DNA of 64,000 nucleotides, taken from NCBI RefSeq assembly GCF_034258515.1, contig NZ_CP139438.1:558001-622000 (forward strand). The letters are read 5' to 3'. Below are positions 1 to 64,000 of the stretch, piece by piece. The notes beneath the pieces were generated by a model. It was not told the origin of the DNA. It searched no databases and saw only the letters and a program-made list of their open reading frames with translations. Within the stretch, counting starts at the first letter, position 1. The number at the start of each line of letters is the position of its first letter. Made by a program: the position numbers and the translations under genes. The DNA comes from Pseudarthrobacter oxydans. Lineage in GTDB: Bacteria > Actinomycetota > Actinomycetes > Actinomycetales > Micrococcaceae.

Positions 1-750
1 TTCCAGGATGTCCTGCCGCGCGTTGGGGCGCTCGTGGAGGGGCCGGCCTTCTACCCGTTCCTGTCCGGAACGGCGAACCTGCACCGGCTCGATGCCGCAG
101 GCCGGCACGCCGACCCCGCAACGCGAAAGGCAAGGGTGGGCACGGCGCTGGAACGGGTAGGGCTCAGCCATGCCGCCGGCAAGCGTGTCCATGCCTATTC
201 GCTGGGCATGAAACAACGGCTGGGGATCGCCAACGCCCTGCTGTCGCCCCGCGAACTGCTGGTGCTGGATGAGCCCACCAACGGCCTGGACCCACAGGGC
301 ACACGGGAAGTGCGGAACCTGGTACGGTCCCTGGCAGCTGACGGAACCACCGTTTTCGTCTCCAGCCACCTGCTGGCCGAGGTGGAACAGATCTGTACCC
401 ATGCCGCCGTCATGAGTGCGGGCAGGCTCGTTGCCCAGGGTCCCCTTTCGGACCTGCGCCGGTCAGGCAGTTCGCGCATGCGCCTGGTGACCCCGGACGC
501 GGGCCAGGCATCCACCGTCCTGGTCCGGCTGGGGCTGGCCCCGGAGGAAGGACCGCCCCAGCCGGACGGGCAGGTGCTGACGGCCGACCTTGCCCGCAAC
601 GGCATCGGAGCGGCACACCCTGCCCCGGAGGAGCTGGTGGCCGCGCTGGTGCAGGCGGGCGTCCGGGTCCGCGGCTTTGCGGTGGAACGGGAGAGCCTCG
701 AGGACCGGTTTGTCGCCTTGACCGGGGAGGGGTTCGATGTTGCCCAGTAG
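1..750 (+). CDS. ABC transporter ATP-binding protein, 5' end outside the window
   Basis: This is the nucleotide-binding subunit of an ABC-2 type exporter, which hydrolyses ATP at the cytoplasmic face of the membrane. The reading frame is open from base 1, so the start codon and the Walker A loop lie upstream of the window. Visible are a signature motif variant (YSLGMKQRLG), Walker B with the catalytic Glu (LLVLDEPTNGLDP) and the H-loop (FVSSHLLAEVEQ). The last 90 or so residues form the usual variable C-terminal domain of drug or antibiotic exporters. The stop overlaps the permease start by 14 bases, so the two are coupled. The substrate cannot be told. Confidence 0.93.
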   Translation, partial: FQDVLPRVGALVEGPAFYPFLSGTANLHRLDAAGRHADPATRKARVGTALERVGLSHAAGKRVHAYSLGMKQRLGIANALLSPRELLVLDEPTNGLDPQGTREVRNLVRSLAADGTTVFVSSHLLAEVEQICTHAAVMSAGRLVAQGPLSDLRRSGSSRMRLVTPDAGQASTVLVRLGLAPEEGPPQPDGQVLTADLARNGIGAAHPAPEELVAALVQAGVRVRGFAVERESLEDRFVALTGEGFDVAQ

Positions 751-1633
751 CGTGCCGGACCAGGACGTGCCGGACCAGGACCAGGAAACATCCGCCGGGG
801 CCGTGGCGCCCCCGCGCGGAGCCGGCTGGTCTCTTCTCGGCTCGGAAATCGCGGTGCTGTTCCGGCGCCGGCGAACCTGGGCCCTGCTGCTGGCACTTGC
901 CGCCATCCCGGTCCTGATTGCGGTGGCCGTCCGGGTCTCCTCGGCCGTTCCCCCCGGGCGGGGTCCGGCCTTCCTGGACCGCATTACGCAGAACGGCCTG
1001 TTCGTGGCGTTCACCGCCATGCTGGTGTCCGTCCCGCTTTTCCTGCCGCTCACGGTCGGGGTGGTGGCGGGCGACACCATCGCAGGCGAGGCAAACCTGG
1101 GAACGCTCAGGTACCTGCTGGTTGCCCCGACGGGCCGTGTCCGGCTGCTCCTGGTGAAATACGCCGGCGCGCTGGCCTTCTGCCTGACTGCGCCGGTCAC
1201 GGTGGCCCTCGCCGGGGCCGCCATCGGGGCAGCGCTTTTCCCTGTGGGGCCGGTGACCCTGCTGTCAGGGGACGTCATCCAGCCTTCGGAGGCCGCGCTC
1301 CGCCTCCTCCTGATCGCCGCATACCTGGCTGTCTCCCTGGCCGGGCTGTCCGCGATTGGGTTGTTCCTGTCCACCCTCACCGTGGTTCCGGTGGGTGCCA
1401 TGGCCGCCACGGTGGTGATCTCCGTGGTGTCCCAGGTCCTCGACCAACTGCCACAGCTCGAATGGCTGCACCCGTGGCTCTTCAGCCACTACTGGCTGGG
1501 CTTCGGGGACCTGCTCCGCCAGCCCGTACTGTGGGACTCGTTCGCCAGCAACGCACTGCTGCAGGCGGGATACGTGGCCGTGTTCGGCGCGCTCGCGTAC
1601 GGCCGGTTCGTCACCAAGGACGTCCTGAGCTAA
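737..1633 (+). CDS. ABC-2 type transporter permease
   Basis: This 298-residue protein is the membrane partner of the preceding ATPase. After about 40 cytoplasmic residues there are about six hydrophobic segments. The stretch GDTIAGEANLGTLRYLL before the second or third segment is typical of ABC-2 permeases (the gate or coupling helix region). The ATG at 737 lies inside the end of the ATPase gene and follows a GGGGAGGGG ribosome binding site. The pair would form a dimeric exporter. The substrate is unknown; a lantibiotic, drug or lipid-type compound is the usual guess for this family. Confidence 0.9.
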   Translation: MLPSSVPDQDVPDQDQETSAGAVAPPRGAGWSLLGSEIAVLFRRRRTWALLLALAAIPVLIAVAVRVSSAVPPGRGPAFLDRITQNGLFVAFTAMLVSVPLFLPLTVGVVAGDTIAGEANLGTLRYLLVAPTGRVRLLLVKYAGALAFCLTAPVTVALAGAAIGAALFPVGPVTLLSGDVIQPSEAALRLLLIAAYLAVSLAGLSAIGLFLSTLTVVPVGAMAATVVISVVSQVLDQLPQLEWLHPWLFSHYWLGFGDLLRQPVLWDSFASNALLQAGYVAVFGALAYGRFVTKDVLS

Positions 1634-1658
1634 CTGCGCGCCTTTGGTGGCGGCCGGC

Positions 1659-3134
1659 CTAGTAGCGCGCGGCGTACGGGTAGAGCTGCATCCCGGCCAT
1701 GGCGCTGAGCTGGGTCACCCCGATGCCCTCCTGCGGGTTCAGCGCGTGGACCACCTGCCCGTTCCCGAGGTAAATGGCTACATGGTAGAAGTTCGACGGC
1801 GAGCCCCACACCAGCAGGTCCCCGCGCCGTGCCTGGGAGAGGGGAACGTGCGTGGAGGCGGATGCGTACTGCTGTGCGGCCGTGCGCGGGAGGTTCTTTC
1901 CGGCGGCGGCGAACGCCGCCTGCACCAGGCCTGAGCAGTCAAAACCGTAGGGGCCGGTTCCGCCCCATTGGTAATAGTAGGGCGCGCCTACCTTCCCCAG
2001 GGCGGCCGAGATGGCCGCCTCATAGGTTCCTCCGCCAAGGGACGGGGCGGGTGCCGGGGCGGGGGCGGGCACCGCGGGGGCTGGAGCCGGGGCGGGCGCC
2101 GGTGCAGCAGGCGGGGCGGGCGCCGGCGCTGGAGCCGGCGCAGCGGGCGGGGCGGGCGCCGGCGCTGGCGCTGGAGCCGCCGCGGGCGGGGGAGCCGCGG
2201 GAGCGGGAAGTGCCGGTGCCGCCGGTGCTGCAGCGGCAGGCCGGTCGCCCGCGGTGGTCCGCTGCTCAGGGGCTGCCGCCTCTGCCGCCGCTTTTTCGGC
2301 CGCAGCCGCCAGTGCCGTCAGCCGGGCCTCTTCCCGTTGCCGGTCCAGGGCGTCCACCCGGGCCGATTCCAGTGCCACCGTGGTGTTCCGGAGTTGGGCC
2401 AGCTGGTCCACCAGGACAGTGCGCTGTGCCTTGGCGTCCGCCACTGCCTTGGCGGAGGCTGCGTTGGCTTCGTCCGCCTGGGACTTCCGGGTTTCGGCTG
2501 TTCGGGCGGCCTCGTCCGCGGCCTTTGTGGCTTCTTCTGCTGCCGCGGTCAGGGAACGTGTTGCTTCGGCGGCGGCGTCTGCAGCCTCAAAGGCCCGGCT
2601 CCGGCTGGCCGAGAGCGCCTGTAGGGTGGCTGCCTGCTGAAGGGTTTCTCCGCCGCCGCTGGCCAGCGTGCCAAGCGTGGGGTTCAGGCCGCCGTTGCGG
2701 TAGAGGTCGCCGGCCAGCTGCCCCACCTGCCTGCGGGTTTTGTCCTGCTGCTCCTGCGCCGTCGCAGCCCTGGCTGACGCCGCTGCCGCTGCGGAGCTGC
2801 GCTGCTGCAGCTCCACAAGGGCTTCGCTGTAAGCGTTGTTGGCCTGCATTGCCACGGCAAAAGCGGCTTGCCGGGACTCAGCGGCGGAGCCAAGGATCCG
2901 TTCGATCACTGCCACCTGGTCCGCGGCGGCGGCCTCGTTTGATTTCGCTGCGGCGATGTCGTCCGCCGAGGGGACTTCCGGCGAGGCCGGGATGGAAAAA
3001 GAGGGCCGTTGCGGGGCGGGCAGCGCGCCTGCGGGCGCTGCCGCAGTCCCCACCATCACGACGGCGGCACACACCACGGCGGACTTGCCCAGGGTAGTGC
3101 GCAGCGACTTGCGAAAGGAATTGTTTGAAACCAT
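1659..3134 (-). CDS. Secreted NlpC/P60 peptidoglycan endopeptidase, RipA-like
   Basis: The 491-residue product has a Sec signal peptide with an Ala-rich cleavage region (residues about 1-38). A long Ala/Glu/Gln-rich coiled-coil region follows (about 55-290). Then comes an Ala-Pro linker (about 300-365) and a C-terminal NlpC/P60 domain (about 367-491). The catalytic triad fits Cys400 (FDCSGLV), His451 (YHVAIYLG) and His463 (VVHAL). Such enzymes cut the D-Glu/meso-DAP bond during daughter-cell separation, and the coiled coil usually keeps them inactive until cleavage or partner binding. The linker is encoded by 36-base tandem repeats. A structured leader precedes the gene. Confidence 0.93.
   Translation of the reverse strand: MVSNNSFRKSLRTTLGKSAVVCAAVVMVGTAAAPAGALPAPQRPSFSIPASPEVPSADDIAAAKSNEAAAADQVAVIERILGSAAESRQAAFAVAMQANNAYSEALVELQQRSSAAAAASARAATAQEQQDKTRRQVGQLAGDLYRNGGLNPTLGTLASGGGETLQQAATLQALSASRSRAFEAADAAAEATRSLTAAAEEATKAADEAARTAETRKSQADEANAASAKAVADAKAQRTVLVDQLAQLRNTTVALESARVDALDRQREEARLTALAAAAEKAAAEAAAPEQRTTAGDRPAAAAPAAPALPAPAAPPPAAAPAPAPAPAPPAAPAPAPAPAPPAAPAPAPAPAPAVPAPAPAPAPSLGGGTYEAAISAALGKVGAPYYYQWGGTGPYGFDCSGLVQAAFAAAGKNLPRTAAQQYASASTHVPLSQARRGDLLVWGSPSNFYHVAIYLGNGQVVHALNPQEGIGVTQLSAMAGMQLYPYAARY
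2104..2175. repeat. Tandem 36-base repeats encoding the Ala-Pro linker
   Basis: Two nearly identical 36-base units begin at 2104 and 2140, and degenerate partial units lie on both sides (about 2043-2210). They encode a PAPAPAPAPPAA-type linker in the NlpC/P60 protein. Copy number is likely to vary between strains by slippage. Confidence 0.75.
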
Positions 3135-3245
3135 CTGCAGGAACCTCGAAGCGGTAGGGCTGGAGGTCCTGGTGGAGGCACAACTGTGCCCCTCTGATGC
3201 CCGCCAGCAGTCCGAGGTTACGCGACCCCTTGCACTTTGGCAACA
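3135..3245 (-). promoter_or_regulatory. Structured 5' leader of the NlpC/P60 gene (candidate riboswitch)
   Basis: The leader reads 5' to 3' on the minus strand. AACCTCG near 3220 can pair with CGAGGTT just before the start codon, near 3146. Inside this is a strong hairpin, GAGGGGCACA-GT-TGTGCCTC (about 3176-3195). The 5' part, TCGCGTAACCTCGG, resembles the 3' strand of the c-di-AMP (ydaO) riboswitch, which is known upstream of actinobacterial wall hydrolase genes. I cannot find the other conserved ydaO segments, so the class is unassigned. The outer pairing ends close to the ribosome binding site. Confidence 0.4.
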
Positions 3246-3347
3246 AGAGTCACATCACTAACATAAAACACATCAGTGTCATTTGACCGGACCCGCGGAA
3301 CGGCGTGTCGCGTCGGACGTTCCGGTTAACCCGGCGGCATGGCTTGG

Positions 3348-4268
3348 CTAGGCGTGCTGATGGGCCTCGTGCTCGGAATGCGTGGCGGGTTCCAGCTGGA
3401 AGGTGCAGTGGTCCGTGTCGAAGTGCGAGCCCAGGCAGGTGACCAGCTTGTCCAGAAGCTGGTCCGCGCCGCGTGCGTTGAGCACCCCGTCCTCCACCAC
3501 CACATGCGCGGAAAAGACCGGAACGCCGGATGTGATGGTCCAGATGTGGATGTCGTGCACGTCCGTGACGCCTTCGACGGAAAGGATGTGCTCACGGATC
3601 ATCTGTACTTCCACCCCCTTGGGGCTGGCCTCCAAAAGCACATCCACCACGTCGCGGAGCAGGGACCAGGCCCGAGGCAGGATCAGCAGGGCGATCACCA
3701 CGGAAGCGATGGTGTCCGCGGCCTGGAAACCGGTCAGCATGATCACCACGGCGGCAGCAATGACAGCGAAGGATCCCAGCAGGTCACCCAGCACTTCCAG
3801 GTAGGCGCCGCGCACATTGAGGCTCTCCTGGTGGGCGCCGTGCAGGATCAGGAGGGAGGCCACGTTTGCTGCCGCGCCGAGGATGGCGGCGAAAAGCATG
3901 ATGTTGGTCTGCACCTCCGGCGCCGCGCCGATCCGGCGCACCGCTTCGGTGAAGATGACAACGGAGATCACCACCAGGATCAATGCGTTGGCCAGCGCGG
4001 CAAGCACCTCTGCTCGCTGGTAGCCATAGGTTCTCTGGTCGCTGGCAGGCCGTCCCGCTATCCACGCGGCCAGCAGGGCGATCGTCACGCCCGCCGCGTC
4101 AGAGAGCATATGGCCCGCATCGGCCAGCAGGGACAACGATCCGGAAAGGACGGCGCCCACCACCTGGACCAGGACCACGGCGAGCGTGATCACCAGGACA
4201 GCCACCAGCCGTTTCCGGTGCCGGCCGGTCGCGGTGATTCCGTGGGTGTGGCCGTGGTCGTGTCCCAT
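3348..4268 (-). CDS. CDF-family divalent metal (zinc) efflux transporter, CzcD-like
   Basis: The 306-residue protein has a His-rich N-terminus (MGHDHGHTHG), six predicted membrane helices and a cytoplasmic ferredoxin-like C-terminal domain ending in another His-rich tail. Helix 2 carries the zinc-binding signature HxxxD (DAGHMLSDA). The paired acidic site expected in helix 5 lies in the ADTIASV region. CDF proteins exchange Zn2+ or Co2+/Cd2+ for protons at the plasma membrane. The gene starts 10 bases after the stop of the upstream metallopeptidase gene and may be co-transcribed with it. No metal-regulator gene is adjacent. Confidence 0.93.
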   Translation of the reverse strand: MGHDHGHTHGITATGRHRKRLVAVLVITLAVVLVQVVGAVLSGSLSLLADAGHMLSDAAGVTIALLAAWIAGRPASDQRTYGYQRAEVLAALANALILVVISVVIFTEAVRRIGAAPEVQTNIMLFAAILGAAANVASLLILHGAHQESLNVRGAYLEVLGDLLGSFAVIAAAVVIMLTGFQAADTIASVVIALLILPRAWSLLRDVVDVLLEASPKGVEVQMIREHILSVEGVTDVHDIHIWTITSGVPVFSAHVVVEDGVLNARGADQLLDKLVTCLGSHFDTDHCTFQLEPATHSEHEAHQHA

Positions 4269-4278
4269 GCCTACAAGG

Positions 4279-4707
4279 CTAGCCCCAGCCGAGCTCGTGC
4301 AGCCGGTGGTCGTCTATCCCGAAGTGGTGGGCGATTTCGTGCACCACTGTCACCGCAACTTCGTGGATGACGTCCTCCCGTGAGGAGCAGATCTCCAGGA
4401 TGGGTTCGCGGTAGATGGTGATCCTGTCCGGCAGCGAGCCGGCGTCCCACCAGGAATCACGTTCGGTCAGCGGCACGCCTTCGTAGAGCCCCAGCAGGAC
4501 CGTGTCCGGGTCCTCTCCGGGTTTTGGCACGTAGTCGTCCTCGATGAAGACCGCCACATTGTCCATGGCGGCCGCCAGCTTCTCCGGGATGCTGTCCAGG
4601 GCGTCCTGGACGGCGGCCTCGAACTCGTCCTCGGGCATGGTGAAGCGAAGGGGCTCGCTGGGGCCTTCAGGAACGGTCGGCAGTCCCGGCGGCAGGCTGG
4701 CTGGCAT
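4279..4707 (-). CDS. Small zincin-like metallopeptidase (Zincin_1 family)
   Basis: The protein has 142 residues, the normal size of this family. The C-terminus contains an extended zinc site, HEIAHHFGIDDHRLHELG. This gives the HExxH core plus a downstream Asp, as in metzincin-like minimal peptidases. An acidic N-terminal region (FEAAVQDALDSIPEKL) precedes it. There is no signal peptide, so it is cytoplasmic. The biological substrate of the family is unknown. It sits 10 bases from the CDF gene and 9 bases from the EamA gene, all on the minus strand. Confidence 0.85.
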   Translation of the reverse strand: MPASLPPGLPTVPEGPSEPLRFTMPEDEFEAAVQDALDSIPEKLAAAMDNVAVFIEDDYVPKPGEDPDTVLLGLYEGVPLTERDSWWDAGSLPDRITIYREPILEICSSREDVIHEVAVTVVHEIAHHFGIDDHRLHELGWG

Positions 4708-4716
4708 ACCTGGATT

Positions 4717-5700
4717 CTAGCGGGAAGCGGACGGCCCGGCCCCGCGTGCAGCCTTGCTCCTGCGCCGGGTCAGACCCACGCCAACCAGGCAGACCAGTCC
4801 GCCAACCAGGCCCAGGACGCCGGGAATTTCACCGAGCAGCAGCCAGGAAATCAGGATGGTGGTTCCGGGCACCAGGTACGTGGTGGCGGCCAGCTTCCCC
4901 GCATCCACCAGTGAGAGCGCGTACGCCCAGGTGGTGAAGGCGATCGCTGTTGGAAAGACGCCAAGGTAGGCGAGGCCCCAGGTTGCCTGCGGCGGCGCGG
5001 CCTGGACCTCGGCTATGAGCTGGCCGGTAAAGGGCAGGCAACACACCGCGCCCACAAGGATCCCGAACCAGGTGGCTTGTGCTGCAGGAAACTTCCGCAG
5101 CACCGGCTTCTGGATGATGACGCTGACTGCGGCGAGCACGGCGGCAAGGAGGCATAGCAGCACGCCTGCCACGTCCGCCGTCGTGCGTTCCCCTGGCGCG
5201 GAAGCCTGGCCGGAGCCGAAGGCGATCAACGCCACCCCGGCGAAGGCAACCAGGCTCCCGATGAGCAGCCACCGCGGGAAGCCTTCCTTGAGGAAAATGC
5301 CGGCCATGATGGCCACCAGGATGGGGTTGACGTTGATCAGCAGGGCGCTGGTGCCGGCATCAAGGATGTGCTCTGCGGCGTTCAGCGCCGCGTTGTACCC
5401 ACCGAACCACATCACTCCGTAGGCGAGGATGGGCCACCACTCCCTTCCCCGGGGCAGCAGCCTGCTCTTCAGCAGTTGGGGGAGGACCAGCAGGGCCAGT
5501 ACGACGGCGGCAATCACCAGCCGGCCGAGCGTCAGGGAGCCGGGGGAAAAGTGTGGGCCTATCGCCCGGATACCCACAAAGGCCGATGCCCAAAGGACTA
5601 CGGTCACCACCATGGCGGCCACTCCGAGAGCCTTCACCCGGGCGGCGGCGGCTTGGGGAGGTGCAGTGGCGGCAGGGCTGGCGGGGCTGGTTGAAGGCAT
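4717..5700 (-). CDS. EamA/DMT-superfamily metabolite exporter
   Basis: The 327-residue protein has ten predicted membrane helices arranged as two EamA repeats. The first repeat has GYNAALNAAEHILDAG and the second has FTTWAYALSLVDAGKLA, each with the helix 3-4 pattern of the family. Members export amino acids, purines or other small metabolites. The substrate cannot be predicted here. The C-terminus is short, basic and cytoplasmic. It is first in a minus-strand set with the metallopeptidase and CDF genes. Its start faces the divergent DsbA-like gene across about 127 bases. Confidence 0.9.
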   Translation of the reverse strand: MPSTSPASPAATAPPQAAAARVKALGVAAMVVTVVLWASAFVGIRAIGPHFSPGSLTLGRLVIAAVVLALLVLPQLLKSRLLPRGREWWPILAYGVMWFGGYNAALNAAEHILDAGTSALLINVNPILVAIMAGIFLKEGFPRWLLIGSLVAFAGVALIAFGSGQASAPGERTTADVAGVLLCLLAAVLAAVSVIIQKPVLRKFPAAQATWFGILVGAVCCLPFTGQLIAEVQAAPPQATWGLAYLGVFPTAIAFTTWAYALSLVDAGKLAATTYLVPGTTILISWLLLGEIPGVLGLVGGLVCLVGVGLTRRRSKAARGAGPSASR

Positions 5701-5827
5701 GAAGCAAATCTAGCCGCGGGCAGGCAGCACTGGCTGGCGGAAATCGGCCATGTCTGGGCAACTTCCTGCCAAAAAGGCGGGCAGCCGTGCAGCCCCGCGA
5801 CACGGCGCCTCGGCTAGGATGCGGTTT

Positions 5828-6511
5828 ATGGTCTCAAGCCCGGCTCCACCCCGCGATTCTGCACGCCTTGCCAGGAAGGTGACCTGGATCGTCCTCGCGC
5901 TGATCGTGGCGGGCTGTGCTGCCTGGTACTCGGTGCTGACGCTGGGGAAGTCACCGGAATCCGCCTCCCAGCCAGGCGGCTCCCAACAGCTGGTCCGGAC
6001 GGACAGCCACCGGTTGACCAGCCCGGCGGTGGAGAAGGCGCAGCTCGTGGAATTCCTTGATTTCGAATGCCCGTCCTGTGGCTCCATCCATCCGGTGGTG
6101 GAGGAATTCAAGGCGGAGTTCGGCGACAGGATCACGTTCGTCCACCGGCACTTCCCCCTGTCGGCCCACCCGAATTCGGGGCAGGCGGCCCTTGCTGCCG
6201 AGGCCGCCGGCCAGCAGGGGCACTACCAGCAGATGGCCGACAGGCTGTTCGAAACCCAGTCCCAGTGGGCCGGGAACCAGCAGTCCCAGGCCCCCCTCTT
6301 CCGCACCTACGCCGAGCAGTTGGGGCTGGACCTTTCCCGCTTCGATGCCGCCGTCGCCGACCCCGGGACGGAGGAGCGCATCCTGGCCGACGTTGCGGAC
6401 GGCAAGGCGCTCGGCGTGACTGGAACGCCCACCTTTTTCCTGGACGGCGAAAAGCTCACGCTCACCACCAAGGCCGATTTCCGGCAGAAGCTCGCCGACG
6501 CCGTCAAGTAG
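5828..6511 (+). CDS. Membrane-anchored DsbA-family thiol:disulfide oxidoreductase
   Basis: One N-terminal membrane anchor (about residues 16-37) is followed by an extracytoplasmic thioredoxin-fold domain. The redox motif is CPSC (Cys81 and Cys84) in FLDFECPSCGS. The cis-Pro loop is TGTPTFF and a DsbA-type helical insertion lies between them. It probably forms or isomerises disulfides in secreted proteins. The ATG at 5828 was chosen because AGGA lies eight bases upstream; the frame stays open upstream without a good site. It resembles the short DsbA/thioredoxin-4 proteins common in Actinobacteria. It is transcribed away from the EamA gene. Confidence 0.9.
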   Translation: MVSSPAPPRDSARLARKVTWIVLALIVAGCAAWYSVLTLGKSPESASQPGGSQQLVRTDSHRLTSPAVEKAQLVEFLDFECPSCGSIHPVVEEFKAEFGDRITFVHRHFPLSAHPNSGQAALAAEAAGQQGHYQQMADRLFETQSQWAGNQQSQAPLFRTYAEQLGLDLSRFDAAVADPGTEERILADVADGKALGVTGTPTFFLDGEKLTLTTKADFRQKLADAVK

Positions 6512-6528
6512 GACCCGTTCGGCCAGGC

Positions 6529-7575
6529 CTACCGGGCGCCCGCCCATTCCAGCAGGCGTTCCACCGGCCAGGTGGTGATGATGCGGTCAGCAGGGACTCC
6601 GTTCCGCTCGGCACGCTCCGCTCCGTACTGCAGGAAATCCAGCTGGCCCGGCGCGTGGGCATCGCTGTCGATCGAGAACAAGCAGCCGGCCTCGAGCGCC
6701 AGCTGGATCAGCGCGTCCGGCGGATCCTGCCGTTCCGGCCGTGAGTTGATCTCGACTGCCACGTTGTGTTCAGCGCAGGCGGCGAACACCTCCTTGGCAT
6801 CGAAGTCCGACGGCGGCCGCGTCCCCCGGGACCCCTCGACGAGGCGCCCTGTGCAGTGGCCAAGGATGTTGGTGTGAGGGTCCTGGATGCCGCCGAGCAT
6901 CCGCCGGGTCATGGTCCTGCTGTCCGCGCGGAGCTTTGAATGGACGCTGGCCACCACAATGTCCAGGCGGTCCAGCAACTCCGGTTCCTGGTCCAGGTCC
7001 CCGGACTCCAGGATGTCCACCTCGATGCCGGCCAGCAACCGCACTGGGTCCGCCGCCCGGGCGTCATCGACCGCGGTGCGGATGCCGTCGTTGATCGCGT
7101 CCACCACGTCCAGTTGCTGCAGGAGGCGCTCCGCTGAGAGCCCGTTCGCGATGGTGAGGTTGGGGGAGTGGTCCGTCAGGGCAAGGTATTCCCTGCCCAG
7201 CACCCCGGCGGCCGCCACCATCAGCTCGATGGGGGAGCCGCCGTCGGACCATTCACTGTGGCTGTGCAGGTCGCCCCGCAGGGCGTCCCGGATGGAGGCC
7301 CCGGCGGAAGCCAGCGGCTGGGCGCCCTTCTCGCGGAGGTCGGCGAGATAGTCCGGGACCTCTCCCTCTACCGCCTGCCGGATCACCTGGTACGTCCGGT
7401 CGCCGATGCCCTTCATCGACTTCAGCTGGCCGTTGCGCGCACGCTCGGCCACTTCCTCCGGCGGCAGCGGGCTGATGGCCGCGGCCGCCTTGCGGAACGC
7501 CTGGACCTTGAAGGTGGCGGCGCGTCCGCGCTCCAGCCAGAAGGCAATCTCGTTGAGCGCTGCTACGGGATCCAT
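6529..7575 (-). CDS. PHP-domain phosphoesterase with N-terminal helix-hairpin-helix region
   Basis: This 348-residue protein starts with about 85 residues like the 8-kDa/HhH domain of family X DNA polymerases (KSMKGIGDRTYQVI is the hairpin). A PHP domain follows directly, with the metal-site motif DLHSHSEWSDG and further His/Asp clusters (ALTDHSPN, ASVHSKL, DSDAHAP). Bacterial PolX normally reads HhH - polymerase - PHP. Here the nucleotidyltransferase part is absent, so the protein looks like PolX without the polymerase. Function is probably phosphoesterase or 3' end processing in repair, inferred from domains only. Confidence 0.85.
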   Translation of the reverse strand: MDPVAALNEIAFWLERGRAATFKVQAFRKAAAAISPLPPEEVAERARNGQLKSMKGIGDRTYQVIRQAVEGEVPDYLADLREKGAQPLASAGASIRDALRGDLHSHSEWSDGGSPIELMVAAAGVLGREYLALTDHSPNLTIANGLSAERLLQQLDVVDAINDGIRTAVDDARAADPVRLLAGIEVDILESGDLDQEPELLDRLDIVVASVHSKLRADSRTMTRRMLGGIQDPHTNILGHCTGRLVEGSRGTRPPSDFDAKEVFAACAEHNVAVEINSRPERQDPPDALIQLALEAGCLFSIDSDAHAPGQLDFLQYGAERAERNGVPADRIITTWPVERLLEWAGAR

Positions 7576-7626
7576 CCGTCCATCTTGGCCCGTCCAGCCC
7601 GCCCGGCGGCGGTGTTTTGGCCGATT

Positions 7627-7655
7627 TTGGATAATTCCTGCCTAGGCCCTATAGT
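7627..7655 (+). promoter_or_regulatory. Predicted promoter of the tRNA cluster
   Basis: TTGGAT (-35, 7627-7632) and TATAGT (-10, 7650-7655) are separated by exactly 17 bases. They lie about 85 bases before tRNA-Glu, as expected for a housekeeping sigma-70-type promoter driving a stable-RNA transcript. Confidence 0.55.
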
Positions 7656-7739
7656 TTTAGAGTCCAGTTCGGAGAAACGCAAAGGACAAAGACGGAAAGC
7701 CTCGCTTGACGCCTTTTATTTTGTTCCGAACGGGTTCTG

Positions 7740-7812
7740 GCCCCCATCGTCTAGCGGCCTAGGACACCGCCCTTTCACGGCGGCGGCACGGGTTCGAATC
7801 CCGTTGGGGGTA
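7740..7812 (+). tRNA. tRNA-Glu (anticodon TTC)
   Basis: A full cloverleaf can be folded. The acceptor stem is GCCCCCA with TGGGGGT, the anticodon loop CTTTCAC gives TTC, and the T-arm is CGGGTTCGAATCCCG. The discriminator is A. The 3' CCA is not encoded and must be added after transcription. Confidence 0.95.
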
Positions 7813-7903
7813 CGCAAGGAACTGGTCAGGCAGGCAGAAAATGTCTGGTAGGCTGGAAGCCTTGAAAAAAGCGGTAGAGATACCGCGGAAGCAAGAAACG
7901 CAA

Positions 7904-7977
7904 GGCCCTGTAGCGCAGTTGGTTAGCGCGCCGCCCTGTCACGGCGGAGGTCGCGGGTTCAAGTCCCGTCAGGGTCG
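7904..7977 (+). tRNA. tRNA-Asp (anticodon GTC)
   Basis: The acceptor stem is GGCCCTG with CAGGGTC, the anticodon loop CTGTCAC gives GTC, the T-arm is GCGGGTTCAAGTCCCGT and the discriminator is G. CCA is not encoded. A small hairpin, GCGGTA-GAGA-TACCGC (7871-7886), lies in the spacer after tRNA-Glu and may be a processing signal. Confidence 0.95.
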
Positions 7978-8009
7978 CTCTGATTGTTGGAAGCAATTCC
8001 GGCTCTCAT

Positions 8010-8023
8010 GGTGACTAGTCACC
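8010..8023. repeat. Perfect 14-base palindrome immediately upstream of tRNA-Phe
   Basis: GGTGACTAGTCACC is a perfect palindrome that ends two bases before the mature 5' end of tRNA-Phe. It could be a protein-binding site or an RNA processing hairpin. No function is established. Confidence 0.6.
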
Positions 8024-8025
8024 TA

Positions 8026-8101
8026 GGCTCTGTAGCTCAGTTGGTAGAGCGTTCGACTGAAAATCGAAAGGTCACCGGATCGACGCCGGTCGGAGCCACC
8101 A
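8026..8101 (+). tRNA. tRNA-Phe (anticodon GAA), CCA encoded
   Basis: The acceptor stem is GGCTCTG with CGGAGCC (one G-T pair), the anticodon loop CTGAAAA gives GAA, and the discriminator A is followed by an encoded CCA. It is the last tRNA of the cluster and precedes a terminator. Confidence 0.95.
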
Positions 8102-8108
8102 CTGGGAA

Positions 8109-8136
8109 GCATCAGTTCTTCGGAACTGGTGCTTTT
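8109..8136 (+). terminator. Rho-independent terminator after the tRNA cluster
   Basis: GCATCAGTTC and GAACTGGTGC form a 10-base stem with a TTCG tetraloop, and TTTT follows directly. It lies eight bases after tRNA-Phe. Confidence 0.8.
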
Positions 8137-8287
8137 CTGCTTAACGGCAGCCCCTTAACGCTTGCCCCGATGTTCCACCCTTGACCTGATGTTCCCGGCC
8201 CCGTCCGCGGGCCCCCGCGGGGCCTGCCTTCTGCCGTAAGCCCCGGGCAAGGGATAGGGTTGGGAGCAACAGAAGGGGGAGTGCCTG

Positions 8288-8743
8288 ATGGAATACCAGA
8301 ACCCACAACCCGAGGCGGCCGTCCAGGGCCGCGCCGTGCCGGTCCCGGCGTCCGCGCTGGGCCGCACCGTGATCTCCGAAGCAGCAGTGGCCAAGGTGGC
8401 GGGGATCGCCGCCCGTGCCGTCCCCGGGGTCTATTCCCTGGGGTCCGGACCGTCACGCGCACTGGGCGCCATCCGGGACGCAGTCGGCAGTTCGGACCAT
8501 GCTGCCGGGGTGCATGCGGAAGTCGGCGAAACCCAGGTGGCCGTGGACATCAGCCTGGTGGCAAGCTACGGGACTCCCCTCCACTCCCTCGCAGACCAGG
8601 TCCGGGCCGCCGTCTACCGCGCGGTGGAGGAACTGGTGGGACTCCAGGTCATCGAGGTCAACGTGGAGGTCACTGACGTCTACGTGCCGCCGCCCGTAAA
8701 GCCAACTACCCCCGGCCCTACCGAAAGGGAGGCACTGCTGTGA
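8288..8743 (+). CDS. Asp23/Gls24 family envelope stress response protein
   Basis: The 151-residue protein has the Asp23/Gls24 (alkaline shock protein) domain over about residues 22-135. Hallmarks are the start VISEAAVAKVAGIAARAVPGVYSLG and the alternating end VIEVNVEVTDVYVPP. In Firmicutes Asp23 is tethered to the membrane by AmaP and forms a meshwork under envelope stress. Here it heads five tightly overlapping genes that include other Asp23-like and membrane-anchor proteins. A poly-purine site (AGAAGGGGGAG) precedes the ATG. Its stop overlaps the next GTG by four bases. Confidence 0.93.
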   Translation: MEYQNPQPEAAVQGRAVPVPASALGRTVISEAAVAKVAGIAARAVPGVYSLGSGPSRALGAIRDAVGSSDHAAGVHAEVGETQVAVDISLVASYGTPLHSLADQVRAAVYRAVEELVGLQVIEVNVEVTDVYVPPPVKPTTPGPTEREALL

Positions 8744-8931
8744 ACCTCACCGTAGCCGGTATGGCGATGGGCGCGTTCGTCGCCTTCATGTCCCTGCAGT
8801 TCGGCCTGTGGGGCTTCCTTATATCCCTGCTTTTCATGGCGGTCGGGGCGCTGCTGGGCCGTGCCGCGGAGGGCAAACTGGACCTGCGCGGCGTGCTGGA
8901 TGCCATCATCGGCCGGCGCTCATCCTCATGA
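8740..8931 (+). CDS. Small membrane protein of the Asp23 operon (DUF2273-like)
   Basis: The 63-residue protein has two closely spaced hydrophobic helices (about residues 4-20 and 24-40) and a basic tail. That is the size and build of the DUF2273 proteins found beside asp23 and amaP. The GTG start overlaps the upstream stop (GTGA) and its own stop overlaps the next ATG (ATGA). It is probably a membrane partner for the Asp23-type proteins. Its exact role is unknown. Confidence 0.85.
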   Translation: MNLTVAGMAMGAFVAFMSLQFGLWGFLISLLFMAVGALLGRAAEGKLDLRGVLDAIIGRRSSS

Positions 8932-9308
8932 GTTCGCCCGCGCCGGCCGTGCGGGCGCAGGTGCTCAACGGCCACAACCGGATCAGTACGCAAGCCCTGA
9001 CAAGCCTTGCGAAGGCGGCCGCCGCCCAGGCCCTGGGCGTCGACGCCCAGGACGTCAGGGCGGACTGGGCTGACGACGACGGCCTGCTGGCACTGTCCCT
9101 CGTCGCGCCGATCAGCGCACCGCCGCTGCGGGCGGTAGCCCTCGACCCCAACCGGGTGGAGGCCTTCGGAGGCTCCATCTGGGACCGTGGCGTCAGCGCC
9201 AAGGCCCACATCCTTGCTACCGTGGCCGAGCTCAGCGGCGCACAGCTGAGCCGGGTGGATATCAGGATCAGCGGCGTCAGGATCAGCCAAGGGGGGCGGG
9301 TCCAGTGA
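8928..9308 (+). CDS. Degenerate Asp23/Gls24-like cytoplasmic protein
   Basis: The 126-residue protein has no membrane segment. Its layout recalls Asp23: an N-terminal helix (LTSLAKAAAAQALGVDAQDVRADW), a middle strand and a C-terminal strand ending in RVDIRISGVRI. The family hallmarks are weak, so I infer a diverged second Asp23-type subunit. The start ATG overlaps the previous stop (ATGA) and the end overlaps the next GTG. It is one of five coupled genes. An unrelated actinobacterial conserved protein is the alternative. Confidence 0.75.
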   Translation: MSSPAPAVRAQVLNGHNRISTQALTSLAKAAAAQALGVDAQDVRADWADDDGLLALSLVAPISAPPLRAVALDPNRVEAFGGSIWDRGVSAKAHILATVAELSGAQLSRVDIRISGVRISQGGRVQ

Positions 9309-9961
9309 ACCGAACCCGGCAGGGGAGCAGCGCTGAAGCTTCGAACCCGCAGTCACGCGTCCGCAGGGCAAACGGGCCGGACATGGACCGGATTTTGCGG
9401 CGGGAAACCCATTCATCACGGGCAGCGATGGCAACTGTCGCCGCCGTCGTCGTCATGGTGCTGGCCGCGTACGGACTCCTGGAAGCTGCCGTGCACGTTA
9501 TTGGCGAGCCTCCGTGGCTCATCGATCCCCAAGCGGCGGCACAGCGCATCGTTGCCCTGCCCGCAGGGATTTCCCCGCTGCTGCTGGGCGCGATCGGTGC
9601 CGTGCTGACGATGGTTGGCCTGGTCTTCTTCCTCAACGGAGTACTGCCCGGACGGCGTGCCAGGCACCTTCTGGTGCCCGGCGGACGTGCCGGGGCCGGA
9701 CCGGCTGTGGTGGTGGATGATGAGGTCATCGCCTCCTCGCTGGCCCGGCGGGCCCGCCTGACCGCCAACGTGACACCCGAGCAGGTGATGGTGGTGGTCT
9801 CGCAGCGGCAGGTTGTGGTGAATGTCCGGCCAACGTCCGGCGTGCCCGTCCGGGAGGAAAGCGTGCTCGCCGCGGTCCAGGACGAGCTCAACGCAATGGG
9901 GCTCGATCCCGCACCCGGGGTCCGCATTAACGTGGCGGTGTCCGGGGTGATCGGGGCATGA
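9305..9961 (+). CDS. DUF6286-like membrane protein of the Asp23 operon
   Basis: The 218-residue protein has a basic N-terminus of about 40 residues, then two membrane helices (about 42-62 and 92-115). A cytoplasmic alpha/beta domain follows (about 130-218) with the end pattern NAMGLDPAPGVRINVAVSGVI. Proteins of this build are regular neighbours of actinobacterial Asp23 genes. They look like an anchor fused to an Asp23-like soluble domain. The GTG start is coupled to the upstream stop and the ATG of the next gene overlaps its stop. Confidence 0.8.
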   Translation: MNRTRQGSSAEASNPQSRVRRANGPDMDRILRRETHSSRAAMATVAAVVVMVLAAYGLLEAAVHVIGEPPWLIDPQAAAQRIVALPAGISPLLLGAIGAVLTMVGLVFFLNGVLPGRRARHLLVPGGRAGAGPAVVVDDEVIASSLARRARLTANVTPEQVMVVVSQRQVVVNVRPTSGVPVREESVLAAVQDELNAMGLDPAPGVRINVAVSGVIGA

Positions 9962-10569
9962 ACAGCACGCCGAGCCTCCTCAACAGGATCCTGCTCGCTG
10001 TCCTGGGCCTTAAGTTGCTGGCCATAGGAGTGCTGTTGATGCTGCTGGCAACGGTGCCGGCGGTCGGGCCGTGGTGGCACTCCTGGTCCGTGGGCCTTTG
10101 GGACACAGCCAACAGCGCCTTCAACGCCACCCGTCTTCCCGGCCGTTCGGAGAGCTGGCTGTGGATTGTGGTGGCCTTGGCCCTCCTCCTGCTGATCGGC
10201 CTCATGGTTGCCTGGATCGCGCAGCAGGGCAAGGGCCGTTCCAACCTGCTGGCTGCCGAGTACGATCCCGGCGACGTTCCCGGAGACGTCCGGATCAGCG
10301 GGGGAGTGGCTGAGCAAGCCCTCAAGCAGGCCCTCGCCGGCCGGCCGGACCTGGCCGGTTCCACTGTGGTCACCTATGACGTCAAGGGGTCCCCGGCCCT
10401 GAAAGTGCGGCTCCTGCCCCGGCAGGGCGTGGCACCGCACCTGCTCGCAGCTGAGGTGGCGGAACTGCTGGATTCCCTTGAAGCCGTGGTGGGCAGGAAG
10501 ATTCCTGTCCTCATCCACATCGGCGCCGGGGCGCGGACGCGCTTCGGCAGGGCCGAGCGCGTCCGCTGA
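9958..10569 (+). CDS. AmaP-like alkaline shock membrane anchor protein
   Basis: The 203-residue protein has two N-terminal helices (about residues 9-35 and 62-85) separated by a Trp-rich extracytoplasmic loop. A cytoplasmic Asp23-like domain ends in KIPVLIHIGAGARTR. This is the architecture of AmaP, the Asp23 membrane anchor. It is the last gene of the operon. Only four bases separate it from the convergent alpha-glucosidase gene, and I see no hairpin between them. Confidence 0.8.
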   Translation: MNSTPSLLNRILLAVLGLKLLAIGVLLMLLATVPAVGPWWHSWSVGLWDTANSAFNATRLPGRSESWLWIVVALALLLLIGLMVAWIAQQGKGRSNLLAAEYDPGDVPGDVRISGGVAEQALKQALAGRPDLAGSTVVTYDVKGSPALKVRLLPRQGVAPHLLAAEVAELLDSLEAVVGRKIPVLIHIGAGARTRFGRAERVR

Positions 10570-10573
10570 AAGA

Positions 10574-12391
10574 CTAGTTCCGGGTGAGGTAGACGGCGCA
10601 GTCCACGGGCACCTCATCCATTTGGCCCCATTCCGAGGCCGGCTCCGTGCCGCTGGACAGCTCCACGGAATAGCCCTCAGGGATGGGCGCGGAGGCAAAG
10701 CCCATGTTGGCCAGGACCAGCACATCTCCGTTGTGGAAGCCCAGCAGGCCGCTTTCCGGAGCGTGGACCTCGGCCCATTCAAGGGAACCCTTGCCCAGGT
10801 TCCGGGCGGACCGGAACGCCAGTGCAGCCCGGTACAGCTCCAGCGTGGAGCCTTCCTCGATTTCCTGCTGGTCCGCTGCGAGCGGACCGAAGCTTTCGGG
10901 CTGCGGAAGCCAGGGCGGGGCCGCTTCGCCCTGGAAGGACTGTGAGAAGCCATAACCAGGTAGTTCCGCCGCCCAGGGCAGCGGGACCCGGCAGCCGTCG
11001 CGGCCGGTTTCTGCCCCCTGCGTCCTGAAAAAGGTAGGGTCCTGGCGGGCCTCCGGGGGGAGCGTGGTGTGCTCAGGGAGCCCCAGTTCCTCGCCCTGGT
11101 ACAGGTAGGCGGAACCCGGCAGCGCCAGCTCCACCAGGGTGGCCGCCCGGGCCCGGGCCAGTCCAAGGGCGGCATCCGGCTGCTCATCGTCCGCTGCGAT
11201 GCCCTTGGGAAAGGTGGTGGGATCCTTGAGGCCGAACCGGGTGGAATGGCGGACGGTGTCGTGGTTGCTCAGCACCCAGGTGCACGGTGCCCCCACGGCT
11301 GCGGCGGCCTTCAGGGATGCGTCGATCGCCTCTGACATCCGTTCTGCATCCCACCCGGCCATCAGGAAGTCGAAGTTGAAGGCCTGCTGCATTTCGTCCG
11401 GCCGGACGTAAAGCGCCAGCCGCTCTGCTGGTTCCACCCAGGCTTCGGCCACCATCATCCGGTCGCTGCCGTACTCCGACAGGACGCGGTGCCAGTCACG
11501 GTAAATCTCGTGCACTCCGTCCTGGTCGAAGAAGGGCGACGGCGGATAAACGGGAGATACGGCGCGGTGGGGTTCTTCGGCATTGGTATGTGCGCCGGGC
11601 GCATCGCCTGGCAGCGACGGTTCCCTGTGCACCTCCACTTTGCCCTCAGCCGAGGTACCTTCAACCATTGCCGCCACCCCGTCCCAGTCGGGCAGGCCGG
11701 CCTCCTTGACCATGCCGTGCGCAACGTCCACCCGGAAACCGTCCGCTCCGCGGTCCAGCCAGAAGCGGAGTACGGAGCGCATCTCCTCCTGCACTTCCTG
11801 GTTGTCCCAGTTCAGGTCCGGTTGCTTCGTGTCGAACAGGTGGAGGTACCACTCGCCCGGGGAGCCGTCCGCTTCGGTGATCCGGGTCCAGGCCGGTCCT
11901 CCGAAAATCGATTTCCAGTTGTTCGGTGCCCGGTTGCCGTCGCCGGATCCGGGTACTTCGTCCTTCCCGGGGCGAAAGATGTAACGGTCGCGTTCAGGGG
12001 ATCCCGGCGGCGCAGCGAGGGCCTCCCGGAACCACGCGTGTTCGTCAGAGGTGTGGTTGGGGACCAGGTCAACGATGACCTTCATGCCCCGCCGGTGAGT
12101 TTCATGCAACATCGCATCGAAGTCCGCCAGGGACCCGAACAGGGGGTCAACCTGGCGGTAATCGGCCACGTCATAGCCGCCGTCGGCCTGCGGCGACTTG
12201 TAGAAGGGGGACAGCCAGATTGCATCCACGCCCAGCCGTTCCAGGTAGGGCAAGCGGTCCATCACCCCGCGCAAATCGCCCATGCCGTCGCCGTTGCCGT
12301 CCGCGAAAGACCGGGGGTAGATCTGGTAGACGACGGCGTCAGTCCACCATTCATGGGAAGCGTCGGAGGCAGGAACGGCCGGGTTGGACAT
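10574..12391 (-). CDS. GH13 alpha-glucosidase / oligo-1,6-glucosidase-like enzyme
   Basis: The 605-residue enzyme has the GH13 catalytic barrel. Conserved residues fit Asp222 as nucleophile (GFRVDVAHG), Glu316 as acid/base (VAEAWVE) and Asp378 as stabiliser (LSNHDTVRH). VYQIYPRSFADGNGDGMGDL marks the oligo-glucosidase subfamily. No signal peptide is seen, so it acts in the cytoplasm on imported alpha-glucosides such as maltose or related sugars. It is divergent from the sugar ABC importer. A LacI-type operator lies just upstream of its start, so both units are probably controlled by the LacI regulator at 16.1 kb. Confidence 0.93.
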   Translation of the reverse strand: MSNPAVPASDASHEWWTDAVVYQIYPRSFADGNGDGMGDLRGVMDRLPYLERLGVDAIWLSPFYKSPQADGGYDVADYRQVDPLFGSLADFDAMLHETHRRGMKVIVDLVPNHTSDEHAWFREALAAPPGSPERDRYIFRPGKDEVPGSGDGNRAPNNWKSIFGGPAWTRITEADGSPGEWYLHLFDTKQPDLNWDNQEVQEEMRSVLRFWLDRGADGFRVDVAHGMVKEAGLPDWDGVAAMVEGTSAEGKVEVHREPSLPGDAPGAHTNAEEPHRAVSPVYPPSPFFDQDGVHEIYRDWHRVLSEYGSDRMMVAEAWVEPAERLALYVRPDEMQQAFNFDFLMAGWDAERMSEAIDASLKAAAAVGAPCTWVLSNHDTVRHSTRFGLKDPTTFPKGIAADDEQPDAALGLARARAATLVELALPGSAYLYQGEELGLPEHTTLPPEARQDPTFFRTQGAETGRDGCRVPLPWAAELPGYGFSQSFQGEAAPPWLPQPESFGPLAADQQEIEEGSTLELYRAALAFRSARNLGKGSLEWAEVHAPESGLLGFHNGDVLVLANMGFASAPIPEGYSVELSSGTEPASEWGQMDEVPVDCAVYLTRN

Positions 12392-12417
12392 TTGGTTCCT
12401 CTCAGATAACTTTTTGA

Positions 12418-12431
12418 TGTAAACGCTTGCA
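12418..12431. promoter_or_regulatory. LacI-family operator in the alpha-glucosidase / importer intergenic region
   Basis: TGTAAACGCTTGCA is a pseudo-palindrome around CG, of the CAAGCGTTTACA type bound by maltose/alpha-glucoside LacI regulators. It lies about 27 bases upstream of the alpha-glucosidase start and about 100 bases from the importer start. The cluster's own LacI protein is the likely binder, by inference. Confidence 0.7.
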
Positions 12432-12453
12432 TAACCACGAGCAACCTTACTAG

Positions 12454-12469
12454 TGTGATGGTCACCACA
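12454..12469. promoter_or_regulatory. CRP/GlxR-like site
   Basis: TGTGATGGTCACCACA matches TGTGA-N6-TCACA at nine of the ten defined positions. It contains an inner TGGTCACCA palindrome and sits between the two divergent units, where a cAMP-responsive regulator could act. Assignment is by pattern only. Confidence 0.45.
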
Positions 12470-12531
12470 TCAACCTCACCTAGCAAGCGCACTGCCGACT
12501 TACTTGTCACTCAGCGAGGAGCTTCAAGCCA

Positions 12532-13821
12532 ATGAAAACCCCTAGATTCCTACTGCCGGCTGCAACCGCCGGTGTCCTGGCCCTGTCCCTGACCGCATGC
12601 GGCGGCGGAGGCGGCGGCGGGACCACTGGCGGCGGCGGTACCGACGCCGAAAAGAACCTGGACAGCCGGGGTCCCATTACGTACGTCCAAGGCAAAGACA
12701 ACAGCAATGTGGTGCGTCCCCTGATCGAAAAGTGGAATGCTGCCCACCCGGACGAGAAGGTCACGTTCAAGGAGCAGACGGACCAGGCCGACCAGCAGCA
12801 TGACGACCTGGTACAGAACTTCCAGGCCAAGAACGCTGACTACGATGTGGCAAGCGTGGATGTCGTGTGGACCGCCGAGTTCGCAGCCAAGGGGTGGCTG
12901 CAGCCCCTCAAGGACAAGATGGCCGTAGAAACCAAGGGAATGCTTGAACCCACGGTCGAAGCCGGTTCGTACAAGGGCACTCTGTACGCAGCCCCGGTGT
13001 CTTCCGATGGCGGCATCCTGTACTACCGCAAGGACCTTGTGCCGGAAGCACCCAAGACGTGGGACGAGATGATGGGGATGTGCTCCATCGCTAAGCAGAA
13101 CAACATGGGCTGCTACTCGGGACAGTTCAAGCAGTATGAAGGCCTCACGGTCAATGCTTCCGAGGCCATCAACTCGGCCGGCGGATCCGTCCTTAATGAC
13201 CAGGGCAAGCCGAACCTGAACACCCCTGAGGCAGAAAAGGGCCTCAACAACCTGGTTGAGGCCTTCAAGAACGGGAACATCCCGGCCGAGGCCATCACCT
13301 ACCAGGAAGAGGAAAGCCGCCGCGCTTTCCAGGAAGGCAAGCTGCTCTTCCTCCGCAACTGGCCCTACGTCTACAACCTGGCCACCACTGAAGGTTCCTC
13401 CAAGGTGAAGGACGTGCTGGGCATGGCTGCCCTGCCGGGCAAGGACGGCCCCGGTGCCTCCTCCCTCGGCGGCCACAGCGCAGCCATCAGCGTCTACTCG
13501 GACCACAAGGCAACTTCCCTGGACTTCGTGAAGTTCCTGATCGCGGAAGAGCAGCAGAAGTTCTTCGCCACGAAGGGTTCGCTGGCTCCGGTCTTCGGTG
13601 CACTGTATGAAGACAAGGAACTGGTTGCCAAGCTTCCGTACCTGCCGGTGCTGAAGACCTCCATCGAGAACGCTGTTCCCCGTCCGGTAACCCCGTTCTA
13701 CCCGGCTGTTACGCAGGCGATCCAGGAAAACGCCTACGCTGCACTGAAGGGTGAGAAGCCGGCCAAGGACGCGCTGTCTGACATGCAGAAGTCCATCGAG
13801 TCCGCTGGCGCAGGATCGTAG
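12532..13821 (+). CDS. Sugar ABC transporter substrate-binding lipoprotein
   Basis: The 429-residue protein has a lipoprotein signal ending LSLTAC with Cys23 as the lipid anchor, then a Gly-rich spacer. The rest is a type I extracellular solute-binding domain (family 1, maltose/trehalose-like). Features are DYDVASVDVVWTAEFAAKGWL, AAPVSSDGGILYYRKDL and the hinge region near LGGHSAAISVYS. It captures a sugar, probably an alpha-glucoside given the neighbouring glucosidase, and hands it to the two permeases. GAGGAG lies about 12 bases before the ATG. Confidence 0.93.
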   Translation: MKTPRFLLPAATAGVLALSLTACGGGGGGGTTGGGGTDAEKNLDSRGPITYVQGKDNSNVVRPLIEKWNAAHPDEKVTFKEQTDQADQQHDDLVQNFQAKNADYDVASVDVVWTAEFAAKGWLQPLKDKMAVETKGMLEPTVEAGSYKGTLYAAPVSSDGGILYYRKDLVPEAPKTWDEMMGMCSIAKQNNMGCYSGQFKQYEGLTVNASEAINSAGGSVLNDQGKPNLNTPEAEKGLNNLVEAFKNGNIPAEAITYQEEESRRAFQEGKLLFLRNWPYVYNLATTEGSSKVKDVLGMAALPGKDGPGASSLGGHSAAISVYSDHKATSLDFVKFLIAEEQQKFFATKGSLAPVFGALYEDKELVAKLPYLPVLKTSIENAVPRPVTPFYPAVTQAIQENAYAALKGEKPAKDALSDMQKSIESAGAGS

Positions 13822-13828
13822 TTTAGCC

Positions 13829-14863
13829 ATGGCAACCGAATTGGGCCCGACGCCGGTAAAGCCGGCGTCGGGCGCCCCCGATGTACACCACGGTCCCAAA
13901 GGTGTAGGCGAAGACAACGCGATCCTCAGCCAGGGCAAATGGGCCTCCTGGCTGTTGGCTCCAACGATCATTGCCCTGGGCATCGTCATTGTTTACCCCA
14001 TCATCAGCGCCATTGTGATGTCCTTCCAGAAGGATGCGGGGCTGGACCCGGTCACCGGGCTGTTCACGGCCGGGGGCCCAGCGGGTATCCAAAACTACGT
14101 CAACTGGCTGGGGCAGCAGTGTGCCGCCCCGAACGGTGGTACCGTCGCTTGCCCGCCGGGCACCCTTGGCGGCCAGTTCTGGACCGCCACCGGAACCACC
14201 TTCCTCTTCACGGTCATCACCGTGGCCTTTGAGACAGTGCTTGGCTTCTGGATGGCCATGATCATGGCGCGGACGTTCAAGGGCCGCGGCCTGGTCCGCG
14301 CAGCCGTCCTCGTTCCGTGGGCCATCCCCACCGCTGTCACGGCCCAGCTGTGGCTCTTCATGTTCGACTTCAACGGCATCATCAACAAGCTGTTCAACGT
14401 TTCCATCCTGTGGACAGGCAGCGAGTGGCCGGCCAAGTGGGCAGTGATCATCGCAGACACCTGGAAAACCACGCCGTTCATGGCGCTGCTGATCCTGGCC
14501 GGCCTGCAGATGATCCCGGCAGAGGTCTACGAGGCCGCAAAGGTCGATGGCGCAAGTGCCTGGCAGCGCTTCCGCCTCATCACGCTTCCGCTGGTGAAGC
14601 CCGCGCTGATGGTGGCCATCCTGTTCCGCACCCTGGATGCCCTGCGTATGTTCGACCTTCCCTACATCCTGACCGGCGGTGCCAATAACACCACCACACT
14701 GTCCATCCTGGTGATCAACCAGATCAGGCAAGGGTTCAACTCGGCAGCTGCCTTGTCCACCATTACGTTCATCATCATTTTCCTGGTCGCATTCATCTTC
14801 GTCCGCTTCCTCGGTGCGAACGTCGTGGAACAAAGCGGAGCCACCGGTAAGGGGAAGAAATGA
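13829..14863 (+). CDS. Sugar ABC transporter permease, MalF-like
   Basis: The 344-residue permease has six or seven membrane helices and the EAA coupling loop (EAAKVDGASAWQRF). The periplasmic region before helix 3 is enlarged, as in MalF-type subunits. I chose the ATG at 13829, seven bases after the binding-protein stop; the open frame reaches further back but would overlap that gene by about 70 bases. The stop overlaps the next ATG (ATGA). No ATPase gene is present in the cluster, so a shared MsiK-type ATPase is expected to energise it. Confidence 0.93.
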   Translation: MATELGPTPVKPASGAPDVHHGPKGVGEDNAILSQGKWASWLLAPTIIALGIVIVYPIISAIVMSFQKDAGLDPVTGLFTAGGPAGIQNYVNWLGQQCAAPNGGTVACPPGTLGGQFWTATGTTFLFTVITVAFETVLGFWMAMIMARTFKGRGLVRAAVLVPWAIPTAVTAQLWLFMFDFNGIINKLFNVSILWTGSEWPAKWAVIIADTWKTTPFMALLILAGLQMIPAEVYEAAKVDGASAWQRFRLITLPLVKPALMVAILFRTLDALRMFDLPYILTGGANNTTTLSILVINQIRQGFNSAAALSTITFIIIFLVAFIFVRFLGANVVEQSGATGKGKK

Positions 14864-15756
14864 CAACCACAACTGCCTCCACGGCATTGCGGGCGCAGCA
14901 GGACAAGGGCCGCAAGGCCGCCCAGACCCGGGAAAAGTGGGCGAGCGCCCGTACGTACATCAGCGCCGTCGTGATCCTGATCTGGTGCCTTGCACCGGCT
15001 TACTGGATGGTGGTGACGGCGTTCCGCGAGGTCGGCTTCACCTACGACACAACGCCTTGGCCGACGCACGTGACCATGGACAACTTCACCACTGCGTTCG
15101 ATACGTCCTTCGGCAACCAGTTCGGCCGGGCCCTTGGCAACAGCATCATTATCGGTGTGACGGTCACAGTGATCTCGCTGGTGATCGGCGTCTTCGCCGC
15201 CTATGCACTGGCACGCCTGAACTTCCGGTTCAAGTACCTCGTGCTGGGGTTCATCCTGGGCGCCTCCATGTTCCCCGGTGTTGCCCTGATCACCCCGCTG
15301 TTCCAGCTTTTCACCAACATAGGCTGGATGGGCACCTACCAGGCCCTGATCATCCCGAACATCTCCTTCGTCCTGCCGCTCACCGTCTACACACTGACCT
15401 CCTTCTTCCGCGAGATGCCGTGGGAGCTTGAGGAATCAGCCCGCGTTGACGGCTGCACGCAGGGCCAGGCGTTCCGGAAAGTGATCATGCCGCTGGCCGC
15501 CCCGGCCATCTTCACCACGGCGATCCTGGCCTTCATCTCCTCCTGGAATGAATTCCTCATCGCCAGCCAGTTGTCGAATGAGGCAACGAAGCCCGTCACG
15601 GTTGCCATCGCCAGCTTCGCCGGCGCGCAGCCCAACCAGATCCCCTACACCGCCATCATGGCCGCGGGCACCATTGTCACCATTCCTCTGGTGATCCTGG
15701 TGCTTGTCTTCCAGCGCAAGATCGTTGCCGGCCTGACGGCTGGTGCGGTCAAGTGA
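14860..15756 (+). CDS. Sugar ABC transporter permease, MalG-like
   Basis: The 298-residue permease has six membrane helices and the EAA motif ESARVDGCTQGQAF. It is translationally coupled to the MalF-like gene (ATGA) and to the following small membrane gene (GTGA). With its partner it forms the membrane channel of the importer. The short size and IPLVILVLVFQRKIVAGLTAGAVK ending are typical of MalG-class proteins. Confidence 0.93.
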   Translation: MTTTTASTALRAQQDKGRKAAQTREKWASARTYISAVVILIWCLAPAYWMVVTAFREVGFTYDTTPWPTHVTMDNFTTAFDTSFGNQFGRALGNSIIIGVTVTVISLVIGVFAAYALARLNFRFKYLVLGFILGASMFPGVALITPLFQLFTNIGWMGTYQALIIPNISFVLPLTVYTLTSFFREMPWELEESARVDGCTQGQAFRKVIMPLAAPAIFTTAILAFISSWNEFLIASQLSNEATKPVTVAIASFAGAQPNQIPYTAIMAAGTIVTIPLVILVLVFQRKIVAGLTAGAVK

Positions 15757-16001
15757 CACGCGACGCTTCCCGCCCCCGCACCCCGGGGGCGGGGGGTGGC
15801 CGCCGGCTCCTGAGGTCCGGCGAGGATTTTGACATCATCATCGGGTTCCTCGGCTTCTGGGCACTGGTCCTTCTTGTGGTCACCGTCTGGATGGAGGTGA
15901 CTGCGCAGCCCGCCCTTGGCTGGGCACTGGGCCTGCTGGCAACGCTTTTGGCGCTGTACGGAATGGTGCGGCTGCGGCGGCGCCTGCCGGAACGGAGATG
16001 A
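15753..16001 (+). CDS. Small two-helix membrane protein at the end of the importer operon
   Basis: The 82-residue product has a basic N-terminus, two hydrophobic helices (about residues 28-48 and 52-70) and a basic tail. The GTG start overlaps the permease stop by four bases (GTGA), which argues that it is a real gene co-translated with the importer. I do not recognise a family. It could be an accessory subunit of the transporter or simply a hitch-hiking small protein. Confidence 0.7.
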   Translation: MTRDASRPRTPGAGGGRRLLRSGEDFDIIIGFLGFWALVLLVVTVWMEVTAQPALGWALGLLATLLALYGMVRLRRRLPERR

Positions 16002-16135
16002 TACAGCTGGATCCGCTGCCGGCGTCCACCCGGCGCGGTAACACTGCGATGCACGACTGTGTCCAAAATACGATTGGCACGGCGGTATCGCATTAAGCAG
16101 GGCGGACACCTGCAGGGAGTACATGAGGGGACACC

Positions 16136-17188
16136 GTGGCACGCACAACTGAAAGGTCTCAACGGGGAGGCCACAGCGGGGTCAGCATTGAAGACGTAGC
16201 GGCCGCCGCAGGAGTGTCCACCGCCACCGTGTCCCGGGCGGTCCGGGGACTGCCCCGGGTGTCCCCGGCAACGCGGCAAAAGATCCTCGACGTCGCAGGA
16301 GACCTGGGATACGTTGCCTCCTCCTCCGCGTCCGGCCTGGCCACGGGACGCACCAGGACCATCGGGGTGCTTGCCCCGTTCGTGAGCCGCTGGTTCTTTT
16401 CCAAGGCCATCGAGGGCGCGGACCGCGAACTGCACGCCCGCAACTACAACCTTTCGCTGTTCAACCTCGGTGGACACGGGAGCAACCGGGAGCGGCTTTT
16501 CAGCAAGACCATGGTCTATAAGCAGATCGATGCCCTGCTGGTGTTGTGTATGGCGCTGACCCACGAAGAGCTGGACCATCTGCAGAAGATCGACATTCCG
16601 CTGGTGGTGGTGGGCGGCCATGTCGAAGAGTGCGCCTATATCGGCATTGACGACTATGCCGCTGCATCTGCTGCCGTCCGCCACCTGATCGACCTGGGCC
16701 ACCGGGATATTGCCCTGCTGCACGGGGACGACGAGACAGACCTGAACTTTGATGTTCCCCGGGTCCGTATCCTTGCGTTCAAGGACGTCATGACGGCCGC
16801 CGGCCTCCCCACCCGCCGCGAGTGGGATGAATGGGGTGACTTCACGGTCCGCAGCGGCCAGGAAGCCTTGCGCCGGCTCTGGTCCAAGCCGGGGAAAAAG
16901 CCGACTGCCATCTTCTGCGCCTCGGACGAGATGGCCATGGGCGTCATTTTTGAAGCGGCCCGCATCGGCGTGCGGGTCCCGGAGGAACTCTCCGTGGTGG
17001 GCATCGATAACCACGATTTCGCCGACGCCATGGGACTGACCACCGTTGGCCAGCGGCCCGATGAGCAGGCAGAGCTGGCCACCAAGATGCTGCTGGACGA
17101 ACTGGACGGGCAGATCGGCTCCGTGCGGTCCGCCGTCGCGCCCCATGAACTGATTGTCCGAAGGACCACGGCGCCGCCCCAGTCCTGA
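16136..17188 (+). CDS. LacI-family transcriptional regulator
   Basis: The 350-residue protein has an N-terminal helix-turn-helix (SIEDVAAAAGVSTATVSRAV, about residues 17-36) and hinge helix. A periplasmic-binding-protein-like sugar-sensing domain follows, with IFCASDEMAMGVIFEA and SVVGIDNHDFADAMGLTT near the C-terminus. The GTG start fits the domain. Placement after the importer operon and the LacI operator at 12418 suggest it represses alpha-glucosidase and importer genes until its sugar is present. Confidence 0.93.
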   Translation: MARTTERSQRGGHSGVSIEDVAAAAGVSTATVSRAVRGLPRVSPATRQKILDVAGDLGYVASSSASGLATGRTRTIGVLAPFVSRWFFSKAIEGADRELHARNYNLSLFNLGGHGSNRERLFSKTMVYKQIDALLVLCMALTHEELDHLQKIDIPLVVVGGHVEECAYIGIDDYAAASAAVRHLIDLGHRDIALLHGDDETDLNFDVPRVRILAFKDVMTAAGLPTRREWDEWGDFTVRSGQEALRRLWSKPGKKPTAIFCASDEMAMGVIFEAARIGVRVPEELSVVGIDNHDFADAMGLTTVGQRPDEQAELATKMLLDELDGQIGSVRSAVAPHELIVRRTTAPPQS

Positions 17189-17211
17189 ACGACTGGCCCG
17201 CGCGGATGGCG

Positions 17212-18111
17212 TCAGGAAGCGCGCGCCAGCTGGCGGATGGGGATCCAGCGGGACGCCAGGCGCCGGTAGGCTGCAGCGGCGCCGGTCATGTCCCCCTCGG
17301 CGAGGCACTCAATGCCCAGCCGGATATCCATGGGCGAATCGTCCGGGTACACCTTGTCGGCAACAGCCCCATAGTCAAGCTCCACCATCGAATTGACGTG
17401 GAACAGTTCCAGCCATTCGGTGAGCTGGGCGAGGTCGTCCAGCATGTCCAGGTCCGGTGCGGCCAGGGCAAGGTTCGCCACGGCGTAGCGTGCCCGCTCC
17501 AAGGCGTCGGTAATGGGCGCCCACACCCGGACGGTGACGATCCGGCCGCCGGCCTCCACCACGTCCTTGTGGTCCGATTCCATGAACAGGGAGAACCAGC
17601 TGAAGGGGATCCCCCAAGTGGATGCACGGGTGTGCACCCGGACGGATCCGTCGCGGGCTTTGACCTGGTCTATCCGTTCCTGATGCTTGTCCCGCTGCTC
17701 CTCGGGGATCAGCAGTTCGGCCAGCGGACCGTGGATGCCCTGCATCAGGGCGTTGGCCGCCAGGCCGGCCCTGAGCACCAACTGGCTGGGGCAGTACAGC
17801 AGCACCGGCTCCGCGTCAGCATTGTCGTCGTCGGATGTTTCGCCGGGGGTTCCCGCGGATGATGCCGGGGCAGTGGTGACACGGACCAGGTCCGTGCGTC
17901 CCGTGGGGAAGGGGTCGCCGCCGGAGCGCGTGATGCGTCCCAGCGAGGCCAGGAGTTCCGCATTTTCGACGGCGGCGCGGGAGGCCGAGCGCGCGCCCTC
18001 CGCCTGGATTGCCTGGCGCTGCTCCTCGGGGAAGGCTTCCAGCGGCTCGTAGACACGCAGGGTGGACGAGAATGGCAGGCCGGCCTGGCCCCGGTAGAGG
18101 TTTCCGGTCAT
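17212..18111 (-). CDS. Conserved actinobacterial protein of unknown function
   Basis: The 299-residue protein has no signal peptide or membrane helix. It has a mixed alpha/beta composition with an acidic insert (about residues 90-105) and a helical C-terminus. Motifs I can see but cannot assign include STWGIPFSWFSLFM, RVWAPITDALERARY and a final RWIPIRQLAR. It may follow the exonuclease III gene on the same strand, 34 bases away. Codon use matches the neighbours. No function is proposed. Confidence 0.8.
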   Translation of the reverse strand: MTGNLYRGQAGLPFSSTLRVYEPLEAFPEEQRQAIQAEGARSASRAAVENAELLASLGRITRSGGDPFPTGRTDLVRVTTAPASSAGTPGETSDDDNADAEPVLLYCPSQLVLRAGLAANALMQGIHGPLAELLIPEEQRDKHQERIDQVKARDGSVRVHTRASTWGIPFSWFSLFMESDHKDVVEAGGRIVTVRVWAPITDALERARYAVANLALAAPDLDMLDDLAQLTEWLELFHVNSMVELDYGAVADKVYPDDSPMDIRLGIECLAEGDMTGAAAAYRRLASRWIPIRQLARAS

Positions 18112-18145
18112 CTCGGCCTCCCAACGTGGGTCCAGGATGCTGACA

Positions 18146-18952
18146 TCAGTCCGCCAGTTCCACCAGCACGGGGGCGTGGTCCGAGGCGCCCTTGCCCTTG
18201 CGCTCCTCGCGGTCGATCGAAGCGCCGGTCACGCGCGCCGCCAGGGCCGGGCTGGCCAGCACGAAGTCGATCCGCATGCCCTCTTTTTTGGGAAAGCGCA
18301 GCTGGGTGTAATCCCAGTACGTGTATACGCCCGGGCCCGGGGTGTAGGGGCGCACTACGTCGGTGAAGCCTGCCGACTCGAAAGCGTGGAAGGCGGCTCG
18401 CTCGGGCGGGCTGACGTGGGTGTACCGGTTGTTGACGAAGAGGTCGATGTCCCAGACGTCCTCGTCGAACGGGGCGATGTTCCAATCGCCCATCAGGGCC
18501 ACCTGGGCTTCGGGGTTCTGCGTGACCAGTTCCTGGGCGTGCGTCTTCAGGCTCTCCAGCCACTTGAGCTTGTACGGCATGTGTTCGTCGTCCAGGGAAC
18601 GGCCATTGGGGACGTAGAGGCTCCAGATGCGGATACCGGCGCAGGTGGCGGCCATGGCCCGGGCCTCCTGCACGGGGTCCTTGCCGGCCTTGCCGAACGA
18701 GGGCTGGTCCAGGAAGGTGCGCTCCACGTCGTCCAGCCCCACGCGGGAAGCGATGGCCACCCCGTTCCACTGGTTGACGCCGAAGTGGGCAACCTCGTAG
18801 CCCATCCGCTCAAAGAGTTCCCACGGAAAGTTTTCATCCTTGCACTTGGTCTCCTGGATGGCCAGGACATCGCAGTCGCTGCGCTGAAGCCAGGCTTCGA
18901 CGCGGTCGGCGCGGGCACGGAGGGAGTTCACGTTCCAGGTAGCAATCTTCAC
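18146..18952 (-). CDS. xthA: Exonuclease III (AP endonuclease)
   Basis: The 268-residue enzyme belongs to the ExoIII/APE endonuclease-exonuclease-phosphatase fold. It carries IATWNVNSLRAR, the metal-binding Glu in AIQETKCKDE, the LMGDWNIAP Asn/Asp pair, RIDFVLAS and the catalytic SDHAPVLVEL end. It nicks DNA at abasic sites in base excision repair. The GTG at 18952 was chosen because it begins the conserved fold and is preceded by AGGTAGGTTAGGA. The frame runs on upstream for about 315 codons of antisense sequence over mmsA, which is not coding. Confidence 0.95.
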   Translation of the reverse strand: MKIATWNVNSLRARADRVEAWLQRSDCDVLAIQETKCKDENFPWELFERMGYEVAHFGVNQWNGVAIASRVGLDDVERTFLDQPSFGKAGKDPVQEARAMAATCAGIRIWSLYVPNGRSLDDEHMPYKLKWLESLKTHAQELVTQNPEAQVALMGDWNIAPFDEDVWDIDLFVNNRYTHVSPPERAAFHAFESAGFTDVVRPYTPGPGVYTYWDYTQLRFPKKEGMRIDFVLASPALAARVTGASIDREERKGKGASDHAPVLVELAD

Positions 18953-19196
18953 AGTTCCTAACCTACCTTGAGCGCCGGAGATGCGGACCGGGGCAGGGCT
19001 CCGAAACGGGGCACAACGGCGCGGACACGCCCGCGCGGTGGGTCCAATCCGCCGGAATCGGGCACCACTGTGCCGTACGACGGCGCAGACCGCCACCCTG
19101 CCACGGGCCAGGGCGGCGCGTATGGAAATTAGTAGGAAGTCCGAGTATATTCGCAAACAGGAATGACCTGGATCACATGCGAAGGAGCCTGCAGTC

Positions 19197-20696
19197 ATGG
19201 TCCGCGAACTGTCCCATTTTGTCGGCGGCCACCATGCTGCCGGCCTGTCAGGCCGATTTGGCGACGTCTTTGATCCATGCACCGGCGAGGTCCAGGCCCG
19301 GGTGCCGCTCGCCGGCCGGGACGAGGTGCAGAACGCAGTAGCTGTCGCGGAAAAGGCGCAGGTGGAGTGGGCGGCCATGAACCCGCAGCGGCGCGGCAGG
19401 ATCATGCTGCGGTTCGTGGACCTGGTCAACCAGTACATCGATGGGCTCGCCCGGCTGCTCTCCTCCGAACATGGGAAGACCCTCGCCGATTCGAAAGGCG
19501 ACATCCAGCGCGGCCTGGAAGTGGTGGAGTTCGCTGCCGGCGCGCCGCACTTGCTCAAGGGCGAGTTCTCCACCGATGCGGGCCCGGGGATTGACATCCA
19601 CTCACTGCGCCAGCCCCTTGGCGTGGTGGCGGGCATCACGCCGTTCAACTTTCCAGCGATGATTCCGCTGTGGAAGTCCGGCCCCGCCCTGGCGGCCGGC
19701 AACGCCTTCATCCTGAAACCCTCCGAACGCGATCCCTCCGTGCCCCTCCGCCTGGCCGAGCTGTACGCCGAGGCGGGCGTTCCGGACGGGGTGTTCAATG
19801 TGGTGAACGGAGACAAGGAAGCAGTGGACGCCCTGCTCGAGGATCCCCGGGTAAAAGCCGTGGGGTTCGTGGGCTCCACCCCCGTGGCCCAGTACATCTA
19901 CGCCACGGCTGCGGCCCACGGAAAGCGGGCGCAGTGCTTTGGCGGTGCCAAGAACCACATGGTGGTCATGCCTGATGCGGACCTGGACCAGGCGGCCGAC
20001 GCCCTCATCGGAGCGGGATACGGCTCAGCCGGCGAGCGCTGCATGGCTGTTTCGGTGGCCGTGCCGGTAGGGGAGGAGACAGCCAACCGGTTGGTGGCCA
20101 GGCTCCAGGAACGGATCAAGGCGCTCAAGGTGGGCCCAAGCCTGGACAAGGACACGGACTTTGGCCCGGTGGTCACGGCTGCCGCCAAGGAGCGCATCGA
20201 GGGCTACATCCAGGCAGGGGTGGATGAAGGCGCCACGCTGCTGGCCGACGGCCGGGGCTTCAGCGTGCAGGGACATGAAGACGGCTTCTGGATAGGGCCC
20301 ACCCTTTTCGACCACGTCAGCAAGGACATGGCGATCTACCGCAATGAGATCTTCGGTCCCGTCCTCAGCGTTGTCAGGGCGGCTGATTATGATGAAGCCC
20401 TGCGGCTGTGCACTGACAACGAGTTCGGCAACGGCGTCGCGATTTTCACCCGCGACGGTGACGCCGCCAGGGATTTCGCCACCCGGGTGGACGTGGGCAT
20501 GGTGGGCGTCAATGTGCCCATCCCCGTGCCCATCGCGTATTACACGTTCGGTGGCTGGAAGGCGTCAGGATTCGGCGACCTCAACCAACACGGCGCGGAC
20601 GCGTTCCGCTTCTACACCAAGACCAAGACGGTGACCACGCGGTGGCCGTCAGGAATACGCAACGGAGCCAGCTTCGTGATGCCGGAAGGAAGCTGA
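19197..20696 (+). CDS. mmsA: CoA-acylating methylmalonate-semialdehyde dehydrogenase
   Basis: The 499-residue aldehyde dehydrogenase has the MmsA/IolA signature. The catalytic Cys lies in GSAGERCMAVSVAV. The NAD site is in FILKPSERDPSVPLRLAEL, and the domain ends with the typical FGGWKASGFGDLNQHG. It converts methylmalonate semialdehyde plus CoA and NAD+ to propionyl-CoA in valine (and inositol) degradation. GAAGGAG precedes the ATG. It is first in a four-gene operon; its TGA overlaps the next ATG (TGATG). Confidence 0.95.
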   Translation: MVRELSHFVGGHHAAGLSGRFGDVFDPCTGEVQARVPLAGRDEVQNAVAVAEKAQVEWAAMNPQRRGRIMLRFVDLVNQYIDGLARLLSSEHGKTLADSKGDIQRGLEVVEFAAGAPHLLKGEFSTDAGPGIDIHSLRQPLGVVAGITPFNFPAMIPLWKSGPALAAGNAFILKPSERDPSVPLRLAELYAEAGVPDGVFNVVNGDKEAVDALLEDPRVKAVGFVGSTPVAQYIYATAAAHGKRAQCFGGAKNHMVVMPDADLDQAADALIGAGYGSAGERCMAVSVAVPVGEETANRLVARLQERIKALKVGPSLDKDTDFGPVVTAAAKERIEGYIQAGVDEGATLLADGRGFSVQGHEDGFWIGPTLFDHVSKDMAIYRNEIFGPVLSVVRAADYDEALRLCTDNEFGNGVAIFTRDGDAARDFATRVDVGMVGVNVPIPVPIAYYTFGGWKASGFGDLNQHGADAFRFYTKTKTVTTRWPSGIRNGASFVMPEGS

Positions 20697-21835
20697 TGGC
20701 GGCCAGCATGGCAAACAGCGCAGCAGACGGTGCCGGGAGCCCCTCCGGAGCTGCAGGCAGCAACGCCGAGGTGCTGTTCGAGCGCCGCGGCCGGCTGGGG
20801 GTGGTGACCCTCAACCGGCCCAAGGCGGTGAATGCGCTTACGGCGGGGATGGTTGGCGCGCTTTTGGAGCAGCTCACCCTGTGGGCGGACGACGACGGCG
20901 TTGCCACGGTCCTGGTGCAGGGCGCCGGCAGCCGTGGCCTCTGTGCCGGCGGCGACATCGTGGCAATCTACGAAGACATGCTGGCGGGCGGTGGCAGGAC
21001 GGCGCATTTCTGGGAGACGGAGTATCAGGTCAATTCCCTCATTGCCCGGTATCCCAAGCCCTATGTGGCATTGATGGACGGGCTGGTGTTGGGCGGGGGC
21101 GTTGGCATTTCCGCGCACGGGTCCGTCCGGGTGGTCACCGAGCGCACCCGGACGGGGATGCCGGAAACCACCATCGGCTTTGCCCCCGACGTGGGCGGGA
21201 CCTTCCTCCTGTCCCGCGCCCCCGGGGAAGCCGGAACCCATGCCGCCCTGACGGGCGCGCATCTGACCGCAGCGGACGCCCTGTTCCTTGGCCTGGCCAG
21301 CCACTTTGTCCCGTCCGAAAAGCTGCCTGCCCTGGTGGCGGCGCTGGAGGACGAGACGGCGGACGCCGCCGTCGGGCGTTACCGGGTGGAAGCCCCGCCC
21401 TCCGTGCTGGAGGGGCAGCGGGACTGGATCGACAGCTGCTATGCCTCGGACGACGCCGAGGACATTGTGCGGCGCCTGCGCGGCTACCAAGGGGGCAAGA
21501 GCGCCGAAGCCCTGCAGGCCGCCGATACCATCGAGGCGAAGTCGCCCACGTCGGTCAAGGTCACGCTGGCCTCCCTGCGCAGGATCAGGGGCCGGACACT
21601 GGATGAGGCCCTGGCCCAGGAATACCGCGTGGGCCTCCGGTTCCTGTCTGCGCCGGACTTCCGGGAGGGCATCCGGGCGCAGGTGGTGGACAAGGACCGG
21701 AACCCCCGCTGGAAGCCGCCCACCCTGGCCGAGGTGGAACCGGGCCTGGTGGACCGCTTTTTCGAGCCGCTGGGCAGCAGGGAATTGGACCTCAACAGCG
21801 TGGACCTGCAGCTAAAGGAGCCTGACCATGCCTGA
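20696..21835 (+). CDS. 3-hydroxyisobutyryl-CoA hydrolase (enoyl-CoA hydratase/isomerase fold)
   Basis: This 379-residue crotonase-fold protein is longer than hydratases (about 260). It shows the HIBYL-CoA hydrolase pattern: AGGDIVAIYEDM, GLVLGGGVGISAHG and the catalytic-loop stretch MPETTIGFAPDVGG. It releases free 3-hydroxyisobutyrate for the next enzyme, MmsB. The ATG at 20696 overlaps the mmsA stop and follows GGAAGGA. A second ATG 12 bases downstream is possible. It overlaps mmsB by eight bases. Confidence 0.93.
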   Translation: MAASMANSAADGAGSPSGAAGSNAEVLFERRGRLGVVTLNRPKAVNALTAGMVGALLEQLTLWADDDGVATVLVQGAGSRGLCAGGDIVAIYEDMLAGGGRTAHFWETEYQVNSLIARYPKPYVALMDGLVLGGGVGISAHGSVRVVTERTRTGMPETTIGFAPDVGGTFLLSRAPGEAGTHAALTGAHLTAADALFLGLASHFVPSEKLPALVAALEDETADAAVGRYRVEAPPSVLEGQRDWIDSCYASDDAEDIVRRLRGYQGGKSAEALQAADTIEAKSPTSVKVTLASLRRIRGRTLDEALAQEYRVGLRFLSAPDFREGIRAQVVDKDRNPRWKPPTLAEVEPGLVDRFFEPLGSRELDLNSVDLQLKEPDHA

Positions 21836-22853
21836 AAAGTACACTGTGGCGTTCCTGGGCCTCGGCCATATGGGCGGGCCCATGGCCGTGAACCTGGTCA
21901 GGGCCGGCTACCCCGTGACCGGCTTCGACGTTGTGCCGGCAGCCCTTGAAGCCGCCCAGGCCGCCGGCGTCCCCACTGCGGCGAGCGCGGAGGAAGCAGT
22001 ATCCGGCGCGGATGTGGTCCTCACGATGTTCCCCAGCGGCCGGCATGTATTGGATGCCTACCGCGGCAACGCCGGAGAACGGGGGCTGCTGGCGGCGGCG
22101 AAGCCCGGAACCATGTTCCTGGACTGCTCCACCATCAACGTCGACGAGGCCCGCGAAGCGGCAGCCCTCGCTGTGGGCGCCGGCCACCGGTCAGTGGACG
22201 CTCCGGTCTCGGGCGGCGTGGTGGGCGCGGAAGCCGGCACCCTGACCTTCATGGTCGGCGGGGAGGACGAGGGCGTCGAGCACGTCCGTCCGCTGCTCGA
22301 CGTCATGGGCAAGCGCGCGGTGCACTGCGGGGGGCACGGCGCGGGCCAGGCTGCCAAGATCTGCAACAACCTGATCCTCGGTGTTTCCATGATCGCCGTC
22401 AGCGAAGCTTTCGTCCTGGGGGAGAAGCTGGGCCTGAGCCACCAGGCGCTGTTTGATGTGGCGTCTGCAGCGTCCGGGCAGTGCTGGGCGCTCACCACCA
22501 ACTGCCCGGTCCCCGGCCCCGTTCCCACGAGCCCTGCCAACCGCGACTACCAGCCCGGTTTTGCCGGAGCCCTCATGGCAAAGGACCTCAACCTCGCCCT
22601 CAACGCGCTCAAAAGCACCGGGGTGGCGGCGCGGATGGGCCCGCTCGCAGCAGAAATCTACGATACGTTTGCCGCGGGGGAGGGCGCCGGCAGGGACTTC
22701 TCGGGCATCATCACGGACATCCGCAACATGTCCGGGCGCCCGGACGGCGCGGAACCAGACAACTCAAGAACCAGTGCACTGCAGGACGCGTCAGGCGGTG
22801 CACCACCAAGCGCAGCACGCAGTGCCGCGCAGGACGACGGGAGCCCGGAGTGA
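21828..22853 (+). CDS. mmsB: 3-hydroxyisobutyrate dehydrogenase with C-terminal extension
   Basis: The NAD-binding Rossmann motif is [14 protein letters not shown]. The substrate site is [20 protein letters not shown] and the catalytic Lys region is [13 protein letters not shown]. It oxidises 3-hydroxyisobutyrate to methylmalonate semialdehyde, the MmsA substrate. At 341 residues it is about 45 longer than usual. The extra tail after [11 protein letters not shown] is Ala/Ser/Asp-rich, looks disordered and lies just upstream of the echA start. The stop overlaps the next GTG. Confidence 0.94.
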
Positions 22854-23626
22854 CGGAATACACGAACATCCTCGTGGAACAGCGGGGCCGGGTAGGGCTG
22901 GTGACGCTGAACCGGCCGCACGCGCTTAATGCCCTCAACAAGGACACCATGGAGGAACTCGTGTCCGCCGTGAGGATCATGGACGCAGATCCGGGCGTGG
23001 GAGCCGTGGTCATCACGGGTTCCGGCAAGGCCTTTGCTGCCGGGGCGGACATCAAGGAGATGGCGGACCAAAGCTACATCGATATGTATGCAGCCGACTG
23101 GTTCCGCGGCTGGGAGGATTTCACCAGGCTCCGCATTCCCACCATTGCCGCGGTCTCTGGATTCGCACTGGGGGGCGGATGCGAGCTGGCCATGATGTGC
23201 GACCTCATCATCGCCGGGGACAACGCCAAGTTCGGCCAGCCGGAGATCAACCTGGGCGTCCTGCCGGGCATGGGCGGTTCGCAGCGGCTGACCCGTGCGG
23301 TGGGCAAGGCCAAGGCAATGGACCTGATCCTTACGGGACGGTTCATTGGAGCGGAGGAGGCGGACCGCTGCGGCCTGGTGTCCCGGGTGGTGCCTGCCGA
23401 GGATGTCGTGGAGGAGGCCCTCAAGGCCGCTGATGTGATCGCGTCAAAGTCCAAGCCCGCGGCCATGGTGGCGAAGGAAGCCGTGAACGCCGCCTTCGAA
23501 ACCGGGCTGGCCCAGGGTGTCCTGTTCGAGCGCAGGCTGTTCCACTCCCTCTTCGCCACAGAGGACCAGAAGGAAGGCATGGCGGCATTCAGCGAGAAGC
23601 GCCAGCCGGAGTTCAGGCACCGGTAA
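22850..23626 (+). CDS. Enoyl-CoA hydratase
   Basis: The 258-residue crotonase has the oxyanion-hole residues in [12 protein letters not shown] and [15 protein letters not shown]. Two catalytic Glu positions can be seen, the first in GCELAMM and the second in [19 protein letters not shown]. It probably hydrates methacrylyl-CoA within the valine pathway, given its neighbours, though short-chain enoyl-CoA in general is possible. The GTG at 22850 overlaps the mmsB stop (GTGA) and the frame matches the domain start. The open frame upstream is an antisense-like extension inside mmsB. Confidence 0.93.
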
Positions 23627-23701
23627 GGATAGGTCCCAGCCTGTTCACAGGTGCGTAAGGTAAACAAGGCAGGGCAACCTTGAACCGGATGGGGGAGTGG
23701 C

Positions 23702-24355
23702 ATGTGGGCATTGGCGGGGGATGCAGGCGGCTCGACGGATAACCTCACCGGCCTGGTAGGCGTCGCCGCCCGCGCCATAGAGCAGCTTGGCGAGTGGGGC
23801 GTAGGTGCTTTTACCCTCGCCGAAACTGTGGTGCCGCCCATCCCCAGTGAGGTGATCCTGCCTCTGGCCGGCTACCTTGCCAAGCAGGGGTCCCTGAACC
23901 TGGTAATGGTGTTCTTGGCAAGCACGCTTGGGGCCTACCTCGGAGCCTTGTTCCTCTATTGGCTTGGCGCCAGGCTGGGCCTGGAGCGCTCCATCCGGGG
24001 GTTGTCCAGGCTTCCGTTGGTGGACCGGGAGGATTTTGAACACGCGGCAGGCTGGTTCCGCCGCCACGGCAGGTCATCGATCTTTTTCGGCAGGCTGCTC
24101 CCCGGCATCCGCAGCCTGATCTCGCTCCCGGCAGGGGCATCGCGCATGCCCATGGGCACCTTCAGCCTGTTCACCCTGGCCGGCAGCGGTCTGTGGAACG
24201 GGGCACTGATTGGCCTGGGCTACCTCCTGGGCACCCAGTACCAGCTCATCGAGCAGTACTCCAAGTTCCTGAACTACGCGGTCTACGCTGCCCTGGCGAT
24301 TGCCGTGGCCGCCCTCGTGGTCCGGCGGTTCAAGCGGGAGAAATACCGACGCTGA
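23702..24355 (+). CDS. DedA-family membrane protein
   Basis: The 217-residue protein has the DedA/SNARE-associated fold with re-entrant loops and four or so membrane helices. It contains the hallmark ETVVPPIPSEVILPLAGY (acidic residue and PxPxE), the arginine-rich FFGRLLPGIRSLISLPAG and a final hydrophobic helix. The family flips polyprenyl-phosphate or phospholipids. The gene stands alone between the valine operon and the MarR gene. Confidence 0.92.
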   Translation: MWALAGDAGGSTDNLTGLVGVAARAIEQLGEWGVGAFTLAETVVPPIPSEVILPLAGYLAKQGSLNLVMVFLASTLGAYLGALFLYWLGARLGLERSIRGLSRLPLVDREDFEHAAGWFRRHGRSSIFFGRLLPGIRSLISLPAGASRMPMGTFSLFTLAGSGLWNGALIGLGYLLGTQYQLIEQYSKFLNYAVYAALAIAVAALVVRRFKREKYRR

Positions 24356-24384
24356 CCAGGATTTCCCCTAGACCCGCATGATCC

Positions 24385-24891
24385 TCAATCCTCAAAATCG
24401 CCGGCGTTCCGGCGGAAGGCCCGGAGGATCCGGATCAAGTGCTCCACGTCGCCGGGATCAAAGCCGGGGGCGCTGAACACCTCGGCGTTGAGGGCCGCCG
24501 TCGAACGCTTTGCCAGGGTGCGCCCCTCGGTGGTGAGTTCGATCAGCGTGGTCCGGCCGTCCGTAGGGTGCGGGAAACGGGCCACCAAGCCGGCGCGTTC
24601 CAGCCTGTCCACTGCATTGGTGATGGACGTGGGATGGACCTGCAACAGGGCGCTCGCCTTGTTCATGGGAAGCGAACCCTTCCTGGCGAAGCTCAGCAGC
24701 GCCAGGAGTTCATAGCGGGCAAACGTGAGGCCGAACGGTTTGAGGATGGACTCGATCCTGGCCAGCAGGATCTGCTGGGTGCGCATGATGGCCGTTATGG
24801 CCGCCATCGGAGCGGCCACATCCCCCCAGCCGTGTTCTTCCCAGTTCCGCTGGGCTTCGGCAATGGGATCGCGGGAGAGCGGGGCAGGCAT
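24385..24891 (-). CDS. MarR-family transcriptional regulator
   Basis: The 168-residue winged-helix protein has dimerisation helices at both ends and the DNA-binding region LQVHPTSITNAVDRLERAGLVARFPHPTDGRTT. It is divergent from an acyl-CoA dehydrogenase across about 90 bases that contain a TATACT -10 element, so it probably regulates that gene and may sense an acyl-CoA or acid. The substrate and operator are not resolved. Confidence 0.9.
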   Translation of the reverse strand: MPAPLSRDPIAEAQRNWEEHGWGDVAAPMAAITAIMRTQQILLARIESILKPFGLTFARYELLALLSFARKGSLPMNKASALLQVHPTSITNAVDRLERAGLVARFPHPTDGRTTLIELTTEGRTLAKRSTAALNAEVFSAPGFDPGDVEHLIRILRAFRRNAGDFED

Positions 24892-24983
24892 GGAACACCT
24901 TTCCTCGGGGTGATGCGGCTCACTTTTTCCTGGCCTTGTGAATATACTAGGACATCCAACGGTTACGTGAGCGGAGGGGACTT

Positions 24984-26174
24984 ATGCCAGTGCAGCCGCA
25001 AGGTCCCACCGACGCACTGCCCTTTCCTGACGCGGACCTGATGTACGTGGCGGACCTCCTGCCGCACCACGAACGCGAGAGGTTCCTCAGCGTCCGCGAA
25101 TTCCTGCAGGCACGGGTGCGCCAACAGTCCATCCAGTATTGGAACCGCGAAGAGTTCCCCTTCGGCCTGCTGGCGGAACTGGGCAGGCATGGCCTCGGCG
25201 CGCTTCAGGTGGACGGCAGTTCGGTTCTTTTCAAGGGCCTCATGTACGTGGAAATGGCCCGGGCGGATGTGTCCCTCTCGGCGCTGGCCGGGATCCACAA
25301 CGAACTGATCGTGGGCACCCTCAACGAGTTGGGCTCCCAGGAGCAGAAGCACCGCTGGCTGCCGGGACTGGAAGCCTTTACCAGCCTGGGGGCCTTTGCC
25401 CTGACGGAACCTGGCCATGGTTCCGACATCTCCGGAGGGCTGGAGACGTCCGCCAGGCTGGACGGCGATGAATGGATCCTGAACGGCGCCAAGCGCTGGA
25501 TCGGTGCAGGAACCATCGCAGACTTTGCCCTGGTGTGGGCCCGGGACATGGCAGACCAGCAGGTCAAGGCCTTCATTGTGGAGACGGACCGGCCCGGCTA
25601 TGCAGCCACCAAGATCTTCAACAAGATAGGCCTGCGGATCATGCAGAACGCAGACATCACCCTGCGCGACGTCCGCATCCCGGCTTCCAACCTGCTGCCC
25701 GGGGCCACCGACTTCGCCAAGGCGAACGACCTGCTCCGGGACTCCCGCGCTTGGGTGGGCTGGCAGGCCGCCGGAATCCAGCTTGCCGCGTTCGACGTTG
25801 CGCGGGCCTACTCGCTGAGCCGCCGGCAGTTCGGCCGGGAACTGGCGCGGTTCCAGCTGGTCCAGCAACAGCTCGCTGACATCCTGGGCAATGCCACCGC
25901 CTCGCTGGCACTCATGGTGCAGCTGGCCCGCATCCAGGAGGAGGGGAAGCTGGAGATGGCGCAGGCCGCCATGGCGAAGGCCACCACCACCAGGCTTGCC
26001 CGGGCATCGGTGGCCATGGGACGGTCCTTGCTGGGCGGCAACGGAATCAGTGCCGACTATGAGATGGGCAAGCTCTTCGGTGACGCTGAAATCCTCTACA
26101 CCTACGAGGGCAGCTACGAGATCAATTCCCTCATTGTGGGGCGTGCCGTCACCGGGAAGTCGGCCTTCGTCTAG
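24984..26174 (+). CDS. Acyl-CoA dehydrogenase, glutaryl-CoA dehydrogenase-like subfamily
   Basis: The 396-residue FAD enzyme has the FAD/substrate loop FALTEPGHGSD, RRQFGRELARFQLVQQQLAD and LGGNGISADYEMGK. The catalytic base fits Glu375 in YTYEGSYEINSLIVGRAVTG, a pattern of the glutaryl-CoA dehydrogenase branch. The exact acyl-CoA is unknown; branched-chain acyl-CoA would fit the nearby valine genes. The start ATG follows GGAGGGG. Its stop overlaps the convergent MerR gene by four bases. Confidence 0.92.
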   Translation: MPVQPQGPTDALPFPDADLMYVADLLPHHERERFLSVREFLQARVRQQSIQYWNREEFPFGLLAELGRHGLGALQVDGSSVLFKGLMYVEMARADVSLSALAGIHNELIVGTLNELGSQEQKHRWLPGLEAFTSLGAFALTEPGHGSDISGGLETSARLDGDEWILNGAKRWIGAGTIADFALVWARDMADQQVKAFIVETDRPGYAATKIFNKIGLRIMQNADITLRDVRIPASNLLPGATDFAKANDLLRDSRAWVGWQAAGIQLAAFDVARAYSLSRRQFGRELARFQLVQQQLADILGNATASLALMVQLARIQEEGKLEMAQAAMAKATTTRLARASVAMGRSLLGGNGISADYEMGKLFGDAEILYTYEGSYEINSLIVGRAVTGKSAFV

Positions 26175-26989
26175 CGGGCCCTCCTGTTTGGCGGCGCCGG
26201 GTCCTGGAGGTTCCTGTCGGCGTACACCAGCAGTGCGTCACGAACAAACGCCGCCCCTTCTTCACCCCCGTAATTGGCGGCGAACCTGGCATCGGCCACG
26301 TACATTTCCGCCAGTCCGCTCACGTACCCCTTGAGGTCCCCGCCTTGCCCGGCTGCGGGTGTCCCGGGAATGGCTGACAGCCATTCGACCTGCCGCCGGG
26401 CCAAGTCCTGGGCCTCAGCGCCATCCGGGGCGGCCCCTGAACCAGCCGCGGCGATCCAGTCGCCGCCGAGCTTTTCAGCAGCGGACTTCCACTCCTGTTT
26501 CCCCGCTGCATCCATGCCCCGCCACCAGGCATCGCTCTTTGCGTAGGCATCCTTGCCCCAGCGCTCCTCCACCTCGTCCTTGTACTGTGTGTGGTCAAAG
26601 CCGTCGAACATCTTTTCCGCCACCATCCCGCCTCCTCTTTTAATCGTTTCGATTGTTTGCCGGACGGACGCCATCTGCCGCGAAAGCCGATCCTGTTCCT
26701 GGCCCAGCCACTCCAGGTGGTGGCTGAGCGCTTCGACCGCGTCTGTCTGCCGGCGGAAGACTTCGGCAATGGCCGGCAGGCCCAGCCCAAGCTCCCGCAG
26801 GAGGAGGATCCGCTGCAGTTGCAGGAGGGCGGCGGCGTCGTAGTACCGGTAGCCGTTGCTGCCCACGCGGCTGGGCTTCAGCAGCCCAATGTCGCCGTAA
26901 TGGCGCAGCGTACGGCTGGTGGTTCCGGCCATCCTGGCGATGTCCTGGATGGCCCAGTCCGGGCCGGCCTTACCTTCCGCTGCATCCAT
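26171..26989 (-). CDS. TipA-like MerR-family transcriptional regulator
   Basis: The 272-residue protein has an N-terminal MerR helix-turn-helix (IQDIARMAGTTSRTLRHY, about residues 16-33) and a dimerisation coiled coil. Its C-terminal TipAS effector domain (about 140-265) includes RWGKDAYAKSDAWW and the YVADARFAANYGG end. TipAS domains bind thiopeptides or other drugs, often covalently. The canonical TipAS covalent Cys region is not obvious here, so the ligand may differ. The gene converges on the acyl-CoA dehydrogenase with a four-base overlap. Confidence 0.92.
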   Translation of the reverse strand: MDAAEGKAGPDWAIQDIARMAGTTSRTLRHYGDIGLLKPSRVGSNGYRYYDAAALLQLQRILLLRELGLGLPAIAEVFRRQTDAVEALSHHLEWLGQEQDRLSRQMASVRQTIETIKRGGGMVAEKMFDGFDHTQYKDEVEERWGKDAYAKSDAWWRGMDAAGKQEWKSAAEKLGGDWIAAAGSGAAPDGAEAQDLARRQVEWLSAIPGTPAAGQGGDLKGYVSGLAEMYVADARFAANYGGEEGAAFVRDALLVYADRNLQDPAPPNRRAR

Positions 26990-27022
26990 GCTTCGAGCGT
27001 AGGGGTTGACGCTGCGTCAAGG

Positions 27023-27448
27023 TCAAGCAGGTTGTTCGGGAAAACCATGGCCGCGCGGACGGTGCCGGGCTGACCGGTTCCGGGCCTGCGCCACAAGCCT
27101 CCTGAACGCGAAAATGAAGACTGCCTCGATGGCGAGCATCAGTCCCACGAGCAGCCATTGCCCGCGGGCGGCGAAAAAGATGCATCCGGTCAGGGCCAGG
27201 ATGGTCCCCAGCGCGAGGGTGTAGACGGCAAATCCGATGGCGACGCGTGCGCTACGCACACCGGTGCGGAAACCGAAGCCGAGGGGTTCCCCGCCGGGGT
27301 GCCCGGGAACGCGGTCAGGCACGGCCGGTCCCAGCCTGTCGAACTCCTCCCAGGGATCCTGGCCCTGGTCCTGTCCTATCACCCTCCAATTGTCCCAAAC
27401 CCCAGCCGGAATCGGGGGAGAAGCGACGGGGCTGACGTGGGGGAGCAA
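27023..27448 (-). CDS. Small two-helix membrane protein, start uncertain
   Basis: Two hydrophobic helices (VAIGFAVYTLALGTILALTG and GQWLLVGLMLAIEAVFIFAF) are followed by a basic tail. The N-terminal part is acidic and soluble. The frame opens at 27448, but a GTG at 27382 (119 residues) may be the real start; GGAGG directly abuts it, which is too close for a normal site. No family is recognised. Confidence 0.55.
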   Translation of the reverse strand: MLPHVSPVASPPIPAGVWDNWRVIGQDQGQDPWEEFDRLGPAVPDRVPGHPGGEPLGFGFRTGVRSARVAIGFAVYTLALGTILALTGCIFFAARGQWLLVGLMLAIEAVFIFAFRRLVAQARNRSARHRPRGHGFPEQPA

Positions 27449-27487
27449 AACAGCGGCCCCTCCAGCATGATGCTGAAGGGGCCGCTG
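27447..27487 (-). terminator. Rho-independent terminator of cspA
   Basis: A long inverted repeat (CAGCGGCCCC...GGGGCCGCTG) spans 27451-27487. It is followed on the minus strand by TTTTGCT. It lies about 45 bases after the cspA stop. Confidence 0.8.
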
Positions 27488-27531
27488 CCTGGTACAGGGT
27501 TTCCCCGGCAGAGCCGGAGGTCACCTAAGCC

Positions 27532-27735
27532 TTAGAGCGGGCGGATGTTCTCTGCCTGCGGGCCCTTGGGGCCCTGGGTCACATCGAATTCAACCTTCTG
27601 GTTCTCATCGAGTGAACGGTATCCGCTGCTGGCGATTGCCGAGTAGTGGGCGAAAACGTCAGCGGACCCGTCATCGGGGGCAATGAAGCCAAAACCCTTT
27701 TCGGCGTTGAACCATTTAACTGTGCCTGTTGCCAT
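27532..27735 (-). CDS. cspA: Cold shock protein
   Basis: The 67-residue CSD protein carries both RNA-binding motifs: KGFGFI (RNP1) and DVFAHYSAI (RNP2). It binds single-stranded RNA/DNA as a chaperone in the cytoplasm. The ATG at 27735 begins the conserved ATGTVKWFN and has GAAGGA upstream; the longer open frame adds 56 unrelated residues. A 5' untranslated region of about 130 bases separates it from the response-regulator gene. A strong terminator follows. Confidence 0.97.
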
Positions 27736-27868
27736 GGCTGCATTCCTTCGTGTGACTCTGATTCTCTCCCCGGGCAATAAGCCCGAAGTGCGCGGAGAAC
27801 GTCCCCCGCAGTCCCCAACGTACGGGGCGGAAGCCGCGCTTGCAAGGGTTGGGCAACATTTGGCGAGG

Positions 27869-28495
27869 TCAACGCATGCCTTCGCGTCGGATGGCGGTGG
27901 CAATTGCGGCCGCTCTGGTGTCCACCCCGAGCTTGGCGTAGATGTGGGCCAGGTGCGTCTTCACCGTGGCTTCCGAGATAAAAAGGCGCCGGCCGAGTTC
28001 GCGGTTGCTCAGTCCCTCCGTGAGGAGGCTCAGCAGTTCGGCCTCCCGGGGAGTGAGGATTTCCTCCGGATTGCGCAGTTGCTGGAACAGCCGCGACGCC
28101 ACGGGCGGGCTCATGACGCTCTTGCCCTGGACCGCTCCCCGGATGGCAGCGAAGATTTCCTCCGGAGCTGCATCCTTCAGCAGGTATCCCATGGCGCCGG
28201 CATCGACTGCCCGCACAATATCCGCGTCGGAGTCGTACGTGGTGAACACGAGGATCGCCTGGCCACTGTTGCGTTTGCGGATCTTCCTGATGGCCTCGAT
28301 CCCGTCCATGCCGGAACCCATGGCGAGGTCCATGACCACCACGGCCGGGGAGTGCTCCTGCACCCGCTCCACCGCTTCTTCCCCGGATGCTGCCTCTCCG
28401 ATCACCTGCAGGTCGGGCTGCGTCCCCAGGAGGGCCCGCAGCCCGCTCCTCACCACCAGGTGGTCGTCCACCAGCAGGACGGTGATCGCGCTCAT
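27869..28495 (-). CDS. NarL/FixJ-type response regulator (SenR-like)
   Basis: The 208-residue protein has a receiver domain with acidic pocket Asp10-Asp11 and phospho-acceptor Asp56 ([10 protein letters not shown]). It also has the conserved Lys in [11 protein letters not shown] and a C-terminal LuxR helix-turn-helix ([20 protein letters not shown]). It overlaps the kinase gene by four bases, so the two are co-expressed. Because a secreted HbpS/GlcG-like gene is divergent from the kinase, this resembles the Streptomyces SenS/SenR/HbpS haem-redox system. The regulon is unknown. Confidence 0.93.
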
Positions 28496-29778
28496 GCCGG
28501 TGCCCCTGCAGTGTCCGCAGTGCCCTGTCCGGCGGAGGGCAAAGGCAACTGGGCGGCCACGATGGTCCCTTCCCCGGGCGCGCTTTGCACCGAAAGAACG
28601 CCGCCCAGCTGCTCCACCCGTTGCCGCATGGCCCGCAGCCCATAACCGCCGGCGTCCGACGGCGGTGCTGCCGCCGCCGGGTCGAAGCCTGCGCCGTCGT
28701 CGTAAATGTCCAGGGTGACCGCCTCCGGAAGGAAGCCGAGGGTCACGGCGGCTGCGCCCGCGGAGGCGTGCAGCCGGATGTTGGAGGCGGCGCTCTGCAC
28801 TACCCGCAGCAGCGCGTGGCGGACCTCCGGGGACACAGGACGTGGCTCCCCGGTGACGAGGAGCCTGGCCTCCGGAACATATTGCCGTGCCGCGAGGAGC
28901 AGGGCTTCGGGCAGCGGGGACGCGTCCAGGCCCGGGGACGCGAGCTCGTGCACCAGGCTGCGGGTTTCGGACAGGTTGCCCCGCAGCAGCGCAGTGGCTT
29001 CGCGGAGATCCCGCCGCGCCGCGTCACTTGGCCAGGCCCGCCCTGCGGCCTCGAGAAGGAGCAGGCTGCTGGCCAACCCCTGGGTGACGGTGTCGTGGAT
29101 TTCCCGGGAGACCCGTTCCCGCTCGGCGATGGTGCCCGCGCGCCGCTCGCTCGCCGCCAGCTGTTCCTGGGCCAGTGAAACCTCGGCGTGAAGGCGGCGC
29201 TGCTCCTCGGCGTCGTGCTGGATCCGGTCATAGATGAGCGTCAGCATGGCGCCCACGGCCAGCGGGCCGAGGAGCATGGCCAGGTCCGTGCCGCCGCTCA
29301 TCCGGAACAGGCCGGCAGCGGTGGCAGCGGCCGTGATTCCAGCCGCGGCGTACGCCGCGGCGCCGGCCAGGGCGTAGCGGCTGAGGAAGAAGAGCGCAAA
29401 CGAGCACCAGGCAAAGCTCGGAGCTGCAACCACCAGGACTGCCCAGACTGCCACCAGGGCGAACATCCATGGAGCCCCGGGGTGCCCGCGCCGGGCCAGC
29501 ACGGCCACGACGGCGTACAACAGGCAGGCGACGGCGGCCAGTCCGAGGACCATCAGGTTGTCCGCCGGGCTGTGCCGCATCACGTAGCGGACCAGCGACG
29601 CCACCAGCAGCAGCGCGAAGCCAAGATGAACGGCCAAGCCGATGCCGGCCAGGGACGCCCGGCCCGGCAGGCCGCCTGCGGACGGTACAGCGGACGGGGT
29701 GCTGGACCGGACCAGGGAGGGTGGTTGGCTCCCTGCGGAGGCCTCGGCCGGGGATGGAACGGACGCTCGGGTGGGCAT
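28492..29778 (-). CDS. Sensor histidine kinase, NarX/DesK class (SenS-like)
   Basis: The 428-residue kinase has five or six membrane helices in residues about 42-182, with little extracytoplasmic loop. A coiled coil follows, then a HisKA_3 domain with His228 in ERERVSREIHDTVTQGL. The ATPase domain has DDGAGFDP and GGYGLRAMRQRVEQLGG. The ATG at 29778 was chosen because it starts the protein-like composition. The open frame upstream (to 31245) is antisense over the HbpS-like and ankyrin genes. Short loops suggest sensing through a partner. Confidence 0.9.
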   Translation of the reverse strand: MPTRASVPSPAEASAGSQPPSLVRSSTPSAVPSAGGLPGRASLAGIGLAVHLGFALLLVASLVRYVMRHSPADNLMVLGLAAVACLLYAVVAVLARRGHPGAPWMFALVAVWAVLVVAAPSFAWCSFALFFLSRYALAGAAAYAAAGITAAATAAGLFRMSGGTDLAMLLGPLAVGAMLTLIYDRIQHDAEEQRRLHAEVSLAQEQLAASERRAGTIAERERVSREIHDTVTQGLASSLLLLEAAGRAWPSDAARRDLREATALLRGNLSETRSLVHELASPGLDASPLPEALLLAARQYVPEARLLVTGEPRPVSPEVRHALLRVVQSAASNIRLHASAGAAAVTLGFLPEAVTLDIYDDGAGFDPAAAAPPSDAGGYGLRAMRQRVEQLGGVLSVQSAPGEGTIVAAQLPLPSAGQGTADTAGAPA

Positions 29779-29979
29779 GGGGATTCCGGTTCGGGATGGA
29801 AGGAACGGTATCCACCATGTTATTGCCCGGGTCCCTGCGGCGTCTCTCCGCCTTTTGGCTGATACGGCTGGCTTTATGGAGCAGCGGTAAGCAGCCGAAG
29901 GCCCGATGGCAGGAGGCATCCGGGGCGGAAGGATGGAAAACGTACCCGCTTCAAGCGATGGCCGACCAAAGGAAACACC

Positions 29980-30549
29980 ATGAAAAAGTCCACAAAAGTA
30001 GTCGCCGCGGCAGCCGCCGGCGCCCTTGCCCTGACCGCCGGGGTGACGGCTGCCGCGAATGCGGGCGCCGGGCCTGCCCCGTCGGCCGTCCCCGCCGTTG
30101 ACATCCAGCCTGCGCCCGCCAACGTGGTGCAGCAGAACCGCATTTCGGTGGGCGCCTCGGCCAAGGCTGTCCAGGCCGCGCTGGCTAAGTGCCAGGCGGA
30201 CAACCTGCCGTTCGTGACTGTGGCGGTGGTGGACCGCTTCGGGACCGTACAGGCACTCCTGCGGGGCGACAATGCGGCCGAACACACGATTGAGGCCGCC
30301 CGGGAGAAGGCCTACACGGCGGCAGCCTTCGGGACCCCCACCAGCGAGCTCGCCAAGCGGATCAACGGAACGGGCCCCAGCATCGCGGACCTTCCGGGCA
30401 CGCTCTTCCTGGCCGGCGGCCTCCCGCTGAAGGTCAACGGTGTTTCGGTGGCCGGCATCGGCGTCGGCGGCGCTCCGGACGGTGCCCTGGATGAAGCCTG
30501 TGCTGCAGCCGGCGCTGATGCCATCGCTGCCGCTGCTGCCGGCCAGTAG
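29980..30549 (+). CDS. Secreted HbpS/GlcG-family haem-binding-like protein
   Basis: The 189-residue protein has a Sec signal peptide (about residues 1-30) and one GlcG/HbpS domain, marked by PFVTVAVVDRFGTVQALLRGD, GTLFLAGGLPLKV and GIGVGGAPDGALDEACAAAG. HbpS of Streptomyces binds haem outside the cell and controls the SenS kinase. Here the gene is divergent from a SenS/SenR-like pair, which fits that role. AAAGGAAACACC precedes the ATG. The domain could instead be a simple carrier or enzyme of small molecules. Confidence 0.88.
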   Translation: MKKSTKVVAAAAAGALALTAGVTAAANAGAGPAPSAVPAVDIQPAPANVVQQNRISVGASAKAVQAALAKCQADNLPFVTVAVVDRFGTVQALLRGDNAAEHTIEAAREKAYTAAAFGTPTSELAKRINGTGPSIADLPGTLFLAGGLPLKVNGVSVAGIGVGGAPDGALDEACAAAGADAIAAAAAGQ

Positions 30550-30564
30550 GCTGGGCGGCGCGGA

Positions 30565-31254
30565 ATGATGCCGGTTTTGAGGTCCGGGGCGCTTGGCCTG
30601 GTCCTTTCCCTGGCCTTGTCCATGACGGCGTGCCAGGCGGGGCCGAAGGAGGCCCGCCCGCCGCAGGCTGCTCCGCCGTCGTCCCCTGGAAGCACGAAAG
30701 GGGGGCCTCCTGCAACGGCGCCTGCCGCGCCTCCCCCGCCGGCCCTGTCCGCCGGGGAACAGGCGCAACTCGACCAGGACCTCGTCACTGCTGCCAAGGC
30801 CAACGACGTCCCGTTGGTCAGGGAGCTGATTCGCCGCGGCGGGAACGTCAACGCCAAGGACGCACTCCAGGACTCGGCTTTCCTGTACGCGGGCGCCGAA
30901 GGATTCAACGAGGTGCTCGGATTGACGCTGGCGGCCGGAGCCGACGTCGCCAGCACCAACCGTTACGGCGGCACCGCACTGATCCCGGCCAGCGAGCACG
31001 GCCACGTGGACACTGTCCGGATCCTGATCGACGCCGGCGTGCCTGTCAACCACGTCAACAACCTGGGCTGGACCGCCATGCAGGAGGCCATCCTGCTGAA
31101 CAGCGGCGGTCCCCGCCAGCAGGAGGTGGTCAGGCTTCTCCTTGCAGCCGGCGCCGACCCGGAAATCCGCGATCCGGAGGGCAGGACCGCCCTCCAGAAT
31201 GCCGAACGCCTGGGCTTTACGGAGATCGCCAACCTGCTCCGTCACCGCGGCTAG
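30565..31254 (+). CDS. Ankyrin-repeat lipoprotein
   Basis: The 229-residue protein has a lipoprotein signal with Cys23 (SMTAC), a Pro/Gly/Ala-rich spacer and three or four ankyrin repeats from about residue 70. Examples are NDVPLVRELIRRGGNVNAKD and HGHVDTVRILIDAGVPVNHV. It is 15 bases downstream of the HbpS-like gene and probably co-transcribed. Ankyrin proteins placed next to catalases support oxidative-stress resistance in other bacteria, so a stress role is possible, but this is inference from context. Confidence 0.85.
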   Translation: MMPVLRSGALGLVLSLALSMTACQAGPKEARPPQAAPPSSPGSTKGGPPATAPAAPPPPALSAGEQAQLDQDLVTAAKANDVPLVRELIRRGGNVNAKDALQDSAFLYAGAEGFNEVLGLTLAAGADVASTNRYGGTALIPASEHGHVDTVRILIDAGVPVNHVNNLGWTAMQEAILLNSGGPRQQEVVRLLLAAGADPEIRDPEGRTALQNAERLGFTEIANLLRHRG

Positions 31255-31258
31255 GAGT

Positions 31259-32449
31259 TCAGGCGGCCTCGAGCACGCTGACGTAGTTGGCGATGCCCAC
31301 GCCGCCCATGTTCTGGACGGCAGCCCGGCGGGGGGCGGCGAGCTGCATGTCGCCCGCGGTCCCCGTGAGCTGCATGGCGGCGATGACGTGCTGGGAGACT
31401 CCGGTTGCGCCCACGGGGTGGCCCTTCGCCTTGAGGCCGCCAGAGACGTTGACGGGCAGCTTGCCGTCCCTGTACACCCAGCCTTCTTCGATGGCCCGGG
31501 CGCCCTGGCCGGGCTCCGTCAGGCCCATGGCCTCGTACATCAGCAGTTCGGCGATGGTGAAGCAGTCATGGACTTCGGCGAAGTCCAGGTCCGCCAGCCC
31601 GACGCCGGCCATCGCCAGCGCGCGCTGCCACGAGGCGCGGGTGGCCTCGAAGGCCACGGGGTCACGGCGGGCCGCGGGGAAGAAATCGTTCGCGTGGCCA
31701 AAGCCTGCGAGCCGCACGGGCGCAGTGGCACCGCCGGTTGCGGAGGTTGACAGCACGACGGCGGCGGCACCGTCCGAGACGGGGGAACAGTCCGTGCGGC
31801 GCAGGGGATCGGCCACCATGGGGTTCTTGTCCGAGACGGTGCGGCAGAAGTCCTCGCCGAGGTCCTTGCGGAGCTGGGCATAGGGATTGTCCACGCCGTT
31901 GCGGTGGTTCTTGGCGGCGATACTGCCCAGGACGTCGCCCAGTTTCCCGTCGCCGTACCGCTTCCCGTAGTGCTTGGCCACCTCGGCGAAGAGCCCGGTG
32001 AATCCAGTGGTGGACGCCTTGCCGGCCATGTCATAGTCGGCGCCCAGCAGACCCGCCCCCACAACTTCGGCGCCCGCGTGGGTCATCTTCTCCGCGCCGA
32101 TCACCAGCACGGTCTTGGCCGTGCCCGCCAGCAGCGACTTGGTGCCCTGCTGGAAGGCAGCGGAACCAGAGGCGCAGGCGTTCTCCACGCGCGTGGCGGG
32201 GACGTTCGCCAGGTCGGGGGAGACCTGCAGCGCCAGCGACGACGGGAACGCCAGCGGCATCATGCCGGAGTTGAACTGCCCGAGGTAAATCTCGTCGATC
32301 TGGCCGGGCTCGATGCCGGCATTGCTGATGGCTTCGGCGGACACCTGGACGATCAGGGATTCCAGGGTCTCGTCCGTCAGTTTGCCGAATCGGCTGTGGC
32401 CCCAGCCCGTGAGCAGGACATCCTTGCCGAACTGTTCCTTGAGGCTCAT
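31259..32449 (-). CDS. Thiolase (acetyl-CoA acetyltransferase family)
   Basis: The 396-residue protein has the thiolase active-site Cys in [16 protein letters not shown]. It also has the HD-E and G-G motifs ([33 protein letters not shown]). The fold matches the SCP2-type or type II branch rather than PcaF. It probably cleaves or forms acetoacetyl-CoA-like substrates produced by the adjacent CoA-transferase. The C-terminal thiolase Cys motif seems replaced by [10 protein letters not shown], as in SCP2-like members. It overlaps the transferase B gene by four bases. Confidence 0.88.
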
Positions 32450-33135
32450 GCTGAAGCTCCTTCCAGGGCTGTTTCTTCCAATGCGACAGCGAACTCCGCT
32501 TCCGTCTTTTCGCGGATCTCCTCCACGGTGACCCCCGGCGCGAGGCGGGTCAGCGTGAGCTGCCGGCCGCCTCCTGGTGCCTGCCCGTTCTTCACAAGGT
32601 CAAACACTGCGAGGTCGCTGATGATCCGGTCCACCACGCCGAGGCCGGTCAGTGGAAGCGTGCACTCCCGCACGATCTTGGCCGAACCGTCTTTGGCGTT
32701 GTGTTCGGTGAGGACCACCACCCGCGGCGTACCGGCCACCAGGTCCATGGCCCCGCCCATGCCCTTGACCATCTTGCCGGGGATGGTCCAGTTGGCGAGG
32801 TCGCCGCTGCCGGAAACCTGCATGGCGCCGAGGATGGCGACCTTCACGTGGCCGCCGCGGATCATGCCGAAGGAGGTGGCGGAATCGAAAATGCTTCCGC
32901 CCGGCAATACGGTGACAGTCTGCTTGCCCGCATTGATGAGGTCGGCGTCCTCTTCGCCCTCGTACGGGAACGGTCCCATGCCCAGCAGCCCGTTTTCGCT
33001 CTGCAGCACCACCCGCACGCCCTCGGGCAGGTTGTTGGCCACCAGCGTGGGGATGCCGATGCCCAGGTTGACGTAGTCGCCGTCGTTCAGTTCTTCGGCT
33101 GCGATGGCAGCCATTTCATCCCTGGTCCAAGCCAT
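32446..33135 (-). CDS. 3-oxoacid CoA-transferase, subunit B
   Basis: The 229-residue subunit contains the conserved catalytic Glu region [15 protein letters not shown] and the start [19 protein letters not shown]. It is the beta subunit of a succinyl-CoA:acetoacetate or 3-oxoadipate-type transferase. The start is 29 bases after the subunit A stop. Which acid is activated (acetoacetate or 3-oxoadipate) cannot be decided from sequence. The thiolase downstream fits ketone body or aromatic acid catabolism. Confidence 0.92.
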
Positions 33136-33164
33136 GATGATGTACTCCTCGGTGGGTTCGGTTT

Positions 33165-33896
33165 TCAGACGGCCAGTGGTTCGGCAGCTACGGACATGAC
33201 GCGCGGCCGGACGGTCCGCTGCTCGATGTCCTTGATCCGGCTGCTGGCCTGGACAAGCCGCTGGACGTACACGCCGGGCGTGACGATGTGGTTGGGGTCC
33301 AGTGCGCCTGGTTCAACGATGACTTCCGCCTCCGCGATGGTCAGCAGCCCTGCCGTTGCAATGACGGGGTTGAAGTTGCGGGCGGTGTAGCGGTACGTGA
33401 GGTTACCGTCCGTGTCCGCGGTGTGCGCGTGGACAAGCGCGACGTCGGCCCGGATGGCCCGCTCCTGGACGTATGTTTCGCCGTCGAACACCTCGTGCGG
33501 CTTGCCTTCGGCAACCAGGGTTCCCACGCCGGTCCTGGTGTAGAAAGCAGGGATGCCGGCGCCGCCTGCGCGCAGACGCTCGGCCAGGGTTCCCTGCGGC
33601 GTGAACTCAACCTCAAGCCGTCCGGCCAGGTACTGCTCCGCAAAGAGCTTGTTTTCGCCCACATAGCTTGCGATGACCTTGCGGACCTGGCCGGCCTCGA
33701 TCAGGATGCCCAGGCCCTTGCCGTCCACACCCATGTTGTTCGAGACCACCGTCAGGTCCTTCACCCCGGAATCGCGCACCGCTGCAATCAGGTCTGCGGG
33801 TATGCCGCTGAGGCCGAATCCGCCCACAGCCAGGGTTATGCCGTCCCGCAGGCCCCCTTCCAGTGCGGCGGCGGCAGTTGGCTGGAGTTTGGTCAT
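33165..33896 (-). CDS. 3-oxoacid CoA-transferase, subunit A
   Basis: The 243-residue subunit has the family start [19 protein letters not shown], the [19 protein letters not shown] loop and the end [18 protein letters not shown]. It pairs with subunit B in transferring CoA from succinyl-CoA to a 3-oxoacid. It is first in the minus-strand operon A-B-thiolase and divergent from the IclR regulator across 178 bases that carry three matching operators. Confidence 0.93.
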
Positions 33897-33926
33897 GGCG
33901 TCTCCTCATTGAGTGTCCTGCAGTCA

Positions 33927-33939
33927 TCCACTTTGTGGA
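33927..33939. promoter_or_regulatory. IclR-type operator, copy 1
   Basis: TCCACTTTGTGGA is a perfect palindrome with a 3-base centre. It lies about 31 bases upstream of the CoA-transferase A start. It matches two more sites at 34017 and 34047. Confidence 0.7.
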
Positions 33940-34016
33940 CAGTTGGTCTGGAAAGGGACAGTACGGGCAGTCTTTGGGGGTGTCAAGGCGGTCGCAGCAT
34001 GCCGAAACTAGCCCGT

Positions 34017-34029
34017 TCTACAGTGTGGA
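34017..34029. promoter_or_regulatory. IclR-type operator, copy 2
   Basis: TCTACAGTGTGGA keeps the TCYAC-N3-GTGGA pattern with one changed base. It is 90 bases from copy 1 and 30 bases from copy 3. Confidence 0.6.
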
Positions 34030-34046
34030 CGGTACGCTAATCACAA

Positions 34047-34059
34047 TCCACATTATGGA
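34047..34059. promoter_or_regulatory. IclR-type operator, copy 3
   Basis: TCCACATTATGGA is the third copy, 15 bases before the iclR start codon, which suggests autoregulation. The spacing of 30 bases to copy 2 is about three helical turns. Confidence 0.65.
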
Positions 34060-34074
34060 CATCAAAGGAGTGAA

Positions 34075-34866
34075 ATGAGCCAAATTCCCGTGCAGGGAGC
34101 CCAAGTGGTAAGCCGCATCGCCGGATTGCTGCGGCTGGTCGGTCGCAGCGCGGAGGGGATGTCCCTGGCCGCGCTGGTGCAGGAATCAGGCCTCACGAGG
34201 CCCACGGTCCACCGGCTCCTCTCCTCCCTGGCTTCCGAGGGGCTGCTCGACCACGATGCCGGAAGCGGCAACTGGGTTTTAGGGCCCGAGATCCTCCTGA
34301 TGGGATCAGTGGCGTCGGCTAGGTTTCCGCTGGAGGACATCGCCAGGCCCAGCCTCCGCCGGCTTGCCGAAGCCACCGGCGAGAGTGCGTTCTTCTCCAT
34401 CCGGCGTGGTTCCGAAACGGTGTGCCTGCTGCGTGAGGAAGGCAGCTTTCCGGTCCGGTCCTTCGTGCTGCACGAGGGCGTGCGGTTCCCCCTCGGCGTG
34501 GCCTCCGCGGGCACAGCAATCATGGCCTTCCTGCCCGAGGCCGAGCAGGAGGAGCTGTTCAGCCACTGGGTGGAACACGCCGGCAGTTTCGCCGCCGCCC
34601 ACACGGAGGAACTGGTCCGGGCCAACCTTGCCCGGACCCGGCTGGCGGGCTACTCGGTGAATCCCGGGCTGGTCCTGGAAGGCAGCTGGGGCATGGGCGC
34701 GGCGGTGTTCGATCAGGCCGGCCGGCCCGCCTGGGCCCTCTCACTCACCGGAATCGAGCCGCGGTTCAAGCCCGACCGGCAGGAAGAACTGGGCGGCCTG
34801 CTGATGGCGGAGGCCCACCGGATCACGCAGCAGTTGGGCGGCGAGAAGGCCCGCCTGCCCCGCTGA
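34075..34866 (+). CDS. IclR-family transcriptional regulator
   Basis: The 263-residue protein has an N-terminal winged helix (MSLAALVQESGLTRPTVHRLL, about residues 34-54) and a C-terminal IclR effector domain containing LLREEGSFPVRSFVLHEG and RLAGYSVNPGLVLEGSWGMG. It is divergent from the CoA-transferase/thiolase operon and very likely controls it and itself through the three operator copies in the gap. The ligand is probably a pathway acid such as an oxoacid. Confidence 0.93.
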   Translation: MSQIPVQGAQVVSRIAGLLRLVGRSAEGMSLAALVQESGLTRPTVHRLLSSLASEGLLDHDAGSGNWVLGPEILLMGSVASARFPLEDIARPSLRRLAEATGESAFFSIRRGSETVCLLREEGSFPVRSFVLHEGVRFPLGVASAGTAIMAFLPEAEQEELFSHWVEHAGSFAAAHTEELVRANLARTRLAGYSVNPGLVLEGSWGMGAAVFDQAGRPAWALSLTGIEPRFKPDRQEELGGLLMAEAHRITQQLGGEKARLPR

Positions 34867-34890
34867 GTCTCGCCTGCCTTCCAGGGCAAA

Positions 34891-34934
34891 GCACGACGCC
34901 GCACCGACCCTCTCGGTGCGGCGCGCCGTCGTGC
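34891..34934. terminator. Bidirectional hairpin terminator between iclR and nadE
   Basis: GCACGACG pairs with CGTCGTGC, and an inner CGCACCGA pairs with TCGGTGCG. The genes on both sides end towards it. No strong T-tract is present, so it may act as a mRNA 3' end stabiliser. Confidence 0.6.
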
Positions 34935-34964
34935 CTCCCCTGATGGGGGGGAGGCTGCGGCGGG

Positions 34965-35819
34965 CTACAGCCCGGCCCGCGGCTCCTCCGGACCCTCGCT
35001 CTTCCACCAGGTGTCAAAGATGGTCACGGGGACCGTGCGCTTGTGCCGGGTGCGCAGGTACTTTTCTTCAATCGACTTGGCCACGGACTCGGGAACATCC
35101 CGGCCTTCCAGGTAGTCGTCGATCTGGTCATAGCTCAGGCCCAGCTCGTCCTCATCGGTGCGGCCCGGCCTGTCGTCCAGCAGGTCCGCGGTGGGCACCT
35201 TTTCCCATACTCGGGCCGGGGCGCCGAGCTCGGCCAGCAGGGCACGGTTCTGCCGCTTGTTCAGGCCGAACAGCGGCAGGATGTCCGCGCCGCCGTCGCC
35301 GTACTTGGTGAAGAAGCCCGTTACGGACTCGGCGCCGTGGTCCGTGCCAATGACCAGGTAATTGTGTTCTCCGGCAAGGGCGTACTGGGCGATCATGCGG
35401 GTCCGCGCCTTGGTGTTGCCCTTGTGGAAGTCGGAAATTTCCGTTCCAACGGTTTTTTCGAACTCATCCTCGAAACCGTCAACCGCCGCGGAGATGTTGA
35501 ACGTCCACTCCGTCTTGGGCTTGATGAAGTCGAGGGCAGCCTGGGCGTCTTCCTCGTCATGCTGGACGCCGTAGGGCAGGCGAACCGCCACGAAGTTGGC
35601 TTCCACCCCCTCGGCCTCTAGCTCCTCGACTGCCAGCTGGGCCAGCTTGCCCGCCAGGGAAGAGTCCAGCCCCCCGGAAATGCCCAGAACGAAGCCCTTG
35701 GTATGGGTGGCCTTCAGGTAATCCTTCAGGAACGTGACGCGCTTGCGTACCTCCCCGGCAGGATCGATCCGGGGCTGTACGCCCATTTCTTTGATGATGC
35801 TGGCCTGGAGTTCGCGCAT
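34965..35819 (-). CDS. nadE: NAD+ synthase (ammonia-dependent)
   Basis: The 284-residue enzyme carries the ATP-pyrophosphatase loop [13 protein letters not shown]. It also has [25 protein letters not shown]-like [10 protein letters not shown] and [19 protein letters not shown]. It amidates NaAD to NAD+ with ammonia in the cytoplasm. The ATG at 35819 begins the conserved REL region; the frame opens 10 codons earlier but without a better site. It is convergent with the iclR gene and divergent from pyrE. Confidence 0.95.
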
Positions 35820-35893
35820 GGGGACCAGCCTAGCCAGCAGTGTCAACAACGCTCAAGCATCCACACCGGGCCGCCCCCACTAAACTGGAGTCC

Positions 35894-36478
35894 ATGACTT
35901 CCCCCAGTGACACTGCAGTGGATACTGCAGCCGCCCGCGCCCGACTGCTGGAACTGATCAAGGAACTCGCCGTGGTCCGCGGCAAGGTGATCCTCTCCAG
36001 CGGAGCCGAGGCTGACTACTACATCGACCTGCGCCGCATCACGCTGCACCACGAGGCCTCCAAGCTGGTGGGCCAGGTGATGCTGGCCCTGGCGGACGAC
36101 GCCGGGATCGACTTTGAGTGCGCCGGCGGACTCACCATGGGCGCGGACCCGGTGGGTACCGCGGTCATGCACGCTGCAGCGGACGCAGGTCGGACCGTCG
36201 ACGCGTTTGTGGTCCGCAAGGCGCAGAAGTCCTATGGCATGGGCCGGCAGGTGGAGGGCCCGTCGGTTGAAGGGCGGAAAGTGCTGGTCCTGGAGGACAC
36301 ATCCACTACCGGCGGCTCGGCCCTGACGGCCGTGGAGGGCGTCCGGAAGGCTGGCGGCAACGTGGTGGCTGTGGCCGTCATCGTGGACCGTGATACGGGC
36401 GCTAAGGAAAAGATCGAAGCGGAAACCGGTGTGCCTTACCTGTTCGCCTTCGGCAAGGATGAGCTGGGGCTTTCCTAG
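35894..36478 (+). CDS. pyrE: Orotate phosphoribosyltransferase
   Basis: The 194-residue enzyme has the PRPP-binding motif VLVLEDTSTTGGSALTAVE and the N-terminal part KVILSSGAEADYYIDLRRITLH. It joins orotate to PRPP in UMP synthesis. The ATG at 35894 was preferred to the open frame from 35840 because GGAGTCC precedes it and it fits the family size. Confidence 0.95.
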   Translation: MTSPSDTAVDTAAARARLLELIKELAVVRGKVILSSGAEADYYIDLRRITLHHEASKLVGQVMLALADDAGIDFECAGGLTMGADPVGTAVMHAAADAGRTVDAFVVRKAQKSYGMGRQVEGPSVEGRKVLVLEDTSTTGGSALTAVEGVRKAGGNVVAVAVIVDRDTGAKEKIEAETGVPYLFAFGKDELGLS

Positions 36479-36595
36479 CCTTTCCCGTTACGTTCGCCTC
36501 GCGGGCCGGCCTTGGGCCGCCCACGGTGTGGACCGGGCCGTGGGGCTGCTCTATCATTTGCGGTAACCCTCTATCCCGTACGGAGAACGTGCACC

Positions 36596-37363
36596 ATGCT
36601 CCCCCCTGAACAGCCTTTGAGCACCACCGACCAGGTCCAGAACCTGATCCTGGAGAGTGCCGACTTCGAGGACTTCCTCAACGAGCTCGCCCGCTTTTCC
36701 GCGCACCAAATGGCCGGCGACGGCGACGACGCGCTCTGCGGCATCACGCTGCTCCGCGACCGCAAGGCTGCCACCATCGGCTGGAGCAGCGATTCGGCCC
36801 GGGAAGTGGACCAGATCCAGTATTCGCTCTCGCAGGGACCGTGCCTCACCGCCGCCCAGGAGGAGCGCGAAGTCCACGTTCCGGACCTGTTCGAGGAGAA
36901 CCGCTGGGGCCCTGACTACGCAACAGCCGTGGCCTCCCACGGCCTCCGGTCCGTGCTGTCCCTGCCTTTCAACCTGCAGGGGGAAGCGAAGGCGGCCCTG
37001 AACCTGTACTCCGATGCCCCGCACAAGTTCGATGAGCGTGCCACTGCCAGGGCGCGTGAATTCACCCGGGAGATCTCCCAGGCGCTGCGGCTGGCCGTAC
37101 GCTTCTCGCTTCACACCGACAGCGCGGCAAACCTCCGGGCCACCCTGGAGTCCCGCACCATCATCGACATCGCGATCGGCATTGTGATGGCCCAGAACAG
37201 GTGCAGCCAGGAGGCTGCAGTCGCCATCCTGACAGAGGCGTCCAGCAACACGAACACCAAGCTGAGGGACATTGCCAAGTCCTTGGTTGATTCGGTTGGC
37301 GGTGCCGGCACCCGGACCCACTTCCAGGAACCGGGGAAAGTCCAGGCGGACCAGAGCGCATAG
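36596..37363 (+). CDS. GAF-ANTAR two-domain RNA-binding antiterminator
   Basis: The 255-residue protein has an N-terminal GAF domain (about residues 25-165). A C-terminal ANTAR domain (about 172-228) carries the pattern LESRTIIDIAIGIVMAQNRC and ends AILTEASSNTNTKLRDIAKSLV. ANTAR domains bind paired hairpins in mRNA and block termination, controlled here by the GAF ligand or redox signal. The ATG at 36596 is preceded by CGGAGAACG; the frame opens earlier but is not family-like. The target transcript is unknown. Confidence 0.9.
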   Translation: MLPPEQPLSTTDQVQNLILESADFEDFLNELARFSAHQMAGDGDDALCGITLLRDRKAATIGWSSDSAREVDQIQYSLSQGPCLTAAQEEREVHVPDLFEENRWGPDYATAVASHGLRSVLSLPFNLQGEAKAALNLYSDAPHKFDERATARAREFTREISQALRLAVRFSLHTDSAANLRATLESRTIIDIAIGIVMAQNRCSQEAAVAILTEASSNTNTKLRDIAKSLVDSVGGAGTRTHFQEPGKVQADQSA

Positions 37364-37465
37364 CAGGCTCCCTTCCTTGTTACTGACGGGTTGTGCGGGG
37401 CTTCGGGGGAGGTTACGCTTACCGAGGTTGAGCCGTCGGCCATAGACACCTCTTTTGGAGTACCT

Positions 37466-38089
37466 ATGGACCGCGCCCTAAATGCCTTTATTAACCTCGA
37501 TGTCCCCGGCGACATTGTCCGGATCGGTGTCCGGGGAAGCCTGAATCAAGGCTCCCGGCCCGAACTTGCCCACATTATTCGACGGATCAGGCGGATGGGC
37601 ATCCGCTCCCACATCCACGTTGACCTTTCCGGGGCTGAGCTGGTGGAGTCCGCCGCCCTCGCCGGCCTGCGGAGCGACCTGAATGCCATTGACACCGGTA
37701 CGCTGCCTGGAATCTACGGCGACGGCGTTTCCCTGGATGTCTCCCGTGGCAGCGGGGATCGGGCCGGGGGCAACGATCCAGATGGACCCGAGCTTGCACT
37801 CATCGAAGGGCTGGCCGACGGGGGCGGGGACGCCGAGGACCTTGCCGAGGAGTTTCCGCTGGTGCCCGTCGGCCGCCTGGAAGAGTTGTGCGGCCGGCCC
37901 TTGGAAGAGTATTCGGAAGCGGAACTGCTGACCGCGAGTGACTCCATCTTTGCCCTGCTGGACAGCCCGAAGGCGTTCCCGGGTTCGGACCTGCTGGGCC
38001 GCTACAACGACATCGGAGAAGAGCTGCGGCGACGCCAGGAGGATTCCGGCGCAGCACTTCCAGCCTCGGAGGGGCAGGCGGCCAGCTGA
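37466..38089 (+). CDS. STAS-like regulatory protein with long acidic C-terminus
   Basis: The 207-residue protein begins with a domain like anti-sigma antagonists (GDIVRIGVRGSLNQGSRPEL and HIHVDLSGAELVESAALAGL, about residues 12-80). A variable acidic and helical tail follows. The Ser that is phosphorylated in SpoIIAA-type STAS proteins may be the one in LVESAAL. ATG at 37466 follows GGAG. It is 102 bases from the GAF-ANTAR gene and may belong to the same signalling unit. Confidence 0.7.
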   Translation: MDRALNAFINLDVPGDIVRIGVRGSLNQGSRPELAHIIRRIRRMGIRSHIHVDLSGAELVESAALAGLRSDLNAIDTGTLPGIYGDGVSLDVSRGSGDRAGGNDPDGPELALIEGLADGGGDAEDLAEEFPLVPVGRLEELCGRPLEEYSEAELLTASDSIFALLDSPKAFPGSDLLGRYNDIGEELRRRQEDSGAALPASEGQAAS

Positions 38090-38171
38090 GCGCCGCTGGC
38101 TGCATGGCGTCACTCAATGGTTACGGGCGCCGTCTTGCGGCGGTAACTTCAGGTGTGCCTACGGTAGAGGC

Positions 38172-39212
38172 GTGCCGTATGAGGGGGAGGTAAGTCCGCA
38201 GGACCGGCCCGGGGTTCCGGGGGCCCGGCTGCTGGCGGAAGGTGCTGCCCTCAAACAGTTTTCCCGGCGCGGGTTCCTGTCGGGAGCCGGTGCGTCGGGA
38301 CTGCTCGCTGCGGACATGCTGCTGACCCGCCAGGTGCAGTCACAGCGCCGGACCAATAGGATCCTGCCCGTTGATGACGGCTTCGCCGATCTCTACTACC
38401 GCGATGCCAGTTGGTTCCTTTTTCCCGGCTATAAGACGAGCTGGGAAGAAGCCCAGTGGATCCTCAACTCCCTCCGCGGCGCGCTGAACAAGCGCGCACG
38501 GCTTGCCGCCGTCGGGTATTCCAACCAGGGCCTGGACATTGACGAGATCGTGATTGCGGTCATCGAACATGTCCGGGCGCAGAAGCTCACCAAGTTGTTC
38601 TTCTACGGCCACAGCTTCGGCGGGATGGTGGCCACCCAGGTGGCCGCGCGCCTGCGGGAGATCCATGGCGTGGAGGTGCAGTTCATCGTTCTCGATTCCA
38701 GCCCCTACAGCAAGCATGACGTCCTGGACCAGAGCTGGTTCGACGGCGTCGTGTTCCTTTATGAGCGCGGTTTCCGGTTCCCGTCCACCCTCCGCGGCGG
38801 CTACGAGCTGGGGGAGCGGGTCATCCATAAGGACGAACGGAGCTGGCGCCAGATCCTTGACCAGACCCTGGAACAGCTGTCGCCGATCGCCCCGTCCAGC
38901 GTGCTCATCCAGTCCGAGTCGGCGTACATCTACCACTTCGAGGGCAGCCGGTTCGCGGACAAACTGGGCGGCGCCAAGATGGCCTACATCGGCAACCCCA
39001 GCGACCGCACCGTCCGGTACCAGACGGCCGTGGAGGCCTGGGCCGTAGCTTTCAAGGCGAACATGGTGTCAAGCTCCCTGCAGACAGAGGGCGCCAGGCC
39101 GGCCCATGCGAGCCCGGGCTGGAACCCCGGCGTCTACCGGCCCATCCTGGAAGAACTGCTGGATGAGCACTTCCCGCTGCCGCGCGGCGGCTCCCGGGTG
39201 ACGGTGTTCTAG
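38172..39212 (+). CDS. Tat-exported alpha/beta-hydrolase-like protein
   Basis: The 346-residue product begins with a twin-arginine signal: SRRGFLSGAGASGLLAAD gives the S-R-R-x-F-L motif. The serine-hydrolase nucleophile elbow YGHSFGGM (GxSxG) follows. A later RYQTAVEAWAVAF region and a His-containing end may complete the triad, but I cannot place them surely. Substrate unknown. The GTG at 38172 was chosen as the nearest in-frame start that keeps the Tat signal, and it lacks a strong Shine-Dalgarno site. It overlaps the convergent HAD gene by four bases. Confidence 0.75.
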   Translation: MPYEGEVSPQDRPGVPGARLLAEGAALKQFSRRGFLSGAGASGLLAADMLLTRQVQSQRRTNRILPVDDGFADLYYRDASWFLFPGYKTSWEEAQWILNSLRGALNKRARLAAVGYSNQGLDIDEIVIAVIEHVRAQKLTKLFFYGHSFGGMVATQVAARLREIHGVEVQFIVLDSSPYSKHDVLDQSWFDGVVFLYERGFRFPSTLRGGYELGERVIHKDERSWRQILDQTLEQLSPIAPSSVLIQSESAYIYHFEGSRFADKLGGAKMAYIGNPSDRTVRYQTAVEAWAVAFKANMVSSSLQTEGARPAHASPGWNPGVYRPILEELLDEHFPLPRGGSRVTVF

Positions 39213-40039
39213 ATCTGGTTCTTCAGGTCCGCCACGGAGTTCAGGATCTGGTTCGGCCGGAAGGGGTAGGCAGCGATGTCGTCCTTGTGGGTGATGCCGC
39301 TGAGGACCAGGACGGTGTGGAGCCCCGCCTCCATGCCCGCGATGATGTCCGTGTCCATCCGGTCCCCGATCATGGCGGTGGTCTCGGAGTGGGCGTCGAT
39401 CTGGTTCATCGCCGAACGGAACATCATGGGGTTCGGCTTGCCCACGATGTACGGCTCACGTCCGGTGGCCTTGGTGATCAGGGCCGCGATGGCTCCGGTG
39501 GCAGGCATGGGGCCGTCTTTGGAAGGGCCGGTTGCGTCCGGGTTGGTGGCGATGAACCGGGCGCCCGCGAGGATCAGGCGGATGGCCATGGTGATGGCTT
39601 CAAAAGAGTACGTGCGCGTCTCGCCGAGCACCACGAAGTCCGGGTTCTGGTCCGTGAGGATAAAGCCTGCCTCGTGCAGCGCCGTCGTCAGTCCTGCCTC
39701 GCCGATGGTGTAGGCGCGGTTTCCGGATTCCGAGCCCCGCACCTGGTCCTTGAGGAACTGCGCGGTGGCCAGGGCGGAGGTCCAGATGTTCTCCTCGGGG
39801 ATTTCGAGGCCGGAGGAGCGCAGGCGCGCAGCAAGGTCGCGCGGGGTGAAGATGGAGTTATTGGTCAGCACCAGGAAGCGCTTGGAGGTGTCCACCCAGC
39901 GCTGGATAAGCTCAGCGGCGCCGGGGATCGGCTGGTTCTCGTGGACCAGCACGCCGTCCATGTCCGTCAGCCAGCATTCAATCTCCTGGCCGCTGCGGTA
40001 TACCGCCGGTGATCCTTTGACCTTGTCCTCGTCTGCCAT
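39209..40039 (-). CDS. HAD-superfamily phosphatase, NagD-like
   Basis: The 276-residue protein has the HAD motif I variant LTDMDGVLVHE (nucleophile Asp), VLTNNSIFTPR and the C2-type cap. The final IGDRMDTDIIAG holds motif IV. NagD-like enzymes dephosphorylate nucleotides or sugar phosphates. The ATG at 40039 is divergent from the SpoU methylase gene. It could also be a 4-nitrophenylphosphatase homolog; the substrate is not defined. Confidence 0.92.
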   Translation of the reverse strand: MADEDKVKGSPAVYRSGQEIECWLTDMDGVLVHENQPIPGAAELIQRWVDTSKRFLVLTNNSIFTPRDLAARLRSSGLEIPEENIWTSALATAQFLKDQVRGSESGNRAYTIGEAGLTTALHEAGFILTDQNPDFVVLGETRTYSFEAITMAIRLILAGARFIATNPDATGPSKDGPMPATGAIAALITKATGREPYIVGKPNPMMFRSAMNQIDAHSETTAMIGDRMDTDIIAGMEAGLHTVLVLSGITHKDDIAAYPFRPNQILNSVADLKNQI

Positions 40040-40100
40040 GCCTACCTCCGCGTGTGATGCCTGTGATGAAAGCCCGAAAGGTCCAGTCTAGTGTTGAGGG

Positions 40101-40778
40101 GTGAACCAAACGCCCGGCATGACGTCCGACCCCCAGCAGCCCGAACCTGAGGAGGCTGCCCCTGAAAAGGCGGAGGTCGGCGTCGGGCCCTGGGAAGGCG
40201 AACTGCCCGAAGGCGACCACTGGGACCCCGATCTCCTCGCCGACGGCGACCGCCGCAACGTCCTGGACAAGTACCGCTACTGGAAGCACGAGGCGATTGT
40301 GGCGGAGCTGGACTCCAGGCGCCACAACTTCCACGTCGCCATCGAGAACTGGCAGCACGACCTCAACATCGGCACCGTGGTGCGGACGGCCAACGCGTTC
40401 CTCGCCAAGGAAGTGCACATCATCGGACGACGCCGGTGGAACCGGCGGGGCGCCATGGTCACCGACCGCTACCAGCACGTCCGGCACCACCCCACTGTGC
40501 CGGACTTCGTGGCCTGGGCGCAGGGGGAGGGGCTGGCGATTATCGGGATCGACATTTTCCCGGACTCCGTGCCGCTGGAGACGTATGAATTGCCCAGGGA
40601 CTGCGTCCTGGTGTTCGGCCAGGAAGGACCCGGGCTGACGCCGGAGGTCCACGAGGCTGCCGTGGCCACCCTGTCCATCGAGCAGTTCGGCTCCACCCGG
40701 TCCATCAACGCAGCCTCTGCCGCGGCCATCGCCATGCACGCCTGGGTGCGCCGGCACGTGTTCAACCAGCACGTGTAG
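40101..40778 (+). CDS. TrmH/SpoU-family RNA 2'-O-methyltransferase
   Basis: The 225-residue SPOUT enzyme shows the three SpoU motifs: NIGTVVRTANAF (motif 1), LVFGQEGPGLT (motif 2) and RSINAASAAAIAMHAWV (motif 3). It methylates ribose in tRNA or rRNA with SAM. A GTG start follows GAGGG. The acidic, proline-rich first 40 residues are lineage-specific. It precedes fba, but 137 bases and an apparent promoter region lie between them. Confidence 0.92.
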   Translation: MNQTPGMTSDPQQPEPEEAAPEKAEVGVGPWEGELPEGDHWDPDLLADGDRRNVLDKYRYWKHEAIVAELDSRRHNFHVAIENWQHDLNIGTVVRTANAFLAKEVHIIGRRRWNRRGAMVTDRYQHVRHHPTVPDFVAWAQGEGLAIIGIDIFPDSVPLETYELPRDCVLVFGQEGPGLTPEVHEAAVATLSIEQFGSTRSINAASAAAIAMHAWVRRHVFNQHV

Positions 40779-40915
40779 CTTGCGCCGGGCTTGCGGGTTT
40801 GGGATGCGGGCGTAACCGGGAGCACAGGCTGCACGGAAATGACTAGGATGGTGCTAGCCGTAAGCGGTACTCCAGGGTTACCAACCCAAAGACGAACCTC
40901 AGCATAGGAGTCAGC

Positions 40916-41935
<1,020 letters not shown>

Positions 41936-41937
41936 GA

Positions 41938-42360
41938 ATGTCCGATGAGTTCCGTAGGAACCTGATGGGCCCCGAGCCCACGCTCCTGCCTGCCGAGACT
42001 GAGGTCTACCAGCAGCTCGAAGCGGGCCAGGAAGCCCTGGACCTGGTGGCCAAGCACCCCACATCCTCGCTGTTGTGGGCAGTGCTGGCGGAAGAGGCCT
42101 GGGCAGAAGGACGGACCATCGATTCCTACGCCTACTCGCGCGTGGGCTACCACCGCGGCCTGGACTCGCTGCGCCGCAACGGCTGGCGTGGCGTCGGTCC
42201 CATTCCCTGGGAGCACGAACCCAACCGGGGTTTCCTGCGGGCACTGTACTCGCTCGGCCGCGCCTCGGCTGCGATTGGCGAAGCGGAGGAGCCGGAACGG
42301 ATCGAGAAGTTCCTCAACGATTCCGACCCGGCGGCCAAGGCGGCCATCGAAGGCAAGTAA
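41938..42360 (+). CDS. DUF3151 family protein
   Basis: The 140-residue protein has the conserved actinobacterial DUF3151 features LLWAVLAEEAWAEGRTID and YAYSRVGYHRGLDSLRRNGW. It starts two bases after the fbaA stop and is likely co-transcribed. Its function is unknown. Its regular linkage with fba suggests a role in central metabolism. Confidence 0.88.
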   Translation: MSDEFRRNLMGPEPTLLPAETEVYQQLEAGQEALDLVAKHPTSSLLWAVLAEEAWAEGRTIDSYAYSRVGYHRGLDSLRRNGWRGVGPIPWEHEPNRGFLRALYSLGRASAAIGEAEEPERIEKFLNDSDPAAKAAIEGK

Positions 42361-42378
42361 CCCGCGTTTATTAAAGCG

Positions 42379-42425
42379 CGACGGCGGGCGGTCACCTTTT
42401 CGAGAAAAGTGGCCGCCCGCCGTCG
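42379..42425. terminator. Hairpin terminator after the fbaA-DUF3151 unit
   Basis: CGACGGCGGGCGG pairs with CCGCCCGCCGTCG (13-base perfect arms) across a loop containing CTTTTCGAGAAAAG. It sits 19 bases after the stop and also just beyond the convergent gene at 42451. Confidence 0.7.
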
Positions 42426-42450
42426 TTCGGCTTAAGGGTCCGGAGCCGGA

Positions 42451-43083
42451 TTAGCTTGCCTTTTGCAGCCCTGTCCGCGCCATCGCGTCCGCGTAGGCGA
42501 CCCGCATGTCCTCGAGGTACTCCTCCTGGCGGGCAGGTGAACCGGCGAAGGCGCGGCCGCTGAGGGAGCGCACCTTGTACGTCTTCAGGCCGCGGCGCCA
42601 GAGCAGTGGGACTTCGGTTTTCAGGAGCAGGTTGGCCAGGCGGTTGGCTTCCGTGCCGTGGGCAACGATGACCGACGCGCGGGGAACCACCGCCAGGAAC
42701 TTCAGCAGCGGCTTAAGGCCTGCCGAGATCTGGTCCGGGGTGAATTTGCCGTTCGCCTCGCCCGGGATGTGCCACGGGTGGACGTTCCACGGCATCACGA
42801 ACTCGGGACGCAGGCCCAGCTTCCACTGGATACCCAGCATCCGGGTGGCGGCGTCCTCGTCCCCGGGGGTGATGAAACCGGACTTGTCTGCCTCGCCGAT
42901 GTTCGAGTACAGGCTGATGATGCGGCACTCGTCCACATCGTGCATGGGATCGACGTAGGGCACCACGGTGCCGGGCTTGGCATCCTGCAGGGAATCGCAC
43001 AGTTCGTTGACGGCAGCAACGTTGGGTTCGTAGCGGCGGCTCAGGAGTTGCTCATGGAAGGATTCGGGTGCCAGGGCTGTCAT
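42451..43083 (-). CDS. Uracil-DNA glycosylase superfamily-like protein
   Basis: The 210-residue protein resembles actinobacterial UDG-fold proteins. VVPYVDPMHDVDECRIISLYSNIGEADKSG suggests the N-terminal region, EFVMPWNVHPWHIP is a motif-like middle part and VIVAHGTEANRLANLL matches the UDG C-terminal His motif area. I could not confirm the catalytic pair, so activity is a guess. The ATG at 43083 was taken as the start of conserved sequence; the open frame reaches 43149. The gene stands alone, convergent with DUF3151. Confidence 0.6.
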   Translation of the reverse strand: MTALAPESFHEQLLSRRYEPNVAAVNELCDSLQDAKPGTVVPYVDPMHDVDECRIISLYSNIGEADKSGFITPGDEDAATRMLGIQWKLGLRPEFVMPWNVHPWHIPGEANGKFTPDQISAGLKPLLKFLAVVPRASVIVAHGTEANRLANLLLKTEVPLLWRRGLKTYKVRSLSGRAFAGSPARQEEYLEDMRVAYADAMARTGLQKAS

Positions 43084-43443
43084 GAAGTGCTTGATCTCCT
43101 GCGGGGATTGATGGTGCTTCCGCCGGCGAAAATGGGCGCACGGTGGCACAGCTCATCAACGGCGGTTAATTGGGGTGGGCCGATTCCTGGTCGGCCTTTA
43201 CCAGTTTAGCAAGCCCAGGCAAACGAAACGCCGGTCGCTTCGAGCCAATACTCATTGGCAGTTGGCCAAAGCCGCCCGGGATGGCTCCGGACGCCGTTCT
43301 TTTCGGAACGTAATAACTGCCTGCAGGATCCAGTCACATCCATTGACAGGATTCATCCAGGTTGGTTGGCTTTTGTCACAGCCCGTGATGGGGGACATGG
43401 CGGGCTGGTCGCACTCCACCTGCACCGGAAGAGGTACCGCACC
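43084..43443. other. Intergenic region, about 360 bases, no gene seen
   Basis: This stretch lies between the divergent UDG-like and carboxypeptidase genes. An open frame from 43255 joins the carboxypeptidase gene but does not look like protein until the signal peptide at 43444. I see no hairpin, tRNA or strong promoter motif. Confidence 0.6.
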
Positions 43444-44505
43444 GTGAGAAATACCCTGGCAACTTTCAGGACCCTGGCAGTATCGGGAGCCCTGGCCCTG
43501 GCGGCACTAGCTGCGCCCGCACCCGCGCTCGCCGTCGGAGAGGGCCCCAACTATGACGGCAACGGCCAGATCACCACATCGAAGCTTGCCACCTACGACC
43601 AGATGGTCTCGTTCCTCAAAGACCAGGACGCCCGCCAGTCCGCCATGGAGCTGGAAGTCATCGGCCAAACGGTGAAAGGCCGGGACATCCACCTGGTCAA
43701 GTACATTTCGGACCCGGCCAAGCCCACCATCCTCTACCTGACGCAGCAGCACGGCAACGAGCAGCTCACCACCGAAGGTGCGCTGGAGTTTGTCAAGCAC
43801 CTTGGCACCGGCAAATCGCAGGATGTCCTGGACGGAGTGAACATCCTCATCGTGCCCATGCTGAACGCGGACGGCGCCATGGGCGATGTGAACTTCCCGC
43901 TGGACGACTACCTGGCCAAGGGCGACCGGAACATGACCCGCTACAACGCGGAGGAGGTTGACCTCAACCGGGACCACGTGGCCAAGGTCCAGCCTGAGAC
44001 CCAGGCGCTGCACAACAACGTGATGCGCAAGTACAACGTGGACTACATGATCGACCTGCACCACCAGGGCACCCGCAGCCAGCGGGACGGTGAACTGGTG
44101 TCGGGGTCCATCCTGTACCCCACCACCCCCAACGCTGATCCGGCCGTGGTGGAAAAGTCCAAGCAGCTGGGCGCCGTGGTGTTCCACAACGTTGATTCCA
44201 CCGGCTGGGGCCACCTGGGCAAGTACGTGGGCGGCAGCGCTGAAACCATCAGCCGCAACGGCATCGCAGTGGAATACGGGATCGCAACACTCCTGTTCGA
44301 GATGCGCGGCATGTCCGACCACTACCTGGACGGCTACGCCCTGGGGCTCCGGAGCAACGGCTACCTGATCAAGCAGACCGTGACCACGCTGACCGCCACC
44401 GCCGCTGCCATTGCTGACGGTTCAATTGCCGACGCCGACACCTCCTTCTGGGACAGCCTCGCCACCCAGGCCTCCCGCCCGGGAGAAGAAGCAGACGACG
44501 AGTAG
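43444..44505 (+). CDS. Secreted M14 zinc carboxypeptidase-like protein
   Basis: The 353-residue protein has a Sec signal (about residues 1-33, ending APALA-V). Its M14 fold has the zinc pair in QQHGNEQLTTEG (H and E) with the third His in MIDLHHQGTRS. NADGAMGDVNFPLDDYL and DLNRDH are further M14 hallmarks. The catalytic Glu is expected near the C-terminal TLLFEMRG. It may trim peptides or wall amino acids outside the cell. The GTG at 43444 was chosen because a clean signal peptide starts there. The C-terminus is acidic. Confidence 0.88.
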   Translation: MRNTLATFRTLAVSGALALAALAAPAPALAVGEGPNYDGNGQITTSKLATYDQMVSFLKDQDARQSAMELEVIGQTVKGRDIHLVKYISDPAKPTILYLTQQHGNEQLTTEGALEFVKHLGTGKSQDVLDGVNILIVPMLNADGAMGDVNFPLDDYLAKGDRNMTRYNAEEVDLNRDHVAKVQPETQALHNNVMRKYNVDYMIDLHHQGTRSQRDGELVSGSILYPTTPNADPAVVEKSKQLGAVVFHNVDSTGWGHLGKYVGGSAETISRNGIAVEYGIATLLFEMRGMSDHYLDGYALGLRSNGYLIKQTVTTLTATAAAIADGSIADADTSFWDSLATQASRPGEEADDE

Positions 44506-44522
44506 CAGCCCACGCTGACAGT

Positions 44523-44575
44523 CCGCCGCGGTCCTTACGCAGGAGCCTTTTACCCTGCAGGAAGGACCGCGGCGG
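44523..44575. terminator. Large hairpin after the M14 peptidase gene
   Basis: CCGCCGCGGTCCTT pairs with AAGGACCGCGGCGG (14-base perfect arms), and the inner loop can fold further (GCAGG/CCTGC). It starts 17 bases past the stop. No T-tract follows directly. Confidence 0.65.
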
Positions 44576-44761
44576 CCAACGAGTGGACAAAGTCCCTCAT
44601 CGGCTAAACTTGGGTGGTAAGAGCCCCGGAACTCTTGCGTCGCTGCACCGCCCCGCGGACCAGCGAAGGCCGGTACGTTCGGGGCATTCTCATGAACGGC
44701 GCTGCGCAGGACCGCCACTCAGTGGCCAACCGGGCAGCCCGAACGAATGGGGGAGGATCCC

Positions 44762-46051
44762 ATGCCAGCAATTGTGATCGTAGGAGCCCAGTGGGGCGAC
44801 GAAGGAAAAGGCAAGGCCACCGATCTCCTGGGCGGCCGTGTTGACTACGTCGTCAAGCCAAACGGCGGCAACAACGCCGGGCACACCGTCGTCGTAGGCG
44901 GTGAAAAGTACGAACTCAAGCTGCTGCCGGCAGGCATTCTCAGCCCCAACGCTGTCCCCATCATCGGTAATGGCTGCGTGGTCAACCTCGAGGCCCTCTT
45001 CCAGGAAATTGACGGCCTGCAGGCCCGCGGGGCCGATACCTCCAAGCTCCGCGTCTCGGCCAACGCCCACCTGGTGGCCCCGTACCACCAGGTGCTGGAC
45101 AAGGTCACCGAACGCTTCCTCGGCAGTCGTGCCATCGGCACCACCGGCCGCGGCATTGGCCCGGCCTATATGGACAAGGTGGCCCGCCTGGGCATCCGCG
45201 TGCAGGACGTCTTCGACGAGTCCATCCTCCGCCAGAAGGTGGAAGGGTCGCTGCGCCAAAAGAATGAACTCCTGGTCAAGGTCTACAACCGCCGCGGCGT
45301 GGTGGTGGACGAGATCGTGGAGTACTTCCTGTCCTTCGCCGAACGGCTCCGCCCGCTGGTCATCGACAGCACGCTGGTCCTGAATTCGGCCTTGGACGAG
45401 GGCAAGGTTGTCCTGATGGAAGGCGGCCAGGCGACGTTCCTGGACGTGGACCACGGGACGTACCCGTTCGTCACCTCCTCCAACCCCACGGCAGGAGGCG
45501 CCTCCGTTGGCTCGGGCATCGGGCCTACCCGCATCTCCCGCTCCATCGGCATCATCAAGGCGTACACCACCCGCGTTGGCGCCGGCCCGTTCCCCACGGA
45601 ACTCTTTGACGAGATGGGCATGTACCTGCAGAAGACGGGCGGCGAGTTCGGCGTCAACACCGGCCGTCCCCGCCGCTGCGGCTGGTACGACGCCGTCCTG
45701 GCCCGCCACGCCTCCCGCGTCAACGGCTTCACGGACTACTTTGTCACCAAGCTGGACGTGCTCACAGGCATCGAGCAGATCCCTGTGTGCGTGGCCTACG
45801 ACGTGGACGGCGTCCGGCACGATGAAATGCCCATGACGCAGACCGAATTCCACCACGCCAAGCCCATCTTCGAGTACTTCGAGGGCTGGACCGAGGACAT
45901 CACCGGCGCCCGTACGTTGGCTGACCTGCCGGAAAACGCGCGTAACTATGTGCTCGCCCTTGAGAAGCTGTCCGGCACGCGCTTCTCCGCAATCGGCGTG
46001 GGACCGGACCGGGACCAGACCATCGTGGTGAACGACCTCATCAACGACTGA
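44762..46051 (+). CDS. purA: Adenylosuccinate synthetase
   Basis: The 429-residue GTPase-like enzyme begins [20 protein letters not shown] (GTP P-loop). It contains [17 protein letters not shown], the family pattern [15 protein letters not shown] and the catalytic His in AGHTVVVGG. It joins IMP and aspartate in AMP synthesis. GGGGAGG precedes the ATG at 44762; a start 15 bases upstream is less likely. A strong terminator follows. Other de novo purine genes (purSQL) occur 9 kb downstream. Confidence 0.97.
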
Positions 46052-46071
46052 CCGGGGCAGGAATTACGACG

Positions 46072-46112
46072 GCGGCGGGCCACCCACACGGGTGCCCGCC
46101 GCTTTTGTTTTT
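46072..46112 (+). terminator. Rho-independent terminator of purA
   Basis: GCGGCGGGC pairs with GCCCGCCGC around a CACCCACACGGGT loop that pairs further, followed by TTTTGTTTTT. This is a textbook strong terminator. Confidence 0.9.
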
Positions 46113-46313
46113 CCAAAAGTCCGCCAATTTACACAGGGTTTACGCGGTAGCTCTTGTGGGGCGGGGCACCTGGACGACAGACTTATCAGCACCACGTGAT
46201 GCGATCACCAATTCGTTCGACCAAACCCGCGGGCACAGGCGCAGCGATGTGCATGGACCGGTTCGTGACAAAGACGTCGCTGGACAGGATCCCGCAAACC
46301 GGGAGGATTTATC

Positions 46314-46667
46314 ATGGCCGGAAAGTTCGAAGCTTTTGTTGACTCAGAGTTGTTTTTCAGGTTCAGGCTTCTGGCCCCGGATGGAACGGTGATGGCCGTA
46401 TCCGGGCCCTTTGAGGACAAGTCCGCCCTCGCGGCCGGAATCTCCGCCGTCCGCGAATGCGCGGGCACCGGACTGGTCACCGATCTTTGCCCTGCCGGGG
46501 CGGTCACCAGGCCCGCCCCCGCCGCGGCGCCGGCACCGGTCCCCGCAAAGCCGCAGCCCGACTGCGAAGACCAGCGTGTCCCGGCCAGGACGCACCCTTT
46601 TGCCATCGTTCAGGGGTCCCGCCGGCAGGCAAACCCGCCGCGCTGGACCACGGCAGCAGCCCGCTGA
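46314..46667 (+). CDS. DUF1508 (YegP)-like protein with Pro/Ala tail
   Basis: The 117-residue protein begins with one DUF1508 repeat: MAGKFEAFVDSELFFRFRLL and SGPFEDKSALAAGISAVREC. A Pro/Ala-rich, probably disordered tail follows (about residues 65-117). DUF1508 proteins are small cytoplasmic proteins of unknown role, often with two repeats; here only one is present. GGGAGGA precedes the ATG. Confidence 0.75.
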   Translation: MAGKFEAFVDSELFFRFRLLAPDGTVMAVSGPFEDKSALAAGISAVRECAGTGLVTDLCPAGAVTRPAPAAAPAPVPAKPQPDCEDQRVPARTHPFAIVQGSRRQANPPRWTTAAAR

Positions 46668-46972
46668 ACCTGCAGCCGGGCCGCCGTCGAAAAAAGTTCC
46701 AAAAGTTTTTTCGGAAACGCGTAACCCTTCCGCCCTTCCGGGCGATTACCTCTATGTAGCGCCGGTCTGGAACTTGTCCCCCATCACGTTCCAGGCCGGC
46801 TCTTTCACTTTCCGAGGGCAGGGGCAGCTGCCTTGTGGGACCGGCGGAGTACGCGTGGCGGTCCCGGACGGTGATTACTGAGGGGTAAAGTTGTGCGGGG
46901 AACCGGGCCTTACGCAGGCCGGACAGCTTCTCCGCTCACACGAACCCCTTTTTGACTGAAAGCACTACGTCC
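46668..46972. other. Intergenic region, about 305 bases, upstream of the sigma gene
   Basis: This stretch contains A/T-rich runs unusual for the window (AAAAAAGTTCCAAAAGTTTTTT near 46692-46713) and later GGAAC and GTTCC blocks near 46769-46795. An ECF-type promoter is possible, but I cannot fit a standard spacing. No ORF with protein character is seen. Confidence 0.5.
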
Positions 46973-47524
46973 GTGACTGATGCCCTGACAGACGAGGACC
47001 TGCGGGACGGGCCCGCCGGGGCAGCCGTCTTCAGCCTTGTCTACCGGACGTATGCATCCCAGGTCCTGGGCTACCTGACAGCCCGGGGAGTCGAAGATCC
47101 GGAGGCGGCCATGCAGGAAGTGTTCCTTTCCATCCTGCCGCGCCTCGACTCTGTGCACGGGGGAGCCGCAGGACTCCGCACATTCATTTTTTCGGTGGCC
47201 CACGCCAGGATGGTGGACGACCACCGGCGCCAAAGCCGGATGCCCGCCAAACTGCCGTTTGAGCCGGAGCTGGACCAGCGGGAAGATTCGTCGGCTGAAT
47301 CAGAAGCCCTTGAGCGTATTTCGCCGCAGGAAGTCCTTGGACTGCTTGATTCCTTGCCGCAGGACCAGCGCGACGTACTGTCCCTCCGCCTTGTGGCCGG
47401 ACTTACTGTCGAGCAGGCAGCGGACGCCATGGGCAGGAGCGAGGGGTCCGTGAAGCAGCTCCAGCGCCGGGCGCTCCTCAAGCTGCGGGACCTTGCGGAA
47501 GTGAAGGAGTACCTGAAGCCATGA
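46973..47524 (+). CDS. ECF-type RNA polymerase sigma factor
   Basis: The 183-residue protein has sigma region 2 (VYRTYASQVLGYLTARGVED and TFIFSVAHARMVDDHRRQ). Region 4 (LDSLPQDQRDVLSLRLVAGL, VEQAADAMGRSEGSVKQL) holds the -35 recognition helix. It directs transcription to special promoters under stress. GTG at 46973 was preferred to an in-frame TTG at 46952; neither has a strong Shine-Dalgarno site. The stop overlaps the next ATG (ATGA), so the downstream protein is likely its regulator. Confidence 0.88.
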   Translation: MTDALTDEDLRDGPAGAAVFSLVYRTYASQVLGYLTARGVEDPEAAMQEVFLSILPRLDSVHGGAAGLRTFIFSVAHARMVDDHRRQSRMPAKLPFEPELDQREDSSAESEALERISPQEVLGLLDSLPQDQRDVLSLRLVAGLTVEQAADAMGRSEGSVKQLQRRALLKLRDLAEVKEYLKP

Positions 47525-48411
47525 AACCACAAGCGCGTCACCTCGCCGCCGTTGCGGAGGAGATGCTCCTCGACGCAGGCCTGGCACAGGACGCGGAACT
47601 TCGCCGCGCGCTCCTCGCCATAGGCCAGTTGGCGGACCTGCCTGTGCCGGTTCCATCGGGACGGCTGGCAGCGCTGCTGGGCGCCCCCGTTCATGCGGCA
47701 CTGGATGATGCCCCCGACCGGCGCCGGGATGACACAGCGGACGGCCCGGGTGACGAGCTCGGCAGGCGCCGCCGGCTCCGTTCACACCGTCCGACGATCG
47801 TCGGGTTGGCGCTCGTGGCTGGAATGGGCATGGGTGTGGGTACTGTTGCGGCCAGCCCGGCCGGCTCCGCCCCTGCCGGCAGCCTCTCGATACAGCAGAT
47901 GCTCAAGGACTGGGCGCCGTCCTGGACCATCCGCACGCCCCAGGCCACCACCTCAGGGTTCCTGCAGAAGGGCAATCACGATGACGGCACCGACGTCCCT
48001 GCGCAGCGTGACGCCGGGCTGGCCGGCAACGAAGCCCCGCTGGCCGAGGATTCTCCGCTGGCCCTGCAGTCACAGCGATCCGGGCAGGTTTCCTCGCCTC
48101 AATCGCCCGGGCAGGTCCGGAACGGTTCGGGGGTACCTTCCGGCGTTAACGGACCGGGCCTGGCGAAGAAGGAACCGGGGAAGAACGGCGGCGAGGCCGC
48201 TCAAAACGGCGGGTCAGATGCTGCTTCGCCGGACAGGGCGGACCCGGGCACCGCACCGGATGCAGGCGAAGAAGAATCCGGGCGCGGGGTTGGCCCTGCA
48301 TCCGGAATTCTTGCCGAGTCCGGCCAGCTGGCAGCAGCACAGCGAGGCGCTGATTCCACTGTCGCAAAGGTCCTGCCGGGGGCCAAGTGGCTGGAAAAGT
48401 TCATTCGCTAA
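47521..48411 (+). CDS. Membrane protein coupled to the ECF sigma factor (candidate anti-sigma)
   Basis: The 296-residue protein has about 95 cytoplasmic residues with helical stretches (ARHLAAVAEEMLLDAGL, LRRALLAIGQLADL). One membrane helix follows (about 96-115, VGLALVAGMGMGVGTVAA), then an exported Pro/Ser/Gly-rich region. This matches the topology of anti-sigma factors, but no HxxxCxxC zinc motif is present. Because its start overlaps the sigma stop by four bases, co-production is expected. The anti-sigma role is inference from topology and position. Confidence 0.65.
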   Translation: MKPQARHLAAVAEEMLLDAGLAQDAELRRALLAIGQLADLPVPVPSGRLAALLGAPVHAALDDAPDRRRDDTADGPGDELGRRRRLRSHRPTIVGLALVAGMGMGVGTVAASPAGSAPAGSLSIQQMLKDWAPSWTIRTPQATTSGFLQKGNHDDGTDVPAQRDAGLAGNEAPLAEDSPLALQSQRSGQVSSPQSPGQVRNGSGVPSGVNGPGLAKKEPGKNGGEAAQNGGSDAASPDRADPGTAPDAGEEESGRGVGPASGILAESGQLAAAQRGADSTVAKVLPGAKWLEKFIR

Positions 48412-48471
48412 GCGGTCCCTGGTTGGCGGGGTGTTGGCCTTACCGCCTGCTTCTCCGCGTAGGCTGGGCCC

Positions 48472-48897
48472 ATGGGCCACACTAACGATCCCGCAGTCAT
48501 TGAACGCCTGATGCGCACCAAAGGGCGCTGGGCCATCGTTGGCCTCAGCACCAACGAGTGGCGGGCCGCCTTCGATACCGCGCTGTTCATCAGGGACCGC
48601 CTGGGCATGGAAATCATCCCGGTCAACCTCCCCGGAGACGCCGTCCACGGCGAAACCGGGTACCGCAGCCTCCTGGACATTCCGGCGTCAAAGCAGCCCA
48701 TCGACGTCGTCGACTGCTTTGTTAACTCCCAAAAGGTGGGGGCCGTGGTGGACCAGGCGATCGCGGTGGGAGCAAAAGCAGTGTGGATGCAGCTGGGCGT
48801 CATCGACGAGGCTGCGGCGGAGCGGGCCAAGGCGGCGGGACTGGACGTCGTGATGGACAGCTGCCCGGCCCAGCAGGCCTGGAAGTTCAACCTCTGA
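48472..48897 (+). CDS. CoA-binding domain protein (YccU-like)
   Basis: The 141-residue protein is a single Rossmann CoA-binding domain with RWAIVGLSTNEWRAAFDTALF, MEIIPVNLPG and VDCFVNSQKVGAVVDQAI. It also has the Cys in DVVMDSCPAQQ. These small proteins bind CoA non-covalently and may sense acyl-CoA or CoA level. It is convergent with the dioxygenase gene, 12 bases away. Confidence 0.9.
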   Translation: MGHTNDPAVIERLMRTKGRWAIVGLSTNEWRAAFDTALFIRDRLGMEIIPVNLPGDAVHGETGYRSLLDIPASKQPIDVVDCFVNSQKVGAVVDQAIAVGAKAVWMQLGVIDEAAAERAKAAGLDVVMDSCPAQQAWKFNL

Positions 48898-48909
48898 CAG
48901 GGGAAACTT

Positions 48910-49938
48910 TCAGCCCTTCATGAACTCCGGATAGTGCCGCTCGGTGACGTCCGGGTGCGCGCGCATCCTGCCCTTGAGCATATTGAGGCCGAATGACGAA
49001 AGCAGGGGATTGGCCGGATCATCGGTGATTCCCCTCGCTGCCGCCTTCAGCTCTGGTGGCAGCGGGACAGGATCGATCACGGCATCAAGCCGCGGCGACC
49101 AGAAAAAGGGCACGGAATAGCGGTCCACCCCTGGCGGAGGAGCCTGCACGCGATGGATGGTGGCCGCCAGATACCCTTCCGTGGCCACCTCCAGCATCTC
49201 GCCAAGGTTCACCACCAACGCTCCGGGTACCGGCTCCACAGGAACCCATTCGGTGGCTCCGGGCGGCAGGACCTCCAACCCGCCCACGCCGTCCTGGAGC
49301 AGCAGGGTGACGAACCCGTAGTCGGCGTGCGAGCCCACGCCCTGGTCGCCGGCGGCCTCCACCACTCCTCCCACGTAGTGCACCAGCTTGCCCATCCATG
49401 CCGGCGACCCCTGGAACGGCTCGTCGAAGTAGTCCTCCGGAAGCTGCAGGGAAACGGCGATCGCCCTGAGCAGTTCCATCCCCACACGGGACATCAATTC
49501 CGCCCACGCCATGGCGGCGGGCCGGAGTTCGGGAAAGGATTCGTCAGGCCAGAGGTTGGGGCCCTGCAGGAGCCAGTACGGCTGGTCCACCGGATACTCC
49601 GCTACCGGCGTCCGTTCGGGCGAGTAGTCGATCTGCTCCCGGGCGTCAGCCTTTCCCTGGGTCACTTCGGTGCCCATCCGCGTGTAGCCGCGGAAATGTG
49701 GCGAAAGCCGGTTGTCCAGCTTCATGCGTTCTTCCAGCGGCAAGTCAAAGAACCGCCTGATGACGTCCAGGAGGTGTTCAGCCTGCCCGCTGGCCGCGCC
49801 GTAGCCGGTGATCTGGAAGAAGCCCACGTTATGGGTGGCATAACGCAGCTGCTCGATGAAGTCCGGGTGGAATGACCCGTCGGCCTGCCGCGCCGTCGCC
49901 AGGTCCAGAACAGGTATGGCCCCCTGATCGTGTGACAT
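48910..49938 (-). CDS. 2-oxoglutarate/Fe(II) oxygenase, isopenicillin N synthase-like
   Basis: The 342-residue protein has an N-terminal DIOX_N domain (IPVLDLATARQADGSFHPDF, FFQITGYGA). The Fe(II) facial triad is His204 and Asp206 (GSHADYGF) plus His262 (TIHRVQAP), and the 2OG-binding Arg fits Arg273 (RYSVPFFWS). Members oxidise small molecules such as nucleobases, flavonoids or peptides. The true substrate is unknown; no biosynthetic genes surround it. It is divergent from the MmcQ gene. Confidence 0.92.
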   Translation of the reverse strand: MSHDQGAIPVLDLATARQADGSFHPDFIEQLRYATHNVGFFQITGYGAASGQAEHLLDVIRRFFDLPLEERMKLDNRLSPHFRGYTRMGTEVTQGKADAREQIDYSPERTPVAEYPVDQPYWLLQGPNLWPDESFPELRPAAMAWAELMSRVGMELLRAIAVSLQLPEDYFDEPFQGSPAWMGKLVHYVGGVVEAAGDQGVGSHADYGFVTLLLQDGVGGLEVLPPGATEWVPVEPVPGALVVNLGEMLEVATEGYLAATIHRVQAPPPGVDRYSVPFFWSPRLDAVIDPVPLPPELKAAARGITDDPANPLLSSFGLNMLKGRMRAHPDVTERHYPEFMKG

Positions 49939-49983
49939 CTTCGCAGACTAGCACCGGACGCGATGGCTTTATAGGCTTCCTCC

Positions 49984-50394
49984 ATGGACCCGGACGCTCT
50001 GAGGAAAATCTGCCTCTCCTTCCCCGGCGCGTACGAGGATTATCCGTTCGGGCCTGAGACCGCCGTCTTCAAAGTCCGCGCCGATGTTGCCGGCAACGGC
50101 CGGAACGGGGGCAAGGTTTTCGCGCTCTCCTCAATGGACACGAAGGACGGGTACGTGAACCTCAAGTGCGAGCCGGGCCTGGCGGTTCAGCTCCGCGCCG
50201 CGCACCCTGAAATTAACGGGGCCTGGCACATGAACAAGACCCACTGGAACGGGGTGCAGCTGGACGGGGCATTGCCGGACGGCATGATCAGGGACATGGT
50301 GGAGGACTCCTATGACCTGGTGGTGGCAGGCCTCACCAGGAAGCAGCAGGAACAGCTGGGCTGGGCCCGCCTGGACGGCGCGGATGGGCAGTAA
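49984..50394 (+). CDS. MmcQ/YjbR-family protein
   Basis: The 136-residue protein has the CyaY-like MmcQ/YjbR fold: LRKICLSFPGAYEDYPFGPE, VNLKCEPGLAVQLRAAHPEI and HWNGVQLDGALPDGMI. Families of this type may bind DNA, though the role is not proven. It overlaps the next gene by 11 bases and probably forms one transcript with the two genes that follow. Confidence 0.9.
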   Translation: MDPDALRKICLSFPGAYEDYPFGPETAVFKVRADVAGNGRNGGKVFALSSMDTKDGYVNLKCEPGLAVQLRAAHPEINGAWHMNKTHWNGVQLDGALPDGMIRDMVEDSYDLVVAGLTRKQQEQLGWARLDGADGQ

Positions 50395-50938
50395 GGGCGG
50401 GGCGGCCGGAGCGCTCAACTATCCCGGCATCGGAAGCACGGAGCAGGGCACCGCGCCTGCGGGCTACCCCGCCGTGCTGAAGGAGGTCAGGGTGGGCACG
50501 GGCCTTGCCGTGTACCGGCGCATTGCGGACGGCATCCTGGGCTGGGAGCTGCAGCGGAGGGCAGGGCTCCGCGTCCGTGCCGATTCCCCCGTGGCGGTGC
50601 CCGGGGCGCGGGTGGTGAGCGGCTTCGGCGCCGGGCCCTTCCGGCTGGACGCGCCATGCCAGGTGGTGTGGGTCCGGGCACCGGCCGGGGAGGACATGCC
50701 GCAGTCCGCCGGATTCGGGTACGGAACGCTGCCCGGGCATCCGGCAAGGGGCGAGGAATCCTTCGAGGTGGAAATCAGCGCCCGCGGGGAGGTGTTTCTG
50801 CGGATCCGGGCGTTCAGCAAACCTGCCAACTGGTTCTACGCGGCCGGCGGCATCGTCACGCGGGCGGCGCAGCGCTATGTCACGTCCCGGTACATTGAAG
50901 GGGCACGCACTCTCGCCGCGGAAGGAACACCAACGTGA
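50384..50938 (+). CDS. DUF1990 (UPF0548) family protein
   Basis: The 184-residue protein shows the DUF1990 pattern LNYPGIGSTEQGTAPAGY and YGTLPGHPARGEESFEVE, then an FSKPANWFYAAGG segment near the C-terminus. Function is unknown across the family. ATG at 50384 lies inside the end of the MmcQ gene. Its stop overlaps the next GTG (GTGA), so the three genes look translationally coupled. Confidence 0.9.
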   Translation: MGSKGGAAGALNYPGIGSTEQGTAPAGYPAVLKEVRVGTGLAVYRRIADGILGWELQRRAGLRVRADSPVAVPGARVVSGFGAGPFRLDAPCQVVWVRAPAGEDMPQSAGFGYGTLPGHPARGEESFEVEISARGEVFLRIRAFSKPANWFYAAGGIVTRAAQRYVTSRYIEGARTLAAEGTPT

Positions 50939-51252
50939 TCTTCATTGTCGTTAAGTTCAAGGTCAAGCCTGAATGGTCCGGGCGGTGGCTCGACCTGGTT
51001 GCCGACTTTACCCAAGCCACCAGGGAGGAGCCGGGCAACCTGTGGTTCGACTGGTCCCGCAGCGTGGAGGACCCCAACGAGTTCGTCCTGGTGGAGGCCT
51101 TCAAGGACGACGCCGCCGGAGACCACGTCAACAGCCCGCACTTCAAGCAGGCCATGGCGGACATGCCCCAGGCGCTTGCCGAAACACCCCGGATCATCAG
51201 CCGCCAGCTCGACGGCGAGGGCTGGGACCAGATGGGCGAGCTCGCCATCTAA
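50935..51252 (+). CDS. Antibiotic biosynthesis monooxygenase (ABM)-domain protein
   Basis: The 105-residue protein is a single ABM ferredoxin-like domain: FIVVKFKVKPEWSGRWLDLV, ATREEPGNLWFDWSRSVEDP and the ending MPQALAETPRIISRQLDG. Such dimeric proteins act as quinol monooxygenases or haem-free oxygenases. The GTG overlaps the previous stop by four bases. A 60-base palindrome follows the gene after five bases. Confidence 0.9.
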   Translation: MIFIVVKFKVKPEWSGRWLDLVADFTQATREEPGNLWFDWSRSVEDPNEFVLVEAFKDDAAGDHVNSPHFKQAMADMPQALAETPRIISRQLDGEGWDQMGELAI

Positions 51253-51257
51253 CCTCC

Positions 51258-51317
51258 ATCGATTGCTCCGTACCTGCCGTTCTGGCACTCCTAAACGGCA
51301 GGTACGGAGCACTCGAT
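51258..51317. repeat. 60-base palindromic element, copy 1
   Basis: The two 24-base arms (51258-51281 and 51294-51317) are complementary at 23 of 24 positions and flank a 12-base centre, CTGGCACTCCTA. The arm begins ATCGATTGCTCCGTACC. It ends 11 bases before the DUF503 start and has no T-tract on the plus strand. Two related copies occur at 51627 and 52683. Confidence 0.85.
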
Positions 51318-51328
51318 AGCATGAAGGC

Positions 51329-51622
51329 ATGTGGATCGGCTGGATCGAATTCGACATCCTCCTGGGCGACGTCCAAAGCCTTAAGGAAAAGCGCTCCGTG
51401 ATCAGGCCGCTGCTCGCCGAGATCAGGAGGCGTTTCGACGTCTCGGTTGCCGAGGTGGGTGATCACGACCAGTACCGGCGCTCCCAGGTGGGCGTCGGCC
51501 TGGTGGCAGCAGACCGCGCCCACCTCATTGAGGTGCTGGACGCCGTCGAACGCTTCGTGGCAGCCCGGCCCGAGCTGGAACTGCTCAGTGCCCGGCAGCG
51601 TGACCACCACAGCGAGGACTAA
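51329..51622 (+). CDS. DUF503 (YlxP-like) protein
   Basis: The 97-residue protein has the DUF503 features VQSLKEKRSVIRPLLAEIRR and VAEVGDHDQYRRSQVGVGLV. Family members often lie near ribosome maturation genes in other bacteria, but here the gene lies between two palindromic elements. Function unknown. The ATG is a few bases after copy 1 of the palindrome. Confidence 0.88.
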   Translation: MWIGWIEFDILLGDVQSLKEKRSVIRPLLAEIRRRFDVSVAEVGDHDQYRRSQVGVGLVAADRAHLIEVLDAVERFVAARPELELLSARQRDHHSED

Positions 51623-51626
51623 CCCC

Positions 51627-51686
51627 ATCGACTGCTGAGTACCTGTCGTTTTCACGCGCGAAAACGACAGGTACTCAGCAGTCGAT
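51627..51686. repeat. 60-base palindromic element, copy 2
   Basis: The arms are perfect over 28 bases if the flanking C and G are included (51626-51653 with 51660-51687). The central loop is ACGCGC. The arm begins ATCGACTGCTGAGTACC. It differs from copy 1 mainly by paired changes that keep the stem intact. It lies four bases after the DUF503 stop and 53 bases before the DUF559 start. Confidence 0.9.
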
Positions 51687-51739
51687 GAGGGGTGTGGATA
51701 ACTTCTGCGGCCTGTCCCCGATTCTGGTCTCATGGACCG

Positions 51740-52681
51740 ATGAAGACGCCCCGCCCGTTGCCGGACGAACTCCGGACCGGCCCCTTCACCCTTGCAGATG
51801 CGGCGCTCGCAGGAGTGTCCCCGCGGCGCTGGCGTCATGGGTCGTTGGTGCGCCATGGCAGGGGCATCCGCATGGAACGCACGACGGCGGCGCTCCCCTT
51901 GAGTGCCAGGGTGCGGCCCTTCCTTGAGGTCAATGTGCGATGTGCCGCCTCGCACCTCACTGCGGCGGAGATCCTGGTCCTGCCGCGACGCCGGCAGAAA
52001 GGGAATCCGGAAATGTTTCACGTCATCAGGCCGGAGGGTGCGGCCCACCTCAACAGGCCGCATGTCATCGTGCACAGAATGAAGCTTTACAGCGACGAGG
52101 TGACGGTAGTCGATGGAATTCCCGTGACCACTCCGGAGCGCACCTGGCTGGACATGGCGGAGATGCTGACGGTGGACGAACTCGTGGTCATGGGGGACAG
52201 CTGTGTGCGGGTGCCCAGGCCGGAGCTCGAGGGCCGGGACATGCCGTTGTGTTCCATCGGCGATCTTCAGCGGATGATCAACCGGCACAAAGGCAAGCGG
52301 GGACTCCGCAAGGCCAAAGAAGCCATAGAGCTCATCAGGGTGGGCTCGGATTCGCCCCAGGAAACACTGCTTCGGCTGGCCGTAGCACGGGCCGGGCTGC
52401 CCGAACCCGAGCTGAACGTTCCCGTCATCTCGGAGGACGGCATGAGGCACCACGAGCCGGATCTCTCCTACCGGAAGTACCGGATCGGGATCGAATACGA
52501 GGGCGAACACCACGGCGAAGAGGGACAGATTGTGCGGGACATCGACCGGTCCGAGCGCTACGCAGCCCTGGGCTGGACCGAAGTAAGGATCTCGAAGCGC
52601 CACATGTTCAACGATGCGAAACCTGCGGTCGCCAAGATCCGGGCAGCGTTGATCCAGGCCGGCTGGCGTCGAGGCGATTAA
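51740..52681 (+). CDS. DUF559-domain protein (PD-(D/E)XK nuclease-like) with N-terminal AbiEi-type region
   Basis: The 313-residue protein has an N-terminal winged-helix-like part (LPDELRTGPFTLADAALAGV, as in AbiEi-type antitoxin-like proteins). Its C-terminal DUF559 / Vsr-like domain covers about residues 215-305 (GIEYEGEHHGEEGQIVRDID, then GWTEVRISKRHMF). This domain has a PD-(D/E)XK nuclease fold in other families. ATG at 51740 gives the family start; the frame is open from 51692. The gene is bounded by palindrome copy 2 (53 bases before) and copy 3 (starting two bases after the stop). Role unknown. Confidence 0.82.
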   Translation: MKTPRPLPDELRTGPFTLADAALAGVSPRRWRHGSLVRHGRGIRMERTTAALPLSARVRPFLEVNVRCAASHLTAAEILVLPRRRQKGNPEMFHVIRPEGAAHLNRPHVIVHRMKLYSDEVTVVDGIPVTTPERTWLDMAEMLTVDELVVMGDSCVRVPRPELEGRDMPLCSIGDLQRMINRHKGKRGLRKAKEAIELIRVGSDSPQETLLRLAVARAGLPEPELNVPVISEDGMRHHEPDLSYRKYRIGIEYEGEHHGEEGQIVRDIDRSERYAALGWTEVRISKRHMFNDAKPAVAKIRAALIQAGWRRGD

Positions 52682-52682
52682 A

Positions 52683-52742
52683 AACGACTGCTCCGTATTT
52701 GTCGTTCTGAGGGTTCAAAACGACAAATACGGAGCAATCGAT
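52683..52742. repeat. 60-base palindromic element, copy 3
   Basis: Arms 52685-52706 and 52719-52740 are complementary at 21 of 22 positions around the 12-base centre CTGAGGGTTCAA. The arm reads CGACTGCTCCGTATTTG. On the minus strand the stem is followed by TTTTTAAT, so it could also terminate purL transcription. It starts two bases after the DUF559 stop and ends 12 bases before the purL stop. Confidence 0.85.
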
Positions 52743-52754
52743 CGGAGGGGAGGG

Positions 52755-55064
52755 TCAGCCGAAGTACTTCGGCAGGGTCCCCTCGTGGGCTTCACGGAGG
52801 GCGTCCAGGGACAGGGACTCCACGCCGTTGATCTCCAGGGTGCCGCTGGCCGCATCCACCACGCCGATACGCGTGTGGGCGAAGCCGCGGGCGGTGCACA
52901 TGTCCGTGAAGCGGACTTCCTCGGAGCGCGGGACGCCCACAACGGCGCGGCCCTGGGACTCGGAGAAGAGCGCCGTGAACAGGTCCACGCCGTCCCGGTC
53001 CAGGACATCCTGCAGCGCGATCCGGGCACCCACGCCGTAGCGCAGTGAGGACTCCACCAGGGCAGCTGCGAGGCCGCCCTCGGAGAGGTCGTGCGCGGAG
53101 TCGATCATGCCGTCGCGGGACGCGTTGATCAGGATCTCGCCCAGGGCGCGTTCGGCCTCGAGGTCCACCTTGGGCGGCTGGCCGCCCAGGTGTCCGCGCA
53201 TGTTGGCCCACTCGGAACCGTCAAGTTCCGCGCCGGTGGTGCCCAGCAGGTAGATCGCCTGGCCATCCTCACGCCAGCCCGACGGCGTGCGGCGGGCGAC
53301 GTCGTCGAGCTTGCCCAGCACTGCCACCACCGGGGAGGGATGGATGGGCGTGGTGCCCGTCTGGTTGTACAGGGAGACGTTGCCGCCGGTCACCGGGATG
53401 CCCAGCACCATGCAGGCGTCGGACAGGCCGCGGATGGCCTCGGCGAGCTGCCACATGACATCCGGGTCCTCGGGGGAACCGAAGTTCAGGCAGTCACTGA
53501 CAGCCATCGGGACGGCACCCGCGGTGGCAACGTTGCGGTAGGCCTCAGCCAGCGCCAGCTGCGCGCCGTGGTACGGATCGAGGTAGGTGTAGCGGCCGTT
53601 GGCGTCGGTGGCCAGGGCAACGCCCAGGCCGGTCTCCTCGTCCACGCGCACCACGCCGGCGTCGTCGGGGAATGCCATGGCGGTGTTGCCGCCCACGTAG
53701 CGGTCGTACTGGTTGGTGATCCAGGACTTGGAGCACATGTTCGGGGACGCCACCAGTTCGGTGACGGCCGCGGCCAGCTCAGCGGGGGCAGCCGGGCGTC
53801 CTGCGTCCTGAACGGAACCGGTGAAGGTGTCCGCCTGCACGGCGTCCTGCCACTCGGGGCGGGCGAACGGGCGGTCGTAGACCGGGCCGTCGTGCGCCAC
53901 GGTGCGGGGATCGACGTCGACGATCACCTCGCCTTCCCAGGTGATGATCAGGCGGCCGGTATCGGTCACCTCGCCCAGCCAGGAGTACTCCACGGCCCAC
54001 TTGTCCATCACGGCCTCGAACGCCTTCACGTTCTCGGGCGTGACCACGGCCATCATGCGTTCCTGCGACTCGGACATCAGGATCTCGCCCGGGGTCAGCG
54101 TGGGGTCGCGCAGCAGGACGGAGGTCAGCTCAACCTGCATGCCGCCGTCGCCGTTGGAGGCCAGCTCGGACGTGGCGCAGGAGATACCCGCGGCGCCAAG
54201 GTCCTGGATGCCTTCCACCAGCGAGCCCTTGAAGAGCTCCAGGCAGCATTCGATGAGGACCTTCTCGGCGAACGGGTCGCCCACCTGCACTGCGGGGCGC
54301 TTGGAGGGCTTGGTGTCGTCGAAGGACTCGGAGGCCAGCACCGAGGCGCCGCCGATGCCGTCGCCGCCGGTGCGCGCACCGAACAGGACCACTTTGTTGC
54401 CCTTGCCGGAGGCGTTGGCCAGGCGGATGTCCTCGTGCCGCATGACGCCGACGGCCAGGGCGTTGACCAGCGGGTTGCCCTGGTAGACGGAGTCGAACAC
54501 CATTTCGCCGCCGATGTTGGGCAGGCCCAGGGAGTTGCCGTAGCCGCCGATGCCGGCCACTGCACCATGCATGACGCGGGCGGTGTCCGGGTGGTCGATG
54601 GCGCCGAAGCGCAGCGGGTCCATGACGGCCACGGGGCGGGCACCCATGGAGATGATGTCGCGGACAATGCCGCCAATGCCGGTGGCTGCGCCCTGGTAGG
54701 GCTCAACGAACGACGGCGAGTTGTGCGATTCGATCTTGAAGGTCACGGCCCAGCCGTCCCCCAGGTTGGTCACGCCGGCGTTTTCGCCGATGCCCACCAG
54801 CATGTCCTTCTTCATTTCCTCGGTGACCTTCTGGCCGAACTGGCGCAGGTGGTTCTTGGAGGACTTGTAGGAGCAGTGCTCGCTCCACATGACGGAGTAC
54901 ATGGCCAGTTCCGCGCCGGTGGGGCGGCGGCCCAGGACCTTGACGATCTCGTCGAACTCGTTCTGCTTCAGGCCCAGCTCGGCCCAGGGCAGCTCCGTGT
55001 CCGGCGTCTTCGCGGCGTGCTCGACCGTGTCGATATTGAACTTCTTGGTGGTTTCCGTGGTCAC
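52755..55064 (-). CDS. purL: Phosphoribosylformylglycinamidine synthase, large subunit
   Basis: The 769-residue PurL begins with the linker and HEAAK-like start ([18 protein letters not shown]). It has the ATP-site residues [17 protein letters not shown], the [16 protein letters not shown] loop, [18 protein letters not shown] and the final AIR-synthase-like half ([14 protein letters not shown]). It works with PurS and PurQ in step four of purine synthesis. Its start overlaps the purQ stop (four bases). The antisense strand holds a long spurious frame. Palindrome copy 3 follows its end. Confidence 0.97.
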
Positions 55065-55846
55065 TTGTCGCCTCCCACAATCTTGTTCAGGACGGAGGTG
55101 AAGAAACCGAGGCCGTCGGTGTCGGACCCGGCGATACCCGTCTCACGGGACACAACAGTCTCGGGGCCGAAGCCGACCTCCACGGCGTGCTCGGGGTGCG
55201 GCATGAGGCCCACCACGTTGCCGGCGGCGTTGGAGATGCCGGCGATGTCGCGGCGTGAGCCGTTCGGGTTGAAGCCCACATAGCGGAACACCACGCGGCC
55301 CTCAGCCTCAAGGGCGTCCAGGGTCTTTTCGTCCGCGATGTACTGGCCATCCTGGTTCTTGAGCGGGATGGTGATTTCCTGGCCCGCCTGGTAGTCCAGG
55401 GTCCACGCGGTGTTGCTGTTCTCGACGCGCAGCACCTGGTCGCGGCAGAGGAACTTCAGGTGGTCGTTCTTGATCATCGAGCCGGGCAGCAGGTGCGACT
55501 CGGTGAGGATCTGGAAGCCGTTGCAGATGCCGAGGACCGGCAGCTTGGCGTCGGAGTTGGCGGCGTCGATGATTCTGGACATCAGCGGCGCGAAGCGGGC
55601 AATGGCGCCTGCGCGGAGGTAGTCGCCGTAGGAGAAACCGCCGGGAATCACCACGGCGTCCACGTCACCAAGCTGGGAGTCGCCATGCCAGAGTTCGACG
55701 GCGGTGCCGCCGGCCAGGCGGATTGCGCGGGCAGCGTCGCGGTCATCGAGCGTTCCCGGGAAGGTGACGACGCCGATCTTCGCGTCCGCGAGGCGCGCAT
55801 CTGCGGCGACGGCGGTTGCGCCGCCGATCAGGGGAAGTTCAGTCAT
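55061..55846 (-). CDS. purQ: Phosphoribosylformylglycinamidine synthase, glutaminase subunit
   Basis: The 261-residue class I glutamine amidotransferase has [18 protein letters not shown], the catalytic Cys in [10 protein letters not shown] and His/Glu in MPHPEHAVE. It feeds ammonia to PurL. The ATG at 55846 begins MTELPLIGG and lies three bases from the purS stop. A later start near [10 protein letters not shown] is possible because the first 20 residues are not conserved. The frame extends upstream inside purS but that is not coding. Confidence 0.95.
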
Positions 55847-55847
55847 G

Positions 55848-56099
55848 TCAGGCCTCGACGACCTCGACGTTGACGACGTCCTCGATGACGGGGTTGGACA
55901 GGAGGGTCTCTGCGGCATTGCGTGCCTGGGCCAGGATTTCCTCGGTCACCTCGCCGTCGACGGTCAGTTCGAACCGCTTGCCCTGGCGGACAGCGCTGAA
56001 GCTGGTGAAGCCCAGACGGGGGAGAGCGCCGACGATCGCCTTCCCCTGCGGGTCCAGAATCTCGGGCTTGGGCATGACGTCAACAACGATCCGGGGCAT
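55848..56099 (-). CDS. purS: Phosphoribosylformylglycinamidine synthase subunit PurS
   Basis: The 83-residue protein starts [20 protein letters not shown] and ends in [13 protein letters not shown], the PurS pattern. It is the small bridging subunit needed by the three-part FGAM synthase of Gram-positive bacteria. CAGGAG lies seven bases upstream of the ATG at 56099. It is first in the purS-purQ-purL operon. A longer upstream frame is not conserved. Confidence 0.95.
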
Positions 56100-56369
56100 C
56101 CGGTAACTCCTGTGCGTGAGCTTGGGTAAGGGCGCAGCGGAGTGGTGCCGTCTCACGCCGTACCGGGGTGTCTGGGACATGCTGTGCCAGGCACTGTTTC
56201 CTAGACCTTGTGGACGGGCGCTCCGCGAGCTTGCTAGCCCATTCTACCGGCCGCAGCGCCCCACCCTGTATTCGGGCGATTGACGGTGGTTCCGGGGTTG
56301 ATTTCGGCGTGACTACAGGTATCGGCGGGAGTTCTGGAGTTGTGCGTCCTGCGTCACTAGGATTGCTGG

Positions 56370-56555
56370 ATGGCTGAGAATTCGAAATCCCTGCTGTTGC
56401 CAGTGGTTGCCGCAGCAGTGTTCGCCGGGCTGGGCCGGATGGTGCTCCAGAAGATCAAGGCTGACCGGTTCGCCCGGGAGAACCGGGTGGCAGGTCCCGT
56501 GGATGAAAAGACCAGGCAGTGGATCAGCGAGGTGGTCCGCACCCCGCGCCGGTAG
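56370..56555 (+). CDS. Small hypothetical membrane protein
   Basis: The 61-residue protein has a short N-terminus, one hydrophobic helix (SLLLPVVAAAVFAGLGRMVL, residues about 7-26) and a basic/acidic tail ending in RTPRR. No family is recognised. A terminator hairpin follows 29 bases after its stop, which supports a real transcript. Confidence 0.6.
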   Translation: MAENSKSLLLPVVAAAVFAGLGRMVLQKIKADRFARENRVAGPVDEKTRQWISEVVRTPRR

Positions 56556-56584
56556 CGGGAGGCGTTTGCCATCTGAGAACTTGT

Positions 56585-56610
56585 AAGGGCGTCTTCGGGG
56601 CGCCCTTTTT
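56585..56610 (+). terminator. Rho-independent terminator after the small membrane gene
   Basis: AAGGGCG and CGCCCTT form the main stem around TC-TTCG-GG, and TTTTT follows. It precedes the subtilase gene. Confidence 0.85.
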
Positions 56611-56810
56611 GATGCTCCGCCGCAGTCTCCTGTCTCCCGTGTGACTGGCCAAAATATTGGTTTTGTGTCCTATGTCATATTCAGCTATCACTCTGTACTC
56701 TTTGAACCGACTGGTCTCATGGAATGACAAGATCTGTAATTCCGTGTGCCAAGTCAGTCGTTTCGGGCCCCCAACCGTGGCTGGGCCGGTACATCGTGAA
56801 AGGTTTGCAC

Positions 56811-59800
56811 GTGAGATCTACTGGAAAGAGCCCCATCCGGGGCGGGGGATTCCGGAAGGCAGCGGCGCTTGCCGTGGGCTTGCCGCTTCTCCTCACCTCG
56901 ATGGCCATCAGTCCCGCCACCGCGGCGCCTGCCGGGCTGGATCAGGCAGTCGCTGCCAAGGAAACTGCACCTGCCGAATTCAAGGACGGCCGCTACATTG
57001 TGGTCCTGGCGGAAGCAGCGGCCGCCGCCTACGAGGGCGGCACCCCCGGGCTGGGCGCAACTAAGCCCGATAACGGGCGGAAGCTGGACTCCGGCAGCGC
57101 CAGCTACAGGGCCTACGACGCACACCTGCGCAAGCAGCAGCGGGAGGTGGCGGCAAGCCAGGGGGTGACCCCGGGAAAGCAGTACACGGCCGCCCTGAAC
57201 GGCTTCACCGCCGAGCTTACTGCCGCCCAGGCCATGGAACTTTCCAAGGATGAGCGCGTGATGGTGGTTGCGCCCGACGTGGAAAACGCTCCTGACTACA
57301 CCACCACCGACTTCCTCAAGCTGACGGGCCCCGACGGCGTCTGGGCCAAGCAGTTCGGCGGCGAAGCCAACGCCGGCAAGGGCGTGGTGGTTGGCGTCAT
57401 CGACTCGGGCTATGCACCGGACAACCCGTTCCTCCAGGGCGAACCGGTCCAGCCCCTGAGCGGCCCGGCCCAGGTGGGCGTACCGTACCGCACCGCGGAA
57501 GGCCGGATCGCCATGCTCAAGGCTGACGGCACCACCTTCGAGGGTGAATGCCAAAAGGGCCAGGGCACCGGAGCGTCGTTCGACGGCTCCCTGTGCAACT
57601 CCAAGGTCGTTGGCGCGAGGTACTTCGCCGATTCGTTCCTGCAATACGTAGCCCCGCAGAACCGGGCCCCGGAGGAACTCATCTCCCCGGTCGACGTCGG
57701 AAGCCACGGAACCCACACGGCCACCACCGCTGCGGGTAACGCGAATGTGGAGCAGGTGATTGACGGCGCAAACTTCGGCAAGAGCTCCGGCGTTGCCCCC
57801 GCCGCGAAGGTCTCGGTATACAAAGTCTGCTGGGAGGACACCAACCCGGACACCGGCGGCTGCTATTCCTCCGCTTCCGTGGAGGCGGTGGAGGCCGCAA
57901 TCAAGGACGGCGTGGATGTCCTGAACTACTCCATTTCCGGCAACAACAACAACACCACCGATCCCGTCGCGTTGGCGTTCCTCAATGCTGCCGCTGCAGG
58001 CGTCTTCGTGTCCGCATCAGCCGGCAACTCCGGGCCCACGGTGTCCACGGTCAACCACGCCTCACCCTGGCTGACCACGGTTGCCGCATCCACATTCCCC
58101 AGTGACCTGCTGGGCACCGTCAAGGTCTCGGACGGCTCGCTCTACCGCGGAGCTTCGATCATGAAATCCGAGGTTGCGGACAAAGCGGTTATCGTCGCCT
58201 CGGCCGCGGCAGCAGCCGGAGCCACCAACGCCAACCTGTGCGCCCCGGGCTCCCTCGACGCGGCCAAGGTTGCAGGCAAAGTGGTGGTCTGCGACCGCGG
58301 CGTGGTGGACCGGACGGCCAAGAGCCAGGAAGTCCAGGACAAGGGCGGCGTCGGCATGATCCTGGTGAACCTCACCAGCAGCTCCGAGGATGCGGACAAC
58401 CATGTGCTCCCCACCGTTCATGTCAACGCACCCAAGAGCCTGGAACTGAAAGCCAAGCTGGAGTCCAACCCCGCCTTGACAGTCAGCCTCGTCAAGGGCG
58501 ACCTCACGGGCCTGCCGGCGGCGCCTGCGCCCCAGGTCGCCGGGTTCTCCTCCCGTGGACCTACCCTCGCCGCCGGCGGTGACCTGCTGAAGCCGGACAT
58601 TGCGGCTCCCGGCGTGAACGTCCTTGCCGGTGTCTCCACTATCGGCAACAACGGTGACCAGTTCGGCTTTATGTCCGGAACCTCCATGGCTGCGCCGCAC
58701 ATCGCCGGATTCGGGGCCCTGGTGCTCAGCAAGCAGCCCAAATGGACGCCCGCGATGGTCAAATCGGCCATGATGACCACCGCTTACCCGCTGGTGAAAG
58801 CCGACGGTACGCCCAATACGGATCCGTTCCAGGGCGGCGCCGGCCACATCGACTCCACCCGGGTCCTGGATCCGGGCCTGGTCTACAACTCAGGCACCAA
58901 GGACTGGCTCGGCTTCCTTAACGGCCAGGGCGTGGACACCGGTGCTCCGCAGGCCGGCTCCATTGCGGCCCGCGACCTGAACGTTCCGTCGATCGCGCTC
59001 GGCAGCCTGGTTGGGGAAGTACAGGTCAAGCGACAGCTCACTGCCCTGGTTCCAGGAATCTACCGCCCGGAAGTCAACATGCCGGGATTCAACGTCCAGG
59101 TTGAGCCGAACGCACTGAACTTCGCCAAGGCCGGCCAGACCCGCGAGGTCACGCTGACCATCCGGAACGTCAGCGCTCCGGTGGGCAAGTTCAGCAGCGG
59201 CACCCTGACCTGGAAGGGCCCGCGTACCGTGAGCTCTCCCATCGCAATCCGGCCTGTTGATGCGCAGATCGCCCCGTCCTTCTCTTTCAGCTCCGCTTCC
59301 GGCAGCGGGACCGGCACGATGGAACTGGTGTCCGGTTCGGACAGCCCGATCAACGTCGGGGTGGAAGGGCTTGCTCCGCTGAGCCAAACGGCCATTTCCA
59401 AGACTCCCGGCGCGTACGCCCCCCGGAACGACGCCCACAACGCGCTGCTTCAGGTGGCAGTCCCGGAGGGAGCCTCTTTCGCCCGCCTGGGCGTCCAGGC
59501 GCAATCGGACGACGTCGACTGGGACATGGTGGTCTACGCACCGAATGCTTCGGGCGGCTTGACGGCCACCCAGGTGGCGACAGCTTCGGCCAGCGAGTTT
59601 TTGGACCTTGAATCGCCCCGTGCGGGCACGTACTACGTGGTGGCCAACCTGTACTCCACGCCGGACAATGGACCGGCCACCGCTTCCGTCCAGGCAGTGA
59701 CCTTCGCGGGCGATGCCGGCAACCTCGCGGTGGACCCGAATCCGATCGTGGCCCCGAACGGCACCGCCACCTCCGCCACGCTTTCCTGGACCGGCCTGTC

Positions 59801-59939
59801 CGCAGGTGCCTACGTTTCGCGGCTCAGCCTGGGCGGGAACGGCATCAGGACGTGGGTCAACGTCCAGGTGGGCGCCGCGCCCACTGCCCCGGCAGGGGCT
59901 CCGCAGGTCGCGGTCGCGGACGCAGTACCAGCGTCATAG
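56811..59939 (+). CDS. Large secreted S8 subtilisin-like serine protease with PA domain
   Basis: The 1042-residue protein has a signal peptide (about 1-38), an I9-like propeptide (about 55-165) and a catalytic domain. The triad is Asp198 (GVIDSGYAPD), His299 (GSHGTHTATT) and Ser625 (SGTSMAAPHIAG). A PA-type insert sits between His and Ser (about 430-560). The last 400 residues are beta-rich, Fn3-like. It is an extracellular protease of the cucumisin type. The GTG at 56811 was chosen because GAAAGG lies seven bases upstream; the frame is open earlier. SSI-like genes follow on the other strand. Confidence 0.93.
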   Translation: MRSTGKSPIRGGGFRKAAALAVGLPLLLTSMAISPATAAPAGLDQAVAAKETAPAEFKDGRYIVVLAEAAAAAYEGGTPGLGATKPDNGRKLDSGSASYRAYDAHLRKQQREVAASQGVTPGKQYTAALNGFTAELTAAQAMELSKDERVMVVAPDVENAPDYTTTDFLKLTGPDGVWAKQFGGEANAGKGVVVGVIDSGYAPDNPFLQGEPVQPLSGPAQVGVPYRTAEGRIAMLKADGTTFEGECQKGQGTGASFDGSLCNSKVVGARYFADSFLQYVAPQNRAPEELISPVDVGSHGTHTATTAAGNANVEQVIDGANFGKSSGVAPAAKVSVYKVCWEDTNPDTGGCYSSASVEAVEAAIKDGVDVLNYSISGNNNNTTDPVALAFLNAAAAGVFVSASAGNSGPTVSTVNHASPWLTTVAASTFPSDLLGTVKVSDGSLYRGASIMKSEVADKAVIVASAAAAAGATNANLCAPGSLDAAKVAGKVVVCDRGVVDRTAKSQEVQDKGGVGMILVNLTSSSEDADNHVLPTVHVNAPKSLELKAKLESNPALTVSLVKGDLTGLPAAPAPQVAGFSSRGPTLAAGGDLLKPDIAAPGVNVLAGVSTIGNNGDQFGFMSGTSMAAPHIAGFGALVLSKQPKWTPAMVKSAMMTTAYPLVKADGTPNTDPFQGGAGHIDSTRVLDPGLVYNSGTKDWLGFLNGQGVDTGAPQAGSIAARDLNVPSIALGSLVGEVQVKRQLTALVPGIYRPEVNMPGFNVQVEPNALNFAKAGQTREVTLTIRNVSAPVGKFSSGTLTWKGPRTVSSPIAIRPVDAQIAPSFSFSSASGSGTGTMELVSGSDSPINVGVEGLAPLSQTAISKTPGAYAPRNDAHNALLQVAVPEGASFARLGVQAQSDDVDWDMVVYAPNASGGLTATQVATASASEFLDLESPRAGTYYVVANLYSTPDNGPATASVQAVTFAGDAGNLAVDPNPIVAPNGTATSATLSWTGLSAGAYVSRLSLGGNGIRTWVNVQVGAAPTAPAGAPQVAVADAVPAS

Positions 59940-59965
59940 GAACCTCCCCTTCTTGTAAGGAAAAA

Positions 59966-60002
59966 CAGGATCCCCGGGCGGTCGAACCGTCCGGGGATCC
60001 TG
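59966..60002. terminator. Hairpin between the subtilase and SSI-like genes
   Basis: CAGGATCCCCGG pairs with CCGGGGATCCTG around GCGGTTCGAACCGT-like inner pairing (37 bases in all). CTTTG follows on the plus strand. It probably ends both convergent transcripts. Confidence 0.75.
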
Positions 60003-60034
60003 CTTTGTGTGAAGGGCCGTGCCGCATCGGGGTC

Positions 60035-60382
60035 CTAGGTGTTGCCCCATGCCCCGCCGGCACTGCCCAGCAGCGGTGCCATCGCGTTCCAGCGCGCGAT
60101 TTCGCAGCCGTCCGTCCGCCTGAAAATGGAACTGACAGGGCGGCCATGGAAAATTCCAGTGACCACGGCGATCTGCGGCCCGCCGTACTGCTGGGTGCAC
60201 AAGCGTGGTGGTCCGGGCTTGGGAAAAAAGATGTCCTCGCCGTACTTCTCCACGGCTGCGAGGGCAGCTTCGGGGTCCGGCAGCGTGCTCCCGGGCTGGT
60301 TACGTCCGTCGTCGGCTATGAGCCGAAATACGTGCTCGACGGCGGCCGGATCCTCCTTGAGCCTGACAGTGAGATCGATCAT
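60035..60382 (-). CDS. SSI-like protein without signal peptide (possible subtilisin inhibitor)
   Basis: The 115-residue protein aligns with the Streptomyces subtilisin inhibitor C-terminal half: CTQQYGGPQIAVVTGIFHG and FRRTDGCEIARWN. It keeps the second Cys pair (Cys62 and Cys93), but the first Cys pair is absent and there is no signal peptide. The predicted P1 residue is Gln64. The ATG at 60382 lies four bases inside the upstream gene (ATGA-type overlap). It may act in the cytoplasm or be a decayed inhibitor. The relative at 61298 is secreted. Confidence 0.65.
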   Translation of the reverse strand: MIDLTVRLKEDPAAVEHVFRLIADDGRNQPGSTLPDPEAALAAVEKYGEDIFFPKPGPPRLCTQQYGGPQIAVVTGIFHGRPVSSIFRRTDGCEIARWNAMAPLLGSAGGAWGNT

Positions 60383-61326
60383 GCGGTCACGCCGGGAACG
60401 GTCGGGGACAGTGCGTCCAGCGCAACGGCCAGCCTCTCGCGTAGGGCTGCTGCCTCGGTGGCGAAGGAGCGCTGGTGCTCCACGTAGGCTGCCTTCCCCT
60501 GGGGCGTCTCGATGGGAATGGCCGGATAGCCCCACCCCGCCAGGTCGTAGGGAGAAGCCTGCATGTCCATGGCGCGGATCCGCCAGGACAGCTCGAAGCA
60601 TTCCATCACCAGTTCGCTGGACAGGGCCGGCAGCAGCTTGTAGGCCCACTTGTACAGGTCCATGTTGGCGTGGAGGCAGCCCGGCTGTTCCTGGTGGCGC
60701 TGGCTGTCCCGGCTCGGCGCAAACTCATTCAGCGGAACGGCGTCCGGCGTATAAAAGCGGAAGGCATCGAAGTGCGTGCAGCGGATCCTGTTGTCCTCCA
60801 CCACCTTGTCAGTGCCTGCCGAACCCAGCCGCAGCTGGAGGTATTCATGGCGCAGGTCGAACTTGTCCTGGCGGTAGACCATCGCCCATTCGTGCAGGCC
60901 AAAGCAGCCGAACTGGGCCGGGCGTGCGGCGGTCCCCCGCACGATGATGCCGGCAAAGGCAACAGCCTCGCTGCGTTCGGCAAGAAAGGCGTCCCGGTCA
61001 AAGGTGACCGCGGTGCTTCCTTCCGGCAGCCCCAGGAAGGCAAGCTCGCCGTCGTCGAGCGTCCTGTAGTGCTTCCAGGCCGTACGTGCGGCCGCTGCCC
61101 TGCCCGCCAGGACGTACCCGGCGCCGGGGTGCCAGCGCCGCAGCTGGCCCGGTTTCTGGGTGTAGTAGGTGAACAGGAAGTCTTCCACCGGGTGCTTCTT
61201 GCCCGCAGACCTGCGGGCAAGGTAGGGGTCGGCGTAGCGGCTGACGCGCTGGTGGTGGGCCTCCTCCAGCGGCCGCCAAACATCCGCCGCCAGAAGCTTA
61301 AGCTCCACCGGCGGCACCCAGGACAT
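60379..61326 (-). CDS. Conserved actinobacterial protein, often annotated as 3-methyladenine DNA glycosylase
   Basis: The 315-residue protein is a member of a widely conserved actinobacterial family. It has DLHxx-like patches (HEWAMVYRQDKFDLRHEYLQ), GCLHANMDLYKWAYKLLPAL and DLAGWGYPAIPIETPQG. Homologs carry a 3-methyladenine DNA glycosylase label, but I see no classical AlkA/Tag active-site motif, so the label is doubtful. It is co-directional with, and overlaps, both SSI-like genes. Confidence 0.7.
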   Translation of the reverse strand: MSWVPPVELKLLAADVWRPLEEAHHQRVSRYADPYLARRSAGKKHPVEDFLFTYYTQKPGQLRRWHPGAGYVLAGRAAAARTAWKHYRTLDDGELAFLGLPEGSTAVTFDRDAFLAERSEAVAFAGIIVRGTAARPAQFGCFGLHEWAMVYRQDKFDLRHEYLQLRLGSAGTDKVVEDNRIRCTHFDAFRFYTPDAVPLNEFAPSRDSQRHQEQPGCLHANMDLYKWAYKLLPALSSELVMECFELSWRIRAMDMQASPYDLAGWGYPAIPIETPQGKAAYVEHQRSFATEAAALRERLAVALDALSPTVPGVTA

Positions 61327-61873
61327 CCTTCGCAGCGTCCCAGGCGCTGATTTCGCATCCGTTGGTGCGGGAGAAGGCAGCGTCTACCGGCACGCCGTCC
61401 ACAACACCAGTCACGGTGGCTTTCTGCGGGCCGCCGTACTGTTCAGTGCAGGCCTGGTCCGTTGCCGGAGCGGAGGGGTTTAACAGCCCGGCGTTTTCCT
61501 TCAGCGCAGCGCAGGCCGCATCAGCGGCCGGGTGGACGCTTTCAGCAGCAGGGACACCGTCGGCGCAGACCAGGGTGTAGCTGATCTCCGGTTCCCCCTC
61601 GGCTGGAACGACGATGATGGCAAGTTCGGCGTTACCCTTGCCCGGTCCTGACGGCGCCGGCGAAGGCTCGGGAGCCGGGGCAGGGACGGAGGTCTCGGCG
61701 TCGGCAGACGGGCTGCCGGACGGCTGCGGGGAACTGGTGGCGGAGGAAGAGGGAGATGCGGAGGGTCCGCCGGTCGGGGTGCTGCCGCCCTGGCCCGGGG
61801 AACAGGCCGGGAGCAGCGCCGCTGCCAAGAGCAAGGCAAGCGACTGGACCTGAATTCTGCGGGTGGAGAACAT
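61298..61873 (-). CDS. Lipoprotein with SSI-family (subtilisin inhibitor-like) domain
   Basis: The 191-residue protein has a lipoprotein signal (Cys24 in LLPACSPG) and a long Pro/Ser/Gly-rich spacer. Its C-terminal domain aligns along its length with the Streptomyces subtilisin inhibitor (YTLVCADG, HPAADAACAAL, CTEQYGGPQ, SRTNGCEIS). All four SSI cysteines are present (103, 121, 142, 173). The P1 position is Glu144, unusual for a subtilisin inhibitor. The start is uncertain: ATG at 61873 has a poor spacing, and a longer frame begins at 61960. Confidence 0.75.
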   Translation of the reverse strand: MFSTRRIQVQSLALLLAAALLPACSPGQGGSTPTGGPSASPSSSATSSPQPSGSPSADAETSVPAPAPEPSPAPSGPGKGNAELAIIVVPAEGEPEISYTLVCADGVPAAESVHPAADAACAALKENAGLLNPSAPATDQACTEQYGGPQKATVTGVVDGVPVDAAFSRTNGCEISAWDAAKDVLGAAGGA

Positions 61874-61969
61874 TCCTGCGGGCCTCGCCCCTGTGGAGAT
61901 CATCGTGCTGGACATCATGCTCGTGGGCGTCCTGTCCCGGGATCGCGGCCTTCCCTTCATGCCGCTATT

Positions 61970-62452
61970 CTACTGCCGGTCCTGCATCTGGCCGGTGTTG
62001 GAGGTGGCCGCAATGAGCCCCATCATGGCCGCATGCAGTTCGCCGACCTGGTCCCTGCTCAACCCCAGCCGTTCCATCATGGTCCCAGGAACATTAAGCG
62101 CCTCCTGCCGGAGCGCGGCGCCTTCGGGGGTCAACTCGACGGCAAGGGCGCGCTCATTTCCGTCTGCCCGCCGTCGCGTAATCAGGCCCGCGGCCTCAAG
62201 CCTGCGGAGGAGCGGGGAGATGGTGGCCGGTTCCTGGGCGAGGGCCTCGCTGATATTCCGGACAGTCCGGGGGCTCGCTTCCCACAGGCACAGCATCACC
62301 AGGTACTGGGGGTGGGTCAGGTTCAGCTTCTCCAGCACCGGCCGGTAGGCGCCCACAACGCTTCGCGCCGCCACCGTCAGGGCGAAACACAACTGGTGTT
62401 CCAGAAGCAGGTCCTCGTCCTGCCCCTGGTCACTGTCCGTTGCCGTTGTCAT
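61970..62452 (-). CDS. MarR-family transcriptional regulator
   Basis: The 160-residue protein has the MarR winged helix (NISEALAQEPATISPLLRRL and LITRRRADGNERALAVELT). The start lies just next to a palindromic operator at 62467 that overlaps its own promoter region and that of the small genes at 62.5 kb. It probably represses itself and that divergent gene. The ligand is unknown. Confidence 0.9.
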   Translation of the reverse strand: MTTATDSDQGQDEDLLLEHQLCFALTVAARSVVGAYRPVLEKLNLTHPQYLVMLCLWEASPRTVRNISEALAQEPATISPLLRRLEAAGLITRRRADGNERALAVELTPEGAALRQEALNVPGTMMERLGLSRDQVGELHAAMMGLIAATSNTGQMQDRQ

Positions 62453-62466
62453 GGATCCTCCGATTG

Positions 62467-62478
62467 TTAGTGCACTAA
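62467..62478. promoter_or_regulatory. Palindromic MarR-type operator
   Basis: TTAGTGCACTAA is a perfect 12-base palindrome. A related half site, TTAGCGTACACT, follows at about 62482. Both lie between the divergent MarR gene and the small gene at 62530. Confidence 0.65.
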
Positions 62479-62529
62479 TTATTAGCGTACACTTTCAGCG
62501 GTAGGCATGTCAGGTAAGGAGCCAGTTTC

Positions 62530-62772
62530 ATGGGTAAGGGCAACTCAGCAGGCAAGGAAAACGCTTCGCAGCGCTTCATGCGGGCCACCGGCAGGCTCCG
62601 GGCCATCTTCGGCCCCGCGAACCGCTCATCCCTGGGCCACGCCATGACGGATGAAAACCGCAGGCTGCTGGCCCAGCGGGAGGCTGAGACCCAGCAGTGG
62701 GAGACCGTGAAGCGGCCGGACGGCAGCACCTACGTGGTCCCCAGGAATCCAGAGGACAAATCCCTTCGCTGA
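62530..62772 (+). CDS. Small protein with RLRxIFGPA motif, copy 1
   Basis: The 80-residue protein has no membrane helix and no known fold. It shares a block, RLRAIFGPANR, with the next small gene (RLRFVFGPATR), and both end in a short basic/acidic region with a YVVPR/YAVRR element. This suggests a duplicated small family. It is divergent from the MarR gene and next to the palindromic operator. Confidence 0.65.
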   Translation: MGKGNSAGKENASQRFMRATGRLRAIFGPANRSSLGHAMTDENRRLLAQREAETQQWETVKRPDGSTYVVPRNPEDKSLR

Positions 62773-62887
62773 CCCCGGCAATGCTGTCCGGGCCGGGAGC
62801 CTTTTCCGGCCCGCAGGCATAAAATAAGGGCACTGGCTCCTGCCGGCAGGAGCGCTTTCCCCGATGTCCGGGAAGGGGGTGGAAACA

Positions 62888-63103
62888 GTGGCACATGTAC
62901 TCAGTGGTTTCATGAATCTCACCGAGAGGCTGCGGTTCGTCTTTGGCCCGGCCACGCGGCTGGACCCGGATACGCCTGTGGTCCACAAGCATGACGCTTT
63001 CGAACAAGCCTCGGAGGAGGACCTCTCGCACTTCGTCGTGGAAACCGATTCGACCGGCCATCACTACGCTGTGCGCCGGGAAGACCTCGAGAAGGAAAGC
63101 TGA
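62888..63103 (+). CDS. Small protein with RLRxxFGPA motif, copy 2
   Basis: The 71-residue protein begins with a short hydrophobic stretch and then RLRFVFGPATR, matching the preceding small gene. The GTG at 62888 follows a GGGGGTGG site; an ATG at 62864 is possible. The C-terminal half is acidic. Function unknown. Confidence 0.6.
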   Translation: MAHVLSGFMNLTERLRFVFGPATRLDPDTPVVHKHDAFEQASEEDLSHFVVETDSTGHHYAVRREDLEKES

Positions 63104-63135
63104 ACCGCCGGCTCAGCCGGGGCATCCCAAACGCA

Positions 63136-63180
63136 GGAAAGCCGGGCTTCCTCCGAATATCGGAAGGAGCCCGGCTTTCC
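63136..63180. terminator. Large hairpin terminator between the small genes and lysC
   Basis: GGAAAGCCGGGCT pairs with AGCCCGGCTTTCC, and inner CCGA/TCGG complete the stem around a short AT loop. It serves convergent transcripts. Confidence 0.75.
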
Positions 63181-63223
63181 CGCGCCTGCGGCGGCCCGGC
63201 TTGGGGCTGGCTTGCCGGCCGTA

Positions 63224-64000
63224 CTAGCGGCCGGTGCCGCCATAGACCGTCGCTTCGTTTTCGCTGTCCAGGTCAAAGGCCTTGTGGATGACGCGCACAG
63301 CCTCGTCCAGGAGATCCGCGTGGGTCACAACGGAGATGCGGATCTCGGAGGTGGAGATCATGTTGATGTTGATACCGGCGTCGGAGAGCGCTTTGAAGAA
63401 CGTTGCCGAGACGCCGGGGTGCGAGCGCATGCCTGCACCGATGAGCGACAGCTTGCCGATCTGCTCGTTGTACTCGATGCTCTCGAAGCCGATCTGGTCC
63501 TGCGCCGCATGGAGGGCCGCCAGCGCGTCGGCGCCTTCCACGATGGGGAGGGTGAACGAGATATCCGTCCGGCCCGTGCCGTGGGTGGAGACGTTCTGCA
63601 CGATCATGTCGATGTTCGAGTGGGCGTCGGCGATGACCTGGAAGATCGCTGCCGCCTTGCCCGGAATGTCCGGAACGCCAACAACCGTGACCTTGGCTTC
63701 GGAACGGTCGTGCGCGACGCCGGAGATGATTGGCTGCTCCAAGGCAACTCCCTCTTGTGTGGTGATCTTGTCTTCGGCGCTGGGGATGACCCAGGTGCCT
63801 TCGTGCTGGCTGAATGAGGAACGGACGTGCAGGGGAACGCCGAACCTGCGGGCATACTCCACGCAGCGCAGGTGGAGGATCTTGGCGCCGGACGCTGCGA
63901 GCTCCAGCATTTCCTCACTGGAGATCCGCTCGATTTTCTGGGCGGAGGGAACTACTCGGGGATCGGCGGTGTAGATGCCGTCCACGTCCGTGTAGATCTC
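63224..64000 (-). CDS. lysC: Aspartate kinase, C-terminal part (gene runs off the window)
   Basis: Only the 3' end of the gene is present; the frame is open through base 64000, so the start lies beyond the window. The end of the kinase domain (DVDGIYTADPRVVP, EMLELAASGAKILHLR) and two ACT domains are seen (VTVVGVPDIPGKAAAIF and the SLIGAGMRSHPGVSATFF region). Aspartate kinase starts the lysine/threonine/methionine pathway. The ACT pair mediates allosteric feedback, probably by lysine and threonine. An internal start for a beta subunit was not resolved. Confidence 0.95.
   Translation of the reverse strand, partial: EIYTDVDGIYTADPRVVPSAQKIERISSEEMLELAASGAKILHLRCVEYARRFGVPLHVRSSFSQHEGTWVIPSAEDKITTQEGVALEQPIISGVAHDRSEAKVTVVGVPDIPGKAAAIFQVIADAHSNIDMIVQNVSTHGTGRTDISFTLPIVEGADALAALHAAQDQIGFESIEYNEQIGKLSLIGAGMRSHPGVSATFFKALSDAGININMISTSEIRISVVTHADLLDEAVRVIHKAFDLDSENEATVYGGTGR

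Follow-up and report, generated by a model that had tools for sequence, protein, structure and literature searches.

REPtrons, as described in two papers (PMC8266576, PMC3733652), consist of REP palindromes and the tyrosine nuclease TnpA-REP (RAYT). The unit reported here resembles a REPtron in three respects: copies of an intergenic palindrome that is dispersed in the genome flank a nuclease gene, every enzyme is paired with a cognate palindrome, and a genome may contain two or more types. It differs in the enzyme, which by predicted fold is of the PD-(D/E)XK (Vsr-like) type with an AbiEi head and not HUH/Y1; in the length of the palindromes, approximately 60 nt as opposed to 20-40; in the foot, because the GTAG of REPtrons is absent, family A starting with ATCGA and family B with CCCAACTAGG and containing GTAG only inside the stem; in a DnaA-box sequence located before the gene; and in its hosts, which are Actinomycetes. 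A Y1/RAYT gene (PF01797) was found in none of ten palindrome-bearing genomes, with controls positive in 5 of 14; together with the Vsr-like predicted fold of the flanked protein, this speaks against a RAYT as the enzyme.

Three further groups of proteins are close to the enzyme. In contrast to I-Bth0305I and Vsr, the nuclease studied here carries an AbiEi-type head and is associated with a palindrome dispersed in the genome, and neither an intron nor a mismatch target is implied. It differs from the AbiEi antitoxins of type IV toxin-antitoxin systems (e.g. 6y8q) in that the second domain is a nuclease and no AbiEii toxin gene was recognised among the immediate neighbours, using Pfam and inspection by eye. 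The Pfam families MTES_1575 (PF18741) and DUF559 (PF04480) cover the nuclease domain only, and no repeat partner of such proteins is reported in the papers found. A search by title and abstract, with most subscription papers and preprints outside its scope, yielded no paper linking DUF559, AbiEi or MTES_1575 to dispersed palindromes. Both DUF559 and palindrom- occur in PMC8861277 and PMC9454445; a Caulobacter study of a Vsr-like protein (PMC12907096) is near the enzyme; and the RepRanger paper (PMC12306157) tabulates Arthrobacter livingstonensis with figures in the thousands, its main text containing neither 'RAYT' nor 'nuclease'. The system was judged to be new, as the enzyme and the repeat are both unrelated to the known kind and the architecture is convergent.

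The host contig is a 4.44-Mb single-contig genome, and the window, i.e., the whole stretch of 64 kb that was analysed, covers positions 558001-622000. The features of the locus are summarized in Table 1.

Table 1. Coordinates of the palindromes, the nuclease gene and associated features within the window.
Feature	Position	Strand	Remarks
Family A palindrome copy 1	51258..51317	.	Solitary, between ABM-domain gene and DUF503 gene
Family A palindrome copy 2	51626..51687	.	28 bp perfect; 5' bracket of nuclease gene
DnaA-box sequence	51693..51701	-	TGTGGATAA on + strand, complement of TTATCCACA; 47 nt before start
Nuclease gene	51740..52681	+	313 aa; predicted AbiEi-like head, residues 3-200; predicted Vsr/I-Bth0305I-like PD-(D/E)XK domain, 203-310
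Nuclease domain	52346..52669	+	E208, D241, G255, H258, D267, R270 invariant in 22 homologs
Family A palindrome copy 3	52683..52742	.	3' bracket of nuclease gene

On re-checking the sequence, the three 60-nt palindromes of the initial annotation were found at 51258, 51627 and 52683, where it had placed them, and the perfect pairing over 28 bp that it described for copy 2 was confirmed (span 51626-51687). Folded as single DNA strands, copies 1, 2 and 3 have energies of -28.6, -32.7 and -24.5 kcal/mol and z-scores of -11.2, -13.3 and -10.5, respectively, and none of 200 shuffles of each was as good; copies 1 and 3 contain positions close to the foot that do not pair. A pattern derived from the arms of all three copies matched the window seven times versus 0.49 expected, six of the matches being the arms themselves. 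The claim that arm bases change in pairs holds over 18 copies from the genome, with both-side changes in 25 cells versus 11.5 in shuffles (0/500 as high); 12.8% of the cells are unpaired, and column pair 6/55 is unpaired in eight of these copies. An Rfam search of the 64-kb window returned three tRNAs and nothing else. With ATG 51740, very probably the start codon, copy 2 ends 53 bases before the nuclease gene as originally given. The placement of copy 3 two bases past the gene also agrees with the sequence, since the stop codon ends at 52681 and the copy starts at 52683, with one base between them. Several relatives (L078, L079, L080, L085) have no copy at the site of copy 1.

The encoded protein is, by predicted fold, an AbiEi-type head on a Vsr/I-Bth0305I-like PD-(D/E)XK nuclease. 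Foldseek alone gave no match for the window protein at E 0.001 or better, and the assignment is based on a VIA-align run on Foldseek's own candidates, in which the nearest nuclease folds to the predicted structure were the homing enzyme I-Bth0305I and Vsr. The predicted structure contains a Vsr-type PD-(D/E)XK core with conserved acidic and histidine residues, as well as the head typical of AbiEi in AbiE type IV toxin-antitoxin systems. MTES_1575 was matched by 17 of 22 members and DUF559 by 10 of 22; in this comparison the window protein scored 28.4 bits, below the curated cut-off of 38.2. Upstream neighbours of the gene were assigned by Pfam as DUF503, ABM and YjbR genes, and the next gene downstream is an ORF on the opposite strand that, by eye, we take to be purL-like.

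Three nuclease genes in the host genome are clearly related, and two further matches are weak. The paralog at 1269421-1270391 is split by a frameshift and bracketed by copies of palindrome family B, as the window gene is by family A; this arrangement led to the test of pairing across homologs described below. For the third paralog (L055) no palindrome was detected at the threshold used. The B nuclease gene (L054 1470-2413, host positions 1269469-1270412) is broken in this genome, yet the B palindromes are more numerous and uniform than those of family A; an intact copy of the B nuclease with 314 aa is present in the relative OY3WO11.

A covariance model was built from the 18 host copies and the best 150 of 1,075 first-look candidates were scored. 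The genome contains at least 62 distinct palindrome places (at least 124 strand matches), the weakest being partial. Fifty-six of the places were read, 23 as family A and 33 as family B (lower bounds for the genome), one of these 33 being a hybrid form. The families are represented by ATCGAYTGCTCCGTANNTGYCGTTTTGA... (A) and CCCAACTAGGTAGCGCYAAGTGTCGTTTTGAG... (B); the loop-proximal core is common to both and the outer stem is different. According to rough ORF calls, 51 of the 56 copies are intergenic, located between convergent (21), co-directional (27) or divergent (3) gene pairs, and 41 are at most 15 nt away from a called stop codon or overlap it by no more than 15 nt. A role in 3' ends would fit this position too. 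That the palindromes are ordinary bidirectional terminators or mRNA 3' hairpins, lying near the nuclease gene by chance, is nevertheless hardly credible. Most of the 56 sites are indeed beside stop codons, and the T-run noted earlier for copy 3 on the minus strand is present, but a T-rich tract directly beside the stem, the feature of an intrinsic terminator, occurs in only 3 of the 56 copies, and a separate GC-rich hairpin lies after several of the copies. On these two grounds simple terminators were ruled out. The sequence is also family-specific and tracks the nuclease lineage.

A nuclease homolog (E 1e-20 or better) was found in 105 of the 149 genomes of the host's taxonomic family; homolog counts per genome are lower bounds, taken from the best 14 per genome in this search. 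The flanks of 72 genes were compared, i.e., the three host genes and 69 loci, of which 29 were automatic best matches and 40 were hand-picked, with flanks unseen, from a longer listing. Palindromes were accepted when matches minus twice the mismatches reached at least 14 with a loop of up to 20. By this measure a palindrome lies within 250 nt upstream of 39 genes and at the 3' end of 40; both sides carry one in 31 cases, at least one side in 48 and neither in 24. In 28 of 39 genes, 50-69 nt separate the end of the upstream copy from the start codon, and the downstream copy starts between -35 and +37 of the stop codon in 36 of 40. Palindrome density is 2.08 per kb beside the genes (81 in 38.9 kb) versus 0.095 elsewhere in the same loci (21 in 220 kb). 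Between the two sides of a bracketed locus the arms agree in 29 of 31 cases (score at least 12), the exceptions being L122 and L147, as compared with 70 of 930 cross-locus pairs. A palindrome is shared in 28 of 33 locus pairs with at least 60% protein identity and in 4 of 432 below 60%, these cross-locus counts ignoring kinship. Spearman correlation between palindrome and protein likeness is 0.49 for the whole protein and 0.34-0.43 by part. At L152 there are two near-identical palindromes about 1.6 kb apart, 143 and 1768 nt past the matched part of the gene, a possible local duplication.

The two-arm pattern of family A was found in 10 of the 149 genomes, and the reversed control pattern in none of those 10. 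It occurs in all seven genomes with the A gene versus 3 of 142 without it (hypergeometric 4e-10, phylogeny ignored). The seven genomes with an A-gene ortholog (at least 64% identity) contain 10-21 A copies each. The exceptions with A copies and no A gene are G086 (19), G019 (4) and G006 (1); in G086 the gene is missing from its usual site and from the matches at E 1e-20. Palindromes of other homologs are likewise confined: that of G008 has 59 strand matches (30 places) in its own genome and none in seven other genomes bearing other homologs, and for that of G143 there are 23 strand matches at 12 places, of which three are short and partial, and none in the other seven genomes searched. Enrichment, cognate pairing and co-occurrence thus support, as an association only, the tie between palindrome and PD-(D/E)XK protein that the initial annotation had compared with REP and RAYT. 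Its counter-prediction combined copies scattered beside unrelated genes with a lack of enrichment near the nuclease homologs; the scatter is real and genome-wide, but enrichment at the nuclease genes is strong.

Beyond the family, 95 of 197 genomes of the class contain a homolog (E 1e-30), counts per genome in this search being taken from the best 11. Among 28 loci outside the host's family, palindromes are on both sides in 6, near one side in 10 and near neither in 12; most palindrome loci from family f23 have the GTTGATCATGGAGAA type in common. Four genomes of one genus in family f7 (G152, G198, G215, G308) each have at least 10-11 homologs at E 1e-30. Of 72,556 plasmid records, three contain a homolog (E 1e-15), each on an Arthrobacter replicon of 0.75-1.35 Mb; of 50,697 phage records, one does (E 1e-10). 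The rarity of such records indicates that the nuclease gene is chiefly chromosomal, and plasmid or phage cargo was ruled out.

Upstream of the gene lies TGTGGATAA, the complement of TTATCCACA, which we take to be a DnaA box. It stands at a nearly fixed distance before the start codon: 40-50 nt in 59 of the 72 genes (42 exact, 17 with one mismatch) and 46-48 nt in 52 of 72. The range is partly built in, because starts were placed within 40-50 nt wherever this could be done, but the peak within it does not come from this choice. The 64-kb window contains the sequence once; there is one exact occurrence in 222 kb of flanking DNA, both strands counted, and three occurrences in 5.1 kb at the ends of the host contig, where the replication origin is taken to lie. 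As it stays constant while the palindromes vary, a host factor is a likelier reader of it than the nuclease, and this factor may be DnaA.

The closest named relative examined, the near-identical strain Pseudarthrobacter sp. GA104, has a nuclease with 98% identity and about the same palindrome total as the host, which counts against a reading in which the palindromes spread. The A gene is bracketed by A palindromes in 10 of 17 named relatives (score threshold 16), and the alignment shows upstream copies that are weaker or interrupted in several of the remaining ones. Among the downstream A copies at this orthologous site, both-arm changes occur in 13 cells versus 5.3 in shuffles (0/500), although 27 and 37 of 500 shuffles attain the observed numbers of pairs and of pair types, respectively. 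Arm pairing kept at orthologous sites would also be expected of a regulator with a regulon. In this view the palindrome would be an operator, or an architectural site, to which the AbiEi head binds both at many gene ends and, for autoregulation, at its own gene; defence or repair would be the task of the nuclease domain, and selection on expression or chromosome structure would maintain the copies, which the protein does not spread. The AbiEi-like predicted fold, the regular spacing of the upstream copy before the start codon and the location of most host copies at stop codons are in line with this. Autoregulation explains neither the downstream copy just past the stop codon nor the presence and absence of copies between relatives, the nuclease residues are invariant, and the copies adjoin many unrelated genes; a regulator is accordingly considered unlikely.

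The B unit, approximately 1.1 kb including both palindromes, is present in the host, G150 and G123, between genes recognised by eye as presumably purN-like and a transporter gene. In G123 it is diverged, with one internal stop, and its bracketing palindromes are unlike the host's B type and like each other. The unit is missing in G039, G063, G137 and G106, where the neighbouring genes are 8-57 nt apart, and G086 and G009 have other DNA at the site. At the solitary A site 1273680 a copy is present in the host, G150 and G039, and the site is empty in G063, G137, G106 and G086; G063, G137 and G106 have neither the A gene nor A copies. No clean insertion with target duplication was seen among the empty and filled sites compared, the boundaries of which are blurred by divergence. 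The presence or absence of the B unit as one block at one site recalls a homing- or restriction-like selfish pair, whose nuclease would cut chromosomes without (or with) the palindrome, the pair being kept by gene conversion or addiction and copies spreading by repair and not by transposition. The nearest nuclease folds, I-Bth0305I and Vsr, point the same way, and the AbiE head is one familiar from toxin-antitoxin systems. Plain homing would not lead one to expect solitary palindromes by the dozen at unrelated sites, and no toxin partner was recognised among the neighbouring genes, so that a selfish pair of this kind is regarded as quite improbable.

Bracketed nuclease lineages have their own palindromes, and the pair co-occurs across genomes and co-diverges. 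The same palindrome is present in approximately 10 to 33 copies per genome, mostly in intergenic positions just past stop codons. With some reservation, the probable explanation is a REPtron-like unit, of which Actinomycetes would have many: a nuclease with its own dispersed palindrome that converged on REP/RAYT and would have spread its copies. The nuclease would recognise its palindrome as a cruciform or as a single-stranded hairpin at the replication fork and nick or cut it, and cutting could lead to copies being written at new intergenic places; DnaA binding might couple expression of the nuclease to replication. At present the unit appears to be mostly domesticated, being chromosomal and with one copy of the A gene in each of the seven A-gene genomes. 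Counted against the REPtron-like unit are the 24 of 72 homologs without a palindrome, including the paralog L055, the mismatched sides at L122 and L147 (2 of 31), the A copies without an A gene in G086, G019 and G006, and the imperfect pairing of the host copies. A more far-reaching version is offered tentatively, with rather more doubt than conviction: an independent, non-HUH solution to the REP problem, in which a Vsr/AbiEi nuclease under DnaA control would recognise and cut its own 60-nt palindrome in the course of replication and spread it, the two partners co-evolving into dozens of specificities that exclude one another.

If this is true, a dedicated enzyme, not related to RAYT, exists for the dispersed palindromes of Actinomycetes, and a gene family annotated as hypothetical, endonuclease-domain or AbiEi-type protein acquires a substrate. 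The spread of REP-like palindromes could then be tested in a second system, a replication-timed nuclease would be suggested, and many natural enzyme-substrate pairs of differing specificity would be available for in vitro work and could give sequence-specific hairpin nucleases.

Two further repeats were observed. An apparent third palindrome family, CGCGGGGTCAC, is present in G086 and G006 (L187 1042-1104 and 1800-1858; L188 1384-1458), and the G086 copy of this type is located just after DUF503, the place of the A unit in other species. A second repeat of approximately 56 nt, CCACCGG...GTGGGCCCA, sits inside five family A palindromes from four genomes (L062, the host site 2213116; L084; L087; L209), always at the point TGCTCC^GTA. 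This could be where the nuclease cuts, or it could reflect the target choice of another element. Further copies of the repeat occur in L207, L211 and L090.
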